In this document: positions 1-64,000 of the stretch, one piece after another
How positions within the stretch are numbered: the stretch's first letter is position 1
Layout of the letters: every line of letters begins with the position of its first letter
DNA from: Capsulimonadaceae bacterium
GTDB taxonomy: Bacteria; Armatimonadota; Armatimonadia; Armatimonadales; Capsulimonadaceae
DNA: 64,000 bases
Assembly (NCBI GenBank): GCA_031292625.1
Contig: JARLGU010000054.1
Span: 1 to 64,000 of the forward strand
Direction: 5' to 3'
Notes under the pieces: model-generated
Seen by the model: only the letters and a program-made list of their open reading frames with translations
What the model was told of the DNA's origin: nothing
Databases searched by the model: none
Position numbers and translations under genes: made by a program

Positions 1-244
1 TACAGAACCTAACAAAGAGGCTTAGTGATTTCGGATATTTCGTTACGCTTGATCCCATACCTATTGGGGCATAGCTTCGGCATGCAATAGATCATCTACC
101 TAAACTCTTGGTTCGATGACTGCCACCGAGCCGAATGATATTTCACGTGTCTGGCATAGCCTGAGTGCGTTCTATTTCCAGAGCAGCGAAAGTGAAAAAT
201 GGCCAGCCCGGCCATGGAGGGAATCTTAATCCTCATCTTCTCGT
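1..244. other. intergenic start of window with partial family 2 repeat
   Basis: No gene is supported here. The first 145 bases show nothing recognisable. From about 150 to 244 the sequence matches the 3' half of the family 2 repeat, with a TGGCC-AGCCC-GGCCA hairpin near 196-210 and the ending AATCCTCATCTTCTC. It runs directly into family 1 copy A. The same fusion of a family 2 end to a family 1 start is seen at 43668. Confidence 0.6.
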
Positions 245-506
245 AGAGTGGGCGTAATAAACTGGCGTATTGCGAGAAAGATTCAGGACGGCTCGTGCCG
301 CCGGGGCAATTTTTCGCCCGCGCCTCGTTCACTGCGGCGATTTACGATGCCTCGTCGACACGCGTACGGCGTTTGTAGCTAACGTCCGATAGCGGCACGC
401 ATCGCGAAGTCACGAATGCGCCGTGCCGTCCCTTTTTCAAAAACGGCCACGGCGGCCGGGGAGCCGTCTTACAAGACCTTTCGATTTCTTGCTTACGCCC
501 TGAGAG
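245..506 (+). repeat. family 1 dispersed element, copy A (short form)
   Basis: This is one of six related intergenic elements in the window. It opens with a terminal arm containing GGGCGTAA (250-257) followed by the conserved CTGGCGTATTGCGAGAAAG block. It has only part of one 93-bp module, then the conserved 3' block (CCCTTTTTCAAAAACGG, GGCGGCCGGGGAGCCG, GTCTTACAAGACC) and a closing TTACGCCC (493-500). The closing arm is the exact reverse complement of this copy's own opening arm. Other copies have GTGTGTAA with TTACACAC or TTACGCAC, so the two arms change together. Confidence 0.8.
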
Positions 507-567
507 TTTATCTGCGTCCAACCAAGGCTTAGCGACTCGCGCGGCTGACCGCGCGTTCCAGCAGCGC

Positions 568-598
568 TTGACATGTCCCCGCGCGATCGTGGTATAAT
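568..598 (+). promoter_or_regulatory. arg operon promoter
   Basis: TTGACA at 568-573 and TATAAT at 593-598 are perfect consensus hexamers. The 19-nt spacer is slightly long. The predicted start, near 604-606, lies only a few bases before the ATG of the arginine-rich leader ORF. No other promoter this good is visible between here and argC, which makes it the likely promoter of the whole argCJB...H cluster. Confidence 0.75.
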
Positions 599-607
599 CG
601 ACACGCT

Positions 608-691
608 ATGCTAGTACAGTCGCATCCCAGCCTCGGGCTGCGTCGTCGCGAGCGCCGTTTAAACGGAGTTGCTTGCGAGATGCTTGTCTGA
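608..691 (+). CDS. arginine-rich leader peptide of the arg operon (27 aa)
   Basis: The ORF reads MLVQSHPSLGLRRRERRL and continues to a TGA at 689-691. Five of six consecutive codons (12-14, 16 and 17) are arginine, all CGT or CGC. The ATG lies about 3-5 nt after the predicted transcription start, so translation would be leaderless or nearly so, and no Shine-Dalgarno sequence is visible. The ORF is followed by a hairpin that overlaps its last codons and by an intrinsic terminator. A run of codons for the end-product amino acid before such structures is the hallmark of ribosome-mediated attenuation. That this ORF senses charged tRNA-Arg is inference; its translation is not proven. Confidence 0.6.
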   Translation: MLVQSHPSLGLRRRERRLNGVACEMLV

Positions 692-717
692 GTCATAACA
701 AGCCACGAGCAACTCCG
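664..717 (+). promoter_or_regulatory. long leader hairpin upstream of argC
   Basis: CGGAGTTGCT (664-673) pairs perfectly with AGCAACTCCG (708-717), and the stem extends by a T-G wobble and one more pair. Inside it GCTTGT (682-687) pairs with ACAAGC (698-703) around a 10-nt loop. The 5' arm overlaps the end of the arginine-rich leader ORF. A ribosome finishing at the 689 stop would cover it, while one stalled at the first Arg codons would leave it free. This placement suggests a switch element; the antiterminator partner was not resolved by eye. Confidence 0.65.
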
Positions 718-766
718 ACCCTTCCAGGGGATCCGGGACCTGTTGCGCGTAGCTGGGAAGCGTAGG

Positions 767-807
767 ACGCCGTGTGCAGGTCTTTCAAGACAGCCGCGGC
801 GTTTTTT
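767..807 (+). terminator. intrinsic terminator / attenuator before argC
   Basis: ACGCCGTG (767-774) pairs with CGCGGCGT (795-802), with one G-U wobble, and is followed by a T run at 802-807. GTCT-TTCA-AGAC forms a small inner helix. It lies between the leader ORF and argC, so it would end transcription early unless prevented. CGCGGC (795-800) can also pair with GCCGCG (815-820). That alternative hairpin excludes the terminator and could act as a competitor. Confidence 0.65.
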
Positions 808-852
808 GATTTTAGCCGCGATAATCGTCCTGCGCTGAGAAAGTGAACAAGC

Positions 853-1911
853 ATGTTACGAGTGGGAATTGTGGGCGTGTCGGGATATGGCGGCGGAGAG
901 ATTGCCCGGCTGCTGCTCGCGCATCCGTCCGCCAAGGTGACATTCGTCATCTCCAACACTTATAAGGACCAGCCGCTCTACGCGTCGTTTCCAGGGATGC
1001 GGGGGAGGACGGATTTGGTCTGCCGGGGAATCGAGCACCTGGGGCGAGTGAGCGACGAGTGCGATGTCGTATTCCTGGCGCAGGAAAACGGCTTTGCGAT
1101 GAAGCACGCAGGGGCTTTGCTGGACGACGGCCTCAAGGTCATCGACCTGTCGGCCGACTTCCGCCTGCGCAACCTTGCGCAATATCCCGTCTACTACAAG
1201 TTTGAGCACGCGTCGCCATCGCTGATGGATCTCGCTGTGTATGGTCTCCCCGAGCTCTATAAGGAGCACATTACCTCGTCGCCCCTGATCGCCAATCCCG
1301 GATGCTATGCCACTGGGGTCGCGTTGTCGCTCGCGCCGCTTGCGGCGGATGGCCTCGTGGATCCCGCAACCGTGGTGGTCAGTGCGATGTCCGGCGTGTC
1401 GGGTGCGGGACGATCCAAGCACAATCTGACGTATCACTTTCCGGAGTTGAACGAAAGCGCGGCGCCCTACGCGATTGCGGGAGGCCACCGCCATACTCCT
1501 GAGGTCGAACAGACGCTAAGCGATCTTGCGGGATCGCCGTGGATGCTGACATTTAATCCGCACCTGATTCCGATCACGCGCGGCATTCTGGTGACGGCCG
1601 TGGCGACGCTGACGAGCAACCAGGATGCGGTCGACTTGCTTGAGCAGTACCGGTCGTTCTACCACGTCGAGCGCAATTGCCCGTTCGTGAACGTCCTCGG
1701 GCCGGGGGAGTTGCCGGCGACCAAGCACACGGCGGGGACGAATTATGTGCACATTGGCCTGAGCGTGGATAAGCGTCTCCGCAGGGTCACCGTTGTCGCG
1801 GCGCTGGACAACCTGGTCAAAGGCGCTGCTGGACAGGCGATTCAGAACATGAACTTGATTTCCGGCCTTCCTGAAACGACCGGCTTGACGATGCCGGCGA
1901 TTTGGCCGTGA
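853..1911 (+). CDS. argC: N-acetyl-gamma-glutamyl-phosphate reductase
   Basis: ArgC catalyses the NADPH-dependent reduction of N-acetylglutamyl phosphate to the semialdehyde, the third step of cytoplasmic arginine synthesis. The 352-residue length is normal for the family. The N-terminus has the dinucleotide-binding run GIVGVSGYGGGE, and the catalytic Cys sits in NPGCYATG (Cys151). The His-containing block GGHRHTPEVEQ follows. The ATG at 853 has only a weak purine-rich site (GAGAAAG). It is the first structural gene after the leader ORF, hairpin and terminator, so attenuation would control it and the genes behind it. Confidence 0.97.
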   Translation: MLRVGIVGVSGYGGGEIARLLLAHPSAKVTFVISNTYKDQPLYASFPGMRGRTDLVCRGIEHLGRVSDECDVVFLAQENGFAMKHAGALLDDGLKVIDLSADFRLRNLAQYPVYYKFEHASPSLMDLAVYGLPELYKEHITSSPLIANPGCYATGVALSLAPLAADGLVDPATVVVSAMSGVSGAGRSKHNLTYHFPELNESAAPYAIAGGHRHTPEVEQTLSDLAGSPWMLTFNPHLIPITRGILVTAVATLTSNQDAVDLLEQYRSFYHVERNCPFVNVLGPGELPATKHTAGTNYVHIGLSVDKRLRRVTVVAALDNLVKGAAGQAIQNMNLISGLPETTGLTMPAIWP

Positions 1912-1932
1912 GACGGAGCAATCATATGCCCT

Positions 1933-1983
1933 CATCCCAATTCTCGCCCAAAATGGGCGAGGGCGCTGGAGACATTCGGGATG
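1933..1983 (+). promoter_or_regulatory. intercistronic stem-loop argC-argJ
   Basis: CTCGCCCA (1943-1950) pairs perfectly with TGGGCGAG (1954-1961) around AAA, inside a weaker outer pairing of CATCCC with GGGATG. No T run follows, so it is unlikely to be a terminator. A processing or stability role is a guess. Confidence 0.5.
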
Positions 1984-2008
1984 GGCTCCTCATGAAAGAC
2001 GCGAATTA

Positions 2009-3286
2009 ATGGCAAAGTTTACAACAATCGAAGGCGGCGTTGTTGCCGCGAAGGGATTCCGGTGCGCCGGTGCGCACGCTGGGATCAAGAGAAAACGCAA
2101 TGACGTTGCGCTGATCGTCTCCGATGTGGATGCGGTTGCCGCCGGCGTGTTTACGCAAAACGTCGTGCGCGCCCACTGCGTGATCGCCAACGAGCGGAGG
2201 ATCCTGGGCGGCGTCGCGCGGGCCATCGTCTGCAATAGCGGCAACGCCAACGCTTGCAACGGCGAGGACGGGGCATCGGACGATGCGCGGATGGCTTCGC
2301 TCGTCGCCGAGCGCATCGGTTGCAACGCGGATCATGTGCTCACCGCATCGACCGGCGTCATTGGAGTTGCGCTTCCGCTCGATAGAATCGAGAAGGGCAT
2401 TGAGGCCACGTGTGCGTCTCTGCAGTCCGCAAACTCCGACGGGGCGGCGGAAGGCATCATGACGACGGATACCTATCCTAAGGCGTTCGCCGTTGAGGTG
2501 GAACTATCCGGAGGGCACACGGTGCGCATCGGAGCCATCGCCAAGGGGTCGGGCATGATCGCGCCAAACATGGCGACCATGCTCTGCTTCGTGACAACCG
2601 ATGCGGACATTGAGCGGGACACGCTGCAGGCGATGCTTTCGCGGTGCTCCTGGTATACCTTCAATTCGGTGAGCGTCGATGGCGATACCAGCACAAACGA
2701 TAGCGTCCTCGTGCTTGCGAACGGCCAGGCCGGCAATACGAAGATCGCCTCGGCCGCCAGCGCGGACGGCGCAGCGTTTGAGACGGCGCTTTACAACGTA
2801 TGCCTTCACCTTGCCAAGGAGATCGCGCGAGACGGAGAAGGCGCCACCAAGCTTGTCGAAGTGGTCGTGCGCGGCGTGGCTCCTCCCGGCAACCTGGTGC
2901 GGACGTGGGAAGCCAACGACAAGACCCTGTCGCCCGAGCAGCGGGCATCGTTCGCGCGGTCGGTTGCAAAGACGGTCGCGAATTCGAATCTGGTCAAGAC
3001 GGCTCTATTCGGCAACGATCCGAACTGGGGGAGAATCCTCGCTGCGGTTGGGCGGAGCGGCGTGAAGTTCGAGCCGAGCGCCGTGGAGATCACTCTGGCG
3101 GGACACAAGGTGTACGCGTCCGGGCAGCCGACCAAGTTCAACGGCTATGTGGTGAGCGAGGCGCTCAAGGCCAAAGAGGTCACGATCGAGATCGATCTGC
3201 ACCAGGATGGCGGCGAGCAGGCAACTGTGTGGACGTGCGACTTTAGCTACGACTACGTCAAAATCAATGCGGAGTATCATACCTAA
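2009..3286 (+). CDS. argJ: bifunctional glutamate N-acetyltransferase / ornithine acetyltransferase
   Basis: ArgJ transfers the acetyl group from N-acetylornithine to glutamate, recycling it, and in the bifunctional form also makes N-acetylglutamate from acetyl-CoA. The 425-residue length fits. The self-cleavage and nucleophile motif is present as KGSGMIAPNMATML, with the expected cleavage before Thr190, which becomes the N-terminal nucleophile of the beta chain. GVIGVALP and the C-terminal GNDPNWGRI block are also typical. No argA-like gene is seen here, consistent with a cyclic pathway, but bifunctionality cannot be read from sequence alone. It lies 97 bp after argC. Confidence 0.96.
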   Translation: MAKFTTIEGGVVAAKGFRCAGAHAGIKRKRNDVALIVSDVDAVAAGVFTQNVVRAHCVIANERRILGGVARAIVCNSGNANACNGEDGASDDARMASLVAERIGCNADHVLTASTGVIGVALPLDRIEKGIEATCASLQSANSDGAAEGIMTTDTYPKAFAVEVELSGGHTVRIGAIAKGSGMIAPNMATMLCFVTTDADIERDTLQAMLSRCSWYTFNSVSVDGDTSTNDSVLVLANGQAGNTKIASAASADGAAFETALYNVCLHLAKEIARDGEGATKLVEVVVRGVAPPGNLVRTWEANDKTLSPEQRASFARSVAKTVANSNLVKTALFGNDPNWGRILAAVGRSGVKFEPSAVEITLAGHKVYASGQPTKFNGYVVSEALKAKEVTIEIDLHQDGGEQATVWTCDFSYDYVKINAEYHT

Positions 3287-3296
3287 GACCTGCCTT

Positions 3297-3330
3297 CCCA
3301 CCGTGTGGGCCATTTCTCCCGCAATGGGAG
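3297..3330 (+). promoter_or_regulatory. two small intercistronic hairpins argJ-argB
   Basis: CCCAC-CGT-GTGGG (3297-3309) and CTCCC-GCAAT-GGGAG (3316-3330) are adjacent perfect 5-bp hairpins in the 123-bp gap before argB. Neither has a T tail, so they look like intercistronic structures rather than terminators. Confidence 0.4.
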
Positions 3331-3409
3331 GAGGCCGGAAGGCTCAGACGAGAGGCCCTATAGAGTTCTTTTGCCGCACCCATCGAAAATCGAAACTGGA
3401 GCGTAAACC

Positions 3410-4264
3410 GTGAAGACAACCAATATTCATGCGGAGATCCTGATTCAGGCCCTGCCTTATATTCGTCGATACTACGACAAAACCGTCGTCGTCAAGTACG
3501 GCGGAAACGCCATGATCGACGAGAACCTTAAGGCGGCGGTGATGCAGGACGTTCTCCTGATGCACTACGTGGGAATCCATGTCGTCCTCGTCCACGGCGG
3601 CGGGCCGGAGATTTCGGCGGCGATGGCGCGCATGGGCAAGGAGCCGGAGTTTGTCGGCGGTCTGCGAGTGACCGACGCCGAGACGATGGAGATCGTCGAG
3701 ATGGTGCTGGCCGGCAAGACGAACAAGGGCATCGTTGCGCATCTCAACCGCCAGGGCGGCCGCGCGGTCGGTCTTAGCGGCAAGGATGGCAGCCTAATCG
3801 TTGCCGAAAAGGACACGGCCCAGGGCGATATCGGGTTCGTCGGCCGTGTGACGACAATCAACCCCGGTTTGATCCACACGCTTATCAAGGACGGCTACAT
3901 TCCGGTTATCTCGAGCGTTGCCATTGGCGCGGACGGCGAATCGTACAATGTCAACGCCGATACCGTTGCGGGCGAGCTTGCGGCGGCGCTCGGCGCATCG
4001 AAGCTGATTATGATGACCGATGTCGAAGGCATCTATCGCGACTTCAACGACAAGGATTCACTGATCGCGGAAATGTCGACGCGCGAGGCGCAAAGTCTTA
4101 TTACGGCGGGAGTCGCGGACAAAGGCATGATCCCGAAGATCGGCGCGTGTATCACGGCGCTGCAAAACGGCGTCGAGCGGGCGCATATTATCGATGGCCG
4201 GGTGGAGCATTCTCTCCTCATCGAAATGTTCACGAACGAAGGCATCGGCACGATGGTGCGGTAG
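3410..4264 (+). CDS. argB: acetylglutamate kinase
   Basis: ArgB phosphorylates N-acetylglutamate, usually the committed and feedback-controlled step. The 284-residue protein starts at GTG with ACTGGAG upstream. It shows VVKYGGNAM and VLVHGGGPEI, the glycine-rich substrate loops of the amino-acid kinase fold, and later GGRAVGLSGKDG and NVNADTVAGELA. The segment before the first strand (HAEILIQALPYIRRYYDK) is the extra N-terminal helix known from arginine-inhibited hexameric enzymes. Allosteric inhibition by arginine is therefore likely on top of any leader control; that is inference from the family. Confidence 0.97.
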   Translation: MKTTNIHAEILIQALPYIRRYYDKTVVVKYGGNAMIDENLKAAVMQDVLLMHYVGIHVVLVHGGGPEISAAMARMGKEPEFVGGLRVTDAETMEIVEMVLAGKTNKGIVAHLNRQGGRAVGLSGKDGSLIVAEKDTAQGDIGFVGRVTTINPGLIHTLIKDGYIPVISSVAIGADGESYNVNADTVAGELAAALGASKLIMMTDVEGIYRDFNDKDSLIAEMSTREAQSLITAGVADKGMIPKIGACITALQNGVERAHIIDGRVEHSLLIEMFTNEGIGTMVR

Positions 4265-4274
4265 AGGACGAACG

Positions 4275-5771
4275 TTGTCACTGTTTACATCAATTGAGAA
4301 GGGCGATTTGAAGGGCGTTCTTAAACGCCTCAAGTCTGGAGCATCGCTGACGGTCTTGGATGATCTCGGCATGATGCCGCTGCATGTCGCCGCGGACGCC
4401 GGATACCTGGAGATTGTGCAGGCGTTGGTTGACGCCGGCGCTGAGATCGATGGTTTGAGCGAAACGGGGCAGACGCCCCTTCATGTGGCCGCTATCCAGC
4501 ATACTGAGATCGCCAAGTACTTGATGGATCGCGGCGCGGACATCCAACGCGAGGACGAGACCGGGGCAACGCCTCTCCATGTCGCCGCGGGAGCAGGCAA
4601 CATGACTCTCGCTGAGCTTCTGGTTGACGCGGGAGCAGAGCTTGAGGGCGAGGAGTTTGACGGCAATACTCCGCTTGACAATGCTCGTTCTTACGGTCGG
4701 GTCGACGTTGCCGAATTGCTCATCGCGCACGGGGCAAATACGCGCGGGTGGCCGGCTGAGGATGTTCTGGAGCATTGCCGCGAACGTGCTGTCTATGTCG
4801 CGGACATGGTGCGCCGGTTTACACTTGGCAACAACGCGCCGCTCTTTCAGGCGATCGAAAACCAGGACCTGCAACGTGTCCGGCGCGCGCTGAAGCCGGG
4901 AGCCGATATTAATTGCGGCGCGCCTGACGGCAGCACTCCGCTGGCCGCCGCGGCGAGCGCTGGCAACGCCGCAATTGTACAATGTCTTATCGATGCGGGC
5001 GCTGATCCGAATATTCCGGACGTCACCGGGTTCATTCCGCTTCATGACGCTGCGATCCATGGCAACCTTGAGACCATGCGCATATTGCTTAATGCGGGGA
5101 GCCGGATCGACGCGAGGGACGGCGGGTACTCGCCGCTTGAAGCGGCTGTCGATCAATCACAATACGAAGCGGTCAAATTGCTTGTCGAAAGCGGCGCGGA
5201 TACGCGTGGTCTATCGATCGACGATTTGCTTACCGAGGCGAAATACCTGGCGCAATTCGACGAGGACGACGAGCCTCCTCCAGGGGTGCGGCAGCGCTTC
5301 GGAAAGAGGACGCCCGGCGGAAGGATGGCCCGGCGGCACTTTCAGACTTTGCAATCGCTGGGGTTTGAGCATTTCGCGAGCCTTGTCGCTTGCTCGGACA
5401 CGGGGTGTGAAACGTATGTCTTTACGTCGAAGAAGCACAAGGCGTTCGCATTGCTGCAGGAGTCTACGCACATGGAAGCCGCGTGGATGTCGTTTACCGC
5501 ATTCCATGAAGACGGGACGATTTACGCTCTAAGCAACATTGGCGAAGACGATCGTCTTGGAGAATCGCAGGATGTCGCTCTGTTCTTAGAGTCGAAGCGC
5601 ATTCTCGATCCCGCGGCGCTGTTTGAGTGCTTTCGCGAGCGTCGCCCAAAGAAGAAGGCCGCTGACTTGAGTGACCAGGATTTTGTCGAGTGGCTCCTAG
5701 CGACGGCAGAAATTACCGAACGTTCATCTGACAACGATGACGAATTAGAGGACGAACAAGATGACGACTGA
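4275..5771 (+). CDS. ankyrin-repeat protein embedded in the arg operon
   Basis: About eight ankyrin repeats of roughly 33 residues fill the first 340 residues (TPLHVAA..G....A..L...GA pattern). A region of about 150 residues without a recognisable domain follows, and the tail is acidic (DDELEDEQDDD). There is no signal peptide, so it is probably cytoplasmic. I chose TTG 4275 because AGAGGA lies 6 nt upstream; an in-frame ATG at 4194 would overlap argB by 71 bp. The 3' end overlaps the argD start by 11 bp, so the two are translationally coupled. Its function is unknown. A role as a protein-interaction partner or regulator of the pathway enzymes is speculation from position. Confidence 0.85.
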   Translation: MSLFTSIEKGDLKGVLKRLKSGASLTVLDDLGMMPLHVAADAGYLEIVQALVDAGAEIDGLSETGQTPLHVAAIQHTEIAKYLMDRGADIQREDETGATPLHVAAGAGNMTLAELLVDAGAELEGEEFDGNTPLDNARSYGRVDVAELLIAHGANTRGWPAEDVLEHCRERAVYVADMVRRFTLGNNAPLFQAIENQDLQRVRRALKPGADINCGAPDGSTPLAAAASAGNAAIVQCLIDAGADPNIPDVTGFIPLHDAAIHGNLETMRILLNAGSRIDARDGGYSPLEAAVDQSQYEAVKLLVESGADTRGLSIDDLLTEAKYLAQFDEDDEPPPGVRQRFGKRTPGGRMARRHFQTLQSLGFEHFASLVACSDTGCETYVFTSKKHKAFALLQESTHMEAAWMSFTAFHEDGTIYALSNIGEDDRLGESQDVALFLESKRILDPAALFECFRERRPKKKAADLSDQDFVEWLLATAEITERSSDNDDELEDEQDDD

Positions 5772-6987
5772 AATGTTGGACAAACAGAAGACTAAGTTGG
5801 AAGAGTCAGAAGTGTCTTTGGCATCGGTTAAAGCGGCCGATGATGCTTACGTGATCCACACTTATGGCCGCCTCCCGGTTTGCTTCGTGAGGGGCGAGGG
5901 GTTGCGGCTTTGGGACGATACCGGCAAAGAGTATCTCGATTTCCTGGGCGGTATCGCGGTAAACGCTCTTGGTCACTGCCATCCCCGCGTGGTCAAGGCG
6001 ATCCAGGATCAGGCGGCGACGTTAATTCACACGTCGAACCTGTATTACACCGTTCCGCAAGCGCGGCTTGCGAAGAAGATGATCGAGATCTCCGGCTTCG
6101 ACCGCGTCTTTTTCTGCAACAGCGGCGCGGAGGCGAATGAGGCGGCGCTCAAGATTGCGCGCAAGGCGGGCAAGGCGTATTCGACCGACAAAATCGGCAT
6201 CATTACGGCCACTCACTCGTTCCACGGCAGGACGATGGGAACGGTGACCGCGACGGCGCAGGCCAAGTACCAGGATCCGTTCCGGCCGCTCGTGCCCGGT
6301 TTCTCCTACGTCGAGCGCAACGACTCCGATGCGCTTCGCCTGATGGTGAACGATAACACCTGCGCGATCCTCCTTGAACCAATCCAGGGCGAGTGCGGCA
6401 TTCACGCACTCACCGACGAGTTTCTTCAAACTGCGCGCGAACTCGCGGACCGCTACAAGGCTCTGCTGATCTTCGATGAGGTGCAGTGCGGCATGGGACG
6501 GACGGGCGACTGGTGGGCCTTCCAGGCAACCGGCGTCGTGCCCGATCTATTCACAAGCGCCAAGGCGCTCGGCAGCGGCTTGCCGATCGGAGCGTGCGTT
6601 GCGCGGGGAAGGGCGGCGGAGACACTGGTTCCCGGCGACCATGGCAGCACGTTTGCCGCTAATCCGCTTGCGACGACCGCGGCGTATGCAACGATCTGCG
6701 CGATCCAGGATGAAGGGCTGCTCGAAAATGCATCGGAGATGGGCCGCTATTTTAAGTCTCGCCTTATGGAAGCCGCCGGGCCGCGCGTGACCGAAGTGCG
6801 CGGCCGGGGGCTCATGCTGGGAGTCCAACTCGCCGGGACAAATGCGCGTTCGGTGATGCTTAATGCTCTTGAGAAGGGCTTGATCGTTAACGCAATCGGC
6901 GATTCGACAATACGGCTTCTGCCGGCATATATCGTGACGCGCGCGCAAATCGACAAGGCCGTCGAAATCCTTGTGTCGGTAATGTGA
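5761..6987 (+). CDS. argD: acetylornithine aminotransferase
   Basis: This class III PLP aminotransferase of 408 residues converts N-acetylglutamate semialdehyde to N-acetylornithine. It has the PLP phosphate-binding SGAEANEAALK, the cofactor-contacting FDEVQCGMGRTG and the Schiff-base lysine in FTSAKALGSG (Lys268). An N-terminal stretch of about 25 residues rich in K and E precedes the usual start of the fold. Related omega-aminotransferases share these motifs, but placement between argB and argF settles the assignment. Its ATG lies inside the end of the ankyrin gene. Confidence 0.95.
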   Translation: MTTEMLDKQKTKLEESEVSLASVKAADDAYVIHTYGRLPVCFVRGEGLRLWDDTGKEYLDFLGGIAVNALGHCHPRVVKAIQDQAATLIHTSNLYYTVPQARLAKKMIEISGFDRVFFCNSGAEANEAALKIARKAGKAYSTDKIGIITATHSFHGRTMGTVTATAQAKYQDPFRPLVPGFSYVERNDSDALRLMVNDNTCAILLEPIQGECGIHALTDEFLQTARELADRYKALLIFDEVQCGMGRTGDWWAFQATGVVPDLFTSAKALGSGLPIGACVARGRAAETLVPGDHGSTFAANPLATTAAYATICAIQDEGLLENASEMGRYFKSRLMEAAGPRVTEVRGRGLMLGVQLAGTNARSVMLNALEKGLIVNAIGDSTIRLLPAYIVTRAQIDKAVEILVSVM

Positions 6988-7051
6988 CGCTGCTCGCCTG
7001 GTATTCAGTGCATTAGCGCGTCCTTCCAACTTATCCGAAAGATTCATAACC

Positions 7052-8047
<996 letters not shown>

Positions 8048-8077
8048 GGACAAGGGATATTTTCGGAGCTGTGTTCG

Positions 8078-8512
8078 ATGAAGACGGTGTTTAACGAATA
8101 CGAGATCGACGACGATCTGGCGAGGGTGGATTTCTGCAGGGTTCATGACTGGCTGTCGCACACATACTGGACGCCGGGTATTGAACTGTGGAAGGTAAAG
8201 CAGGCAGCAGAACATTCGACGCTGGTCGCCGGTGTTTATAAAGGTTCGGCGCAGGTCGCCTACGCCCGGATCGTATCGGATACGATCCGGTTCGCGTATC
8301 TCGCCGATGTCTACGTCGACGACGCCCATCGCGGACGAGGAATCGCGCAGGCGTTGGTCGGCTTTTTGCAGGACCATCCGCTTCTCGAACTGATCCCGCA
8401 CATCACGCTCAAAACTCTGGATGCTCAGCCGCTTTACGCCAAGCTTGGTTTTGAGCCGCTGGGCGACCCGGAAAAATGGATGCGCTGGAAGCGCGATCCG
8501 GAAGCATGCTGA
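8078..8512 (+). CDS. GNAT-family N-acetyltransferase
   Basis: This 144-residue single-domain protein has a clear GNAT fold signature. The acetyl-CoA-binding motif A is YLADVYVDDAHRGRGIAQALV, and the terminal LYAKLGFEPL block is typical. It lies 30 bp after argF and 71 bp before argH on the same strand, inside the operon. The substrate is unknown. A role in acetylating an arginine-pathway amine or glutamate cannot be excluded but has no sequence support, since it lacks the ArgA kinase-like domain. Confidence 0.85.
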   Translation: MKTVFNEYEIDDDLARVDFCRVHDWLSHTYWTPGIELWKVKQAAEHSTLVAGVYKGSAQVAYARIVSDTIRFAYLADVYVDDAHRGRGIAQALVGFLQDHPLLELIPHITLKTLDAQPLYAKLGFEPLGDPEKWMRWKRDPEAC

Positions 8513-8583
8513 CGTCCGGCGGCGGACGTTGAAGCTTGCGATCAAGTTCAGCTGATTTTTCGATAGGTGCGTAAGGACTCAAT

Positions 8584-9969
8584 ATGACCAAGTTATGGGG
8601 CGGTAGGTTTTCCCAATCGACGGATGCGCTGGTGAATCATTTCAACGCCAGCATCGAGTTCGATCAGCGGCTCTGGAAACACGATATTTTGGGCAGCATC
8701 GCGCACGTCCGGATGCTCGGCAAGACGGGCATTATCGATGCGGCTGACGCCCAGACGATTGAGCAGGGCCTCGTCGATGTCCGGCGCGATCTGGAAGCCG
8801 GCGTGTCGGAGTTTACGGAAGAAGCGGAGGATGTTCACATGAATATCGAGACGCTTCTTCATGCCAAAATCGGCCCGGTTGCCGGCAAGCTGCACACAGG
8901 CCGCTCTCGCAACGACCAGGTCGCCACCGATATCCGCCTCTGGCTTCGCGACGAGTTAGGCGAGATCCGGATGGCGGTGCGGCGCGTCCAAACGCGGCTG
9001 ATCGATCTTGCGGAACGCAATATTGATATAATCCTGCCTGGCATGACGCACATGCAACACGCGCAGCCGGTCCGCCTTGCGCATCAATTGATGGCCTATT
9101 TCTGGATGCTGGATCGGGACGCGGGACGTCTGGCGGCCGCGTGGGATCGCGCGGACGTGCTTCCACTGGGATCGGGAGCGCTCGCGGGGACGACTCACCC
9201 GATCGACCGGGAGTTTGTCGCGTCCGAACTCGGCTTTTCGCGCATTAGCGAGAATAGCATGGATGCCGTCTCCGACCGGGATTTCGCCGTCGAGACGATT
9301 GCCGCGCTTTCGCTGGTGATGATGCACCTTTCGCGCTTTTCGGAGGAACTCATCCTATGGAACAATCCCGAGTTTGGCTGGGTCACGATGGGCGACAATG
9401 TCACCACTGGCAGCTCAATCATGCCGCAAAAAAAGAACCCGGATGTCTCGGAATTGATACGAGGCAAGGCAGGACGGGTATATGGTAACCTAGTGAGCCT
9501 GTTAACCGTTTTAAAAGGTTTGCCGCTGGCTTACAATAAGGACCTTCAGGAAGACAAGGAGCCGCTGTTTGATAGCGTCGACACTGCCCGGATCTGTCTC
9601 GATGTTCTTGGCGTCCTGCTGGACAACGTGACGTTCCATGGCGACCGGATGATGGAGGCGCTTCGCGGCGATTTCTCGACGGCGACGGATCTTGCGGACT
9701 TTCTCGTGCGACAGGGACTGCCATTCCGGCAGGCTCACGAAGTTGTCGGCCAGATCGTGAAATTTTGTATTCAATCGGGACGCCCGTTGGAACAATTGAC
9801 AAATCCAGAGCTGTCCGAGTTTTCGGAATTGTTCTCGCAGGCTCCCGCGGATTTGGCGGGCGTTTTGCAAAGTGTCGATGCCCGGAATATCCCCGGGGGA
9901 ACAGCGCGCGCCGCGGTTGAGATTCAGATCGAACATGCCAAAGCCGCAATTGCCCATCATACAGGGTAA
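8584..9969 (+). CDS. argH: argininosuccinate lyase
   Basis: ArgH splits argininosuccinate into arginine and fumarate, the last step of the pathway. The 461-residue length is standard. The protein opens with the typical LWGGRF and contains TGRSRNDQVATD and the fumarase/aspartase-superfamily signature GSSIMPQKKNP. The partner argininosuccinate synthase gene (argG) is not present in the window, although it often neighbours argH. No strong terminator is evident in the next 100 bp. Confidence 0.97.
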   Translation: MTKLWGGRFSQSTDALVNHFNASIEFDQRLWKHDILGSIAHVRMLGKTGIIDAADAQTIEQGLVDVRRDLEAGVSEFTEEAEDVHMNIETLLHAKIGPVAGKLHTGRSRNDQVATDIRLWLRDELGEIRMAVRRVQTRLIDLAERNIDIILPGMTHMQHAQPVRLAHQLMAYFWMLDRDAGRLAAAWDRADVLPLGSGALAGTTHPIDREFVASELGFSRISENSMDAVSDRDFAVETIAALSLVMMHLSRFSEELILWNNPEFGWVTMGDNVTTGSSIMPQKKNPDVSELIRGKAGRVYGNLVSLLTVLKGLPLAYNKDLQEDKEPLFDSVDTARICLDVLGVLLDNVTFHGDRMMEALRGDFSTATDLADFLVRQGLPFRQAHEVVGQIVKFCIQSGRPLEQLTNPELSEFSELFSQAPADLAGVLQSVDARNIPGGTARAAVEIQIEHAKAAIAHHTG

Positions 9970-10086
9970 TTGCCCGGCGCGCTGTGGGCGACGCAGTGAA
10001 AGGCTGAACCGTCGTGCGAGCTTAACGCTTAGCGCATAACCCGGCTGATGAAACTTGGCCAGTGAGTGAGGCGAAACCTGAAGCAT

Positions 10087-11688
10087 ATGCCAGCCCCATT
10101 ACAGCGTTGTCTCATTGCATATTCGTTGTTTGGCCTGGCGCTTTGCGGCGTCGTTAGTTCTCCTGTCGTCGCTCATGATCGCACGCAGATCCCCGCGATG
10201 CTGCTCGTGGCGCTTGCGGCGTTCCTTTTTTCGTGGGCTGAACGAACCGGTTGGTTGGTCCGCTTTCACGACAGCCGATTCGACTTCGATTTGGCCGCGC
10301 GCGACCTGTCAATGTCGTGGTTTGAGAATGCACTCGGGTTTTGTATCTATTTCGGCTTCTGCGGCTGTTATATCTACCTGACTGGCGGCACTTCCTCCCC
10401 TTACTTTTTTGTCCTTTTCTATCCCATCATGATCCTTGGGATGAAAGGCGGACTTATTCTAAACCTCCCGCTTTGCTGCGTTTTTTCCGCGATTTACTAT
10501 GCGCTTGGCCAAGGTCCCCATGATCGGATTGGACTCGCCGTAGCCTCGATGATCTCTTTTCCTTTTATGGCATTTCTCGCACAAGCGATCAACATGCGCC
10601 TTGAACGGAGCGCGGTCCGCTTGGCCCGCCGGATCCATGATCTCGACACGCTCATGGACGTTTCCCGGATGCTCGATACCGCGATCGATTTGCACACGAC
10701 TGTAAACCTGATCCTGATCAATGCGCCAGAGTCTTCGACGTTTAGCGTTTGCGCAATCTATCTTATCGACGACGAAAGCGACGGCGTAATGACGCTACGC
10801 GACTTTGTCCCTCGATCGAGCAACGCAACACTGCTCGATCACGTAATAATCGACGCCGCTCTTCGGGACCATCGGGATGTCGCATATGAGATGCCTCTTG
10901 TGTTCGATCGTCGCGATCGCCTTGCCGAGGATGGCGACATAATCGCTCCTGGGCGCCCCGTCTACTTTGATCCGAAGGCGCTGTCAGTCGTCTACGCGCC
11001 TCTGCGCGGGTCGGACGGTCTGATCGGCGTGCTCTGTTTTTCGCGAACGTCTGGGACCCAGTTCGAGCCGGCGCAGATCGGTACGATATCACGGTACGCC
11101 AGCCACGTCGGCCTCAGTCTCCAACAGGCCCTCTACCGAGACCGTCTGGAACGGATGGCGTTCAACGACACGATCACGGGGCTCGCGAACTATCGATATT
11201 TTGAGCGCCGATTGACGGAAGAACTCAGCCGCTGTAGCCGTCGCGATGAGCCGCTCAGCGTGATCATGCTAGACATAGATTACTTTAAAGGCTTCAATGA
11301 CGCATATGGTCACCGGGCGGGCGACGTTATGTTGACGCGGGTGGGGGCTGCAATCCGGCACGCGCTGAGAGAGGCGGATACGCCGGCGCGCTATGGCGGC
11401 GAGGAGTTTGTGGTCGTTTGCCCTGATACGACGCGTACCCAGGCTTTGGCGATTATGGAGCGTATTCGCGAAGCCGTCGAGACGATGGAGGTTTATCTTT
11501 TCGGCCTCGGCTTCGGTCAGGGCGGCCGTGCGCGAGTGACCGTCAGTCTTGGGGCGGCAACCTATCCGCTCGATGCGCAAAGCGCCGATTCGCTCGTCGG
11601 GTTGGCGGATAAGGCGCTGTATGCCGCGAAGGAATCCGGGCGCAACCGGAGCATCTCCGCCGCGGACCTTGTGCAGGATGCGACATAG
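10087..11688 (+). CDS. membrane GAF-GGDEF diguanylate cyclase
   Basis: The first 180 residues contain five or six hydrophobic segments with short loops, an integral-membrane sensor of unknown ligand. A GAF-like domain follows (about residues 190-350) and then a C-terminal GGDEF domain. The active-site loop is YGGEEFVVV, an accepted variant for c-di-GMP synthesis. The product-inhibition I-site RxxD is present as READ, five residues upstream. DIDYFKGFND supplies the metal-binding Asp. The start is uncertain: ATG 10087 is used, a GTG at 10066 is possible, and neither has a good ribosome-binding site. Confidence 0.88.
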   Translation: MPAPLQRCLIAYSLFGLALCGVVSSPVVAHDRTQIPAMLLVALAAFLFSWAERTGWLVRFHDSRFDFDLAARDLSMSWFENALGFCIYFGFCGCYIYLTGGTSSPYFFVLFYPIMILGMKGGLILNLPLCCVFSAIYYALGQGPHDRIGLAVASMISFPFMAFLAQAINMRLERSAVRLARRIHDLDTLMDVSRMLDTAIDLHTTVNLILINAPESSTFSVCAIYLIDDESDGVMTLRDFVPRSSNATLLDHVIIDAALRDHRDVAYEMPLVFDRRDRLAEDGDIIAPGRPVYFDPKALSVVYAPLRGSDGLIGVLCFSRTSGTQFEPAQIGTISRYASHVGLSLQQALYRDRLERMAFNDTITGLANYRYFERRLTEELSRCSRRDEPLSVIMLDIDYFKGFNDAYGHRAGDVMLTRVGAAIRHALREADTPARYGGEEFVVVCPDTTRTQALAIMERIREAVETMEVYLFGLGFGQGGRARVTVSLGAATYPLDAQSADSLVGLADKALYAAKESGRNRSISAADLVQDAT

Positions 11689-11742
11689 CAGGAAATTGCC
11701 TCCGTAATCGGGAAATCGCTTGCAGAACGTAGGAGGCGGATA

Positions 11743-13272
11743 ATGTGGCAACGATTTACCGAGCGGGCGCGTAGAACCGTATTTTTTGCGCAGGAAGAGG
11801 CGATGCGGCAGGGTGTGGCGATCGTTGAGCCGGTGCATCTCTTGCTGGGGCTCCTACGCGAGGACACGTGCCCGGCATGCAAGATTTTGACAAACATTGG
11901 ACATTCGGCGGCGGATGCGAGGGAACGTCTCCTGGCGCTCGCAGGCCCGGCTGTCGCTGCGACGGCGCAGGTCGATTTGACGCTATCGGCAACCTCCAAG
12001 CAAGTAATCGATCTGGCTTACGACGAAGCGACGAAGCTTCACCACGGCTTTATCGGTACTGAACACCTCTTGCTCGCCCTCGTTCGTGTTCGCGATGCTT
12101 CCGGTCAGCCCGTGCCCGTGGCCGGTGATTGGGATCTCGATGCGATGCGCGTCGAGGCTGCCTGGGTGAACGAAGCCCCAGAGAAAACCGCTGCGGTCGA
12201 TAAGGCGCCTGAAGCAATGCGCTTTATTCCCAAGCCATCAAGCAACCGGGATCTGACGTCGGAGTTGCGCGAGATTATCGATAACGTTGCCGATGGCCTC
12301 GACGCGCAAAGCGCGGGCGCGTTCTCCCTTTTTTTTAGTGCGCTCTCCGTGAAAGTCTTGCGCAAAGATAGCCATCCCGACCTTTTCGATAGCATCGGCG
12401 TGGATAAGAATGAGCTGATGGCGTCGCTTCGGGAGATGTCCTTGACTGAGCTTTCTCCTCGTGAAAAGCAAGAAGAAGGCGGGCGGTTTGCTTGCCTGCT
12501 CGATCGAGCCACTCAAATAGCCCAGGACTTAGGTTGGCGCCAAACCGACTGTGACCACGCAATCATCGCAGCAGTCGAAGACGCCGAGCACACCCATGGA
12601 GACTTTGCCAATGTGCTTACGCGATTCGGGATCACGTCCGTCCGTCTGCATGAGGCAGCCGGCCGAAGCGCGGATCAGCCTACTCCCACGTTGATGCGCA
12701 CGGGTGTCCCGATTAACAACTTAACTGTCTCACTCTCCGGCGAAGCGTCTCTCGATGCGGCGGCAAGCGTCGCAATCTGGCGCGCTCTCGTGGAGGCGCA
12801 AAACCATAGCCGGCGGCTGGTTACCGATGTCGACATACTCAAGGCTCTAGTGGCGATCGAAAACGGTGCGGCTCGAAAAGCGCTTGCCGATGCGGGCGTC
12901 GACATCAAAGCGCTTCGCGAAACGCTTGCGACAACGGATGCGGTGACGCCGCGCATTGGCGTTATGCCCCAGGTGCAGCGCTTTAACTACACCGTCAGCG
13001 GCGGCCGACCCGTCCCGCCGCTGCCCGAGCTCTCCAAGCAATCCGCTGTCGCGTTTAGCCGTGCGCGCAAGATCGCGCAGGAGGGCGGTCGCGATGAAGT
13101 GCTGCCGTCCGATTTGCTCCTCGCGTTGATGACCGCGGGCGGGCCGCTTCTGAGCTTGTTCTTTGAGACTATAGGGCTCGACTCGGTTTTGGCGGAAGGG
13201 CTGCTGGAGGAAATCAGGGACTCGGCGCTCGCGAACGAGGAAGCCGTCGACGAAGGCGAAGAAGAGATATAG
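11743..13272 (+). CDS. Clp N-terminal-domain repeat protein without ATPase domain
   Basis: The first 140 residues match the ClpA/ClpC N-terminal double repeat (FTERARRTVFFAQEEA, EPVHLLLGLL, HHGFIGTEHLLLAL). Two further weaker Clp_N-like repeats can be seen around residues 325-385 and 430-495 (SRARKIAQEGG, LPSDLLLALM). No Walker A or B motif occurs anywhere in the 509 residues, so this is not an unfoldase. AGGAGG lies 6 nt before the ATG. By analogy with small Clp_N proteins it may be an adaptor or decoy for adaptor binding to ClpC; that is inference. The gene converges on the P450 gene with family 1 copy B between them. Confidence 0.8.
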   Translation: MWQRFTERARRTVFFAQEEAMRQGVAIVEPVHLLLGLLREDTCPACKILTNIGHSAADARERLLALAGPAVAATAQVDLTLSATSKQVIDLAYDEATKLHHGFIGTEHLLLALVRVRDASGQPVPVAGDWDLDAMRVEAAWVNEAPEKTAAVDKAPEAMRFIPKPSSNRDLTSELREIIDNVADGLDAQSAGAFSLFFSALSVKVLRKDSHPDLFDSIGVDKNELMASLREMSLTELSPREKQEEGGRFACLLDRATQIAQDLGWRQTDCDHAIIAAVEDAEHTHGDFANVLTRFGITSVRLHEAAGRSADQPTPTLMRTGVPINNLTVSLSGEASLDAAASVAIWRALVEAQNHSRRLVTDVDILKALVAIENGAARKALADAGVDIKALRETLATTDAVTPRIGVMPQVQRFNYTVSGGRPVPPLPELSKQSAVAFSRARKIAQEGGRDEVLPSDLLLALMTAGGPLLSLFFETIGLDSVLAEGLLEEIRDSALANEEAVDEGEEEI

Positions 13273-13289
13273 AATTAGGACATTCGCTT

Positions 13290-13446
13290 TGTTAGCACGC
13301 GCGTGAAAAATCGAAAGTCCTTGTAAGACGGCTCCCCGGCCGCCGTGGCTGTTTTTGAACAAGGGCCGTCAAAGCGCTTTCACTGCTTAACGATGTGCGC
13401 TGGGATCGGACGATGGCTGCAAAAGGCCGTACGCGTGTTGACGCGA
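13290..13446 (-). repeat. family 1 dispersed element, copy B (truncated, inverted)
   Basis: The minus strand carries the conserved 3' block of family 1, with variants of the GGCGGCCGGGGAGCCG and GTCTTACAAGGAC segments and a divergent closing arm near 13291. It then has only part of one 93-bp module. The match is lost at about 13446, seven bases before the P450 stop codon, so this copy lacks its opening arm. It is the only copy in the window on the minus strand. Confidence 0.75.
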
Positions 13447-13452
13447 CCTTGA

Positions 13453-14703
13453 CTATCGGACGCCGTTGATGGAGTGCAGCCTGCCGGACATAGCGTGAGC
13501 GGGGCGCAGGGTAACAAGGGGCTTCCAGGCGGGAACGAAATCGGGCGCTACGCTTACTCGCCAGCGGCAAGCAAGCAATGAGAGCGCCAGGATCCCTTCG
13601 GCCCACGCAAACGGCTCGCCGATACAAAGGTGCGGGCCCGAGCCGAACGGGAAGAAGGCGTTGCGCACAGGCTTTGGCGAATCAATCCAGCGTTCTGGGC
13701 GAAACTCGCGAGGATCCACGAACCAGCGCTCGTCGATCTGCGTGACGCACGGGGCGAGCACGACGATTTCGCCGGCCGCAATTTGTGCGCCGGGAACCTC
13801 GACTGCCTCGATTGCTTGCCGGCTAAGCATCCAAGCTGGCGGGTACAGGCGCAACGTTTCCGCCAAAACGGCACGCGCGTACGTGAGGCGCTGCGTGAGT
13901 GGAAACGGCGCGTCGAGTTCGCCGGCATCGATCGCCGCCGCTTCGCATTCAAGCTTTTCGCGCACGCGCGGATGCCGATCGATCAGCATCCACGCCCATG
14001 CAAGAGCGATCGCGATCGATTCATGCCCGGCGATGAGAAGCGTCGCCGCGTGGTCCCGGCGACGCGCCTCGGGCAATTGTGCCAGCGCGTCGAGCACATG
14101 CGTCCCGCAGCCTTGCCCACGCAGAAGCCCTTCATCCGCCGCCGCTCGCAGCGGTGCAAAGGCGCTGTTTGCCTCGCGGGCATCCGGGCGATTCGACGAC
14201 GGACCGAGCCGCGAATACCCGGCATCGATCGCGGTCGACAGGGCGCTTCCGATCTCGCAGGCGTCTATGCTGGCTGTTCCTCCAAAGAAACAGCGTATCG
14301 CAACCTCAAGCGATAACGCGCCCATCTCGCGGTGAATGTCGATCTCTTGCTCGTCGCGCCACGCTGTTAGGGTGCTCTGGATTGCGGCAGCCATCGTTTG
14401 CGCGTATTCGCCCATGACGGCCGTCGTCACGAATGCCGGCAGGAGAGCGCGCCGATCCGACGCATGAACGGGACCGTCCGTCGTGAGCAATCCTTGCCCA
14501 AGAACCGGTCGCGAACGCAGCAGGCCTGGTCCCTTAACGAAGCTCGCGGCATGCGCTACGAGCACTCCTCGTATTGCCTCCGGATGTGCGAGGAGCGTGA
14601 GCCGGTGCGCGCCGATGCGAAACCGCGCGACATCGCCCGCGCGGGCGTGGAGTGAGCGCAGAAAGGCAACGGGATCCGCTCGGAATTCGTTTAGGTCAGA
14701 CAT
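13453..14703 (-). CDS. cytochrome P450
   Basis: This 416-residue haem monooxygenase has the three P450 landmarks. The I-helix oxygen-activation site is IAGHESIA, where the usual Thr is Ser. The K-helix ExxR is AETLRLYPP, and the haem-thiolate loop is FPFGSGPHLCIGEPFA. There is no membrane anchor, so it is a soluble type needing separate redox partners, none of which is nearby. ATG 14703 is chosen because AGGGGCGG lies just upstream and conserved sequence begins there. It follows the DUF6807 gene by 22 bp, so it is the last gene of the leftward operon. The substrate is unknown. Confidence 0.93.
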   Translation of the reverse strand: MSDLNEFRADPVAFLRSLHARAGDVARFRIGAHRLTLLAHPEAIRGVLVAHAASFVKGPGLLRSRPVLGQGLLTTDGPVHASDRRALLPAFVTTAVMGEYAQTMAAAIQSTLTAWRDEQEIDIHREMGALSLEVAIRCFFGGTASIDACEIGSALSTAIDAGYSRLGPSSNRPDAREANSAFAPLRAAADEGLLRGQGCGTHVLDALAQLPEARRRDHAATLLIAGHESIAIALAWAWMLIDRHPRVREKLECEAAAIDAGELDAPFPLTQRLTYARAVLAETLRLYPPAWMLSRQAIEAVEVPGAQIAAGEIVVLAPCVTQIDERWFVDPREFRPERWIDSPKPVRNAFFPFGSGPHLCIGEPFAWAEGILALSLLACRWRVSVAPDFVPAWKPLVTLRPAHAMSGRLHSINGVR

Positions 14704-14725
14704 ATCCGCGCCGCCCCTGATCGGT

Positions 14726-15616
14726 TCAACCTTCAGCCAGCGTCTCAAGCGAGAACGTCGCTGGAAGGGGAAGTATCTTCGCCCCGTAGATCTCGTATTC
14801 TTTTTGCACCTCGTCGCTTTCAAGGCGGCCGTCGTGAATGAGAACCCGGTAGCGGAGGCAAAGGCGGCTGTGCTTGGCTAGCGGCATCGGCTCATGAAAA
14901 AGCGGCGCGGCGCACAGGAAGTTGCCGTAGCCTGCCTGACCGTACCACGGGCTGGGATGGCGCGGGTTCGATGGATGCGAAAGGATCGCGATGCCTGCCG
15001 AAAGATCCGGGCCGCCGTCGAGCACGCCGGTAAGGTGCGCCCAGTCCGCGGTCTGCCCGGTCGGGCGGCTGCTGGTCGTGCCGTCGGAGAACTCGATCGC
15101 CGTCTCCTGCCATCCGCGATGTCCGCGAAGGGCGAGCCCGCCGTATCCTCCCCAGGTCGTGAACGGCGTTCGGTCGAGTACAACGTCGATCGACGGGAGT
15201 ATGGTCGTTTCGAAATCCAGCGCATAGCATGACTTGTCAGGCGCGTGGACGATGACGCTCCGGCTCTCGAATATTGGCGCGAGCGCGTAGGCCGGGTGCG
15301 TCCAGTTGAGCATGCTCCGAATCTCGATTGCGCCTGCCGGGGATACGTCCAGCATGGGCGGTCTTATCGTCACCTGGGATCCGAACGGATCATTCTCTTC
15401 CCAGAAGTTATCGCCGTTCACGAACTTGATCGCAAACCACAAGCCGCGATGCCAGAAATGGTCGCGCGGTTGGAATACGGTCATCGTGTGTCCCGCGGGA
15501 GTGTTGAGCGGGTGGAAGAATGGTTTTGGCGCGCTGGCGTAATCATACGTGAGCAGCAGCAAGCCATCGTCTTTATAGATCGAGACCGCCTTGCCGATTT
15601 CGTGATCGATTCGCAT
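14726..15616 (-). CDS. DUF6807 / PmoA-like family protein
   Basis: The 296-residue sequence has the hallmarks of the family annotated as 'PmoA' or DUF6807: PFFHPLNTPAGH near residue 35, DHFWHRGLWFAIKFVNGDNFW, and GYGGLALRG in the middle. These are beta-sandwich proteins common in Planctomycetota, Verrucomicrobiota and Armatimonadota, usually near sugar-catabolic genes. Despite the name they are not methane monooxygenase subunits, and no reaction is established that I can name. No signal peptide is seen. The gene sits between tatD (45 bp upstream) and the P450 gene. Confidence 0.75.
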   Translation of the reverse strand: MRIDHEIGKAVSIYKDDGLLLLTYDYASAPKPFFHPLNTPAGHTMTVFQPRDHFWHRGLWFAIKFVNGDNFWEENDPFGSQVTIRPPMLDVSPAGAIEIRSMLNWTHPAYALAPIFESRSVIVHAPDKSCYALDFETTILPSIDVVLDRTPFTTWGGYGGLALRGHRGWQETAIEFSDGTTSSRPTGQTADWAHLTGVLDGGPDLSAGIAILSHPSNPRHPSPWYGQAGYGNFLCAAPLFHEPMPLAKHSRLCLRYRVLIHDGRLESDEVQKEYEIYGAKILPLPATFSLETLAEG

Positions 15617-15661
15617 GAGAAGTTACCTTTCGACTGGCTTTCGTGGGCAGAGCCTTGTGAG

Positions 15662-16441
15662 TTAGGCGCTCGCCCAAGCGCCAAATAGTCGCGACGCGTT
15701 TTTGGTTGTCGCCTTGGCCAGTGCGCCAGCGTCGACGCCAAGAACGACGGCGAGGGCGTCGGCGATGAGAGCGACGTACGCGGGTTCGTTGCGTTTGCCG
15801 CGCCGCGCCTGAGGAGCCAGATAGGGGCTGTCGGTTTCCAAGAGGAGACGTTCGAGCGGCACTCCCTGTAAGGTCTCGCGGAGCGCATCGTTCTTTTTGA
15901 ATGTCGCGACGCCGCCGGCCCCAAGATAATATCCGGCTTCGATTGCTTGTGCGGCTTCGCGGGATGTGCCCGTGAAGCAATGAAGCGCGGCGCGGGCCTC
16001 CGGGAAGCGCACGAGATGATCGATGACATCGTCGTGCGATTCGCGGCAGTGGACGCTCATCGGCAGGCCGAGGTCGACGGCGATTTCGATCTGCTCGGTG
16101 AATGCCCGGGACTGCACGTCGCGCGGTACGGTTTGCCAGTGGTAGTCGAGGCCGATCTCGCCCCAAGCCGCCACTTTCGCGCCGGCATCCTTGCTCAGCG
16201 CGATTAGCTCGGCGCGGACGCTGGGAGTCCACTCTCCCGCCGCTTCCGGGTGAACGCCAATCGCGGCGGCGACGCCATCGTAACGCTTGGCCAGATCGAC
16301 GGCAATACGGCTGCTCGCGAGGTCGAAACCGACTACGAGCAGCCGTGAAACGTCCGCTTGACGTGCGCGCTGAATCACTGCATCGACATCCGATACGAAT
16401 GCGGCGTCGTTGATGTGACAGTGCGTATCAACCAGAAGCAC
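15662..16441 (-). CDS. TatD-family metal-dependent hydrolase / DNase
   Basis: TatD enzymes are TIM-barrel metal-dependent hydrolases with 3'-5' exonuclease activity. Visible motifs are DTHCHIND at the N-terminus, GEIGLDYHW, MSVHCRES, HCFTG and LLETDSPYLAP, which together supply the metal ligands. GTG 16441 starts exactly at the conserved VDTHCH region and lies 1 nt after the TAA of the preceding barrel gene, so translation is probably coupled. The longer reading frame upstream overlaps that gene and is rejected. The product is 259 residues, the usual family size. Confidence 0.92.
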   Translation of the reverse strand: MLLVDTHCHINDAAFVSDVDAVIQRARQADVSRLLVVGFDLASSRIAVDLAKRYDGVAAAIGVHPEAAGEWTPSVRAELIALSKDAGAKVAAWGEIGLDYHWQTVPRDVQSRAFTEQIEIAVDLGLPMSVHCRESHDDVIDHLVRFPEARAALHCFTGTSREAAQAIEAGYYLGAGGVATFKKNDALRETLQGVPLERLLLETDSPYLAPQARRGKRNEPAYVALIADALAVVLGVDAGALAKATTKNASRLFGAWASA

Positions 16442-16442
16442 G

Positions 16443-17015
16443 TTAGAACCGCACTCCGAACAGCAAGGAAGGACCAGAGAAGTCCTCTCCGAGCGTTGGC
16501 GCAATCCAGTTGTAGCGCAACTCGGCGAACACCTGCCAGGGCGTGTCGACACCCAAGCCCAGGCTGGTATCGAACGCCAGCTTCGTGTCGCTCGTTCCAC
16601 TCACAAGGTCGTTCAAATAAACCCAAGCTCCGCCGACGCCCAGGATAAAGTACGGGTTTACCACGCCTTGCGGCGCCTGGTACCACTGGTACTCGAAGGC
16701 AACCGGGATAATGCGTTCCTTGCTGCCGTTTTTGCTCTTCTCAAGGTAGTCGACGGCAACGCTGGAGCGATTCTGCAGGGGTTCTTGTTCAAGAGTTACC
16801 GCGAGGCCGCCAATCGGCGCGGGGGTACCGAGCAGGTTCTGTAGATCGTTGTGTAGATTGTAGTAGATCCCACCGCGAATGGCCGCCGTATAATTGTAGC
16901 CCTTGATCGCTGTCGGGATCTCGTCGGCGCGCGTGGCTCCGGCGGCGAAAAACACCGCGCTTACGGCGGTCAACGCGAGACAAAGCGCCGACCAGCGAAT
17001 CGATACGTATTTCAT
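16443..17015 (-). CDS. outer-membrane beta-barrel protein, small
   Basis: A 190-residue protein with a clear Sec signal (MKYVSIRWSALCLALTAVSA..., cleavage near ATRA-DE). It has alternating amphipathic segments and a C-terminal LLFGVRF that ends in Phe, the usual sign of barrel insertion into an outer membrane. Glycine-rich strands such as YFILGVGGAWVYL resemble OmpW/OmpA-type eight-stranded barrels. ATG 17015 has AAGGAGCC upstream. It is the first gene of the operon with tatD, the DUF6807 gene and the P450 gene. Cargo or function is unknown. Confidence 0.75.
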   Translation of the reverse strand: MKYVSIRWSALCLALTAVSAVFFAAGATRADEIPTAIKGYNYTAAIRGGIYYNLHNDLQNLLGTPAPIGGLAVTLEQEPLQNRSSVAVDYLEKSKNGSKERIIPVAFEYQWYQAPQGVVNPYFILGVGGAWVYLNDLVSGTSDTKLAFDTSLGLGVDTPWQVFAELRYNWIAPTLGEDFSGPSLLFGVRF

Positions 17016-17476
17016 GTGCGGAAATGGCTCCTTTGAACCCGAATGCGAGGATGGACTGATCGAAATCTTAGACATAACGATTATAGCGGGCTGGACATGC
17101 GATGTCAACGGATGACGTCGTGACCACGGCGATTGCCCGCATAACTAATCAGCTCGTATCGCCTGCGGCCGTTACGATCACGCCGCTGATTAACCTCGAC
17201 GAGACCTCCCTGTTCGGCGACGGTTACCCGTGAAATCGATCTTGGCGAAGCGAAAGGGGCTGGCCTCGCCAGCCCCGTCCGCCTTGGCGCTCGGCACGAC
17301 CGTCCATGGTCAACTGCCGTGCTCGTGAGACGCCGTAACCTGAGAGGTCGCGCGCTCATCGCCCGCAGCCTGCGTCCGGCATCTTCTCACGATGGCTTGT
17401 CCAGGCGCAACCGGCATTAGTCCGCTCGCTTGACGCCTTTGACATTGTTATCCGCGAAAACCTTCACGCATTGTAT
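17016..17476. other. intergenic region, no gene recognised
   Basis: An 84-codon minus-strand frame at 17105-17359 is Arg-rich and matches nothing recognisable, so I do not call it. The region contains the terminator-like palindrome listed separately. Confidence 0.5.
17256..17276 (-). terminator. strong hairpin, possible terminator of the leftward secreted-protein gene
   Basis: GGGGCTGGC (17256-17264) pairs perfectly with GCCAGCCCC (17268-17276) around a 3-nt loop. Read leftwards it is followed by TTTCGCTTC, a modest T tail, about 200 nt after the stop of the gene ending at 17477. The stem is strong but the distance and weak tail leave its role open. Confidence 0.45.
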
Positions 17477-18409
17477 TTACGATTCCGCCGGTGGGAGCAC
17501 CTCCGTAAAATCGCCAGGCACAACAAACAGTCCGGCATCGACGGCATCCGCGTTTATGCTTTCAACCGAGAGCGTGGTGACGGTTACGTCGGGCAACGGC
17601 GGAGCTAACGGCACGGCGTCGTCGTATGGAGCCTGCCGTATCTGGCGAGCCGGAGTGAGCGTCACTTTGATGCGGCTTTTCAGCGGGATACGCTGCATTT
17701 TGTTTAGCTGATCGAGCATTGGCTGCACAACGAGGTCGCTGCCGGCTGCGAGGATTCGAGCGAGTCCAAGGTGCGAGAGGTGCTTCTCCCTCGGCAGCCG
17801 AATGTCATCCGCGAACCAGACATCTCCTTCTAATTGCGCTCTTGCAGGCTCAGCCTCCACAGCGCCGCCGTCGCGGCGGAGGAAGCCGCGGTGGCCGCCA
17901 GGATATCCCCAGCCAGGAAAAATGACGACTGGCGGCCGAGATTCATGCTTTGGTTCGCATTGGACATTGCCCGCAAGCGCGTAGCGGCGAGCAGGGTGGT
18001 TGGACACAATTCCGGCGTCATCCGACTTGGTGAACTTGAGATCCGAGTCGATGTCGAAGAAGTTCGCGGCATCGCCTGCAGGCTTTCCCACGGCATCGAT
18101 ATAGTGGTTGAGCGGCACGACGTAGAACGTCCGCCGGTAGGTGTCCATGGTATAGATTTTGTCCGCGATGCCGTCGTAAATCGTGATCTGGTTCGAGCCG
18201 TCCGTCTCCGTCCGAGTTCGCGCTCCCTTGTAGAAGAGAGTTACCCGATGCTCCTGCACATTGTCGCTCGATGACGCGTTCTCCCGGTCGGCCGGGACGA
18301 GATGGTTGACATTGACATTCAGTCTTACCGTGAGATCCGCGCTTGCCGCCGGGGGAAGCGCAACGCTGATCGCAAGCAGAGCGCAGGTCAGTAAACACGA
18401 ATATCGCAT
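17477..18409 (-). CDS. secreted protein of unknown function
   Basis: A 310-residue protein with a Sec signal peptide ([24 protein letters not shown]). The mature part has regular beta-rich segments (TVRLNVNVNHLVP, VTLFYKGARTRTE, ITIYDGIADKIYTMD). These resemble periplasmic DUF4412/LolA-like domains that bind lipids or report on them. This resemblance is by pattern only. ATG 18409 with AAAGGA upstream is better than the ATG at 18433. The gene stands alone and is divergent from the RIC gene, with about 400 bp between them. Confidence 0.65.
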   Translation of the reverse strand: MRYSCLLTCALLAISVALPPAASADLTVRLNVNVNHLVPADRENASSSDNVQEHRVTLFYKGARTRTETDGSNQITIYDGIADKIYTMDTYRRTFYVVPLNHYIDAVGKPAGDAANFFDIDSDLKFTKSDDAGIVSNHPARRYALAGNVQCEPKHESRPPVVIFPGWGYPGGHRGFLRRDGGAVEAEPARAQLEGDVWFADDIRLPREKHLSHLGLARILAAGSDLVVQPMLDQLNKMQRIPLKSRIKVTLTPARQIRQAPYDDAVPLAPPLPDVTVTTLSVESINADAVDAGLFVVPGDFTEVLPPAES

Positions 18410-18581
18410 TGTTGGATCCTTTCCCAATGTCACGAACCGCTTATGGCGCGATGCGGACGAAAGTACGGACGCACGGTATCAATGTCTGAAGCGACCATGC
18501 TAATGATACGTGCGCAGGTGTGAAGATCTTGTGAAAAACTGAGGATATATTTGCAATTCCCCTCCGATTCTCCTCTGCATA

Positions 18582-18597
18582 TACGCAATATTGCGTA
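18582..18597. promoter_or_regulatory. perfect 16-bp palindrome, candidate operator
   Basis: TACGCAATATTGCGTA is a perfect inverted repeat in the 394-bp divergent region between the secreted-protein gene and the RIC gene. Its size and symmetry suit a dimeric regulator. It does not look like a standard FNR or Fur box, so the binding protein is unknown. Confidence 0.45.
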
Positions 18598-18712
18598 GGA
18601 CGTTATCGTCGTTCATCGCCTCTGTCAGGCTACATTAGCGGATCGTCGCGGTGAACTCATGGGAGCAATGTCATCGGTTTGACGTATTTAAGGATATTTG
18701 GATCTTTATATC

Positions 18713-18741
18713 TTGTATATAGGTGTGATTTATGTTATGAT
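18713..18741 (+). promoter_or_regulatory. candidate promoter of the RIC gene
   Basis: TTGTAT (18713-18718), a 17-nt spacer and TATGAT (18736-18741) lie about 60 nt before the RIC start codon, in a locally AT-rich stretch that contrasts with the rest of the window. Confidence 0.5.
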
Positions 18742-18803
18742 TGTTAGCAAGGACAGCGGCCGGGCGGCATTGACGCGGCCCGCGCCTCACAAAGGAGCAA
18801 GCT

Positions 18804-19535
18804 ATGGACCAGTTTACGCCAGAACGGACCGTTGGAGAGATCGTTGCCGAGCGAGCCTCAAGATCCCGCGTTTTCGAGCGATACCATATCGATTATTGCT
18901 GCGGCGGCAAGAAGACCCTTGGCGAGTCGTGTGCGGCCAAAGGTCTTTCAGTAAGCATCGTCGCGTCAGACCTGGCTGAGAGCGACCGGGCAGAAGAGCC
19001 GGACGATGTCGACCTGCGCTCAATGAGCCTCGGAGAGCTGGCCGACTATATCGAGCGAACGTTTCACGCGTCGTTGCGCGAGTCCTTGCCGCGGCTGACA
19101 GCGCTTACCGCGAAAGTTGCCGCTGTTCATGGAGCCGGCAATGCGCGTTTGGTTGAGCTTGCGGAGGTCTTCGTTGCCTTTCGTCGCGATATGGAGGAGC
19201 ACACGGCAAAGGAGGAAGTGATCCTTTTCCCGATGTGCCACAAGCTCGACACGGCGACGTCGATGCCTTCCTTCCATTGCGGTGCGATCGCCAATCCGAT
19301 CCGTGTGATGCTCGCCGAGCACGATGGAGCGGGGGCGGCGCTTGAGCGCATGCGGGAACTGACTGATGGTTTTGTAGCGCCGGGGCACGCATGCAACACC
19401 TATCGGGCCATGTTGGATGGCCTTGCCGCGCTCGAAGCCGAGACGCACAGGCACGTGCATGCGGAGAACGAGATCCTCTTCCCGAACTCCATCGCCCGGG
19501 AAGAATCCTTCGCTCTCGCAAGCGCGGCGCATTGA
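18804..19535 (+). CDS. iron-sulfur cluster repair di-iron protein (RIC/YtfE/ScdA)
   Basis: RIC proteins repair iron-sulfur clusters damaged by nitric oxide or peroxide, using a di-iron centre in a four-helix bundle. The N-terminal ScdA_N domain is present (TVGEIVAERASRSRVFERYHIDYCCGG, with the Cys-Cys pair). The hemerythrin-like domain supplies His/Glu ligands in RTFHASLRE, MEEHTAKEEVILFP, LAEHDGAG and HRHVHAENEILFP. At 243 residues the length is normal. AAAGGAG lies 7 nt before the ATG. It is a single gene, consistent with a stress-induced unit. Confidence 0.93.
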   Translation: MDQFTPERTVGEIVAERASRSRVFERYHIDYCCGGKKTLGESCAAKGLSVSIVASDLAESDRAEEPDDVDLRSMSLGELADYIERTFHASLRESLPRLTALTAKVAAVHGAGNARLVELAEVFVAFRRDMEEHTAKEEVILFPMCHKLDTATSMPSFHCGAIANPIRVMLAEHDGAGAALERMRELTDGFVAPGHACNTYRAMLDGLAALEAETHRHVHAENEILFPNSIAREESFALASAAH

Positions 19536-19696
19536 TCGCATTCGGATCGGGCCGCAGGCTTCCTTTTCAACGCCTGCGGCCCGTTCAGCGACCCCCAAGA
19601 CATATTGGCCGCAATTGCACTGAGCAACTTGTCTTGATGCCGCCGTCTGCTAACCCGCGGTAAAAAGCAAGATAATACACCTTCTCAAAATATCCC

Positions 19697-19725
19697 TTGA
19701 TCACGTGAAGCGATAGTGCTATTCT
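19697..19725 (+). promoter_or_regulatory. candidate promoter of the large secreted protein gene
   Basis: TTGATC (19697-19702), a 17-nt spacer and TATTCT (19720-19725) lie about 80 nt before the ATG at 19808. No copy of the GntR-type operator found elsewhere in this locus is seen here. Confidence 0.4.
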
Positions 19726-19807
19726 TATATGGGCGCGAAGTGAGCGAATGCGACAACTTTGCGCCGTATTGGGCAGGCGTCCCCGCCCGTCCACGGAGGT
19801 TATCGCA

Positions 19808-22800
19808 ATGAGCTTCACGATGATGCGCTGGCGAAACCGATGCGCGGTGTTAGCCGGCGCGATCGTTCTTTCCGGCTTGTTGTCCGTACCAGTCCAGTCC
19901 TCAAACCGCCCCTACGAGTTTGAATGGGCTAATCGAACTCAAGACGAGTACCCGCCGATGCTCGATTTCGAGACGCCGCTCGACTGGGATATTCGCGGCG
20001 CCAATTCCGTCGCAAGTATAGAGCAGTCGAGCGAGCAGCAACTGTGGGGGAACTACACCGGGAAGCTCACCTACCGGGCAACGGGAGATGCGCCGGTCGT
20101 GCAAGCGATCCTGAAGAGCCCTCGACCGTTACCGGCTGATTTCGATTCAGTCGGCCTGTGGGTCTACGGACGCAGCATGTTCTACGCTCCAGATCCGGGA
20201 ACGCCTCCGACAAATATCGCCATTCTGTTCGCGTCCAAAGATGGCGCTGACGTTCGCGTCCCGCTTGGAACGGTCAACTTCTCGGGTTGGAGTTACCTCT
20301 TTTGCAAGGTTTCGCCGGATAAACAGAGCTCGCTTGCCGGTGGGTCGCTTTTGGGCATCGAGGTTGCGAACGGAAGCAACACGCAAGACCGTACATTGTT
20401 TTTCGACAACCTCGGCGTGTTTCGCGAAAGGCTCGCGCCGCTTGCTTTCGAGGCGCGCCCGTTGCGCAATTTGACGCTCTTCCCAGGGCAGCAGGCGGGG
20501 CTGAACAAAGGTCCTGGCGCTCTCCCTTTCCCCACCCGCGAGGAAACCATCCTGCCGCCAAATTTGACCCCGGTCTTTCAAACGAACGCCGTCGCGAATG
20601 GGGGCGAGTACGAGTTCCGCTACCATGGAAAGGATGGTGAACTTAATTATCGCTTGGATCCGCGCAAGGGGCCTTTTGACGGCTTGACCGCCCAGTGGGA
20701 TGGGCGCGGCGCGGCGTTCCATCCGTGCGTCGGAGGCGGTTTGCGTCTTGCGGGCGGCGCCGTCACGCCGCTGCGGCCGCTTGCGCGGTTCTTGTCCGCC
20801 GATCTGGCGAACGGCGTGTTGACGACATCCTGGAGCTTCACCGCCGGGACAGTGAAGCAAGATGCGACTATCCGCTACCGGATTTGGAACAAGTCGCTCG
20901 TGATCGATGTGCTTGCTCCCGGCGGACAGGTGGCCGAGGTGCGCTTCGGCCGCGAGGAGGGACTGCCGAACCCTCGCCTGATTGCGTCGCCGTACTATGC
21001 CTACCAGGTGCGCGGCGCATCGCGTCCGTGCGTGCTCGTTTCTGGCTCAGTGGGTTCGCCGCTCTTTCTTGCGGGGAATATCGACTGGTACCGCTCAAAT
21101 GCATCCGAACTATTTGCCTCCAATGTTACGAGCGGCGAAGGCGTTGCGTATAACGGCGGGACGCGCTATACCGCATGCACGAATGGTCGGCGCAACGACT
21201 GCTTCGAGCGCTTCTTCTTGACGGTTTCGCCTCGCTACGAAGAGGTTTTGCCTGTCATCGCGAACCCGAAATCGCCGTATATTAAGGTCGCTGGAACGCA
21301 CCTGTGGCGTGCCGTTGGCGCGTCCCCGGACAAGATGAAGGACCGGGATATCTTCCGTCGTGCGCACCGCTACGGACTGACTCAGCTGATCATTACGAAC
21401 CATGAGACCTTGTGGCGCGATGGCAGCGAGAGCTTTACGTTTCGCACCCGGACCGCGCCCGCCAAGGGCGGCGACGAGGCGGAGAAGAGCTTTGCGCGCT
21501 ATATGCAGGATGACCTCGGCTACGTCTACGGCCCATACAACAACTTTACGGATCTCGCCCCCGTCAACGCGAATTGGTCGCTGGACAACGTGAGCCGCAA
21601 GCCGGATTATTCGCTGGTGACCGCGTGGGCGCGCTGCTACAATCCGAAGCCTTCCCGCGCCGTCGAATATGCTGCGCGACTGACGCCGATTATTCAGGCG
21701 AAGTTCGGTTATTCGACTGCCTATTGCGACGTCCATACGGCGGTGCCGCCGTGGGGATACACTGATTTCGACAGCCGCGTGCCGGGCGCTGGGACATTCG
21801 CTTCGACGTTCTATTCTTACGGCGAGATCATGCTGATCCAGAAGCAGAACTGGCGAGGGCCTGTCTATTCGGAAGGCGGCTACCACTGGATGTACATGGG
21901 TCTGACCGACGGAAACTATGCTCAGGATCAGGGCTGGGACTGGGATCAAAAGCCCTGGCTCGTCGATTTCGATTTGCGCCGAATGCACGATCAGGGAGCC
22001 AATTTCGGCATGGGGAACCTGGACATGTTCCGTCATGGCGACGCTATTCCGCCCGGCAAACGCGCCGAAACCGACGCCGCGCTCGACCGCTTTACGGCGG
22101 CGACCATGGCATTTGGGCACCCTGGATTCTGGGCGTTTACCGAGCCTGGACTGATGATGCGCAACTACTATATGGTGCAGCAAATTGCTGCGCGTTACAC
22201 TCAAGCGCAGGCGGCGCAAATCCTTTACGTAGGCGAGGACGGCGTTGCGCACGCGACGAGCGACGCGCTTGCGAACGATGCGTATCGCCGCTCGCAGGTT
22301 GCCGTGAGCTATGCGGACGGCACGGTTGTCGTGGCGAACGGCAACAGGGATCAGCGGCTAAAGGCGACTCTTTTCGGACGATGTCTGGATCTGCCGCCGA
22401 ATGGCTACGCGGCGTGGACCGGCGATGGGGCAATCGACGAGTGTTCGTCCGATCCCGGCGGGAACAGGTGCGACTACGCGGCGACGCCTGCATACATTTA
22501 TATCGACGGCCGAGGGCATTGGCAGCGGTTTCCGCTTGCGGCGAGCGACGGCCCCGCGGTCGCTCGCAACCTTGGCGGCGGGCGGTGGGAAGTCATCCAC
22601 GACGGCCTCACGGAAGCAGGGTTCGCCATAGGCGGCGCGAGCGCCGTTGCATTGGATATCGATGGCAAGGAAATGGGGCCGGCTACGCTTCGGATGGCGC
22701 GCGGGCTGACGTATGTGCTCCCCGTGCCGGGCGCGTTTTCGTATCGTGTCGAAGGCGGCGACGGGAAGGCAACCACCAGTGCCGCATCCCCGCTTCCGGC

Positions 22801-23764
22801 GCAAGATGTCCTTGCGGGGCAGTCTGTCTCGTGGAAAGGCGATGCCTTTCTTGTGCCTGCAGGGTCGCCGCCGGGAACGCGCTTGTGGCATCAATTCGGT
22901 CGCGATTGGTTGGATTTTACCGTCGTGCCCTATGCGCGCCTGACGCCAAGCCTGAGCGCGGATGGCGGAACTGTAAATGTGGACGTCTCAGGCGGAGGCG
23001 GTCCGGCGACGCTTCGGATAGGGAGCGTTAGCCGCAATCTCGTTCTCGTTCCCGGACAGACCGCGCGGGTTCGTTTTGCGCTCGATCAGCTTTTACCGGC
23101 CGCCGCGAACGAACCACGCCTGCTGACGTGGGAGCTTGGCGCTGGCGGGCGCACAACGAGCATGGATGCCGCGCTCTCGTCAGACAAGCGTTTCAAGCGC
23201 CTTATCGACTTCGAGCGCCTTTCGTGGCAGCCGGGGATCGAACTGCGCCCAGGTTCTCCTGATTTGGATATGGATGAGACCAGCGCCGGCGTGGATGCCG
23301 CCGCCGGAGTTTGCGGCGGGATTAAGCGCCATGGAATCATGATGCACCCGCCGTACGTCGGCGCAGTCGGGTGCTCGTATGCGCTCTACGATCCGGTAAC
23401 CTTGCCCCGGACGCCCGCCGTGTTCCGCGCATTTGTCGGCAAGCGCGACGGTTCCGTTCTTGGCGACGGAATTCTTTACCGCGTCGTTGTCGTGGATGCG
23501 AACGGCCACGAAGCTGACCTTGCTACCCTGATCGTCAAGAAGCACGAGTGGCTGCCTATTGAGGCAGACCTGAGCCGTTACGCGGGGCAGGCTGTTCGCT
23601 TCAAATTGGTGTCTGATGTAGGACCGAAAGACGACTCGGCGGGCGATTGGGCCGCCTGGGCAGAAATGCGCGTTGAAACGGCGTCCGCAGAGAATGTTCG
23701 CGTGCTCGATACGACGCCGGAGGGTATTGCAAAGGCTGTGCGGGGAACGGATGCGCCGAAATAG
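19808..23764 (+). CDS. very large secreted protein, putative glycoside hydrolase with NPCBM-like C-terminus
   Basis: This 1318-residue protein has an N-terminal signal (WRNRCAVLAGAIVLSGLLSVPVQS) and GGAGGT 7 nt before ATG 19808. Residues about 30-180 form a beta-sandwich like a carbohydrate-binding domain. The centre (about 490-810) reads like a TIM-barrel hydrolase, with WARCYNPKP, YCDVHTAVPPWGYTDFD and GPVYSEGGYHWMYMG supplying acidic candidates. The last 200 residues (KRHGIMMHPP, DGILYRVVVVDANG, and WAAWAEMRVE at the end) resemble an NPCBM carbohydrate-binding module. I cannot assign a GH family. It converges on a sulfatase gene, which suggests a sulfated or decorated glycan. Confidence 0.7.
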   Translation: MSFTMMRWRNRCAVLAGAIVLSGLLSVPVQSSNRPYEFEWANRTQDEYPPMLDFETPLDWDIRGANSVASIEQSSEQQLWGNYTGKLTYRATGDAPVVQAILKSPRPLPADFDSVGLWVYGRSMFYAPDPGTPPTNIAILFASKDGADVRVPLGTVNFSGWSYLFCKVSPDKQSSLAGGSLLGIEVANGSNTQDRTLFFDNLGVFRERLAPLAFEARPLRNLTLFPGQQAGLNKGPGALPFPTREETILPPNLTPVFQTNAVANGGEYEFRYHGKDGELNYRLDPRKGPFDGLTAQWDGRGAAFHPCVGGGLRLAGGAVTPLRPLARFLSADLANGVLTTSWSFTAGTVKQDATIRYRIWNKSLVIDVLAPGGQVAEVRFGREEGLPNPRLIASPYYAYQVRGASRPCVLVSGSVGSPLFLAGNIDWYRSNASELFASNVTSGEGVAYNGGTRYTACTNGRRNDCFERFFLTVSPRYEEVLPVIANPKSPYIKVAGTHLWRAVGASPDKMKDRDIFRRAHRYGLTQLIITNHETLWRDGSESFTFRTRTAPAKGGDEAEKSFARYMQDDLGYVYGPYNNFTDLAPVNANWSLDNVSRKPDYSLVTAWARCYNPKPSRAVEYAARLTPIIQAKFGYSTAYCDVHTAVPPWGYTDFDSRVPGAGTFASTFYSYGEIMLIQKQNWRGPVYSEGGYHWMYMGLTDGNYAQDQGWDWDQKPWLVDFDLRRMHDQGANFGMGNLDMFRHGDAIPPGKRAETDAALDRFTAATMAFGHPGFWAFTEPGLMMRNYYMVQQIAARYTQAQAAQILYVGEDGVAHATSDALANDAYRRSQVAVSYADGTVVVANGNRDQRLKATLFGRCLDLPPNGYAAWTGDGAIDECSSDPGGNRCDYAATPAYIYIDGRGHWQRFPLAASDGPAVARNLGGGRWEVIHDGLTEAGFAIGGASAVALDIDGKEMGPATLRMARGLTYVLPVPGAFSYRVEGGDGKATTSAASPLPAQDVLAGQSVSWKGDAFLVPAGSPPGTRLWHQFGRDWLDFTVVPYARLTPSLSADGGTVNVDVSGGGGPATLRIGSVSRNLVLVPGQTARVRFALDQLLPAAANEPRLLTWELGAGGRTTSMDAALSSDKRFKRLIDFERLSWQPGIELRPGSPDLDMDETSAGVDAAAGVCGGIKRHGIMMHPPYVGAVGCSYALYDPVTLPRTPAVFRAFVGKRDGSVLGDGILYRVVVVDANGHEADLATLIVKKHEWLPIEADLSRYAGQAVRFKLVSDVGPKDDSAGDWAAWAEMRVETASAENVRVLDTTPEGIAKAVRGTDAPK

Positions 23765-23844
23765 AGGCGACGCCTTGCGCGCTCGCTTTCGCTGACTAAG
23801 GTTCGCGTCTCCTCCCGGCAAACGAAGGCCAAGCCCCGTCCGGG

Positions 23845-25239
23845 CTAGAACCGGTTCGGAACCTGGTTGTTTGCGGCGTCTGAGACATAGCCCCAACGCT
23901 GCAGGTACTCGTCGCCAGGCAGGAACTCGTCGGCGCGTTTAGCGAGCTCTCGCCACAGCAGGCGATCCATCTCATCGCGGACCGGCTGCGCGGCTGCATC
24001 GTCTACGAGATTGGCGCTTTGCAGCGGATCAGCCTCGTTATCGTACAAGAGCCACGGACCGTTCAAGTCCCGTGCGTATGTCCAGCGGGTGGTCCTGATC
24101 GCCCGCCATTCGCGTCCTCCCCGATCGCGCGCGGCTTCATGGAAAGGGACGAAGTTCGAGATAAGCGCTGGCTCATCCGGCGATTCGACGTCGCCGCGAA
24201 CGATTCCGGAGCGGTCTGCGCCGTCGACGCCTGCGGGTACGGGAAGGCCGCATAGGCCGAGGCAGGTGGGCATCAGGTCGATGACGCCGATGGGGAAGCC
24301 GGATTGCCCAGTCACGTTCGCGCCGGGCATGCGGATGAGCAGGGGGACTCGAATGGATTCATCCCACGGCTGCTGTTTCGGGCTGAGCGAACCATGAGCC
24401 TGCAGCGTGTCGCCATGGTCCGACGTAAAGATGACGATGGTTTCGTCAGATAGGTCCGCGTCGCGGATCGCTTCGAGCAGCCGTCCGAAGCAATCGTCCA
24501 GCGCCGCACCGTGCGCGTAGTAGCCCGCGAGATCCCGGCGAGCCCGGTCGATGAGATGAGCTGGGACGTTGGCGGGAACCTGGATGCCGTCTGCCGGGAA
24601 GCGTGCCTTGTAATCGCCGGGGACCTGGTCATATGGGCTATGCGGCGGTCCCCAGGATACGAATAGGGCGAAAGGCCGCTCGCTTTTATGCTCGCTGATA
24701 TATTTGATTGCCTCATCCGTCTGGCTGATCGCATCGTATCCAGCCCAGGTCGCCAGCCTTCCATCGTCGGCATAGTAGTTTGATCCGAAGTATTCGTGCG
24801 AGCACTCGAATCCGCGCCAGAAGTCAAAGCCCAGGCGTCTGTCGCGAGGAATAAATGCGCTCCGGCCATGGCCGTCGATGTGCCACTTGCCGATATAGGC
24901 CGTGTCGTATTCCCCCGCGAGCGCTTCGCCGAACGCAGTACACGTCGGCCGGACGGGAACATCGTTGACGAACACGCCGTGCTTCAGCGGGTATTGCCCC
25001 GTTAGCAAGGAGGCGCGCGATGGACCGCAAACGGGCGTGTTGGCGACGGCGGTTGTAAAGTTGAATGATTGCGCGGCAAACCGGTCGATGTTCGGCGTCG
25101 CGGCATTGACGTCGCCCGCGTAGCCGAAAGCCTGGGCGCGCCACTGGTCACCGAATACGAAAAGCAGGTTGGGGTGGGATCTTGCGCCGGACAATTGAGC
25201 CTCCGCTTTCAAAATACCTCGATCGTCAACTGCGTTCAT
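23845..25239 (-). CDS. type I sulfatase (arylsulfatase family)
   Basis: The enzyme hydrolyses sulfate esters using a formylglycine made from Cys. The site is PVCGPSRASLLTGQYP, matching the C-x-P-S-R core with the downstream TGxYP. N-terminal LLFVFGDQWRAQ and C-terminal IVIFTSDHGDTL supply metal ligands. The frame is open up to 25479, but the extra 80 residues run through a family 2 repeat and look non-coding. I therefore start at ATG 25239, where no clear ribosome-binding site is seen. No signal peptide is visible with this start, which is unusual for a glycan sulfatase. No anaerobic sulfatase-maturating enzyme is nearby. Confidence 0.88.
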   Translation of the reverse strand: MNAVDDRGILKAEAQLSGARSHPNLLFVFGDQWRAQAFGYAGDVNAATPNIDRFAAQSFNFTTAVANTPVCGPSRASLLTGQYPLKHGVFVNDVPVRPTCTAFGEALAGEYDTAYIGKWHIDGHGRSAFIPRDRRLGFDFWRGFECSHEYFGSNYYADDGRLATWAGYDAISQTDEAIKYISEHKSERPFALFVSWGPPHSPYDQVPGDYKARFPADGIQVPANVPAHLIDRARRDLAGYYAHGAALDDCFGRLLEAIRDADLSDETIVIFTSDHGDTLQAHGSLSPKQQPWDESIRVPLLIRMPGANVTGQSGFPIGVIDLMPTCLGLCGLPVPAGVDGADRSGIVRGDVESPDEPALISNFVPFHEAARDRGGREWRAIRTTRWTYARDLNGPWLLYDNEADPLQSANLVDDAAAQPVRDEMDRLLWRELAKRADEFLPGDEYLQRWGYVSDAANNQVPNRF

Positions 25240-25307
25240 AATCGCAGCCGCGACATAGTTTTCGACGACGGCATCGTTAAGCCCTTTCGTAATGGTCAAG
25301 AATACAT

Positions 25308-25500
25308 AGGTCTTTCGCTTGCCGCGCGTTAAGCGAGTGGTTAAGCTAAATTGGTCAGGACTCAGGAACGTTCCATCGCCGCTGGGCCATTTATCAAGCG
25401 CCTCGCGTGCGGCTTGCCTACAGGCTGAAAGTGAAGCGGCCAAAGCCAAATGGCCGGTTCGGCCATGGGGGCATCGCAATCCCCATCTTCTTTTACTATG
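25308..25500 (+). repeat. family 2 dispersed repeat, full-length copy i
   Basis: This roughly 190-bp sequence recurs inverted at 35800-35990. Shared blocks include CGTTAAGCGAGTGG, AAATTGGTCAGGACT, AGGAACGTTC, GCGGCTTGCC and ACAGGCTGA. A hairpin ATGGCC-GGTTC-GGCCAT (about 25450-25466) and an ATCCCCATCTTCTTTTA-like end follow. Two partial copies at about 150-244 and 43563-43665 keep mainly the hairpin half. It fills the gap between the sulfatase gene and the divergent regulator gene, just upstream of the sulfatase start. Confidence 0.75.
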
Positions 25501-25573
25501 CTAAAGCCCTCATACATTCGTTTACCGCAGAGGCATTCGGCAACAGAGGTTTGGGGCGGCGCACGAAAATCGC

Positions 25574-25602
25574 TTGACATATTGGCGCAGCGCTTGTAGA
25601 AT
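25574..25602 (+). promoter_or_regulatory. promoter of the GntR/LacI regulator gene
   Basis: TTGACA (25574-25579) and TAGAAT (25597-25602) are separated by 17 nt, an almost ideal promoter, 37 nt before the ATG. Confidence 0.75.
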
Positions 25603-25624
25603 CATTGTAGTAAAGTCATACGAT
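25601..25624 (+). promoter_or_regulatory. GntR/LacI operator 1 (autoregulatory)
   Basis: ATCATTGTA-N6-TCATACGAT begins on the last two bases of the -10 box. It matches the perfect operator at 31224-31247 in spacing and in most positions. It also has the same register as operators at 27017 and 31224. Occupancy would block the start site, so the regulator probably represses its own gene. Confidence 0.7.
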
Positions 25625-25638
25625 CACACTAGGAACCT

Positions 25639-26898
25639 ATGAGCAACACGATCCTATCATCGCCGTCGAATGCAATGCGCTCGCGCAGACTCTCCGCGAT
25701 CCCTGTCTACGAGCGTATCGAGAAGGATCTTCGCACTCGTGTCGCCTCGGGCGAGTGGGGCGCCGGGGTGATGTTGCCCAGCCGCAAAGAGTTGGCGCGA
25801 GCGTATAACGTGGATGTCAACACGCTGCAGCGGGCGATTGGTCCGTTGGTGCAGGATGGCACTCTTCGTGCGGACGGGGGACGGGGGACGTTTGTCGGTC
25901 TGGAGGTCATTCGACCGGCGGCGCCGTCTCAGCCGGCTTTGCGAGATTCGCGCCAATTGCTTACCGTTGGAGTCATCTGGAAAACCGATCGCGATCCTGT
26001 CGACGGCTACGCTCCCAACTTCTGGGCGCCGGTGGTGGCGAGTATTGAGCGGACGGTTTCGGGACGCGGCGGTATGTGCCGCTCATTCGATCTCGGGCAC
26101 GAATCCAGCGAGGGCTTATCGTTGACGGATGCCGTTACGCAGTTGCTTGAACAGGGCGTAGACGGAATCATCAGCGTTATCGACCGTGCGCCCTGGGAGA
26201 TCGAGAACCTTTTAAACGATCCTGTCGCCAGCCGCGTGCCGATCGTCCATGCGGGCGGCGTCCTCTCGCGCAGCTGCCGCCTGAGCGTCACGTTTAGCAG
26301 TATCGACGCGGGGTTCCATGCCGCCAGCCATCTGTTGCGTCAGGGTTGCCGGGACCTGCTCGCCTTTTCGGGATGCGAAACGGAGTGGGTCAAGCAGCGC
26401 GTTCAAGGCGTTCTCGAGGCCGGAGAAGGGGCCGGACTCGGTGCGGATGCCATCCGCGTATCGATCGCCGCCGTCGATCTATACGCCTTATTGGACCGTC
26501 ATCGCGTGGACAAGATTCAGATGGATCTCGCGTATCACGCCGCCGTCGATCTTTTCAAGAGCGGCTTGCCGGCTGACGGAATCGTCGCGGTCAACGACTT
26601 CAACGCGTTTGGCTTTATGCAAGCCGCGTCGGAAGCGGGCTACGTCGCGGGTACGGACTACGCGATCATTGGATTCGACGATTTTCCCGAGTCCTCGATT
26701 CGCGGGCTCACTACGCTGTGCCCGCCGCTCGACAATATGGGCCGGGAGGCCGTTGCAATGCTCGTCCGCGCGATCGGTGAACCGGGGTTGACGATGCGCA
26801 CTACCTTGCCGTCTGATTTGGTCGCGCGCGCGTCGACAATGACTTATGCGCCGCCGGAGTCTGAACGGCAGGCGCTCGTGCCACTCGTGGTCGATTGA
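25639..26898 (+). CDS. GntR-type DNA-binding / LacI-type ligand-binding hybrid regulator
   Basis: The N-terminal 75 residues form a GntR winged helix (IEKDLRTRVASGEWGAGVMLPSRKELARAYNVDVNTLQRAIGPL, wing DGGRGTFV). From about residue 105 onward the protein has a periplasmic-binding-protein-like effector domain of the LacI type (VGVIWKTD, GIVAVNDFNAFGFMQA, IIGFDDFPESS). Such hybrids (AraR-like) respond to sugars. The gene precedes a pseudopilin gene and faces sulfatase and glycoside hydrolase genes. Three matching operators in this locus, one on its own promoter, point to it as local regulator; the inducer is unknown. Confidence 0.92.
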   Translation: MSNTILSSPSNAMRSRRLSAIPVYERIEKDLRTRVASGEWGAGVMLPSRKELARAYNVDVNTLQRAIGPLVQDGTLRADGGRGTFVGLEVIRPAAPSQPALRDSRQLLTVGVIWKTDRDPVDGYAPNFWAPVVASIERTVSGRGGMCRSFDLGHESSEGLSLTDAVTQLLEQGVDGIISVIDRAPWEIENLLNDPVASRVPIVHAGGVLSRSCRLSVTFSSIDAGFHAASHLLRQGCRDLLAFSGCETEWVKQRVQGVLEAGEGAGLGADAIRVSIAAVDLYALLDRHRVDKIQMDLAYHAAVDLFKSGLPADGIVAVNDFNAFGFMQAASEAGYVAGTDYAIIGFDDFPESSIRGLTTLCPPLDNMGREAVAMLVRAIGEPGLTMRTTLPSDLVARASTMTYAPPESERQALVPLVVD

Positions 26899-26989
26899 TC
26901 CGGCACGTTCTTTGCGGAAGCGGAATTGATGGGCCGTCGTGCTCTAGGAGCGAAAAGAAGAGGATATTAGGCGGCTGCGAAATACGTGC

Positions 26990-27018
26990 TTGACAAATTG
27001 GTGATAGATTACTATAAT
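26990..27018 (+). promoter_or_regulatory. promoter of pseudopilin gene 1
   Basis: TTGACA (26990-26995), 17-nt spacer, TATAAT (27013-27018): a full consensus promoter about 68 nt before the ATG. Its strength suggests it needs a repressor. Confidence 0.8.
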
Positions 27019-27040
27019 CGTACTAGTTTGCTCATATGAT
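27017..27040 (+). promoter_or_regulatory. GntR/LacI operator 2
   Basis: ATCGTACTA-N6-TCATATGAT starts on the last two bases of the -10 hexamer, exactly as at the regulator's own promoter and at the GH71 promoter. The left half-site is identical to the GH71 operator; the right half differs at three positions. Confidence 0.7.
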
Positions 27041-27085
27041 TAAGCAGCGGGTTTGCGCGCCGCCTCGCGGGCGCGGAGGGACGAT

Positions 27086-28009
27086 ATGAGACGATTCGGG
27101 AGCCGGGGTTTTACATTAATCGAACTGCTCGTCGTTATCGCAATAATTGCGATTTTAGCGGCTATTCTGTTCCCTGTGTTCGCAACGGCGCGTGAAAAGG
27201 CGCGCCAAACGACCTGCGCCAGCAATCTCAAGCAGATCGCCCTTGGGACGATGCAATACTGCCAGGACTACGACGAAAATCTGCCTTGCGGCGGCGGCGT
27301 GGGAGGTCCCTACACGCCCGGAGGATGGGATGTTCCGTACAGTTGGGTTGCGCAAGTCTATCCGTATGTCAAGGCGACTGCCGTGTTCACGTGTCCGGAC
27401 GATTCGAACCAGCCGCAAGGCCTCTCCGGCGGGAGCTATCAGGAGCTCTCCTATGCGTTCAACAACAACGTCGGCCAGTACTTCAACGGCACAACGTTCG
27501 TGTTTAAACCCCTCCCGCTCAGCTCGTTTACCGCTCCTAGCGTTTCGGTTCTTTACAGTGAAATTCAACGTGGCCTGATCTGGCAGGGCACTCCGACGCC
27601 GGCGGGAGATTGGGCCGCGAGTACGAGCAACGGGGCGTTCGTCGTAGGGCAGTGGTGGTTCGGTCCGACCGGGCAGCAGTACAGCGTCATTGCAAGCGGT
27701 CCGATCGGCGGCTTCAACGCGACGGAAATTGCCAGCAACGGAAACGGCCATTATCTCACGGCTGGAATTCACAGCGGCGGGTCCAACTTTGCCATGGAGG
27801 ACGGTCACGTCAAATGGTTGATGGGCAGTCAGGTCTCGCCAGGCGTCTCTCCCGCAACGGCCAATAGCCAGGGCACGTTCAATAATTACTCTGGCAGCAC
27901 GACGGCCTTTTACGGTGCTCAGGGCATCATCGCAGCTGGAACGGCGAATATGACGGGCGACGTTTCGGTTGGAAACGCACACTATCAGCTAACCTTTAGC
28001 GTCCTGTAA
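27086..28009 (+). CDS. pseudopilin-like secreted protein with H-X9-DG motif (DUF1559 type), paralogue 1
   Basis: A 307-residue protein with a short basic leader and the type IV prepilin methylation signature ([25 protein letters not shown]). It would be cleaved before Phe by a prepilin peptidase. The motif [20 protein letters not shown] and the C-terminal H-X9-DG ([18 protein letters not shown]) define the family abundant in Planctomycetota and Armatimonadota. GGAGGG lies 6 nt before ATG 27086. The function of the family is not established. Its shared operator with a GH71 operon suggests that it assists uptake or surface binding of the same glycan. Confidence 0.9.
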
Positions 28010-28141
28010 GCAGCGATACCCTCGTTCGGGACGCCGCATCTCGTTCTGCGGGACGAGGTTCTCTGCGTGGTCCAGCGAGAGGCCTACGACACGAAGTCGC
28101 GTTTAAGGCAAGCCCAACCGGCGATCGGTCTCTTCTTTGGC

Positions 28142-29680
28142 TCACTTTGCGCCTGGCCCTCCGTCGACTCCTTGCACGGGTGGGCGGCTGCTGCTGCCCG
28201 CGCGGTAGAGCAGGTCTTGCGTAACGATCTTATCCACGATCGGGAAGGTGCTGGTCACTTCGGTAACCACATTGCCGTTCCGTCGCAGACGGAAGACCGG
28301 CGTTCCCGCAACGAGCGGGATGGTGAATGACGTGACTCCCGCCGGGGCATCTTTGCTAAACTTCTTGCCGCCGTTTTCGATCTCGAGCTGACCGGGAGCG
28401 GTCAGGAACGCGAGGAGCTCAATGTGATCGTTCGGGACGGTTCCGGGCCACGGGAACGTATGAAAGAGGCGCGCTTGCTTACTCTGATCTGGCACGGCAT
28501 ATGCGGATTGGACCCGGTGGAAATAGTAAAGCACGTCGCGTTTGATGGCGGGAGGCGCTCCCGTTTTAAACCAGTTCAAATAGTATGCCGTCAAGTCGTA
28601 ATAACCGTATTGCGTGCCGGTTGACGGCTCCAATTCCGTTCCTTCGCCATAGTCGCTCCATGTGACGATTTGAGCCCAATCAGCGCCGCCTTCGATTGCG
28701 TTATCCCACATGAGCCGGTATTGTTCGCTGCCGTTTGCTTCCGCGAACATGCCGGCCTTGGGGCGAAAGTCCTGCGGGTTCACGGCGGCCATCCAGATTT
28801 TCGTCGATCTATGCGCCGTCGCGGCGTCGTCGCGGCATTTCGCGCAGTTGTCCGGCGAGCGTGCGCCCCAATCGGCAAGCCCTTCGCTGATCGGGGCAAA
28901 GTCAGGAGCGTAATGCTGCCAGCTCAGGTTGAGCGGAACGAACGCGATATCGCACCCCTTTGCCTTCATTTCCGCCAGCCAACTCCGCCAAAACGAAGCC
29001 GGCAATTGGGAGGCGTCGAACGGGGACACGACAAGCCGTCCATCGGCGAGGCGGTAGGCCGCGGGATGCTTCGCGAGCGCCAGAACGACATCGGTCAGCT
29101 TCTCGGGGTGGTTCTTAAAGCAGGCGTCCATGTCGGGCATGAGCATGATCTTGAACGACGGATCGACAGTCTGCGCCGCGTCCATGACATCCACGACCCG
29201 CTGGTACCAGACTCCTTCGTATCCGAGAATGTCGCAGATGAACCCATCCAATCCGAGGGCGGAGCCCATGCGGACTTGATCGCGGACATCCTGTTGCATC
29301 CAGTCGCTGCCCGATCGCGCCGCGCGCGGCAGGGGCCGCTCGCGCAGCATGGGACCGTAAGCGCCATCGTAATCGTAGAGCTTTCCGCCTTGAAGGTACC
29401 ACTTGTCGTAGATGTCCGGCCTCGGCTGGTTGTCCATGGACATGGGAAACGGCGTGAAGTAGTGTGCGAAGACCTTTCTTGGCAGGGCGCGCAATTGGGC
29501 GTTGGGCAGCGGATCAAATGGCAGAATCGAAGGGGTGGGGAATGGATTTGCGATCGCCACTCCAGCGTTCTGCGGCGCTGCTGCGACTAGCGCCGCGCTG
29601 AGCGAGAGCGATAGGCAACCCGCCAATGCGGCGAAGGCGGATCGTATGAGCGGCGAGAATAGATTCACAATTGTTCGCAT
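28142..29680 (-). CDS. secreted GH71-like (possibly GH99-like) glycoside hydrolase
   Basis: A 512-residue protein with a signal peptide (FAALAGCLSLSLSAALVAAA). The barrel begins at VFAHYFTPFPMSMDN, continues with LGLDGFICDILGYEG, FKIMLMPDMDA and WAQIVTWSDYGEGTEL, and then has a C-terminal beta domain (GTPVFRLRRNGNVV). These blocks parallel the adjacent GH71-like protein, though overall similarity is low. GH71 enzymes cleave alpha-1,3-glucan. ATG 29680 has GGAAAGAG upstream and lies 17 bp after the preceding gene, so both are one transcription unit. Substrate assignment is inference. Confidence 0.65.
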   Translation of the reverse strand: MRTIVNLFSPLIRSAFAALAGCLSLSLSAALVAAAPQNAGVAIANPFPTPSILPFDPLPNAQLRALPRKVFAHYFTPFPMSMDNQPRPDIYDKWYLQGGKLYDYDGAYGPMLRERPLPRAARSGSDWMQQDVRDQVRMGSALGLDGFICDILGYEGVWYQRVVDVMDAAQTVDPSFKIMLMPDMDACFKNHPEKLTDVVLALAKHPAAYRLADGRLVVSPFDASQLPASFWRSWLAEMKAKGCDIAFVPLNLSWQHYAPDFAPISEGLADWGARSPDNCAKCRDDAATAHRSTKIWMAAVNPQDFRPKAGMFAEANGSEQYRLMWDNAIEGGADWAQIVTWSDYGEGTELEPSTGTQYGYYDLTAYYLNWFKTGAPPAIKRDVLYYFHRVQSAYAVPDQSKQARLFHTFPWPGTVPNDHIELLAFLTAPGQLEIENGGKKFSKDAPAGVTSFTIPLVAGTPVFRLRRNGNVVTEVTSTFPIVDKIVTQDLLYRAGSSSRPPVQGVDGGPGAK

Positions 29681-29697
29681 GGTTCTCTTTCCGGGGG

Positions 29698-31167
29698 CTA
29701 ATCGCTCGCCCGTGCAAAGCCTGTCGTGTAGATGAAGTCGTAGCGCTCGATTTGCTGGACAATCGGTTCCCCGGTTCCCTTGAGCACGGATTGGCCGTTG
29801 CGCGTCAGCTCGAAGCTCTGTGCTCCCGGGGTGAACGGAACATCGATATCGGCGCTGCCGGCAGGAACGTCGACGCGCCTCTCCTGCCCGCCGGTTGTGA
29901 CAATCAGCGTAGCTGGCGCGGTCAGGTTGCACGTCACGTAGATTTTGTCGGCGACCGGCCCGTATCGCGCGGTTACCGGTCCCAAGGGATCGTTCGGGGC
30001 GACGGCGTCCATCGGATGGGTTCGATAAAACCAGTAGATTGCGTCACGCTTGATCGCCGGCCTTTTCCCCGACTTGTACCACTCGATGTAGTACTTTAGA
30101 AGCTCGTAGGCGCCTGCGTGCGTTTTGACAAACCCCGCGCTTTCATGCACGCCGCCGTATTTTGCCGGGTCGTCGATTGGGCTCCAATGCGTGGCTTCGT
30201 GGAAGTCATTCCAGGTCACAAGTTCGACCCACTCAGGTTTCTCGACATCTATGATGGACATCCACTTGTTGCGAATTCCCGCTCCGCCGCAATACTCGTA
30301 GTAGCGGCGGCCGATTGCCTTGCCGCTGTTCCACCAGAACTGGGGCGCGCAGAGACCCATGGAGAGCTTTCCATGTTCATGCGCGACGCGTGCGTACGCC
30401 TGGCTGGTTGTGATCGTCGACAGGTTGACGCCGTTGGGCTCAACGCAAGGAGCGACTGGAAGGCCCGCAATAGCCCAGTTGAACAGGCCGTCGACGACAT
30501 AAGACCACCAGGCGTTGTAACTGCAGCCCGGCTTGTTGAGGACGTCTTCGTACACGGGCATTTCCGGACGAGGGACGCCGCGGACGAAAAATAGAGGAAC
30601 GAAAAACGGATCGATTGGCGCGAGACCCGTCGCGGGCGGATCGCCCGGTTCGGTTCCCGCCCGAAGCGGCGCAAGAACCTCGTTCTTCCACCATGCCGCC
30701 GCTCCTGTTCCGCCGCCGCCTTGCAACTCGCCGCCGTACGTCGACAGCACCGGGCGGCCGTTGTAGCGAAAGTAGAACGGAGAGAGCCGGGGATTGTAGA
30801 GATACCGCCGCATGATTTCACGGATGTCGGCCGCGGTCAGGTACGTTGGACCGTAGTCGGCCGAATAGAACAGCTTGAAATCCGTATTCAGCCGTGCGGC
30901 GGCCTCGAACATGTTGTCCATGTTGGGTTGATAATACGGTTGCGCGCTCCAAGCGCCGAGGTCGAGAGCAAATCCGTCGATGCCCGCCGCCTGCGCCTCT
31001 CGAATGTCGCGCATGTAGCCTTTTACGGGATCGCCGTCGATACTCTTCCCGTAATCAGCGTTCCAAAGGACATAGTGTGCAAAGACCAGGCGCGGGGCTG
31101 CCGTGGCGGAAGGCTGGACGGTCAGGGCAATCATTGTAAGCGCGCAAAGAAGGACGATGGGGTTCAT
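29698..31167 (-). CDS. secreted GH71-family alpha-1,3-glucanase candidate
   Basis: A 489-residue protein with a Sec signal (MNPIVLLCALTMIALTVQPSATA). LVFAHYVLWN, AQAAGIDGFALDLGAW, FKLFYSADYG, GRPVLSTYGGE and WVELVTWNDFHEATHW follow the order expected for the GH71 barrel, with acidic candidates in each C-terminal strand end. The last 100 residues form a beta-sandwich like its neighbour's. It is the first gene after a consensus promoter with a perfect operator, so its expression is probably induced by the sugar that releases the GntR/LacI hybrid. Confidence 0.75.
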   Translation of the reverse strand: MNPIVLLCALTMIALTVQPSATAAPRLVFAHYVLWNADYGKSIDGDPVKGYMRDIREAQAAGIDGFALDLGAWSAQPYYQPNMDNMFEAAARLNTDFKLFYSADYGPTYLTAADIREIMRRYLYNPRLSPFYFRYNGRPVLSTYGGELQGGGGTGAAAWWKNEVLAPLRAGTEPGDPPATGLAPIDPFFVPLFFVRGVPRPEMPVYEDVLNKPGCSYNAWWSYVVDGLFNWAIAGLPVAPCVEPNGVNLSTITTSQAYARVAHEHGKLSMGLCAPQFWWNSGKAIGRRYYEYCGGAGIRNKWMSIIDVEKPEWVELVTWNDFHEATHWSPIDDPAKYGGVHESAGFVKTHAGAYELLKYYIEWYKSGKRPAIKRDAIYWFYRTHPMDAVAPNDPLGPVTARYGPVADKIYVTCNLTAPATLIVTTGGQERRVDVPAGSADIDVPFTPGAQSFELTRNGQSVLKGTGEPIVQQIERYDFIYTTGFARASD

Positions 31168-31223
31168 GGCCTACGGAGTCTCCTGGTCCGCTGGAAGCGA
31201 GATCCGGCAGATGGTCGCTAATG

Positions 31224-31247
31224 ATCGTACTAATACAATAGTACGAT
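31224..31247 (-). promoter_or_regulatory. GntR/LacI operator 3, perfect inverted repeat
   Basis: ATCGTACTA (31224-31232), six bases, TAGTACGAT (31239-31247): a perfect 9-bp inverted repeat overlapping the last two bases of the GH71 -10 box. It is the best of three operators and gives the consensus for the other two. Confidence 0.8.
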
Positions 31248-31274
31248 TATATTGTCTGAATGTTCAGATGTCAA
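31246..31274 (-). promoter_or_regulatory. promoter of the GH71 pair
   Basis: On the minus strand TTGACA (31274-31269), a 17-nt spacer and TATAAT (31251-31246) form a full consensus promoter about 80 nt before the start codon. The spacer itself contains TCTGAA-TG-TTCAGA (31255-31268), a second perfect palindrome that could bind another regulator. Confidence 0.8.
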
Positions 31275-31310
31275 GGAGACGGGAGGCGGTAACGTCTCCT
31301 GGCTACCCGG

Positions 31311-31510
31311 TTAACTGTTAACAGCGGTGCCAGTCCGCTCCTGAAAGGAGCGGCTTGTGCTGAGAAAGCCTGTGAACGGGCCTAATCGGTAGACTGCCAG
31401 CATTTTCGTGATCCGGAAGCCCGTTGACGGGGCTTGACCGCTCAGGCCGGTCGTTCACGGCCGGAATCCGAGCCATTATCGGTGAAAATCGTTGATATGA
31501 ATGGAGGCGA
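31311..31510 (+). ncRNA. family 3 structured-RNA candidate, copy 1
   Basis: This copy aligns without gaps to 35431-35600. Hairpin 1 is CCGCTCC-TGAAA-GGAGCGG (31335-31353). Hairpin 2 is CCCG-TTGA-CGGG with a bulged outer AAG/CTT helix (31417-31435). Between them lie the conserved blocks CTAATCGGTAGAC and CATTTTCGTG. In copy 2 hairpin 1 swaps a C-G pair for G-C, and hairpin 2 swaps its closing G-C for A-T, with loops unchanged. T-G wobbles occur only when the plus strand is read as RNA. No protein is encoded. Whether it is transcribed is unknown; it lies antisense to the flanking leftward genes. Confidence 0.6.
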
Positions 31511-31514
31511 TTCC

Positions 31515-32114
31515 CCTGACGGAGCGCTTCCTGGCGGTTCTGCCGCGCGGGGGGGAGTGCTTTTGCGTAGAAGGATTAATTGTCCGCAAAATCGCGGCCG
31601 CAGGAACGCGTGCGACAATTGCGCGCACGCGCCAAGGGCTCAAGCCCGTGCCTGGAAAGTGCGGCAAGCTAGGGGCGCCTTAGCGGACATCTCACTCTTC
31701 AGACGCGCGGGCTTGGGGGCGCGGCGCAAGGGCAGACGTTGGGATACGCGCTCTCACGGGCAAGAAATCAAGGAACTCCACGCCCATGGCCGCCGCTCGA
31801 GATGCTCACCCTCTTTGACTGGGGCCATTTTAGTCGCGCCTCGCGGTGTAAGCTAGACGAGCTGCCTGCATTGCATTTTGAGCAGCGAAGAGCGAAAAAT
31901 CGCCGGCTCGCAATGGACGCCATCGTCATTCCGAGAGGCATGACGACCTGTTGCAAAAGGCGAAGCGAGAAAGAGGTCGCGATAGACAGGCCTACGCGCA
32001 ATAAGGGCGAAGAAGTCCCGCTGTTCGCTTGCCGTGAACGTACGGAACTCTTCGCCCAAACGCGAAACGGTTGTCCGTTTGGCGCAGTGACTCCTCGCGC
32101 GAGCGCTTAGTTGT
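31515..32114. other. intergenic region without recognised gene
   Basis: About 600 bp between the family 3 copy and the end of the next leftward gene. Open frames here (for example 31739-32110 on the plus strand) look random. There are several hairpins, such as GGGCT-CA-AGCCC near 31640 and an interrupted ATTGTC/GACAAT pairing near 31580-31620, but no repeat or motif that I recognise. Confidence 0.4.
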
Positions 32115-34487
32115 TCACTTTGCCTGCGCCGCCTCGAACGAGAGCTTTGCGCCATTTTGCGCAACCCTGAGAGTGCCTAGCACGACCCGCTGCGCTCCGT
32201 CATCGCCAGCCGCCAACTTTAGCCGCTCGGGCTTGCCGTCGGGCATAAACAAACCCGCCTTGATTTCATAATTGCCGTCCGCGATCTCGGATGGCAGCTC
32301 CAGGCTCACGTCGCCGCCGCTATGCTTTTCGCCGACCGGCCAGTATGCTGCTGGCGTGTCCGATCCGGTGGGCAGCACGATAAGCGGATCGGCCGCCGGA
32401 GGCGGGCCGCAGAGATGCAGGAACGGAATGTAGTCGGCTGGCGCGGTTTCGCGAACGTCCCACTCTACGCATAATGTAAACTGACGCGGACCTGTCTGCG
32501 TAAACCTGCTTACCGCCGGAAACACCTTGACGATAGACGTCTTGCTCGCATAGACTTTTGGCGCAACCGGAGCGTGTACGACCGGCGGCGGCGCTGGGAG
32601 GCGGGGAACGCCCGGCATGGAAATCGACTTGCCGTGGTCCCGGACGCGGATTGTTCCAAGCAGATATCGGAACTCGCCATCGTCTTCTCCGGAGAGTGGA
32701 ACGCGCGATCCGTCGGCGGGCGTCCAGATGCCGATCAACAGCTGGTAGTCTCCGTCGGCGGTCCCTGGCGGCAGTTCGCGGTTTACGAGCGTGCCTTTGA
32801 CGATTCCGATCGGCCAATCCTCCGGCTTCGCGGCGATCCCACATGGCGGCTGATCCGTGATTTCGCCGACATTGATGAGGTGCATGAAAACGCTCGATCC
32901 GGCGGGCGCCTTCTCGTGGACATCGAAGCCGAGGCGGAACGCGTAATTGTGAGCGTTTCCGCCGCCGAAACCGAGGATTGACGGGGCAATTGCGTACGCT
33001 TTTGGCGCACCCGGTTCCCGCGTGAACGCAGTCTCCATTCCCGCGATCTTGATTTTGCCGATCTTGTAGCGATGCTGACCATCGTCTCCGTCGAGCGGAA
33101 GCGCGATGGCTGGCGTGCCGTCCTGCTGACCAATGGAAAGATAAAGGTCGTACGTGCCGTCTGCCGCGTTGGGCGCGAACAGGCCGGCGGTGAGCAGGCT
33201 TGTGCGCGAGGACTCGGGAATGCGGGCGGCTGGTCCGATTTGCAGGTCGCGAACGTTGAAGGCGCCGTCAGCCAGGCAGGAGACGATGCCGCCTTTGGCG
33301 TCCTTAATCGTCAGGCACGGAAAACCGCCCGGATAACAGGGAGCGACTCCCTCGTTCGACCACGTCGACTTTACGGTGAATGGCTGCCCGACCATAACGG
33401 TGTCGGGATACTCGATCGAGCGCGGGACGATCCGGTATCCCAGCCGGCGGTTGATCTTCGTGATGATTTCGCGGTTCTCGTTCAACTCGACTCGCGGCCA
33501 CCAATGCAGCGAGAGAAAACTGGCGTGGTAGTCCTCCACGGCCTTAAGCAGCAGATCGGGATACCAGGCGTGGTCGTGAACCGATGCGCCGTACGGCTGA
33601 TGTTCGAGGACGACGGGACGGTCGGGCCAGAAATCTTCTGCGAGTTCCGAATGGAAATACGAATGCGGAGGACGGCCCACCAAAATGCTGTCGTCGCGCA
33701 GGGTGACTCCGCGTGCGCGGGCATATTCCGTCGTGATGAACTTTCGTCCCTGACGCTGCGGCCCGATCGTGTCATCGTTGATCGTCAGAAGCGTGTGCTT
33801 GAAGTATTTCAGGTACAGGTCGGTGTGCTTCTGATAAACCGGCGCGTCTTCGTCAGGCGTGTTGCTGACGTTCACTTTGTGACCCTCGCCCCACATGCCG
33901 TAGCTGCCGATGTCGACGAACGCTATGTTCGAGTTGCCGTCGTAGTGCTCCGCGAGCGCTTTTACGAGGCCGTCGAGCTTGTCCAGGAATACAGGGTCGT
34001 CGTAGTCCGGCTCCCAAAGTCCGCCCGTTTTTTCGTCGGCTTCGTGGTGCTCGCGCATATAATGGCCTTTTGCTCCAGCCTCTTTCACCCAGATCGGCGT
34101 CGCATATTTCGGTATGCCCTCGGTGGACGTGATTCGGATTGCCACCTTCTTGCCCTTCGCGATCCAGCGTTGGGCCGGCGTGTCGAAGATCGCCCAGTTG
34201 AAAGTCCCTTCGCTTGGCTCAATATAGGCCCAGGGAAGACGGAGGTAAACCGTGGAGAGACCGGGGAAATCGTCAACGGTATCCGACGGCTCAAGGTTCC
34301 AGCCGAACTCGCGACGGCTGTCCGAGTAGTAGTGGAACACCCAGCCCATCATCGGGTTGACCAGCGCCTTGCCGTTGTCGACGGGATGGACGACTATCGT
34401 CTTAACCGGCGCGTCCGCCGCGCGGGTGGGGGAGACTGCGAGCGGAGCAAGGAGCGCTAGAACGCAGAGCGTGACAATTCTGATCAT
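32115..34487 (-). CDS. large secreted TIM-barrel protein, DUF4832-like / putative glycosidase
   Basis: A 790-residue protein with a signal peptide (MIRIVTLCVLALLAPLAVSPTRA). The N-terminal half reads like a barrel (LVNPMMGWVFHYYSD, TVYLRLPWAYIEPSEGTFNW, ITSTEGIPKYATP, IAFVDIGSYGMWGEG), and resembles the DUF4874/DUF4832 pair or GH42-like enzymes. At least two beta-sandwich repeats follow, each ending in a DG(T/D)Y.L..G....DG pattern. WAYIEPSEG and GMWGEG are candidate catalytic regions, but no GH family is certain. It follows pseudopilin gene 2 by 22 bp with AAAGG before the ATG, so the two are co-transcribed. Confidence 0.6.
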   Translation of the reverse strand: MIRIVTLCVLALLAPLAVSPTRAADAPVKTIVVHPVDNGKALVNPMMGWVFHYYSDSRREFGWNLEPSDTVDDFPGLSTVYLRLPWAYIEPSEGTFNWAIFDTPAQRWIAKGKKVAIRITSTEGIPKYATPIWVKEAGAKGHYMREHHEADEKTGGLWEPDYDDPVFLDKLDGLVKALAEHYDGNSNIAFVDIGSYGMWGEGHKVNVSNTPDEDAPVYQKHTDLYLKYFKHTLLTINDDTIGPQRQGRKFITTEYARARGVTLRDDSILVGRPPHSYFHSELAEDFWPDRPVVLEHQPYGASVHDHAWYPDLLLKAVEDYHASFLSLHWWPRVELNENREIITKINRRLGYRIVPRSIEYPDTVMVGQPFTVKSTWSNEGVAPCYPGGFPCLTIKDAKGGIVSCLADGAFNVRDLQIGPAARIPESSRTSLLTAGLFAPNAADGTYDLYLSIGQQDGTPAIALPLDGDDGQHRYKIGKIKIAGMETAFTREPGAPKAYAIAPSILGFGGGNAHNYAFRLGFDVHEKAPAGSSVFMHLINVGEITDQPPCGIAAKPEDWPIGIVKGTLVNRELPPGTADGDYQLLIGIWTPADGSRVPLSGEDDGEFRYLLGTIRVRDHGKSISMPGVPRLPAPPPVVHAPVAPKVYASKTSIVKVFPAVSRFTQTGPRQFTLCVEWDVRETAPADYIPFLHLCGPPPAADPLIVLPTGSDTPAAYWPVGEKHSGGDVSLELPSEIADGNYEIKAGLFMPDGKPERLKLAAGDDGAQRVVLGTLRVAQNGAKLSFEAAQAK

Positions 34488-34509
34488 GCGAAAGACCTTT
34501 CAATCCTCT

Positions 34510-35385
34510 TCAATGTATGCTAAATGTGAGCGCCAGACTTGTTTGCGCGCAAGCCGTGTTGGCGGCGAATGGGAAGACGTTGCCCGATGCTGAGTCGAGC
34601 GCGAACGTTGGGTTGCAGTAGCCCGCGGCCGGGTCGTCATCGCCGCCCGAGATCATCGTGGGCAGACAGAACTTGACGTGCCCGTCGGCGGCAAGATAGT
34701 TCGATCCGCCGTTGTGCAGACCGTTCGGCCCCGTGAATACAACGTAGTTCGCCGCGACAGTGGCCGGGAGATAGCCTGTCGCATATTTGAGCGTGAACGG
34801 CGACTGCGAACAGGCGCCCGATGTGATGGCGTCGCACGGCAGGTTATATTGGCCGTCGTTGCTCGTGAACGGATCGTAGCTTGCGCCAACGCCGCTTCCG
34901 GACGGCGAATAGGCGTTGTCGGCCTTGGAGACGTCGTAACCGCCGCTGCCGGTAACCTCGAAGAGCAGGACAGTGCGCGACGGCGAAGTATACTGGGTGA
35001 TCGGCCAAAGCGGATAAGGCACGCTGCCCACGTATGTGATCGACTTGATCATGGATCGGTTGATTGCGTACGAACAACTCGCCCCCGGCGTGGTGTCGTC
35101 GGGGCAGACAAACGCCTTCGTCGATTTGATGTAAGGGTAGATCTGGCCAGCCCAGCCGAGGATTTGATTCGTTTGAGAGTTGCCGACCGGAGGAACCTCG
35201 TCGTAATCCTGCTCGTATTGGGTGAACGCGACTCCCAGTTGCTTGAGGTTCGACGTGCAAGATGTTTGCCGCGCCTTTTCGCGCGCCGTCGCGAATACCG
35301 GAAACAGAATAGCCGCGAGTATAGCAATAATAGCTATAACTACTAGGAGCTCGATTAAAGTAAATCCTCTGTTCAATCGTTTCAT
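34510..35385 (-). CDS. pseudopilin-like secreted protein with H-X9-DG motif (DUF1559 type), paralogue 2
   Basis: A 291-residue protein with prepilin signature [25 protein letters not shown] after a leader of about eight residues. It continues [30 protein letters not shown], and the C-terminal [16 protein letters not shown] is the H-X9-DG motif. ATG 35385 is used because it places the signature at the proper distance; the frame extends upstream without meaning. It is the first gene of a two-gene unit with the large TIM-barrel gene. No GntR operator is seen upstream; family 3 copy 2 begins 45 bp before the start. Confidence 0.9.
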
Positions 35386-35430
35386 GATCTGTATAGTCCT
35401 TTCGTATACGTTGACAGGGCGATCGCATCT

Positions 35431-35631
35431 ATAACTGTTAAGAGCGGCGCGAGTCCGGTCCTGAAAGGGCCGGCCTGTGTTGAGAACGCCCGTGAACGGA
35501 CCTAATCGGTAGACGGCAAGCATTTTCGTGAGCCGGCAGCCCATTGATGGGGCTTGACATCTCAGGACGGTCGTTCACGGCCGGAAACCGAGCCTGTTTC
35601 GCGTGACAATCGTTGATATTAGTAGATGCGA
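35431..35631 (+). ncRNA. family 3 structured-RNA candidate, copy 2
   Basis: The first 170 bp align without gaps to copy 1 at an offset of 4120. Hairpin 1 reads CCGGTCC-TGAAA-GGGCCGG (35455-35473). Hairpin 2 reads CCCA-TTGA-TGGG (35540-35551). Both stems keep pairing despite changes on each side. Like copy 1 it sits on the strand opposite to, and just upstream of, a leftward gene of the polysaccharide locus. Confidence 0.6.
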
Positions 35632-35799
35632 TCCTCTCGTATTCGTTGATTGCGTTGCTCCGTCCGTACTTCCCGTGACAAGCGGGACGTGCCGGCGATG
35701 ATTCGGGCGGAAGGCGCTAACGCGAGTTGAACGGCGATCGGTGCGTTCTCCTGGTTGCCTCAAACGCAAGTAAAGCATCTGTGAACTCTCACTTTGTAA
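35632..35799. other. intergenic, no gene recognised
   Basis: This stretch separates family 3 copy 2 from family 2 copy ii. Apart from a small hairpin, CCCG-TGACAAG-CGGG near 35672-35686, nothing is seen. Confidence 0.4.
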
Positions 35800-35989
35800 G
35801 AGAAGATAAGGATTAAGATACCCTCTCTGGCCGGGCTGGCCATTTTTCTGTAGCCGCTTAGCTCTCAGCCTGTTGGCAAGCCGCAGGCGAAGCGCTTGAA
35901 AAATGGTCCAGCGGCCAAAGAACGTTCCTAAGTCCTGACCAATTTAGGGTAGCCACTCGCTTAACGCACAGCAAGCGAAAGTCCCACAT
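35800..35989 (-). repeat. family 2 dispersed repeat, full-length copy ii (inverted)
   Basis: The reverse complement matches 25308-25500 over its length, including the GTTAAGCGAGTGG, AAATTGGTCAGGACT, AGGAACGTTC and GCGGCTTGCC blocks, and the hairpin TGGCC-AGCCC-GGCCA. It starts immediately after the stop codon of pseudopilin gene 3, so it may form the 3' end of that transcript. Confidence 0.75.
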
Positions 35990-36904
35990 CTAATAAATGC
36001 TCCACGTAATCGTTGCGCCGAGCTGCGTGCAGCCTGTATTCGCAGCCGTTGGCGGGGCGTTGAGGTTGCCGCAATCGCCCGCCGTCGAGTTGTTGCGACC
36101 GCCGGAAACCTGGCTTCCCATCAACCACTTCACGTGGCCGTCGGCCAAGAGGTAGTTTGCGCCGCCCGAGTGGACACCGGCTGGGCTGGAATAAAGCTGG
36201 GTCGCGATCGGCAGCATTGCGGATGGGTAGCCCGTCGCGTACTTGAGCGTAAATTTTGCCGCGCATCCCGTGCTTTCCGTGCCGCACGCCCAGCTTGTCG
36301 CCGTATTGCGCGGCATATAGGGATCGAAGTCGGCACCAGCGCCGCCTAAAGCATCCGGGGAATAGCCGCCGCCGCAGGTTGCTCCGGGACAGTACAAATC
36401 GCTGTTGCTATTGTTCGGATCGAGGTTGGAGACATCGTATCCGGCGCTGCCAATGACTTCCGCCATCATAACGGTTTTCGAGACGCTCGTATACTGCGAA
36501 AGCGGAAATGTCGCCCGGTTGGTCGTCCATCGGACAAACAGCGCGTTGGCCTGCCCCGTCGCGTTCTCGATATTGCGGTTGTAGGCGAACGAGCAACTCG
36601 CCCCAGGCGTCGGGTCGTCCGGGCAGACGTAAACCTTGGTGGACTTGAGATAGGGGTAGATCTGGCCTGCCCATCCGCTCACGGAGTCGGTGCGCGAAAT
36701 GCCGTTCGGCGGCTCCTCGTCGTAGTCCTGCGCATACTGCATCATTGCGACGCCCATCTGCTTGAAGTTGTTCGCACAGGCCGACTGGCGCGCCTTCTCG
36801 CGGGCGGTTGCGAAGACGGGGAAGAGAATCGCAGCCAATATAGCAATAATAGCGATAACAACGAGTAATTCTATAAGCGTGAAAGCTTTGCGCATCCTGG
36901 TCAT
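35990..36904 (-). CDS. pseudopilin-like secreted protein with H-X9-DG motif (DUF1559 type), paralogue 3
   Basis: A 304-residue protein with [25 protein letters not shown] after a six-residue basic leader, then [33 protein letters not shown]. The C-terminal [18 protein letters not shown] supplies H-X9-DG. It is closest in pattern to paralogue 2 (both contain VCPDD.TPGASCS.A.NR). GAGGAG lies about 9 nt before the ATG. It follows the LacI-type gene by 30 bp and is probably co-transcribed with it under LacI autocontrol. Confidence 0.9.
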
Positions 36905-36934
36905 GGTTGCAATCTCCTCATTTTGCCGCGCGAT

Positions 36935-37963
36935 CTAGGTCGTTCCGCCAATTCGTAGCGTCGTCGGAAGGACAATTTGTTGGGGCGGAATATCCGATCC
37001 CTCGACAAGACGTCGCACTAAATAGCGGACGGCGGTATCACACATTTGCTCGACTGGCGTTTCGATTGTCGTAAGCGGTTCCGCCAGAAAGAGACCCTCT
37101 TCGAGCCCATCGCATCCGGCAATGGCGACATCGGCCGGAACACTCAGCCCACAGCTTCGCAAGCCCTCCCGCATGCCCAGAGCGACAAGATCGTTGTAGC
37201 AGAAGACAGCGTCGGGGCGTTCGCCAGCCGGCATTCGTGCAATGGCCAGGGCCGTAGCAAAGCCATCCGCTCGCCGCCCACCCATTCCGCGTGAGATGGC
37301 GGGCGTCTTGGAAACCTCAAGGACCTGGATCCGCCGGGCGAGGCCGGCGTCGTCCATCGCTTCGAAATAGCCGATTGCCCTGTCGTCGCCATTCAGGATA
37401 TTCGGATCGCTATGAGGCACCGCGTACGTTATGCGCCGGTAGCCGCGATCCAAAAGATGCGTCGTAAGCGCCTTTGCGCCGGCTTGCCGGTCTAGCCCCA
37501 CGAAATCCGCGTCATCGTGGCGCGTGTACCCAAGATACACGAAGGGGAGATCCCGGCGGTCCAATAGATCGCCAGCCTTCGTATTGGCTTGCCCCCACAT
37601 GAGGACGCCATCGACTGGCCAGCCGTGAAATCGGCTGCGTTCCAGCGGACGCTGGCTAAAAACCGTCGAATCCGCGATGACCTGGTAGCCGGCCGCAGCC
37701 GCAAGTTCCTCCGCGATTTCCTGCATGTTCGCAAAATAGGGATTGTGAATGGCGCCGATGAGAATGCCGATGATCTTGGTTTCACGAGCCTGGAGGCTGC
37801 GAGCGAACCGGTTGGGTTGGTAGCCGAGGTCTGTTGCGGCCTGCCGGACACGTTCTCGCGTGCTCGGCGGAATTTGCCCGTTCGCCTTGTCGTTGAGGAC
37901 ACGCGACACCGTCGCCGCCGACACCCCGGCCTTCTCCGCAACGTTTTTGATTGAAATCTGCAT
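36935..37963 (-). CDS. LacI-family transcriptional regulator
   Basis: A 342-residue repressor with an N-terminal LacI helix-turn-helix (ISIKNVAEKAGVSAATVSRVLND) and hinge (LGYQPNRFARSLQ). The sugar-binding domain follows (IIGILIGAIHNPYFANM, AVFCYNDLVALGMREGL, VAIAGCDGLE). ATG 37963 places the HTH at its normal distance; a GTG at 37981 is possible. Its promoter carries two AAACGTTT-centred operators, so it very likely represses itself and pseudopilin 3. A candidate wider target is the GH50 gene transcribed towards it, but no operator was found there. The inducer is unknown. Confidence 0.94.
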   Translation of the reverse strand: MQISIKNVAEKAGVSAATVSRVLNDKANGQIPPSTRERVRQAATDLGYQPNRFARSLQARETKIIGILIGAIHNPYFANMQEIAEELAAAAGYQVIADSTVFSQRPLERSRFHGWPVDGVLMWGQANTKAGDLLDRRDLPFVYLGYTRHDDADFVGLDRQAGAKALTTHLLDRGYRRITYAVPHSDPNILNGDDRAIGYFEAMDDAGLARRIQVLEVSKTPAISRGMGGRRADGFATALAIARMPAGERPDAVFCYNDLVALGMREGLRSCGLSVPADVAIAGCDGLEEGLFLAEPLTTIETPVEQMCDTAVRYLVRRLVEGSDIPPQQIVLPTTLRIGGTT

Positions 37964-37980
37964 CGCCACAATCTGCTCCA

Positions 37981-37990
37981 CAAACGTTTA
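37981..37990 (-). promoter_or_regulatory. LacI operator O1 (proximal)
   Basis: CAAACGTTTA, read as TAAACGTTTG on the coding strand, has the CpG-centred symmetry typical of LacI-family operators. Its centre lies 32 bp from that of O2, about three helical turns, so the same protein could occupy both on one DNA face. Confidence 0.65.
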
Positions 37991-38007
37991 CGTGTTACAT
38001 CCTGACT

Positions 38008-38027
38008 TTACGCAAACGTTTACGTAA
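38008..38027 (-). promoter_or_regulatory. LacI operator O2 on the start site
   Basis: TTACGCAAACGTTTACGTAA is palindromic at 18 of 20 positions. It begins 4 bp downstream of the -10 box, so binding would block transcription start. Confidence 0.75.
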
Positions 38028-38031
38028 CCCT

Positions 38032-38060
38032 ATTTTAGCACAGGCGCAGGCGTGTGTCAA
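38032..38060 (-). promoter_or_regulatory. promoter of the lacI-type gene
   Basis: On the minus strand TTGACA (38060-38055), a 17-nt spacer and TAAAAT (38037-38032) form a near-consensus promoter directly followed by the two operators. Confidence 0.75.
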
Positions 38061-38197
38061 GGCGAAGTGGAAAAAGTGAGGAGGGCCGGATCTGTTCTTA
38101 CCGACGAGGCCAATACTTGGCAATCCATAGCGCCTCTGGCCAAAGCCTGACTATCCTTTGGCTCTCAGAAGCGCTATGCGCGCCCGTTCTTCGATGC

Positions 38198-40267
38198 CTA
38201 CCGCGTGCTCGGAGTTTGAGCATGCCATTGGTAGATCTGGGCATTTGCCGCGCGCGCCGCCGCGAAGAGCTCGGGGTACGGCGTATCCGTAATCGATACG
38301 AAGCCGATATTGAAATTTTCACCGTCTTCGGAGCGGCCAACCGTCGGCTCGTCGACATAATCGAACCAATGGCAACCGACGAAAGCCGGCTGAGCGAGCG
38401 CAGCTTGAACGTACGCCGCATAATGGCTGCCGCGATCTACCTGGTCTTTCACCGGACACATCCCTCCCGCGAACATGCCGCGGTCAAGGGCGCCAAAATG
38501 GAACTCTCCAATGATGAGCGGCTTGCCAACAGACTCCGCAAACAGATAATCGGAGAGCTTCTGGCCGTAAATGTTGAACGAGATCACGTCCACGTATTTT
38601 GCGGCGGCGCTGACAACCTCGGGGCCAAATCCCGCGAAACGGCACCCCAAGTAGAGGTGGTTTGGATCGCGGCGCCGGATTGCATCCGCGACAACGCTGA
38701 AGTACCGATCAGCATACGCCGTCAGAAACACCGAGAAGTCCGCACGTTCAGTAGCCGTAGCAAGCGGGCTTGGCGCCTGATAGGGCGCAAGGAGCTGATC
38801 CCAGTCCCGGAGAGCGGCCCCCCATGACGCGTTAAGTCTCTCGATCGTGCCGTACTTGGCCTTGAGAAGCGCGATAAATGCCTGTTTGGCTGGCGAGCGC
38901 GAATCCAGGGAGAGCGCGCCATATGCGATGCCGTAATGCTCCGGATCCTTGCTTCCGCCGCCCCATGGCAGTTCGTTGTCCACGAAATAGCCAAGGCACC
39001 ATGGATCGGCTTTGACAAGGGCTGCCTTTGCCCCGATACGCTTGTCAACCGTCTCGGCATACGTTGGATCAAACGGGTCGGGCATTACCTTGTTTCGGCC
39101 GCCGGATGGAATATGCGCATATGATCCCCCCAGCGTTATGGTGGCGACATATGCCAGTTTATCCTGTGCGCCAACCGAAGAATCCGACCAGTTCCCTATC
39201 GTGTTAAATCCCCAGGACGATAATCGCTTGATCGATATCTGACGAATAACGTCAACGTACTCGGAGCCGTACTTGCGCTGAAGGTTCAAGCCATAAAGAT
39301 TCAAGGTCTTGGGTTCGCCGCCGCAAAACTTGGAAAGCGGGTCATCATGCGTTGGCAACCAGGTGAACATCCTTTCGCGTTTGTTCACAATCGTGCTGCT
39401 GCCGAAGTTCACGCAATCAACGCCGACAGAGATAAACAGGTGTCCATCCGGGTCCACCAGCCACCATTTATTGTCGACCTTCTCTGTTCGAAAATAGCCT
39501 GTTGCATGCTCCAATGGTCCATTTTGCCACCCTCCCCATTTGTCGCGACCGGACGGGACAGGATGTGCGTCCAGATCCTCAGCCTCCGCCTTGCTCTGGA
39601 CCGCGAAATCGGAATCCGCGTGGATTTTCCCAGGCCAATCCGCCCGTGTATATTGTCCGTATTGGTCGACGATCCCGTCGAGGTTCAGCAAATCGGGTTT
39701 GCCGGCAAGCACGATTGATCTGAATATCAGAGTTGCTGGCTTCGTTGGCGAAGATCGAAAGATCTGGAAATCTTCGATATGCGAGGGCTCTACCCCAAGC
39801 CCCAGAGGCATCCCGTATTCCGCGTGCATAATGGAAGGCAGTCCCTTCATGCCGGCACTCGCGCGCGCTGTCCGGGACTGGAGGTTTATGTAGAACTGCT
39901 CTGTTTGCCCTGCGAGGACCTTGCTGCCCGCAGTCATATTGTGTGCGAGGCCGTTCTCGGCGTGATCGTCAACTCGGACGTAGAATTCGACATCCTCGCT
40001 TCCCGGATTTGTTAGCGTCAGTTGCAATACGCCGTATTGGCTCCAATCCCAGCCCAAAGCGGTCGGCGCCTTCCATAAAATATGCGGCCATGCATCCTTC
40101 TTGCCGAAATTGACTTTGAGGCCATCGGAAACCGGCGTCGAGACGGCGTCCACAAGCTGAGCCCTGTCGAGCGAAATTGGCTGGTCTGCGTGACAAGCAA
40201 TATTACAACCGGCGCTTACCGACAGTGCGGCGAATACAAGCGAAGCCTTTAGAAAGCGGTTCATCAT
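38198..40267 (-). CDS. secreted GH50 beta-agarase-like glycoside hydrolase
   Basis: A 689-residue protein with an N-terminal signal; SAGCNIAC could be an atypical lipobox. Residues about 30-200 form a carbohydrate-binding sandwich. The catalytic part contains WWLVDPDGHLFISVGVDCVN, FVDNELPWGGG (candidate acid/base Glu) and KPLIIGEFHFGALDRG (candidate nucleophile Glu), in the order known from GH50 agarases. Activity on agar-like or another galactan is inferred from the family only. GAGGA lies 4 nt before the ATG. Only 9 bp separate the start codon from family 1 copy C, so its promoter must lie inside or beyond the repeat. Confidence 0.75.
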   Translation of the reverse strand: MMNRFLKASLVFAALSVSAGCNIACHADQPISLDRAQLVDAVSTPVSDGLKVNFGKKDAWPHILWKAPTALGWDWSQYGVLQLTLTNPGSEDVEFYVRVDDHAENGLAHNMTAGSKVLAGQTEQFYINLQSRTARASAGMKGLPSIMHAEYGMPLGLGVEPSHIEDFQIFRSSPTKPATLIFRSIVLAGKPDLLNLDGIVDQYGQYTRADWPGKIHADSDFAVQSKAEAEDLDAHPVPSGRDKWGGWQNGPLEHATGYFRTEKVDNKWWLVDPDGHLFISVGVDCVNFGSSTIVNKRERMFTWLPTHDDPLSKFCGGEPKTLNLYGLNLQRKYGSEYVDVIRQISIKRLSSWGFNTIGNWSDSSVGAQDKLAYVATITLGGSYAHIPSGGRNKVMPDPFDPTYAETVDKRIGAKAALVKADPWCLGYFVDNELPWGGGSKDPEHYGIAYGALSLDSRSPAKQAFIALLKAKYGTIERLNASWGAALRDWDQLLAPYQAPSPLATATERADFSVFLTAYADRYFSVVADAIRRRDPNHLYLGCRFAGFGPEVVSAAAKYVDVISFNIYGQKLSDYLFAESVGKPLIIGEFHFGALDRGMFAGGMCPVKDQVDRGSHYAAYVQAALAQPAFVGCHWFDYVDEPTVGRSEDGENFNIGFVSITDTPYPELFAAARAANAQIYQWHAQTPSTR

Positions 40268-40276
40268 CTATTCCTC

Positions 40277-40813
40277 AGAGTCTGTGTAATCAACTGGCGT
40301 ATTGCGAGAAAGATTCAGGACGGCTCGTGCCGCCGGGGCATTTTTTTGCCCGCGCCTCGTTCACTGCGGTGATTTACGATGCTTCGTCAACACGCGTACG
40401 GCGTTTTACCGCCATCGTCCGCCGGTCACGGACCGGTCTTGCCCGCGCCTCGTTCACGGCGGTGGATGACGAAGGCACGTCAACACGCGTACAGCCTTTT
40501 GCCGCCATCGTCCGCCGGTCACGGACCGGTCTCTCTCGCGCCTCGTTCACGGCGGTGATTTCCGTTGCCTCGTCAACACGCGTACGGCGTTTTGCCGCCA
40601 TCGTCCGCCGGTCACGGACCGGTCTCTCGCGCGCCTCGTTCACTGCCGTGATTTACGATGCCTCGTCAACACGCGCACGGCCCTTTGCCGCCATCGTTCG
40701 ATCCCAGCGCACATCGTGAGCCGTGAAAGCGCTGTGACGGCCCTTTTTCAAAAACGGCCACGGCGGCCGGGGAGCCGTCTTACAAGACCTTTCGATTCTT
40801 TACACACGCTCTG
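40277..40813 (+). repeat. family 1 dispersed element, copy C (four modules, longest)
   Basis: The opening arm CAGAGTCTGTGTAA (40277-40290) and closing arm TTACACACGCTCTG (40800-40813) are inverted repeats matching at 12 of 14 positions. Four modules begin at 40351, 40444, 40537 and 40630, a period of exactly 93 bp. Each has CGCGCCTCGTTCAC, CGTCAACACGCG, CGCCATCGT and, between modules, a perfect hairpin CCGGTC-ACG-GACCGG. The 3' block (40741-40799) contains CCCTTTTTCAAAAACGG, GGCGGCCGGGGAGCCG and GTCT-TACA-AGAC. No transposase is encoded. Frames stay open because 93 is a multiple of three. Confidence 0.88.
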
Positions 40814-41169
40814 AGATATAACTGCGATTTCGCTTGCGGAAAATTTGCAGCGACGAACGCGAATACCTTCCAATCGAGAACTAAATCGGGCTAAACGTCG
40901 CCGCAATCGGCGTTACGCCGTCGGTTAGCTTTCCGGCGGTTCTTTGCCCCTCATAGCAAAAAAAACGTCATTGCTGTCGCCGTGAAGCTGCTCGGGAGGC
41001 CGCCAATTGTATACGGATATCTCGCACTATTGGCCGAAGTGTGATAGAAGGGGGACGTTTTCGTTGTAAACATAGGACTCTGGCACGTCCCGGGATGGAA
41101 TGTGACATTCTCATTTTGGAAGGACAGAAGGCACATGAAAACTATTCATAGGCCGAGTGGATCGAGCCG
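40814..41169. other. intergenic region without recognised gene
   Basis: Between family 1 copy C and the end of the glycosyltransferase gene. The 61-codon minus-strand frame at 40951-41136 has no recognisable features. A 26-codon plus-strand frame at 41135-41215 has GGAAGGACAG upstream but overlaps the glycosyltransferase 3' end and is not called. Confidence 0.4.
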
Positions 41170-42306
41170 TCAGGCCCTGGGAGGCCCGAAGGCGGCGCGC
41201 AGCAATTTTGCGTAGACCTCTTCCAGCTCGCGCGTCCGCCTGTCGATATCTCCGTTGGCGCGGGCGTACTCACGGCCCTGGGTCGCCAGCGACGCGAGAA
41301 GCGGGCGATCGCCCTGCAGACGCTTGATCGCGGCAGCGAGGGCGGCAGCGTTTTCGGGCGGTACGAGCAGGCCCGTTTCCTCGTGCCGGATCATGCCAGG
41401 AAGGCCGCCGGTGTTCGATGCGATTACCGCGCGTCCCGATGCCAGAGATTCCAGCGCGACGATCCCCTGACCCTCGCTGCGGGAGGGCACGGCGATCACA
41501 TCGGATGCCGCCAGAAGCGGGAGGATGCTCTCGCAGCGGCCCAGAAGTCGCATGTTCGGCGGGGCAATTGCTTCGATCCGAGCGCGTTCGCCGCCGTCGC
41601 CTTCCACGATAAATTGCACATCCGGCAGGGCCCGCGCGGCCTCGGCAAGAATATCGACGCCTTTTTCCGGCGCCAGACGCGCGATGCAACCGACGACAAA
41701 CTGTTCGGCGGCGATTCCTAGCTCTTTGCGCGATGCGTCCCGGTCTAGATCATCGAAGCGGTCGAGTTGTACGCCATTGGGAATAACAACGACTTTTGGA
41801 GAATCGATTCGCTGGGCGATCGCGTCCGAAACGCAGATGATCCTGTCCGCCCGCCGGTGCAAGAAGCGCATCACGGTCGTTCCGATGGGGCCATCGGGCG
41901 GCATGTTGTGGAGCGTTACAACGAAGAGAAAGCGCCCGGTTAGGTGCGCGAGCGAAGCAACCCAAGCGGCGCGAATGCCGTGGGCGTGCACAAGCGGCGG
42001 CGCGATTTGGGCCGCGCTTTTGATGCAGCTTCGCAGTCGCAGCGCCGCGATAAGGTCGCGCGGAGAAAGCTTTGCCGCAACCGGACAGACCGCGCCCCGG
42101 TAAGGGGGAAGGCCGTGCGGGAGATCTGCCGTAAATTCGGCAGGTGCGCAGATCCAGGGTTCATAGGCGCGGCGGTCGAGACGCCTGAGCAACTCGATGA
42201 TGTGGGCTCTTAGTCCGCCGGTCGCCGGTCGCGCAACGAGAAGGATCCGCGCAGGCGTTCGAGGATCGTCCGCATTCCATATTGGGGGAGCCGGCGTTCG
42301 TCTCAA
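41170..42306 (-). CDS. GT4-type (GT-B) glycosyltransferase
   Basis: A 378-residue retaining glycosyltransferase transferring a sugar from a nucleotide donor to an unknown envelope acceptor. ILLVARPATGGLRAHI is the N-terminal glycine-rich loop. VIPNGVQLDRF and VGCIARLAPEKGVDIL mark the linker and donor domain, and the E-x7-E motif is SEGQGIVALES. It starts at TTG 42306, with GGAGCG upstream, 22 bp after the LCP gene. Pairing with an LCP transferase suggests synthesis and attachment of a cell-surface glycan. Confidence 0.9.
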   Translation of the reverse strand: MRRTPAPPIWNADDPRTPARILLVARPATGGLRAHIIELLRRLDRRAYEPWICAPAEFTADLPHGLPPYRGAVCPVAAKLSPRDLIAALRLRSCIKSAAQIAPPLVHAHGIRAAWVASLAHLTGRFLFVVTLHNMPPDGPIGTTVMRFLHRRADRIICVSDAIAQRIDSPKVVVIPNGVQLDRFDDLDRDASRKELGIAAEQFVVGCIARLAPEKGVDILAEAARALPDVQFIVEGDGGERARIEAIAPPNMRLLGRCESILPLLAASDVIAVPSRSEGQGIVALESLASGRAVIASNTGGLPGMIRHEETGLLVPPENAAALAAAIKRLQGDRPLLASLATQGREYARANGDIDRRTRELEEVYAKLLRAAFGPPRA

Positions 42307-42328
42307 TCCCGTTCGCTCCGCGTCATCG

Positions 42329-43402
42329 TCAAGGCGTCACCGCGCCGCGACCCGTGCGGGCGCTTGCGATGCGCGTTGCGAGCGCTCCGCCGTGCCGACA
42401 ATGGCGCTCTAGGCGCGCAGGCGGTTCAACGCCGAACCAGCTTTGAATGAGCGGCGCCGCATCCTGCCAGTTCGTATAGACGTAGTAGGGGCCTTCCTGA
42501 TTCGGCATCGTCTGCATTTCCACGCGCTCGCGCGGCGCGGATCGCACGAACTTCGCGAGGGCGATCTTCTGATCGGTGGTCAAGTCGCTAACGACATGCT
42601 TGTCGACGGTGTTCAAAATGGACGGCAGCACGACGAGCGTGGAGGGTTCGACCATTTTTAGCTTGATCGCGGCGACGAGAGCTTGCTGGCGGTGGGTCCG
42701 GATGATGTCGGTATCCGCATGCCGGAAGCGCACAAAGCCAATCGCATCCGATCCGGCGAGGTGCTGGTAACCTGGCAGAAGGTGAATATGGAGATGCCCC
42801 CAGTTGTCGTCGTAATCCATCTTGCGGTCGACGGTGACGTCGACGCCATGCATCAGGTCGATCGCCTTTTCAAATCCTTGAAAGTCAATGGCGATATAGT
42901 GATCGACCGGGATCCCGAAGTTGCTGGTGATCGTTTCCGCAGCCAGTTTCGGGCCGCCGATCGCGTGCGCCGTGTTTATCTTGTGCACGCCGTGTCCTGG
43001 AATGTGTGCATGCGTGTCGCGCGGAATCGAGAGGAGACGGACGGTGTTGTTCTCGAAATCCAGGCGGCCCACCATAAGCATATCGGAGCGCGCATGGGTC
43101 TTGATGACCTGGTCCTGGTTGTTGTAGTCGTAGTCCCGGCCGACGATCATGATGTTCATCGTGCGGACCCCGGGAAACTGATTGGCGACCGTCGGGTTGT
43201 GCATCAGCGCGCGAAGAATAGGGGTCTTGGCGACCAAGTAGGACGCGAACGCCGCCACGCAAAACACGCCGATCGCCGCGATCACGGCAACGATGCGCGG
43301 GATGCCGGAACGGGGACGTTTGACAGGCTTACGCGGGGCCGAACGCTGAGCGGACCTGGTATCCGCGACAGGTCGCACTGGCTGACGGGGCGGCACGCCC
43401 AT
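42329..43402 (-). CDS. LytR-CpsA-Psr (LCP) family protein
   Basis: A 357-residue protein with a cytoplasmic Arg/Pro-rich N-terminus, one membrane helix (RIVAVIAAIGVFCVAAFASYLVA, about residues 35-57) and an extracytoplasmic LCP domain. Motifs are MNIMIVGRDY, ARSDMLMVGRLD, VRLLSIPRDTHAHIPG, HKINTAHAIGG and FVRFRHADTDIIRTHRQQ, including the Arg/Asp residues that bind polyprenyl pyrophosphate. LCP enzymes attach polymers to the cell wall. ATG 43402 with GGAGG 9 nt upstream is preferred over a GTG at 43459. Confidence 0.93.
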   Translation of the reverse strand: MGVPPRQPVRPVADTRSAQRSAPRKPVKRPRSGIPRIVAVIAAIGVFCVAAFASYLVAKTPILRALMHNPTVANQFPGVRTMNIMIVGRDYDYNNQDQVIKTHARSDMLMVGRLDFENNTVRLLSIPRDTHAHIPGHGVHKINTAHAIGGPKLAAETITSNFGIPVDHYIAIDFQGFEKAIDLMHGVDVTVDRKMDYDDNWGHLHIHLLPGYQHLAGSDAIGFVRFRHADTDIIRTHRQQALVAAIKLKMVEPSTLVVLPSILNTVDKHVVSDLTTDQKIALAKFVRSAPRERVEMQTMPNQEGPYYVYTNWQDAAPLIQSWFGVEPPARLERHCRHGGALATRIASARTGRGAVTP

Positions 43403-43562
43403 TGTTGGAAATCCTCCACGGCAAACTGAAAAATCGGGGAAATCAAGCCGCTCGCGCACGGACGATAGGTGAAATGTGCTGAACGGCCAAGCTTCTTCAT
43501 CGGAGTATACACTGCCGCCTATCTGGTCGTCAAGGATGGAGCGTCATATGGACGACTAATAT

Positions 43563-43665
43563 AATGGCGACCTTCGCTTGCGGCTTGCCAACAGGCTGAG
43601 TGTTAAGCGGCCAAAGAAATAAGGCCAGTCCGGCCACAGGGGGCGCCTTAATCCTCATCTTCTCT
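43563..43665 (+). repeat. family 2 dispersed repeat, partial copy iii
   Basis: This copy keeps CGCTTGCGGCTTGCC, ACAGGCTGAG, the GGCC-AGTCC-GGCC hairpin and the ending TTAATCCTCATCTTCTCTT. It abuts family 1 copy D, repeating the arrangement at 150-245, so the two families may be one composite unit at these sites. Confidence 0.7.
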
Positions 43666-44012
43666 TAGTGTGTAAGAAGTTGGCGTATTGCGAGAAAGAT
43701 TCAGGACGGCTCGTGCCGCCGGGGCACTTTTTTGCCCGCGCCTCGTTCATGGCGGTGATTTACGATGCTTCGTCAACCCGCGTACGGCCTTTTGCCGCCA
43801 TCGTCCGCCGGTCACGGACCGGTCTCGCCCGCGCCTCGTTCATGGCGGTGATTTACGATGCCTCGTCAACACGCGCACGGTCCTTTGCAGTCAGCGTCCG
43901 ATCCCAGCGCACATCGTGAAGCAGGAGGATCGCCATGCCGTCCATTTTTCAAAAACGGCCTCGGCGGCCGGGGAGCCGTCCTGCAAAACCTTTCGATCTT
44001 TTACACACGCTC
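43666..44012 (+). repeat. family 1 dispersed element, copy D (two modules)
   Basis: Opening arm TAGTGTGTAA and closing arm TTACACACGCTC (44001-44012) flank two modules starting at 43737 and 43830 (93-bp period). The 3' block is conserved with minor changes (TTTTTCAAAAACGGCC, CGGCGGCCGGGGAGCCG). It lies in the divergent region between the LCP gene and nadA. Confidence 0.85.
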
Positions 44013-44095
44013 TTACAAAGCGACTCCTAATAATATCGGCGCCAATCGACTACTGGCGCGCCTCGAAATTTTCCACGGAACACTGAAATCGCCGA

Positions 44096-44125
44096 TTGAC
44101 AACATCTCGGACGAAAGGGTAACAT
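44096..44125 (+). promoter_or_regulatory. nadA promoter candidate
   Basis: TTGACA (44096-44101) and TAACAT (44120-44125) with an 18-nt spacer lie about 57 nt before nadA. No NadR or NrtR-type operator was recognised. Confidence 0.5.
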
Positions 44126-44182
44126 CTCTCCTCATTTGGGCGGGTTACTCCATCGCCGCCCTCAATCAACAAGGAGAGACAC

Positions 44183-45286
44183 ATGTTTCAACCACCTCTG
44201 CCTCCGGAGTATTCCCGCCTTAGCGACGTGGAGGCCGTCGATCGGATTCAGGCTGCAAAACGCACGCTCGGAGAGCGCGTTGTCATCCTTGGTCACCATT
44301 ACCAGCGCGACGAGACAATCCGGCACGCCGATTTTCGAGGCGACTCGTACAAACTGGCGAAGGACGGCGCGGCGCAGGAGAAGGCCGAGTTCATCGTCTT
44401 TTGCGGCGTCCATTTCATGGCGGAGAGCGCCGATATCCTCTCTGGCGGCCGCCAGAAGGTCATTCTTCCCAACCTTAGCGCCGGTTGCTCCATGGCGGAC
44501 ATGGCGAGCATCCATCAGGTTCGCGCTTGCTGGCGCGCGCTTGAGCGCCTTGGAGTAGGCTCGGACGTGGTTCCGGTGACGTATATTAACTCGGCGGCAT
44601 CACTCAAGTCGTTCGTCGGCGAGCACGGCGGCGCTGTTTGCACGTCGTCGAACTGCGCCAAGGTCCTCAAGTGGGCGCTGGCGCAGGGCGAAAAGATCCT
44701 CTTTTTCCCCGATCAGCACCTGGGCCGCAACACGGCGCTCGCGATGGGCTTCGACGAATCTCAGATGGTTATCTGGGATCCGCTTGCGACGGAGGAGAAC
44801 GGCGGGGAGACGGCTGAGCGGCTTAGAGATGCCAAGTTTATCCTTTGGAAAGGGCATTGCTCCGTTCATGGCCGGTTCAACGTGCGGCAGATCGAATATG
44901 CCCGCGAGCGCTATCCGGATGTTCGTGTGATCGTCCATCCTGAGTGCCGCCGGGAGGTCGTGGAGGCCGCCGACGATTCCGGCTCGACCGAGAAGATCCA
45001 GCGCGTCGTTCGCGATGCCCCTAATGGATCGAAGTGGGCGGTCGGAACCGAGATCAACCTGGTCAATCGGCTGGCGCATGAGGAGAAGGCAAACGACAAG
45101 CTCGTATTCTGTCTCGACCCGATCGTCTGCCCTTGCTCGACCATGTATCGAATCGCGCCCGCCAATCTGTTATGGGTTCTTGAAAGCCTCGTCCGGGGTG
45201 AAATTGTCAACCAGATCACCGTGCCCCCGGATGTGGCGTCCAACGCCCTGCTGGCGTTGGATCGCATGCTGACGATCGCCGGGTAG
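44183..45286 (+). CDS. nadA: quinolinate synthase
   Basis: NadA condenses iminoaspartate with dihydroxyacetone phosphate to quinolinate, using a [4Fe-4S] cluster, in NAD synthesis. The 367-residue protein has VVILGHHYQRDE, FCGVHFMAESADIL, the cluster Cys in NLSAGCSMAD, a second region HPECRREVVEAAD, and the third in DPIVCPCSTMYR. AAGGAG lies before the ATG. Its partners nadB and nadC are not adjacent, so it appears monocistronic. Confidence 0.96.
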   Translation: MFQPPLPPEYSRLSDVEAVDRIQAAKRTLGERVVILGHHYQRDETIRHADFRGDSYKLAKDGAAQEKAEFIVFCGVHFMAESADILSGGRQKVILPNLSAGCSMADMASIHQVRACWRALERLGVGSDVVPVTYINSAASLKSFVGEHGGAVCTSSNCAKVLKWALAQGEKILFFPDQHLGRNTALAMGFDESQMVIWDPLATEENGGETAERLRDAKFILWKGHCSVHGRFNVRQIEYARERYPDVRVIVHPECRREVVEAADDSGSTEKIQRVVRDAPNGSKWAVGTEINLVNRLAHEEKANDKLVFCLDPIVCPCSTMYRIAPANLLWVLESLVRGEIVNQITVPPDVASNALLALDRMLTIAG

Positions 45287-45354
45287 CGGATGTTGGCTGG
45301 TCCTCGCCCGCTTCGATAGAACGCCGGCGAGGACCCTTTCACGCCGGGCGGTCT

Positions 45355-45807
45355 TTATCTCCCAACGACTACGCCGTGAAGCGCGGCGCGATGCAGGCTC
45401 GCGCTGGCGGCGGCGCGAACGGTCGCTTCGTGGTCCGTGCGCGCAAGGTTTTCGAGGCAAAGCTTGGCGCGCAGGCACTCGATCGGGTGGGTGATCAGCG
45501 TGGAGCGCGCGGACACCATGTCGCCGAGCGCGGCGATGGCCCGGATGCGCTGAGCGCACGAATTATTGGGGCGCGTCCGGTCGACGAGATACTGGACGTA
45601 GCGGGGGTTTACGGGTCTGTCAAACGCCCCAGGAGCTCCGGCGCGCGCGACACGCGCCTGGGCGGGCGCATCGATAAGCGCGTACTTGGCGAAGTAAGCA
45701 GACGGAAGCATGAGGGTGACTAAACAGAGGATGCCCGTGATCCGAAAGACGCCCATCCAAAATGGAGATGCGTTCAATTTGCTGTAGCCGGACATTTGAG
45801 TTTGCAT
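45355..45807 (-). CDS. small membrane-anchored protein, HEAT-like repeat
   Basis: A 150-residue protein with one membrane segment (FWMGVFRITGILCLVTLMLPSAYF, residues 16-39). The remainder has helical Ala-rich segments like HEAT or PBS repeats (CAQRIRAIAALGDMV, DHEATVRAAASASLHRAAL). AAGG lies 5 nt before the ATG. It is divergent from rpmH, and the rpmH -35 box lies within its first codons. I do not recognise a function. Confidence 0.65.
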   Translation of the reverse strand: MQTQMSGYSKLNASPFWMGVFRITGILCLVTLMLPSAYFAKYALIDAPAQARVARAGAPGAFDRPVNPRYVQYLVDRTRPNNSCAQRIRAIAALGDMVSARSTLITHPIECLRAKLCLENLARTDHEATVRAAASASLHRAALHGVVVGR

Positions 45808-45831
45808 TTTACCTTGCCGCTGTGCTATAAT
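45802..45831 (+). promoter_or_regulatory. rpmH operon promoter
   Basis: TTGCAT (45802-45807), an 18-nt spacer and a perfect TATAAT (45826-45831) precede rpmH by about 33 nt. It probably drives rpmH-rnpA-yidD-yidC-khpB. Confidence 0.65.
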
Positions 45832-45863
45832 CTACCTCTATTCCGTGAAGGGACGCACTTTGG

Positions 45864-46010
45864 ATGAAACGTACTTACCAGCCGAATGTTCGGCACCGAC
45901 TAAAAACTCATGGTTTTCGTAAGCGCATGCAGAACAATGATGGCCGCAATGTGCTTAAAAGACGGCGTCTTAAAGGCCGTCATCGGCTCGTCGTGACCGA
46001 GCGAAACTAG
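45864..46010 (+). CDS. rpmH: 50S ribosomal protein L34
   Basis: The 48-residue [23 protein letters not shown] continues with [22 protein letters not shown], the L34 pattern, with a C-terminal tail VVTERN. L34 is a basic protein of the large ribosomal subunit. AAGGGA lies 10 nt before the ATG. It precedes rnpA by 23 bp, the classic arrangement. Confidence 0.97.
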
Positions 46011-46033
46011 GCAAGGGCGTTCCAGTTACCAAG

Positions 46034-46432
46034 ATGCTTCCGCGCGCGGCCCGACTGCTCAACCGACGAGATTTCCGGGCCGCGTACTCACGTTCACGAT
46101 CCTACGCGACATCGCGCCTGGTTCTTCACGTGCATCTACGGAAGAAGCGGGCGACCAGCGGGGTCGTGGTTGCTGGACCTTTGCGCATTGGATTTTCGAT
46201 CAGTCGCAAAATTAGCCGGAAGGCGCATGATCGAAATCTTCTTAAACGTCGATTGCGCGAGATCACGCGCCTCGACGTTTTGCCTTGTCTACGGGACGGT
46301 CTAAGCTTCCTCGATACGATTGTGTCGGCGCGGAGCGGAGCTGCAACCGTCGACTTCGATACTCTGCGCGGCGATGTCCTGCAGCTCTATGGACAGGCCG
46401 GAATAATACGCGCCGAGGTGGCGGGAAAATGA
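46034..46432 (+). CDS. rnpA: ribonuclease P protein component
   Basis: This basic 132-residue protein assists the catalytic RNA in maturing tRNA 5' ends. The RNR motif region is present as [22 protein letters not shown]. The N-terminal [20 protein letters not shown] matches the substrate-cleft region. The order rpmH-rnpA-yidD-yidC-khpB supports it. The stop overlaps the yidD start by 4 bp (ATGA). Confidence 0.95.
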
Positions 46433-46638
46433 TCGGCCGTGCGCTGATCGGAATTATTCGGCTCTATCAGGCGGTCTCCCGCTTTACGCCCGCTGTCTGC
46501 CGCTTTCAGCCGACATGCTCTGAATACGCGGCGCAGGCGATTGCCCGGCACGGCGTCGTACGCGGAGTGGGGCTGGCCCTGCGCCGGGTTGTCCGTTGTC
46601 ATCCATGGAACCGTGGCGGATACGACCCCGTACCGTAG
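46429..46638 (+). CDS. yidD: membrane protein insertion efficiency factor YidD
   Basis: A 69-residue protein: [19 protein letters not shown], then [21 protein letters not shown] and the terminal [13 protein letters not shown], all typical of YidD. It is a small membrane-associated helper of YidC. ATG 46429 overlaps the rnpA stop, so the two are translationally coupled. Longer frames starting inside rnpA are artefacts. Confidence 0.95.
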
Positions 46639-46643
46639 CTAAT

Positions 46644-48089
46644 ATGAAGGTAACGAATTTGCACAAATCGTTCGAGCTGTCAGCTCGCCGGGCCGCTATA
46701 TCCCTTATCGTAGGGGTGTTCGTTAGCGTTGCTTGCTTCGCGCAGTCCGCTCCGACCTCCGTTCCAGCAAAACACTCTTCGCGAGTGGCGGCGCACGTCG
46801 GCTTTCCGGCGCACATTAAAGCGCCTGCGGCGACGGTTCCGGCCCCCGCCGGCGTCCCTGAGAGTACGATCGCCATTTATCCGAACGAGCCGATGCCATC
46901 GTTGGGCGATCTGACGCCTCCGCCGGCATTCTCGATCGCGATTGATCTCTTCAATAAGGGCGATTACGCCGGCGCGGCAGCGAAGCTCGAAGACGTCCAG
47001 AAATCCGCAACATATCGAAGCACTGCGTACGCTCCCGCTGCGCTGTACCGTGTCGCACAGATTCAGCGAGACTACCTGCATCAGGATATGCTTGCGATGC
47101 AGCAGTACGCGACGCTCGTCAACCAGTATGCTCATGTCGAGTATCCCGGCAGCGCGACGGTTGAAAAAGAGAAGTATGCTCTTTCGCAGAAAATCGACCA
47201 CGACAATTCTGCGAAGCCTCTCTATAAGCTGATCGATTTCTGCGTCAACCTGACCGGCGCCCAGCACTATTCCTACTGGCTCGCGTTGGCGATGATCGCC
47301 ATTCTTGTCCGCCTTATTCTGACGCCGCTGACGATCAAGCAGTATAAGGGCATGCGGGAGATGCAACGACTGCAGCCGCTGCTCAAGGAGATTCAGGCTA
47401 AGTACGATAAGGATCCCGCGCTCAAAAACCAGAAGATGATGGAGCTTTACAAGGAGCACAACGCCAGCCCAATGTCGGGTTGCGGTCCGATGCTCCTTCA
47501 GCTTCCCGTCTACTATTACATGTATCAGGCGATCGTCCAGTACCAGTACCATTTCTCCCACGGGACGTTCCTCTGGATCAACGGCGCGACGGCAACCTGG
47601 GCGCAGCACATCTATCCCGGAGTGGTTGGCCGCAACTTGGCGGAGCAGGATATGATCCTGCTGTTCATCTACTCGATCAGCATGTATGTGACGCAGCGCA
47701 TGATGCCTGCTACCGATCCGACACAAGCCGAGTCGCAGAAGATGATGTCGGGCATGATGTCGGTGTTCTTCTTCATCATGTTCATCCAGTGGCACTTTCC
47801 GTCAGCGTTCGTTCTCTACTGGCTATTCTCCAATATTCTCGGTACCGCGACGCAGATGTACTTTATGAAGCAAGGCGATTCAACGCCGCCAGGGTCTACT
47901 CCGCTCTTGCCGCCGGACGGCGAGATTGCGAGCCGCAATGGCAACGGCAAGAGCCTGCGACTGAGCGGCGACGGCGCAACGGCGAGCTCCGACGCCGCGC
48001 CCGCGCGCAGGACATCCAGCGCTAAGCCCGCGGGTGCGTCGCGTGGCGTAATCGCACCGAAAAACCATCCCAAAAAGAAACGACGATGA
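46644..48089 (+). CDS. yidC: YidC/Oxa1 membrane insertase with N-terminal TPR-like region
   Basis: The insertase core lies at about residues 200-410: YWLALAMIAILVRLILTPLTIKQYKGMREMQRLQPLLKEIQAKY, the loop MSGCGPMLLQLPVYYYMYQAI, and three later membrane helices. The Arg in ILVRLILTP is the conserved hydrophilic-groove Arg. Instead of the usual beta-sandwich P1 domain, residues about 85-190 look like tetratricopeptide helices (AIDLFNKGDYAGAAAKLEDV, APAALYRVAQIQRDYL). The N-terminus has a signal-like helix ending VACFAQSA. The start is uncertain: ATG 46644 has no clear ribosome-binding site, but it follows yidD by 5 bp. Confidence 0.92.
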   Translation: MKVTNLHKSFELSARRAAISLIVGVFVSVACFAQSAPTSVPAKHSSRVAAHVGFPAHIKAPAATVPAPAGVPESTIAIYPNEPMPSLGDLTPPPAFSIAIDLFNKGDYAGAAAKLEDVQKSATYRSTAYAPAALYRVAQIQRDYLHQDMLAMQQYATLVNQYAHVEYPGSATVEKEKYALSQKIDHDNSAKPLYKLIDFCVNLTGAQHYSYWLALAMIAILVRLILTPLTIKQYKGMREMQRLQPLLKEIQAKYDKDPALKNQKMMELYKEHNASPMSGCGPMLLQLPVYYYMYQAIVQYQYHFSHGTFLWINGATATWAQHIYPGVVGRNLAEQDMILLFIYSISMYVTQRMMPATDPTQAESQKMMSGMMSVFFFIMFIQWHFPSAFVLYWLFSNILGTATQMYFMKQGDSTPPGSTPLLPPDGEIASRNGNGKSLRLSGDGATASSDAAPARRTSSAKPAGASRGVIAPKNHPKKKRR

Positions 48090-48111
48090 AGTTCGTGGAG
48101 GTACGTTCGAA

Positions 48112-48612
48112 GTGACTCAGGAAAGAGCGGAAGTCCCAACAGCAGATGATCTCGCTCAGCAGGCCGTTGCACATGTCAGCCATCTAGTCGAGGCCGCCCA
48201 GCTCAACGCGAGCGTGAAGCTGACCAGCCTTGAGGGAGACATCGTCAATATCGATATTGACGGAGAAGATGCGAGCCTCTTGATCGGACGACGCGGTCAG
48301 GTTTTGGACGCGCTCCAGTATCTGGTGCTCGTCATGACGACGCACGATAAGTACGGCTCCAACCGGTTGCGCATCCATCTCGATGCCGACGGATACAGGC
48401 AACGCCGTGCGGATTCGTTGCGCGACCTGGCTCGGTCCCTCGCGGATCAGGTGCGCGCCACCGGAGAAGAAGCGGTTATCGAGCCGCTCAATGCGCTTGA
48501 GCGGCGGATCGTTCATACGGAGCTGGTCGACGACCCGGATGTCGAAACCTACTCCGAGGGCGAAGAGCCGCACCGGCATATCGTTATTACGCCGCGCCGG
48601 TCTGACTCGTAA
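48112..48612 (+). CDS. khpB: KH-R3H RNA-binding protein KhpB (Jag/EloR)
   Basis: A 166-residue protein with a KH-type domain (INIDGEDASLLIGRRGQVLDALQYLV-like GRRG loop, about residues 60-95) and a C-terminal R3H domain (RRADSLRDLARSLADQV, then LNALERRIVH). The N-terminal Jag-N domain of the Firmicutes forms is missing. KhpB-type proteins bind RNA and affect cell elongation and division. It starts at GTG 48112 with GGAGG 10 nt upstream and ends the rpmH operon. Confidence 0.93.
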   Translation: MTQERAEVPTADDLAQQAVAHVSHLVEAAQLNASVKLTSLEGDIVNIDIDGEDASLLIGRRGQVLDALQYLVLVMTTHDKYGSNRLRIHLDADGYRQRRADSLRDLARSLADQVRATGEEAVIEPLNALERRIVHTELVDDPDVETYSEGEEPHRHIVITPRRSDS

Positions 48613-48710
48613 ACGTTACGTCTCGCGGCGGTTTCGCTGGCTAGCCTCGCTTATGCCGGCTCGGGCGCTGCTTTACGGTGCATTCTCGATCAGACTTTCG
48701 GCGTCCGACA

Positions 48711-48749
48711 AAAACGCTCGCTGCCATTGATTGGCTGCGAGCGTTTTTC
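48711..48749. terminator. strong intrinsic terminator after khpB
   Basis: AAAACGCTCGC (48711-48721) pairs perfectly with GCGAGCGTTTT (48737-48747), with an inner GCCA/TGGC pairing and flanking A and T runs. It can terminate in both directions, about 100 nt after khpB. Confidence 0.85.
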
Positions 48750-48763
48750 TGCGTGTTATAAAA

Positions 48764-49110
48764 GTGTGTGTAATCAACTGGCGTATTGCGAGAAAGATTC
48801 AGGACGGCTCGTGCCGCCGGGGCACTTTTTTGCCCGCGCCTCGTTCACGGCGGTGATTTACGATGCCACGTCAACACGCGTACGGCCTTTTGCCGCCATC
48901 GTCCGCCGGTCACGGACCGGTTTTGCCCGCGCCTCGTTCACGGCGGTGATTTACGATGCTTCGTCAACACGCGTACGGCCTTTTGGCGGCAGCGCCCGAT
49001 TTCTGCGCACATCGTGAAGCAGGAGAATGCGCTTGGACGTCCCTTTTTCAAAAACGGCCACGGCGGCCGGGAAGCCGTCTTACAAGACCTTTCGATTTCT
49101 TACGCACGCT
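48764..49110 (+). repeat. family 1 dispersed element, copy E (two modules)
   Basis: GTGTGTAA (48766-48773) pairs with TTACGCAC (49100-49107), with one T-G wobble. Modules start at 48835 and 48928, a 93-bp period, followed by the conserved 3' block. It lies between convergent genes, beginning 15 bp after the khpB terminator. Confidence 0.85.
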
Positions 49111-49208
49111 CCAGGTGGCTTAATCCGCTTGCCTGGGCTTTGTTAGCGGTCGCAAATACAAGCCCAAGCCCTTTCTGAGAGCCTCTCATTCGAGGATAGA
49201 ACGGCCGC

Positions 49209-49907
49209 CTAATGATCCAAGACCGCATCGAAGCGATACGTCCCGCTCCCGATCGTCGGTTCGTCCAACACCAAGGTGTATGAGTGTCCTCCCGAGAGAT
49301 TGAGGGCCGCGGCCGGAACGAGCACCGAGCCGGAAGGCGATGTGACGCTTACGGACGGCGAGGAGCCGGTGTACGTAGCGTAGCTGGTTGCAGCGCCAAT
49401 TTTCAGGCCCGAGGCAATCGCGCTTCCGTTGACGTTGATCGTCGCTGACGCAATGCTGGGAGCCGCCATGATGAACCGGACAAGCACCTTCCCTGACGAC
49501 GTTCCCGTCTGGTCGTCGTTAAGAAAAACCGCTTGTGGATAATCCGCGGATTGAGGGTTGGATGTGTTTGTATCACCGACGACGTAGACGGTATACGAGT
49601 TCCCGGCCGCCACCGTGTAGCCGGTCGATTGGAACGTTGTCGTAATGTCGCTAAACGAAAACGTCACAACGGCGCTGCTTGGCTGCATATAGTGGTAGGC
49701 CGAAACGGAGAAAAATGTTTGTGACCCCGAAACCGTGCCGTTATTGATCTCGATTGTCGCGTTGTTGCCGTTCGATACCGCGTCAACGGTTCTAATATCG
49801 ACGGTGCCCGAGGAACTCGATCCCGAACAGCCTCCAATGAGCGTCGCCAGCGCGAGGCCCGATGCCAATGCGCATATTTTCGCGCCTATTAACAGGTTCC
49901 TGGTCAT
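49209..49907 (-). CDS. DUF4397-like lipoprotein
   Basis: A 232-residue protein with a lipoprotein signal (ALASGLALATLIGGC, lipid-modified Cys). Then comes a Ser/Gly linker and a beta-rich body with two similar halves (VDIRTVDAVS...ATIEIN and VLVRFIMAAPSIASATINVNGSAI), the pattern of DUF4397 domains. It probably sits at the inner leaflet of the outer membrane or outer face. GGAGG lies 11 nt before ATG 49907. Its function is unknown. Confidence 0.75.
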   Translation of the reverse strand: MTRNLLIGAKICALASGLALATLIGGCSGSSSSGTVDIRTVDAVSNGNNATIEINNGTVSGSQTFFSVSAYHYMQPSSAVVTFSFSDITTTFQSTGYTVAAGNSYTVYVVGDTNTSNPQSADYPQAVFLNDDQTGTSSGKVLVRFIMAAPSIASATINVNGSAIASGLKIGAATSYATYTGSSPSVSVTSPSGSVLVPAAALNLSGGHSYTLVLDEPTIGSGTYRFDAVLDH

Positions 49908-49967
49908 TCTTCGTGATATCCTCCAGCCCGACAATATCGGGCAAAGTCAATTTTTGCTCGCGCGACG

Positions 49968-50720
49968 CTAGTCGCCTCGTCCCTCGTTAAGTGCGTCGAT
50001 CAGCGATGCGAGCCACACAAGCGCAGCCCCGCCGGCGGACACCATGCTAAGCGTCACGAGACCGTGCGCGGCCGTCGCCTGCCGGACAAACCCTGTCGAG
50101 CCGAGCGCCAGTACAAGCCACAGGGCGAACAGGACTGCCGCTTTGACCACGTGACCGGCGAGTAGCTGTCCCAGGCCGGGGACGATCACCGACGCGATTA
50201 CGATGGACAGCCGTCCGCGCGTCAGCGGCACCGTTTCTCCCACAGGGCCTTGCGTGGTAAAGCGCCCAGCCTCATCCTGCTCAACGACGAGGCGGGCAAG
50301 CTTGGCTTCCGCTACGGAACGGGATGCAGAGTCCGGCGACAGTTCGATCGCGCGCTCAAGCATCGTGATGGCGTCGTCTGGGCGGCCGACATTACGCAGT
50401 ATTTCCGCGGACAGGAGATGCGGAGCCGGATCGTAAGGGTTGGCTTCCATTGCTTTGACAAGTTCAGCAAGCGATTGTTTCAACTCTCCACGGATTCGCA
50501 GGAGGTTCGCTTGCTGAACGTGCTTGTTTGCCTGGTTAACCTGTTCGGCCGTAGCCTTCGGGCGCGCGGTCGCGGCTGCCCGCGCCGTCGGTGTGACGCG
50601 CGGATGAGCGGCCGGTCGCTTTGGCGGCTCTGGATCAGGGAGCCGCTCGGCAAGAGGCGGCGGCTTGGATGCAGGCGAATTGGGCGCCGGCGGCGTCTCT
50701 CCGCCGTCAAGCGGGATCAT
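49968..50720 (-). CDS. TPR membrane protein
   Basis: A 250-residue protein with a Pro-rich N-terminus (about 60 residues), two tetratricopeptide repeats (about 70-140: LLRIRGELKQSLAELVKAMEANPYDPAPHLL, VGRPDDAITMLERAIELSPDS) and three C-terminal membrane helices. The segment VIVPGLGQLLAGHVVKAAVLF resembles a DUF6677/TM2-like helical hairpin. Its ATG overlaps the rsfS stop by 4 bp, so it is translated with the ribosome silencing factor. The role is unknown. Confidence 0.75.
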   Translation of the reverse strand: MIPLDGGETPPAPNSPASKPPPLAERLPDPEPPKRPAAHPRVTPTARAAATARPKATAEQVNQANKHVQQANLLRIRGELKQSLAELVKAMEANPYDPAPHLLSAEILRNVGRPDDAITMLERAIELSPDSASRSVAEAKLARLVVEQDEAGRFTTQGPVGETVPLTRGRLSIVIASVIVPGLGQLLAGHVVKAAVLFALWLVLALGSTGFVRQATAAHGLVTLSMVSAGGAALVWLASLIDALNEGRGD

Positions 50721-51331
50721 AGTGTCTCGGTTTCGGTCTCAGGCTCCGCGTAGGGCTGTTGTATCGGTTCTTCGTCGATCTCCGCTTCGCCAAAGTCGTC
50801 GTGAATTTCCTCAATATCGCCTTCGTCAACCTCGTCGTCGACGTCGAACGTATCGTCTTCATGAGCCGGCTCCGACGGGACCGGCGTTTCGGCGTTTGCA
50901 TCCCAAAGCTTTTCAAGGCCGTAGTAGCTGCGCTGAGTTTCGCCCATGATGTGCGCGATAACATCGCCGTATGACAGAAGGATCCAGCTCGCTTCGCTAT
51001 AACCTTCGAGCATCTCACGGCGATGACCATGCTTTTCCATCGCCTCCATAATGCCGTCGGCGATGGCGCGAATGTGGATGTTCGAGGTCCCCGAGCAGAT
51101 CACGAAGTAGTCGGCAATCAGGGTCTTGCCTGTGAGATCGATGCTGGTGACGTAGTTGGCCTTCTTGTCTTCGGCGGCGGCGACAATAATGGCATGCTTT
51201 TGCTCAGATGTTAATTCTTCCGGCTTCAATAAAAACTCCTGGCCGGCTACTGCGGCCTTCCAAACTCCCGTGAACCTCTCTACCCAGTTGCGTCTGAATG
51301 GGGCTGGTCCCGGCGATGTAATCGCAATCAC
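50717..51331 (-). CDS. rsfS: ribosome silencing factor RsfS with acidic extension
   Basis: RsfS binds L14 on the 50S subunit and blocks subunit joining in starvation. The core lies at about residues 45-145 (IIVAAAEDKKANYVTSIDLTGKTLIADYFVICSGTSNIHIRAIADGIMEAM, GYSEASWILLSYGDVIAHIM, RSYYGLEKLW). A tail of about 55 residues, strongly acidic (DDTFDVDDEVDEGDIEEIHDD), is not part of the usual family length of about 110. The start is uncertain; a later start near residue 35 is plausible because conserved sequence begins there. Confidence 0.88.
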   Translation of the reverse strand: MIAITSPGPAPFRRNWVERFTGVWKAAVAGQEFLLKPEELTSEQKHAIIVAAAEDKKANYVTSIDLTGKTLIADYFVICSGTSNIHIRAIADGIMEAMEKHGHRREMLEGYSEASWILLSYGDVIAHIMGETQRSYYGLEKLWDANAETPVPSEPAHEDDTFDVDDEVDEGDIEEIHDDFGEAEIDEEPIQQPYAEPETETETL

Positions 51332-51353
51332 TCGTGCAATGGCCGTTGCGCAG

Positions 51354-52067
51354 CTACAGTGCGCGTAACGTCTCCCAGCCGCGAAATGCCAGCAAGGCCG
51401 CCATAAGTAGCAAGATTATACCGGAGAGGCGAGACATTCCAACGCGTACCGCCGTCGATGGCCTTAGGAGGCTCCCCGCAACTCCCGCGGTCATGCCGAT
51501 TGCGGCAAGCCCTGGGACGGTTCCAAGCCAGAACGACGCCATCATAAGCGCGCTCGATGCCGGAGAGGCGGTTGCAATGCCGTACAGCAGGACGTAGTAC
51601 GTTAGCCCGCATGGCAAGAGACCCACCATGAAGCCGAGCGCGAGCGGCCGAAGAAGCGCCTTGGACCGGAATATCCGCGCAAACAGCGCGCGCCCTTTCC
51701 CGCCGCCAGCCGCCATGACATCCGGCTCCGGGATCCGCAGCGCCGGCGCGATACCAAGTTGCCCCAGGGCGAGCGCACCAAGCGCAATCGCGGCCGCGAA
51801 GCTCAGCCCGGTCTGCGCAAGCGGGACATGGCCGCGAAAGCTCGCAAGCGATCCCAGCGAGCCCGCGACGACGCCGAGAACGAGCAGGGAGAGCAGCCGT
51901 CCTCCGTGGAACATCGCCTGCCGCGCCGCCGCCGCTGCGTAATCGGGACGCCCCGATCCGCTGCGGCCCACGGACGCCGCCGAGAGAACGAAAACGCCGC
52001 ACATGCCGATGCAGTGGCTGAAGCCGCCGGTCAAGCCCGAAAAGAATGGGAGGAGAAGGTCGGTCAT
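51354..52067 (-). CDS. SafE/TauE-like six-helix membrane protein (sulfite exporter-type/cytochrome-oxidase assembly)
   Basis: A 237-residue protein with six or seven membrane helices. The N-terminal SGLTGGFSHCIGMCGVFVL carries the conserved GxxHCxGMCG motif, and LGFMVGLLPCGLTYYVLLYG the second Cys motif, as in the DsbD_2/SafE family. These proteins often accompany cytochrome oxidase or copper genes. The ATG at 52067 overlaps the FixH-like stop by 4 bp. Here it lies downstream of feo genes, so a metal-related role is plausible. Confidence 0.8.
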   Translation of the reverse strand: MTDLLLPFFSGLTGGFSHCIGMCGVFVLSAASVGRSGSGRPDYAAAAARQAMFHGGRLLSLLVLGVVAGSLGSLASFRGHVPLAQTGLSFAAAIALGALALGQLGIAPALRIPEPDVMAAGGGKGRALFARIFRSKALLRPLALGFMVGLLPCGLTYYVLLYGIATASPASSALMMASFWLGTVPGLAAIGMTAGVAGSLLRPSTAVRVGMSRLSGIILLLMAALLAFRGWETLRAL

Positions 52068-52483
52068 GGAAGGTTGAACGGCACGCGCCGGACGCGCGTC
52101 GATTTGCCCGGTATCGTGGAAGTGATAACCGCAACCCACGCGCCGGACATTGTCAGCGTCGCCGTTCCCGTATAATGCCCCGGAGACGCCTCCTTGAGCG
52201 CCACGACGTTTTTAGGCATGGGCATTGCGGGCATGACGAATTCGACTGTCACATTGGCGTCGATTGGCCGCCCTTTGGCGCTGATGAGCGTGACTTGAAA
52301 CGGAGCTGGCCAAAGGATATGCGGGGGCGCATCGAACGAGAATACTTGCGCGGGCGCTTGGGCGGCTGAGTTGGCGGAGCCGCCGCGCCACGATGCGCAG
52401 AGCCGCCAGCCGATCCCGATGAGCGCGACAACCACGATGAACAGCGGAGCCCGCTGTTGGAAGAATGTGCGAAGAGTTTTCAT
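52064..52483 (-). CDS. FixH/YtkA-like membrane-anchored protein
   Basis: A 139-residue protein with one N-terminal membrane helix (APLFIVVVALIGIGWRLCASW) and an immunoglobulin-like extracytoplasmic domain (PAPFQVTLISAKGRPIDANVTVEFVMPAMPMPKN, then YTGTATLTMSGAWVAVITS). The FVMPAMPMP segment is the methionine-rich turn seen in FixH and YtkA-like proteins, possibly copper-related. It is coupled to the SafE-like gene, as FixH-like genes often are. Confidence 0.65.
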   Translation of the reverse strand: MKTLRTFFQQRAPLFIVVVALIGIGWRLCASWRGGSANSAAQAPAQVFSFDAPPHILWPAPFQVTLISAKGRPIDANVTVEFVMPAMPMPKNVVALKEASPGHYTGTATLTMSGAWVAVITSTIPGKSTRVRRVPFNLP

Positions 52484-52510
52484 GACGACGTTTCGAGCGG
52501 TGATGAGCGC

Positions 52511-52789
52511 CTAACGATCGATCGTTTCGCCGTTCATCCCGGCGCGCCGTGCGGCTCGCATCGCTTCGATATGCGGCGGCAGGGCAACGTTTGTCGCGGT
52601 GGTTAGCTTGACCGGAGCACTGGGCCGGAGCGTCGATTTATCCTTGGCGCATCCGCAGCATGCATCGCATGGCGCTGTCTTGCCGTCACCTGCGCTGACC
52701 ACGCCAGAGATCTGAGCCCAAACGGCTCGCCCGACGTACCAGGCCGCAGCCGCGACCAACAATGCCGCCACGATCGATTGAATGTCCAC
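52511..52789 (-). CDS. FeoB-associated Cys-rich membrane protein
   Basis: A 92-residue protein with one N-terminal membrane helix (IVAALLVAAAAWYVGRAVW) and a Cys cluster CDACCGCAKDK. This matches the small Cys-rich membrane proteins found directly after feoB. It lies 33 bp after feoB. It may bind iron at the membrane or assist FeoB, but no mechanism is proven. The C-terminal 40 residues show no motif. Confidence 0.75.
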   Translation of the reverse strand: MDIQSIVAALLVAAAAWYVGRAVWAQISGVVSAGDGKTAPCDACCGCAKDKSTLRPSAPVKLTTATNVALPPHIEAMRAARRAGMNGETIDR

Positions 52790-52822
52790 GAACGTTACCC
52801 TCCGCGAGGCGGGGCCTGCCCC

Positions 52823-54940
52823 TTATACGTGTGCTCCAAGATGCAGCGCGGAACCGAGGCGCCAGACAAGGAACGTGACGACCCACGCTAAAATAGACAT
52901 GTAGGCGATCATGAAGATCGGCCACTTCCAGCCGTTCGTTTCGCGCTTAACCACTGCGACGGTTGACAGGCACTGCATCGCGAGCACGTAGTAAATCATT
53001 ACGCACACGCCCAGGAGCGGCGAGAACTTGGGATCTGATCGCAGCGCTGCCGCAAGCTGGCCGGTATCGTCGCCGACCGAGTAAATCACGCTCATGCTTG
53101 AGACGAAAACTTCGCGCGCCGCGAAGGACGACACCAGGCTGATCCCGATGCGCCAGTCGAAGCCCAGCGGGGCGATCAGCGGCTCGATAACGCGGCCCGT
53201 CATGCCGGCGTACGAGTGGATCAGCTGTTCGTGTCGATCCATGCCGGCGTGGTGCGGGTAGCTCGTCATTCCCCAGATCAGGACGCTCGCCGTCAGAATG
53301 ATCGTTCCGGCGCGTCGCAAAAATATCAAGGAGCGGTCGAGCATGTGCAGCAAAATAGACTGCGGCGCCGGCATATGGTACGGCGGCAGCTCGATAAAGA
53401 ACCGCGGCGGGGCGCTGCGCAGCAGGGTCTTCTTGAACAGCCACGCAATTGCGAACGCCATGATTGTGCCCGTGAGATACATGCAGATCATCGTGAGACC
53501 GCGATAGCGGGCGGAGATGAACGCGGCGATCATCAGGCTGTAAACCGGCAGGCGCGCCGAGCACGACATCAGCGGCGAGACGAGGATGGTCACAAGGCGC
53601 GACTTGCGGTCATTGATCGTGCGCGTCGCCATAATGCCGGGGATCGCACAAGCGAAGCTCGAGAGCATCGGGATAAACGACTTGCCGTGCAGACCGACCT
53701 TGGACATCAGCTTGTCCATCAAAAACGCCGCGCGGGCGAGGTAGCCCGTGTCTTCGAGCAGGCTCAGGAAGAAGAACAGAATTAAGATCTGCGGAAGAAA
53801 CGTGACCGTCGTTCCCACGCCAGAAATGACGCCGTCGGTGATCAGATCTCGCAGCGGTCCCGCCGGGTAATGGTGCTGGACGAACGTCGCCGCCGCCGTC
53901 TGTCCGTCGCCGATCAGATTCATCGGAGCCTGCGCCCAGGTGAATACGGCCTGAAAGACAAGGGCCATGAGCCCAAAAAAGATTACGTAGCCCCAGAAGC
54001 GGTGCAAAAGAATCATGTCGACGCGTTCGCTCAGCGAATGGCCGCCGTTCTTGGCCGCCGCGGCTTCGTCGCTGATGACAACCGACGCATTGCGGATCTG
54101 TTCGATCCAACCGTAGCGCGATTCGACCATGACAGTCGCGAAGTCTATGCCGTTGCTCGCGAACGTCTCCTGGTCCTCGCGGACGTGCTCGAGCAACGAT
54201 GTGTTGTAGCGGCGAGCCTCATCGGCTGGAATCTTGTCGACCATCAAAAGCGTAACTGCCTCGGCAAACGCCTGCGAGAGCGATTTATCCGAGTTGTCGG
54301 TGCGCAACAGGTCGCGCAACTCGTCGCACTCCTTGGTGACGAGGGGGGGGAGGTTGTACGGCAATGATCGCCCTTCGGGCAGAGAGAGCGGCAATGCGCC
54401 CATCAATTCAGGAAGGCGCACGACGCCTTTGCCCTTCTGGACCTGCACCGATGTCACCGGTACGCCCAGCGCCTTGGATAAAGCCGTCTCATCGACCGTC
54501 TTCCCGTCGCGCGCCGCGATGTCGGTCATCGTGAGGACCACGAGCATCGGGAGGCCGAGTTCAAGCAGTTGGGTTGTCAGGTAGAGGTTCCGCTCGATGT
54601 TGGAGGCGTCGACGATGTTGACGATCGCGTCGGGCTTTCGCTCGCCATCCAAGCGCCCAAGAAGCACATCCCGTGCGATCACTTCGTCCGGGGACCGCGG
54701 CGTCAGCGAATAGAGCCCTGGCAAATCGATCAGCAGCAGCGGCTCCGACGTGCTTGGGACGCGGATCATTCCTTCTTTGCGCTCGACCGTGACGCCGGGA
54801 TAGTTGCCGACTTTTTGCTTGAGGCCAGTGAGCGCGTTAAAAAGAGTGGTTTTGCCGCTGTTCGGATTTCCGACGACGGCCAACCGGCGAGCGCCAAGCG
54901 CTACCGGCGTTGTATTTTCATCATTGCAACAGAGTGGCAT
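52823..54940 (-). CDS. feoB: ferrous iron transporter FeoB
   Basis: A 705-residue inner-membrane Fe(II) transporter with a cytoplasmic GTPase domain. G1 is GNPNSGKTTLFNAL, the switch region is KVGNYPGVTVERKEG, G3 is DLPGLYSLTPRSPDE, and the G4 position reads LTMTD, where Asn-x-x-Asp is more usual. About eight C-terminal membrane helices contain the two Gate regions with conserved Cys (PMLSSFACAIPGIMATR and SPLMSCSARLPVY). It follows feoA by 30 bp and precedes the Cys-rich gene. Confidence 0.96.
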   Translation of the reverse strand: MPLCCNDENTTPVALGARRLAVVGNPNSGKTTLFNALTGLKQKVGNYPGVTVERKEGMIRVPSTSEPLLLIDLPGLYSLTPRSPDEVIARDVLLGRLDGERKPDAIVNIVDASNIERNLYLTTQLLELGLPMLVVLTMTDIAARDGKTVDETALSKALGVPVTSVQVQKGKGVVRLPELMGALPLSLPEGRSLPYNLPPLVTKECDELRDLLRTDNSDKSLSQAFAEAVTLLMVDKIPADEARRYNTSLLEHVREDQETFASNGIDFATVMVESRYGWIEQIRNASVVISDEAAAAKNGGHSLSERVDMILLHRFWGYVIFFGLMALVFQAVFTWAQAPMNLIGDGQTAAATFVQHHYPAGPLRDLITDGVISGVGTTVTFLPQILILFFFLSLLEDTGYLARAAFLMDKLMSKVGLHGKSFIPMLSSFACAIPGIMATRTINDRKSRLVTILVSPLMSCSARLPVYSLMIAAFISARYRGLTMICMYLTGTIMAFAIAWLFKKTLLRSAPPRFFIELPPYHMPAPQSILLHMLDRSLIFLRRAGTIILTASVLIWGMTSYPHHAGMDRHEQLIHSYAGMTGRVIEPLIAPLGFDWRIGISLVSSFAAREVFVSSMSVIYSVGDDTGQLAAALRSDPKFSPLLGVCVMIYYVLAMQCLSTVAVVKRETNGWKWPIFMIAYMSILAWVVTFLVWRLGSALHLGAHV

Positions 54941-54970
54941 CGTTCAGTCCGCCCCGGAACGGTCCCGGCG

Positions 54971-55318
54971 CTAACGGTTCGCACCCTGGTGCGCCGTCCG
55001 GCTGAGCGACGAGGGACCGAAAACCGTATTCCCCTCATCGCGAGTTATCGTTTCCGTGGGAAGCGGTCGAACGATTACGACGGACGCTTCATTTCGTCTC
55101 AGCGAGAGCCTGTATCCTCGCAGGCGCAGATCCACGGGATCTCCGAGAGGAGCTTGACGCACAAACTCCACTTCCGTTCCCTTCGTGAACCCCATTTCAA
55201 GCAGGTGCTGTCTCAAACCGGACTCTCCATCCAGTCTTACGACCGTTCCTTTTTGTCCCGGTTTCAATTGGCAGATGGGGACCATCGCCGATCCAAGGGC
55301 CGCAGCAGAATTATCCAC
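54971..55318 (-). CDS. feoA: FeoA domain protein
   Basis: A 115-residue protein with an SH3-like FeoA domain (LKPGQKGTVVRLDGESGLRQHLLEMGFTKGTEVEFVRQAPLGDPVDLRLRGYRLSLRRNEASVV-type fold, residues 17-88). It stimulates the FeoB GTPase in the cytoplasm. GTG 55318 with GGGAG 6 nt upstream is preferred over an ATG at 55285 that lacks a binding site. A tail of about 25 residues beyond the domain is unremarkable. Confidence 0.9.
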   Translation of the reverse strand: MDNSAAALGSAMVPICQLKPGQKGTVVRLDGESGLRQHLLEMGFTKGTEVEFVRQAPLGDPVDLRLRGYRLSLRRNEASVVIVRPLPTETITRDEGNTVFGPSSLSRTAHQGANR

Positions 55319-55358
55319 AAGACGCTCCCGATTGCGGCCTAAACGCCGCCTTACAATT

Positions 55359-55415
55359 TCCGACTGATTTGGTCGGAGATAATCTATTATACGAACATAT
55401 TTTTCCAGATGTCAA
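55359..55415 (-). promoter_or_regulatory. feo operon promoter with downstream palindrome
   Basis: On the minus strand TTGACA (55415-55410), an 18-nt spacer and TATAAT (55391-55386) form a consensus promoter. TCCGAC and GTCGGA (55359-55364 and 55372-55377) form a perfect inverted repeat just downstream of the start. It could be an operator for an iron sensor or a leader hairpin. It matches neither a standard Fur nor an IdeR/DtxR box by eye. Confidence 0.65.
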
Positions 55416-55472
55416 GCCGGAATCGTTCGTAACTAATTTCCGATGAAACAAATCCGTCACTTTGAGGACGGT

Positions 55473-55781
55473 TCACTCAATTTCAAGGATCAAATCGATC
55501 GTGCTGCCTTCCTCGATCCCTTCCTTCTTGCGGACACTTGCCTTCAAAGGAAGGATATAGGCCATTTCACTTTTGTCGGGGAAGACTGACGTCTTCCAGT
55601 TTGTCTGTCCGACGGTCACATTGACTCGAACCGAGCCCCATCCGCCCTTTAGGCCGATAGCCACGCCGTCGATCTCGTCGGAAAGCTCCTGCGGAACCGT
55701 GACGAAGTACCACGTTCCGTGCCCTGCACTCCGGTACAACCAGACCTTGGCCTTAAATCTGAATGTGTAGCGTTCATTCAT
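55473..55781 (-). CDS. DUF1905 family protein
   Basis: A 102-residue protein: YTFRFKAKVWLYRSAGHGTWYFVTVPQELSDEI followed by GWGSVRVNVTVGQTNWKTSVFPDKSEMAYILPLKASVRK, the DUF1905 pattern of a small beta-barrel. The family often occurs near or fused to YdeI-like domains; its biochemical role is unknown. ATG 55781 is used, though the frame extends to a GTG at 55811. Confidence 0.85.
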   Translation of the reverse strand: MNERYTFRFKAKVWLYRSAGHGTWYFVTVPQELSDEIDGVAIGLKGGWGSVRVNVTVGQTNWKTSVFPDKSEMAYILPLKASVRKKEGIEEGSTIDLILEIE

Positions 55782-55818
55782 AGAAACCGCTAATTCCAGA
55801 GGTCGTTCCACAAAATCG

Positions 55819-55849
55819 CCAGGCTGCGGAGACTTTTCCGCAGACCTGG
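55819..55849 (-). terminator. hairpin after the sugar isomerase gene
   Basis: CCAGG (55819-55823) and TGCGGA (55825-55830) pair with TCCGCA (55837-55842) and CCTGG (55845-55849). Read leftwards it is followed by CGATTTTG. It lies about 55 nt past the end of the isomerase gene and would separate it from the DUF1905 gene. Confidence 0.55.
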
Positions 55850-55903
55850 CTCTATTTTCGGTGATTTCGTTCGCCGCCGGTAGGATGGGCGGCTCGAACG
55901 ATA

Positions 55904-56908
55904 TTAGTCCTTGGCCCAGAACATTTCGCCGGGCTTCTCGGTTACGATGGATGCGGTCAGCGTCTCGACCGCCTTCTTGAGGCCTTCCTTGTTCGAGAGC
56001 AGTCCGTCTTCGTGTTCGATGCTCAGGACGCCATCATAGCCAACCATGCGCAGATTGGAAATGAAGTCCTTCCACCAGGCTTCGTCGTGTCCATAGCCGA
56101 CTGAACGGAACACCCAGGAGCGGTGCAGGATGTCGCCGTAGGACTTGTTGTCGAGGTTGCCGTTCACGCCGGAGTTGTACGGGTCGATCTTGGTATCCTT
56201 GGCGTGTACATGGAAGATGGCTCCCGCTTCGCCAAGCGCGCGCGCGGCGGCGATGGGATCAATCCCCTGCCACCAGAAGTGCGACGGATCGAAGTTGGCG
56301 CCGATGTAGTCGCCGGCCGCCTTGCGCAGCTTGAGCACCGTCTCGGGATTGTAGACGACAAAGCCGGGATGGGCTTCGATCGCGAACTTGACGCCGTGCT
56401 GCTTGAGGAACTTGTTCTGCGCCTTCCAGAAAGGAATGACGCGCTTCTTCCACTGCCACTCGAGAATGTCGCGATACTCATCGGGCCAAGGGCAAGTGAC
56501 CCAGTTCGGATTCTTTGCGCGCGGACTGTCTCCAGGGCAGCCGGAGAAGCCGTTGACGACGGGCGTCTCAATGATGCCTTCGGCGTGCAACTTTTCGACC
56601 AGCAGGACTGCGTTCTCGAAAGCGATGGTATCGGCGCGGGCGATCGTTTGATTGGGATGGAGCGGATTGCCGTGGATCGAGATCGAGTCGATCGTCAGGC
56701 CGCGGTCCGAGGCGAGCTTGGCAAGATTTTTGCGTGCGCCCGCGTCGTTCAGCAGCTTCTCGAAACCGCCGGCGTCGTCGAGGTGGCGACTTCCGGGATA
56801 AGCCCCGCCGCCGAGTTCGACGGCCTTGATGCCGGCTGCGGCAATAATGTCGAAGGCCTCTTCGATCGGCCGATCATGGAAGAGGGCGGTGAATATTCCT
56901 ATTTTCAT
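55904..56908 (-). CDS. sugar phosphate isomerase/epimerase family TIM-barrel protein
   Basis: A 334-residue xylose-isomerase-like barrel. MKIGIFTALFHDRPIEEAFDIIAAAGIKAVELGG starts the fold. FAIEAHPGFVVYN, NFDPSHFWWQGID, FHVHAKDTKID and LSIEHEDGLLS supply the Glu/His/Asp metal ligands. AAGGAGA lies before the ATG. It lies downstream of the Gfo/Idh/MocA gene on the same strand with a 76-bp gap; the pair commonly works in inositol or keto-sugar catabolism. The exact substrate is unknown. Confidence 0.9.
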   Translation of the reverse strand: MKIGIFTALFHDRPIEEAFDIIAAAGIKAVELGGGAYPGSRHLDDAGGFEKLLNDAGARKNLAKLASDRGLTIDSISIHGNPLHPNQTIARADTIAFENAVLLVEKLHAEGIIETPVVNGFSGCPGDSPRAKNPNWVTCPWPDEYRDILEWQWKKRVIPFWKAQNKFLKQHGVKFAIEAHPGFVVYNPETVLKLRKAAGDYIGANFDPSHFWWQGIDPIAAARALGEAGAIFHVHAKDTKIDPYNSGVNGNLDNKSYGDILHRSWVFRSVGYGHDEAWWKDFISNLRMVGYDGVLSIEHEDGLLSNKEGLKKAVETLTASIVTEKPGEMFWAKD

Positions 56909-56984
56909 AATGTCGGATATCTCCTTTAGTGAATTGTTCTACGTTAGAAAGGTTTTATCGATGTGCCGGAAACCGCGTGGTTCG

Positions 56985-58058
56985 TCACTTTTCGATGACG
57001 ACTTCGTGTCCCGATGCGGAAGAACGGTAGATTGCATCCAGAATCTGGAGGACGTGCAGTCCCTGTTCCGCCGTGGATATCGGTGTGGTCGAGTTGCAGA
57101 TGCACTCGACAAAGTGTTTGACTTCCGCGTCGTGGCCGCCAATGTTCGGGAACTTGGGCTTCAGGTCGACCGGCACGCCATGCAGGGTGCGATAAATCGT
57201 CAGCGGTTCGAGATCGGCGCCTCCCTCGGTGCCTAGAAGGGTGCTGTAGAAGCTGTCTTCTTTGATGTGCGATGCCCACGACGCTTCGATTGCGAGCGTC
57301 GCTCCGTTTTGGAATTTCACGAAACCCGCGGCAAAGTCCTCCACGTCGAATGCCGCCGCCTCTTTAGGAGGCGCTCCCCACGCTCCCGAGCCCAAACCGC
57401 GCGGGCCAAACTTTGCGTGGGTCGTCCCGTAGGCGCTCACCGGAACGGGGTTGCCCATCAGGTACATCGTCAAATCGAGCACGTGGACGCCGATATCGAT
57501 CAGCGGTCCGCCGCCGGATTTCGCCTTTGTCGTGAACCAGCCGCCCATGCCGGGGATCCCAGTTCGCCGTATCCAGCCGCACTTCGCGTGATAGATGTCG
57601 CCGAGTTCGCCGGCATCGATAAACCGGCGAAGCACTTGCGTGTCGCCGCGGTACCGATTGTTCATGGCCAGCATGAACACCTTGCCGTTCGCCTTCACTT
57701 TGCGCGCCGCTTCCTCAATTTTCTGCGCACCCGCGAGCGTGTTCGAAATCGGCTTTTCGCACAGGATGTGTTTGCCGGCCTTGGCGGCTTGGACGACAAG
57801 TTCGGCATGCACGTTATTCGGCACGCAGACGCTTACAGCATCGACTTTGTCGTCGGCAAAGAGATCCGTTGCGTCGTTGTAAAACTTTTTGACTCCGAAC
57901 TCTTTTGCGGTCGATGAACCGCGTGCCTCATCGATATCGCAAATGGCCTCGACTGAAACATTGGACAATTGCTTATAGGCATTCAGGTGGACGCGGCCAA
58001 TCCCGACGCCAATTACGCCGACTCGAAGCGGCGATTTTGTGGTGTACCGGCTCTTCAT
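56985..58058 (-). CDS. Gfo/Idh/MocA family NAD(P)-dependent oxidoreductase
   Basis: A 357-residue protein with an N-terminal Rossmann fold (LRVGVIGVGIGRVHLNAYKQL) and the family motif ILCEKPISNTLAGAQ, whose Lys contacts substrate. The C-terminal substrate domain contains GPLIDIGVHVLDLTMYLMG with the catalytic Asp and His. GGAGAG lies 7 nt before the ATG. It probably oxidises a sugar or polyol and acts with the neighbouring isomerase. Confidence 0.93.
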   Translation of the reverse strand: MKSRYTTKSPLRVGVIGVGIGRVHLNAYKQLSNVSVEAICDIDEARGSSTAKEFGVKKFYNDATDLFADDKVDAVSVCVPNNVHAELVVQAAKAGKHILCEKPISNTLAGAQKIEEAARKVKANGKVFMLAMNNRYRGDTQVLRRFIDAGELGDIYHAKCGWIRRTGIPGMGGWFTTKAKSGGGPLIDIGVHVLDLTMYLMGNPVPVSAYGTTHAKFGPRGLGSGAWGAPPKEAAAFDVEDFAAGFVKFQNGATLAIEASWASHIKEDSFYSTLLGTEGGADLEPLTIYRTLHGVPVDLKPKFPNIGGHDAEVKHFVECICNSTTPISTAEQGLHVLQILDAIYRSSASGHEVVIEK

Positions 58059-58355
58059 TTGAGAATCTCTCCGGGGAATGTACGTTGGCTATCGAAAGAT
58101 TTTGGCACAAGCATGCCCGCAATGTCTATGGCGTAGGGCGTACCAGGCCAGTAAGACGACATTTCGCGATAAATGTAGGTTGCTTCATCGCTGAACTGGG
58201 GCGCGGACCTGGTATTTTGGAATTGTCCGCGTTGACGCGCCGCGATCGGCGTTTGCTGGGTCGGCGGGTGGCGCTGCTTCAGGCTTTGCGAGGCCTGTCG
58301 CCCTGTGAGCATTACGCTGTGTTTCAGTCAGAAGCATGCTTCGCGGGTTTTCTTA
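58059..58355. other. intergenic region without recognised gene
   Basis: An 85-codon minus-strand frame (58055-58312) overlaps the oxidoreductase start and shows no family features. No clear promoter was found before the oxidoreductase gene. Confidence 0.4.
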
Positions 58356-58788
58356 GAGTGTGTGTAATAGACTGGCGTATTGCGAGAAAGATTCAGGACG
58401 GCTCATGCCGCCGGGGCATTCTTTCACTCGCGCCTCGTTCATGGCGGTGATTAACGATACCTCGTCAACACGCGTACGGCGTTTTGCCGCCATCGTCCGC
58501 CGGTCACGGACCGGTCTCGCGCGCGCCTCGTTCACGGCGGTGATTAACGATGCTTCGTCAACCCGCGTACGGCGTTTTGCCGCCATCGTCCGCCGGTCAC
58601 GGACCGGTCTCACTCGCGCCTCGTTCACGGCGGTGATTAACGATACCTCGTCAACGCGCGTACGGCCTTTTGCCGCCCGGGTCCGATTCCACCGCACATA
58701 GTGAAGCGGTGAAAGCGCTGTGACGGCCCTTTTTCAAAAACGGCCCCGGAGCCGTCTTAAAAATCCTCTCGAATATTACGCACGCTCT
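58356..58788 (+). repeat. family 1 dispersed element, copy F (three modules)
   Basis: This copy has the clearest arms: AGAGTGTGTGTAATA (58356-58370) against TATTACGCACGCTCT (58774-58788), 13 Watson-Crick pairs and two T-G wobbles over 15 positions. Modules start at 58429, 58522 and 58615, again exactly 93 bp apart. The 3' block is shortened (the GGCCACGGCGGCC part is reduced). It occupies a divergent intergenic region. Confidence 0.88.
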
Positions 58789-58810
58789 TATATGGTAAAC
58801 TATAGGCGCA

Positions 58811-59176
58811 ATGCCTGTCAGGTCACGATCATCGCTGCGGCTTGAGTCGAATATCGCCCTCTTGAGCGTGGCGTTGTTTTTGTGGCTCAGCACAGTCGGC
58901 GCGATCGGGCATACCGACGACCTTGCGGGTTTCCTTAGCCACGCGAGCCGGTCTCATTCCGCAAGCGTCGATCGCTCCACCGCTGCGGACGCGCCGGATC
59001 ACGACTGCATGGTCTGCATGTGGCAGTCGAGCTGCGTGGCGGGGTCATCGGGTGTCGTAGCGTGCGAGGTTGCGCAACCCGTTTCGCCCGTTTTCGCCGC
59101 AACGCTTTCAAGCCAGCCTGTCGATTTTGCAATCTGCGTCGCCGCGCGCGGTCCCCCTCTTTCCGCAATTGCCTGA
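58811..59176 (+). CDS. small secreted Cys-motif protein upstream of the TonB receptor
   Basis: A 121-residue protein with an N-terminal hydrophobic segment (IALLSVALFLWLSTVGAIG) and an extracytoplasmic HDCMVCMWQSSC motif. Small proteins of this type often precede TonB-dependent receptor genes, and the Cys/His cluster suggests metal binding, but the family could not be named. No good ribosome-binding site is seen. It ends 143 bp before the receptor start. Confidence 0.55.
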   Translation: MPVRSRSSLRLESNIALLSVALFLWLSTVGAIGHTDDLAGFLSHASRSHSASVDRSTAADAPDHDCMVCMWQSSCVAGSSGVVACEVAQPVSPVFAATLSSQPVDFAICVAARGPPLSAIA

Positions 59177-59319
59177 TCCGCTTCTTCCGTAAACAAGAAC
59201 TCGTCACGAGCCTGTCGGCGCGCATTCGTTGCGCGGCGGTTGCTTGTGGTTGGTCTCTACTGATTGGTCCCGATTTTGGCAGCGCCCTTGTGCCTGCGCC
59301 ATGATGCGAATTAGCCCTT

Positions 59320-61332
59320 ATGTATCGTAGTAATAAACTCGCAATTGCGGCGGCTTGGTCGGTTGCCCTGTGCTTGAGCGTCCCCTTGCCACGAGCGGCC
59401 GCTTTTGGCGATGGGTTGCTGAGCCAGATTAACGGCGATATTTTCGATCCGAACAACGCCCCGCTGATTGTCGTTCACGTTACCGCTAGCCGCGCCGCGG
59501 CTACGCCGAAGTACTCGGGGACGGCGACGACAATCACGCAGAAACAGATCGCCGACAACCCGAATCAGACGTTCGTTGGGATCGTCTCGAAGGCCCCTGG
59601 CGTCGCCGTCTCATCGAGCGGCGAGATCCACGTTCGCGGCTCGCACGGGCAGTATACATACTATCTCGACGGCGCTCCGTTGCCGGCTTCCGTGTCCGGG
59701 TCGTTCGAGGAACTGATTAATCCGAAAAATATCCAGACGCTCAACATCTATACGGGAGGCTTTCCCGCCTCGTTCGGCGACAATCTCGCGGCCGTTTTCG
59801 ATGTCACCGCAAAGGCGGGGGACGTTGGGTCTCCACATGGCTCCATCTCGCAAGAGTTCAAGGGCAACGCGACGTTCGAGACGACTGAACAAATCGGCGG
59901 CGGGGAGAATCGATTCACCTATTTCTTTTCTGGCCTGCGCAACTCGACGAACCGGCAACTCGACCCGGTAACCAACGATCCGATCCATGACGCCGGGAAC
60001 GAGGCGGTTCTTTTCGGCAAGTTCGACTACCTTGCCGGGCGCAGCGATCAACTGATCTTCGACACCGCGCACACCGACTCTTACTACCAGATCCCGAATA
60101 CCGCTGCTCAACAGGCCATTGGCATCGACGATACGCAGAAGGAAAACGGGAATGTTGCGAACTTAATCTGGCGTCATACTCCGGGCGCGGACAAACTGGT
60201 GCTTGCCCTCTACTCGCATGCGTCGCAGCTCCGCTATTTCCCGAGCAGCGCGGATTTGATCGGCGCATCCGCTGACAATCCGCTTGCGTCGGCGTTCGAG
60301 GATAGGACCACGGATTACTATGGCGTGAGAATCGACTACTCGCATCCCATGGGGGGCAATCACGTTCTGGGTATCGGGACCGACAACGAGACCGTGACGG
60401 GCGACGAAAACTTCAACCTGGTCGAGAGCATCGGCGGCAAGCCGACAACATATTCCGAGGTCGAACAGCTTTCCGGCAACGACCGCAGCGCGTACATTCA
60501 AGACGACTGGAGCCCAGGACGATGGCGTGTGAACTACGGCGCTCGCTACGATATGCATAAGACGGACACCGATACGTCTCAAATCTCGCCGCGTTTGAAT
60601 ATGACCTATATTGCGGGACGTCACGATAAGTTCCACGCGGACTACGATCGCGAGTTTCAGCCGGTGGCCGTCGAGGACGTGCGAAAGCTGGACTCAACGA
60701 CGGAGCCGTTCAAGCCGGAACGCGACAATTTCTACGAGGCTGGCTACCAGCACGACAACGCCGGATATACGGAAACGTTTAGCGCCTACTACAAGACCGA
60801 GCAGGATGTCGTCGACGAAAATACGATCGCGGGCACGATCATTCCCGAGCCGTTCAACGTCCAGCGGGGTTACGTTCGCGGATTGGAATGGACGCTCAGC
60901 GGTCCGCTCGCCAAGAATATTTCGTTTTACGGAAATTACGCAAGGTCTTGGGCACAGTCCGCCGGCGATTTCACCGGCGGGTTCATCCCAATCGGCGCGT
61001 CGCCCAACTATTTCTACGACGATCACGACCAGACCGATACCGCCTCGACCGGCCTAACCTACGAGCACAACGGCACGTTCCTGGATCTCGACGGCGAATA
61101 TGGCTCAGGCTTCCCGTATGGTCAAAACGGCGACCAGATCAACTATATACGGACCGAACCGCATTTCATCATAGACTCATCCATGGGCGCGACCATAAAG
61201 CGTGGAACGATCGAGTTTACGGTGATTAACCTGCTCAATCATCCCTATATCATCACGCAAGGCGGCGTCTTTTCCACGCAGCAATGGGGACAGGGTCGAA
61301 CGTTTGGAGTGAAGTACACCTATGGATTTTAA
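59320..61332 (+). CDS. TonB-dependent outer-membrane receptor
   Basis: A 670-residue receptor with a signal peptide (AAAWSVALCLSVPLPRAAA) and a possible TonB-box-like LIVVHVTASR. The plug domain covers about residues 60-165 (GTATTITQKQIADNPNQTFVGIVSKAPGVAV, SSGEIHVRGSHGQYTYYLDGAPLP, GFPASFGDNLAAVFDVTAK). The rest is a 22-stranded-type barrel ending FGVKYTYGF. The following genes exbB, exbD and tonB energise it. Its substrate is unknown; metal chelates or oligosaccharides are possible. Confidence 0.93.
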   Translation: MYRSNKLAIAAAWSVALCLSVPLPRAAAFGDGLLSQINGDIFDPNNAPLIVVHVTASRAAATPKYSGTATTITQKQIADNPNQTFVGIVSKAPGVAVSSSGEIHVRGSHGQYTYYLDGAPLPASVSGSFEELINPKNIQTLNIYTGGFPASFGDNLAAVFDVTAKAGDVGSPHGSISQEFKGNATFETTEQIGGGENRFTYFFSGLRNSTNRQLDPVTNDPIHDAGNEAVLFGKFDYLAGRSDQLIFDTAHTDSYYQIPNTAAQQAIGIDDTQKENGNVANLIWRHTPGADKLVLALYSHASQLRYFPSSADLIGASADNPLASAFEDRTTDYYGVRIDYSHPMGGNHVLGIGTDNETVTGDENFNLVESIGGKPTTYSEVEQLSGNDRSAYIQDDWSPGRWRVNYGARYDMHKTDTDTSQISPRLNMTYIAGRHDKFHADYDREFQPVAVEDVRKLDSTTEPFKPERDNFYEAGYQHDNAGYTETFSAYYKTEQDVVDENTIAGTIIPEPFNVQRGYVRGLEWTLSGPLAKNISFYGNYARSWAQSAGDFTGGFIPIGASPNYFYDDHDQTDTASTGLTYEHNGTFLDLDGEYGSGFPYGQNGDQINYIRTEPHFIIDSSMGATIKRGTIEFTVINLLNHPYIITQGGVFSTQQWGQGRTFGVKYTYGF

Positions 61333-61428
61333 GCGCAAAACCTGCTTGGCTCAGGTTGAACAACTGCCCATGCGCGCTCATGGCGCGCACTGGCCCGGTC
61401 CGCGACCGGCGATGAAGGAGTTATTCGG

Positions 61429-62049
61429 ATGAACGTAGTCGTGACATATTTACATCAGGGCGGGTTCATGATGTACCCGCTGATTCTGTGCTCGATTCTC
61501 GCCGTCGGGATCATTCTCGAGAGGTCTTACACGTTTCGCAAGGCAACGGCGGTCGATCCCGACGATCTGCTTGACGAGATCAGGGAAACCTTTAACCGGG
61601 AGAACCCGGGGGCAACGATTAAGCATATTGAGACCATAAAGTCGCCTTATGCGCGCATCTTCGCTCGGGGGATTAGGAACGCAGACCGCGCTCCCGAGAT
61701 GATCGAGTTGGCCATGACCCAGGAAGCGGCAAACGAAGTGCCGCTTCTCGAAAATTTCCTGGTTGGCCTCAAGACGATCATCACGGTTTCGCCCCTGCTT
61801 GGCCTGCTCGGCACCATCGCGGGAATGATCTACTCGTTCAAGCAGGTCGCGTCGTCGGGATTGTCGTCGCCAACCGCCGTGATGAGCGGTGTTAGCGAAG
61901 CCCTCGTGTCGACGGCGACCGGTATCGTCGTTGCGGTGATCTCCCTCGTGTTTTACAACTACTTCGCAAACCTTGTAAAGCGGTTCGTTGAAGATATGGA
62001 CTACTACGGCGCGGAACTGACGAACTTTTTAACCGGGAGGCTTTCGTAA
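61429..62049 (+). CDS. exbB: ExbB/TolQ/MotA-type proton channel protein
   Basis: A 206-residue inner-membrane protein with three helices (MMYPLILCSILAVGIILERSY; TIITVSPLLGLLGTIAGMIYSF; LVSTATGIVVAVISLVFYNYF). The conserved GLLGTIxGMI and the TATGIVVAV helix carry the polar Thr residues lining the ExbD-filled pore. AAGGAG lies 8 nt before the ATG. It is the first gene of exbB-exbD-tonB. Confidence 0.93.
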   Translation: MNVVVTYLHQGGFMMYPLILCSILAVGIILERSYTFRKATAVDPDDLLDEIRETFNRENPGATIKHIETIKSPYARIFARGIRNADRAPEMIELAMTQEAANEVPLLENFLVGLKTIITVSPLLGLLGTIAGMIYSFKQVASSGLSSPTAVMSGVSEALVSTATGIVVAVISLVFYNYFANLVKRFVEDMDYYGAELTNFLTGRLS

Positions 62050-62451
62050 ATGATGCAGATAAAGGCCCGGCGCACGCCAGAGGAAGCCGAGATTATCATC
62101 ATCCCAATGATCGACACAATGATGTTTCTCCTGATGTTTTTCATTGTTGCCAGCCTTGCCATGGTGGTCCAAAACGGTTTGCCGGTCGATCTTCCCAAGG
62201 CCAGTACGGGGGAACGCCATTCGGCGCAGAACCTTACGATTACCATCGATCGCGCCGGGAACCTGCATCTGAATACGACGCCGATCACGATGGCGGAGGT
62301 GACGCCCCAACTCGCGAAGCTGGGCGTTTCGTCCGGTACGTTGCTGATTATCAACGCGGACTATCACGTAGAGCATGGCGTCGTGACCACGGTAATGGAC
62401 GATGCGCGCAAGGCCGGAGTCGAGCGGTTCGCGATCGCAACGGCGTCCTGA
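62050..62451 (+). CDS. exbD: ExbD/TolR-type protein
   Basis: A 133-residue protein with one membrane helix containing the essential Asp (IIIPMIDTMMFLLMFFIVASL) and a periplasmic domain (LTITIDRAGNLHLNTTPITM, then LLIINADYHVEHGVVTTVMDDARKAGVERFAIAT). It forms the proton-driven stator with ExbB. The ATG follows the exbB stop directly, with GGGAGG in the end of exbB. Confidence 0.93.
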   Translation: MMQIKARRTPEEAEIIIIPMIDTMMFLLMFFIVASLAMVVQNGLPVDLPKASTGERHSAQNLTITIDRAGNLHLNTTPITMAEVTPQLAKLGVSSGTLLIINADYHVEHGVVTTVMDDARKAGVERFAIATAS

Positions 62452-62475
62452 GGGTACCGGGGAGAGACTGTATAA

Positions 62476-63246
62476 ATGCGCCGTCATCACCAGAAGAATA
62501 CGCTGCTCCCGAAAATGATCGGCGTTGCCGTCTTAATCAATGCCATACTCGTGCCGATCATGGCCCAGATGGGCGTCTTCCATAGGGCGCGCGGTACGCG
62601 TCTTACGCCGGTAACGCTTGTAAAACTTCCGCCGCCAGAGAAGAACCCTGCCGAGCACAAGGCCAAGAAAGTCCCGCCAAAGCGCCAGGCCCCTCGCGGG
62701 GCGAAGCCGCACGAATCGTCGTCGCGCCCCTTGCCGCCCAATCCGAACCAGCCGAAAGTGGTCGCCGCGTCGCCAAGCGATTCGGACGAGGGCGGGGCGA
62801 CGATCGCCAATAACGGCACGGCAGCACCTGGACAGGTGGTCGCGCCTGCCCCTGCGCCCCGCGAAGAAGCGGCGTCGGCCCTCGTGACGCCTCCGAGTCC
62901 GCCCAAGCCGGCTCCGGAGCCAGCGCCGGTTGCCCCGCCCAAGCCGCCAGCGCCTCCGCCGCCGCACGTGCCCGTGATCGTCGCCGCCAAGCCGCTCGAT
63001 CGTCCCGAGCCGTCGATCCCCGATGAACTGCGCAACGACGATCTTAGCGCAACATTTATGGCCCTGTTCGATATCCAGCCGGATGGGAGCGCGACCGTTT
63101 CGACGCAACGGAGCACCGGCAATCAAACCCTTGATCGCCTGGCAATCGATGCCGCGCGCAAATGGACGTTTCGCCCTGCAACCCGCGATGGTCAGCCCGT
63201 GCGCAGCTATCTCCGCCTGGAGATCGACTTCAAAGTCGCCGACTGA
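62476..63246 (+). CDS. tonB: TonB energy-transducing protein
   Basis: A 256-residue protein with one N-terminal membrane helix (MIGVAVLINAILVPIMAQM). A long Pro/Ala/Lys-rich periplasmic spacer (about 45-165) follows. The C-terminal TonB domain contains the AR.WTF motif (IDAARKWTFRPATRDGQPVRSYLRLEIDF). It carries proton-motive energy from ExbBD to the receptor. GGAGAG lies 9 nt before the ATG. Confidence 0.9.
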   Translation: MRRHHQKNTLLPKMIGVAVLINAILVPIMAQMGVFHRARGTRLTPVTLVKLPPPEKNPAEHKAKKVPPKRQAPRGAKPHESSSRPLPPNPNQPKVVAASPSDSDEGGATIANNGTAAPGQVVAPAPAPREEAASALVTPPSPPKPAPEPAPVAPPKPPAPPPPHVPVIVAAKPLDRPEPSIPDELRNDDLSATFMALFDIQPDGSATVSTQRSTGNQTLDRLAIDAARKWTFRPATRDGQPVRSYLRLEIDFKVAD

Positions 63247-63327
63247 TTGCGCTACCATGGATCGAGCGCGCCCCGCTTGTCTGTTTCGCGGCAGAGGGAG
63301 TTCGGCGGTTCAAGTGGGCGGGGTAAT

Positions 63328-64000
63328 ATGAGGCTTGCTCCTAGCGGCGCTTCAAATGACACTATGTCCACTCGAACGAAGAGAACACGGGGCGCGTCCG
63401 CCGGCAACCACGCCGTCAAACGCGCCGGTGCACGATCCCAGTCCCAACGGCTAGAAGCCGAAGCGCGGCGCTCCCGCATGGCGCGGCAGTTGCTCGGTCT
63501 CTTTTATTTTCTGTCCGGTTTCGCGTTCCTTTCCATCGAGACGCTCTGGATCCGGGAAGCTGGTCTTCATATCGGCAATACCGTGGTTTCCGCGACGCTT
63601 GTTGTTGCGATCTATTTCGTGTGCGCGGCGATCGGCAACCTCGCCGGAGCCGCATCGTTGCGCAGAGGCGCTTCTGCCGTCGCCCTCTATGCTATCGCGG
63701 AACTCGCGACCGGGCTCGCCGCGGGCGCGGCTTATGCCCTTCGGCACGTGATCGGCGCGCTCGTTCTTGTGCAAACCGCGCCCCTTGCCCACGTGGTCTA
63801 CATCGCCCTCCTTATCGCGCTTCCATCGATTTTTTCCGGCGCCGCCTTTGCCGCATTGACGGATGCGGGCATACGCGCCATCGGGGAGCGCACGGGGACC
63901 GGCGGCGTGTTGTACGCGGGAAACCTGGTTGGCGGTGCGCTTGGCGTGCTGATCGGCGGAATCGCTATCCCGATGGCGGCGGGCAATCCTGGGGCGTTCT
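63328..64000 (+). CDS. polytopic membrane protein, fused MFS/spermidine-synthase type (partial, runs off the window)
   Basis: The frame is open from ATG 63328 to the window end (224 codons). After a basic N-terminus of about 50 residues come repeated membrane helices, opening with LGLFYFLSGFAFLSIETLWIREAGL. This is characteristic of the membrane part of fused spermidine-synthase-like proteins, where FFLSG and E.LW recur. Later helices include VVSATLVVAIYFVCAAIGNLAG and GVLYAGNLVGGALGVLIGG. The methyltransferase-like half would lie beyond the window. GGGG lies before the ATG; an ATG at 63364 is an alternative. Confidence 0.75.
   Translation, partial: MRLAPSGASNDTMSTRTKRTRGASAGNHAVKRAGARSQSQRLEAEARRSRMARQLLGLFYFLSGFAFLSIETLWIREAGLHIGNTVVSATLVVAIYFVCAAIGNLAGAASLRRGASAVALYAIAELATGLAAGAAYALRHVIGALVLVQTAPLAHVVYIALLIALPSIFSGAAFAALTDAGIRAIGERTGTGGVLYAGNLVGGALGVLIGGIAIPMAAGNPGAF

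Follow-up and report, generated by a model that had tools for sequence, protein, structure and literature searches.

The stretch of 64,000 nucleotides analysed here as a whole, referred to below as the window, carries six copies of a repeat that we call family 1. One of them, element C (40278-40811, plus strand), is composed of a head, three full 93-bp modules, one partial module and a tail, and ends in the terminal arms GAGTCTGTGTAA / TTACACACGCTC, with the left terminal inverted repeat at 40278-40289 (plus) and the right one at 40800-40811 (minus). In the left arm, an inward-facing terminator-like hairpin with its T-run, GTGCCGCCGGGGCATTTTTTT, occupies 40327-40347 (plus); its counterpart in the right arm, CGGCCGCCGTGGCCGTTTTT, lies at 40750-40769 (minus) and shows compensatory changes across copies. 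The full modules, all on the plus strand, span 40351-40443, 40444-40536 and 40537-40629. The first holds the CCGGTCACGGACCGG hairpin at 40422-40436, the second and third a hairpin at 40515-40529 and 40608-40622, respectively, and the terminal partial module (40630-40700, plus) has none.

The remaining copies vary in module number. Element A (246-500, plus) has one partial module and adjoins a family-3 repeat at 201-242, and element B (13295-13466, minus) is inverted and lacks the head block. Elements D (43668-44012, plus) and E (48761-49111, plus) each have one full and one partial module, D being flanked by TTA on both sides (43665-43667 and 44013-44015) and adjoining a family-3 repeat at 43623-43664. 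Element F (58356-58787, plus) has two full modules and one partial, with a TTA target duplication on both sides. Modules start at 40351, 40444, 40537 and 40630 in C, at 43737 and 43830 in D, at 48835 and 48928 in E, and at 58429, 58522 and 58615 in F.

An earlier note on this DNA had described six copies sharing a head and a tail around modules of exactly 93 bp. All six are present, with slightly shifted boundaries, and the module starts, 93 bp apart, bear out the repeat unit. Its description of the modules needs one correction: the last module of each element is partial (approximately 70 bp) and is devoid of the CCGGTC-ACG-GACCGG hairpin. This hairpin sits only between modules, with seven occurrences in the window, and one-module copies are therefore without it.

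Copy number, module arrays and dimers

A pattern search of the whole genome (5.77 Mb, 65 contigs) returned 92 head blocks, 84 tail blocks and 232 modules, and reversed control patterns gave no matches in the same search. Using nhmmer, with a summed score of the parts above 100 as the cut-off for an element, 163 family-1 elements were located in 1.09 Mb, consisting mostly of stretches around pattern matches. Complete head-to-tail elements accounted for 132 of the 163 and were mostly 220-700 bp long. They contain a head, zero to five full modules, a partial module and a tail, so that, counting the last, partial one, the module number was 1 in 90 elements, 2 in 24, 3 in 8, 4 in 8 and 6 in a single element. 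The total amounts to at least 170 copies, as further family-1 places exist beyond the stretches scanned for parts, and approximately seven additional places outside the fetched stretches were found among the best 150 scored in a genome model search. The earlier note had anticipated hundreds of copies per genome, which is the right order of magnitude, although the density in the window is above the genome average. The family is spread genome-wide rather than confined to the window, and, in line with the intergenic placement described in that note, 161 of the 163 elements are located outside the gene predictions of a rough caller written for this analysis, with no orientation bias.

The spacing between modules across the genome is by far most often 93 bp (76 cases), and neighbouring values such as 83, 94 and 96 also occur; we attribute the peaks at 78 and 108-109 to the anchor matching falsely beyond the modules. 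Mean divergence between modules is 9.5% within one element versus 14.6% between elements, and terminal modules are less uniform than internal ones. The number of modules would probably change through recombination or slippage between direct repeats. Entire elements are also found as tandem dimers on five contigs, in unrelated places (C20:306447-307080, C23:36-634, C28:48148-48717, C46:506250-506665 and C53:1-451), and the recurrence of one conserved junction (AAGGGCAGCTGAGAAAGCGAGCC...) in all of them suggests that the dimers moved as units.

Terminal repeats, target duplication and the mobilising enzyme

Family-1 elements end in imperfect inverted repeats near GAGYGTGTGTAA, with the consensus GAGTGTGTGTAA / GAGCGTGTGTAA over 93 elements. 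Among the 49 elements with recognisable ends, 21 showed an exact 3-bp match between their flanks and none a match of 2 or 4 bp. Re-pairing the flanks yielded a mean of 5.9 matches, and 0 of 2000 shuffles reached 21. The insertion site has the consensus C-TNA-G, of which TNA is duplicated. The other 28 of the 49 elements have no matching duplication, which counts against mobility. Empty sites were recovered for two nested copies, and both are paralogous rather than orthologous: for the copy at C48:28331, the joined flanks minus one TNA align without interruption to nine family-3 copies, most of which carry a single TTA, and for the copy at C24:36680, the joined flanks align to uninterrupted family-2 arms.

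These elements are short and numerous (163 copies), with neither a transposase nor a coding signal, as is characteristic of miniature inverted-repeat transposable elements (MITEs). We consider it highly likely that family 1 is a non-autonomous DNA transposon of this kind, built on a BOX-like plan and mobilised in trans by a DDE transposase. Of the origins put forward in the earlier note, MITE-like or RNA-mediated, the former is thus favoured by the terminal inverted repeats, the 3-bp duplication, the nested empty sites, the many copies and the lack of a transposase. The enzyme would recognise the terminal repeats and cut at the C-TNA-G site, leaving the 3-bp TNA duplication, the behaviour seen in the IS1031 subgroup, which belongs to the IS5 family. 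Insertions of IS1031 elements occur at TNA and generate exclusively a 3-bp repeat, and the inverted repeat of the member described starts with GA (PMC12016507), features that are shared by family 1. Unlike them, family 1 has no transposase inside, and searches of the assembly with the Pfam profiles PF13340, PF13359 and PF13586 revealed no transposase of the IS1031 type. For this reason, we file family 1 as IS1031-like in behaviour and not as a member of IS1031 or IS5.

It is possible, though in our judgement rather unlikely, that the mobiliser was instead a different DDE transposase, from outside the IS1031 subgroup, that also generates 3-bp duplications and prefers TNA. The lack of matches to the IS1031-type Pfam models in the assembly would agree with such an enzyme, but a TNA target together with a repeat of exclusively 3 bp is what has been described for IS1031 (PMC12016507), and the assembly is fragmented at repeats. 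Given that several of its 65 contigs end inside repeats, the mobilising transposase, whichever its subgroup, could be missing from the assembly. An autonomous element with the same arms, which the earlier note had suggested looking for, was not found in this incomplete assembly, but such a partner is not a strict requirement for a MITE. Six PF01609 genes (on C49, C40, C41, C59, C63 and C12) were considered and rejected, as they have no family-1 ends in the stretches examined. Family 1 probably relied for its movement on the enzyme of another transposon, one that can no longer be detected in this poorly studied bacterium. Other repeats with unrelated interiors carry the family-1 terminal arms, which would be the outcome if a single enzyme had moved many repeats. 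In an alignment of 90 one-module copies, pairwise identity never rises above 95%, and identity to the consensus has a median of 87.5%; recent activity is therefore unlikely, and family 1 appears to be inactive at present.

Several related repeats occur in the genome. Family 3 (GGCCAGCCCGGCCATGGAGGGCATCTTAATCCTCATCTTCTCTTACAAAGCG), present in the window at 201-242, 43623-43664 and 35800-35841 (minus), adjoins or surrounds several family-1 copies and has served as a landing site. Family 2 combines the family-1 terminal arms and a GACGGCTC motif with an unrelated interior (L173:4925, L176:5708, L100:3199, L147, L114 and L054). Two short single elements, at L061:11497-11700 and L175:5042-5240, have the family-1 terminal arms with other interiors. 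At three contig ends (window 1-189, L164:10197-10415 and L161:1-212), family-1-like arms at the start are followed by a longer interior that reaches the end of the contig; these could represent a longer element, possibly autonomous or composite.

Hairpins, conservation and coding potential

Each arm contains a short hairpin followed by a T-run, resembling a terminator and facing inward. In the 3'-arm hairpin, 92.3% of cells are paired versus 81.0 in shuffled alignments, and slid controls reached at most 54%. Its two outer stem pairs hold 18 double-changed cells against 3.6 in shuffled alignments, a count that exceeds the number of independent events, as variants may be shared by subfamilies or result from arm swaps. 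The 5'-arm hairpin shows a compensatory effect at one pair. Judging from their structure, the arm hairpins and T-runs may act as terminators and would then stop transcription entering the element from outside, which fits the tolerated positions just behind genes. The median distance of elements to gene 3' ends is 58 nt versus 120 nt to 5' ends (P = 5e-5, rough gene caller), and enrichment in convergent intergenic regions was not significant (P = 0.14).

Sequence conservation is uneven along the element. In copies identified through the opposite end, divergence was 3-11% in conserved interior blocks and 18-33% in terminal repeats, spacers and the module centre, a contrast that may be inflated by alignment error at the ends and by subfamily mixing. 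Conservation is lowest in the terminal repeats (22-33% divergence); were these the main target of constraint, this would be surprising, and it counts against a MITE. Nearest-neighbour pairs keep a block-to-spacer ratio of 0.32-0.33, the same as in all pairs, and this suggests lasting constraint on the interior blocks. Private variants are not depleted in these blocks, so the result on selection after insertion is mixed. We consider it improbable that the elements were kept after insertion as transcription insulators, with the inward terminators and interior blocks under selection while the terminal repeats decayed. If this were true, one transposon family would be supplying terminators to many genes, with the 93-bp modules as adjustable spacers.

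A further reading, in which the host maintains a family of structured or regulatory RNAs at many loci, appears very unlikely. It could account for interior blocks that are several times better conserved than the ends, also on copies found by the opposite end, for the unchanged rate ratio in nearest-neighbour pairs, and for the covariation of the 3'-arm hairpin. However, RNAalifold detected almost no consensus fold over the whole element in 90 copies (-2.7 kcal/mol), the terminal arms show no covariation indicating pairing with each other, and an Rfam search with family 1 gave no match. The lack of orientation bias relative to genes and of any depletion of private variants in conserved blocks also speaks against it. 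A whole-element structured RNA was dropped on the basis of the fold, the arms and the Rfam search, and of the RNA alternative in the earlier note, only the arm hairpins survive.

We give very little credence to a protein-coding repeat, for which 93 bp would correspond to 31 codons, with one forward frame nearly always open (ASFTAVIYDASSTRVRPFAAIV...). A stop in that frame is found in only 4 of 196 modules, versus 12.6 in simulations, and at L107:1540-4065 an insertion lengthens an ABC-transporter gene, adding four repeats of 31 residues. Against this, the synonymous share equals chance in six out of six frames, three-base periodicity is weak, several frames were inspected and the elements lie between genes; a coding module was rejected on account of the first two. 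Equally hard to sustain is spread by a Y1 tyrosine transposase, as for REP/RAYT-type repeats, or by some other mechanism without target duplication. This would suit the palindromic parts, intergenic location and high copy number but not the exact 3-bp duplications, the empty sites, or complete elements of mostly 220-700 bp with inverted ends in place of 20-40 bp palindromes.

Distribution and comparison with known repeats

The bacterium can be placed in the Armatimonadota by inference, as its closest NadA matches in GTDB come from Armatimonadetes MAGs (62-64% identity). Searches of 290 other genomes of this phylum (291 with the genome analysed here) gave no convincing match to family 1. Short matches of 28-42 bp in G017 and G139 were isolated, without the rest of the element, and were read as chance. 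Plasmid and phage searches returned no match, nor did GTDB and IMG/VR, which were scanned with exact 20-mers only. The statement in the earlier note that the repeat matches no known element is correct for its sequence in the collections searched, but its architecture is that of BOX elements. Family 1 follows the modular A-B(n)-C architecture of the BOX type and may be called BOX-like by plan, a likeness and not a membership, drawn from architecture and not from sequence. It differs from BOX in its phylum and in its 93-bp module, boxB being 45 bp long, as well as in the partial terminal module, the linking hairpin found only between modules and the terminator-like hairpins in both arms. The BOX elements of Streptococcus pneumoniae are arranged as boxA-boxB(n)-boxC, measure 67-637 bp and have terminal repeats and target duplications (PMC3049150). 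Like family 1, those of S. pneumoniae and S. suis combine a head, variable tandem modules and a tail, are intergenic, have terminal repeats and target duplications, and encode no transposase (PMC3049150). What family 1 adds is another phylum, a pair of hairpins that face inward and, for a BOX-type element, a 3-bp TNA duplication. Finding the BOX plan of fixed ends around a variable number of near-identical modules in so distant a phylum, together with paired inward-facing terminator-like hairpins and a clean 3-bp TNA duplication suggestive of an IS1031-type enzyme, provides a second system in which to test how modular BOX-type repeats arise and how dense intergenic insertions are tolerated.

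Other small repeats share fewer features. SPRITE of S. pneumoniae is likewise a small interspersed repeat with a structure resembling a Rho-independent terminator and is enriched near gene 3' ends; its terminal repeats are four bases long, it forms a single long hairpin and a target duplication has not been demonstrated for it (PMC3049150), in contrast to the two short hairpins facing each other and the 3-bp duplication of family 1. QMITE1 and QMITE2 of Coxiella burnetii are also bacterial MITE families, of 150-400 bp and approximately 50 copies, and QMITE1 resembles family 1 in its 2-3 nt duplications, whereas those of QMITE2 are 7-11 nt; the abstract describing them mentions variable tandem modules for neither (PMC5896051).

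Open reading frames and extended gene ends arise from the larger BOX copies, and BOX elements insert into other repeats (PMC3049150); both have parallels in family 1. At the ABC-transporter locus (contig C41, element at 5092-5590), a four-module copy runs in frame into the gene and lengthens its product considerably at the C terminus, resembling the gene-end extensions produced by BOX elements (PMC3049150).
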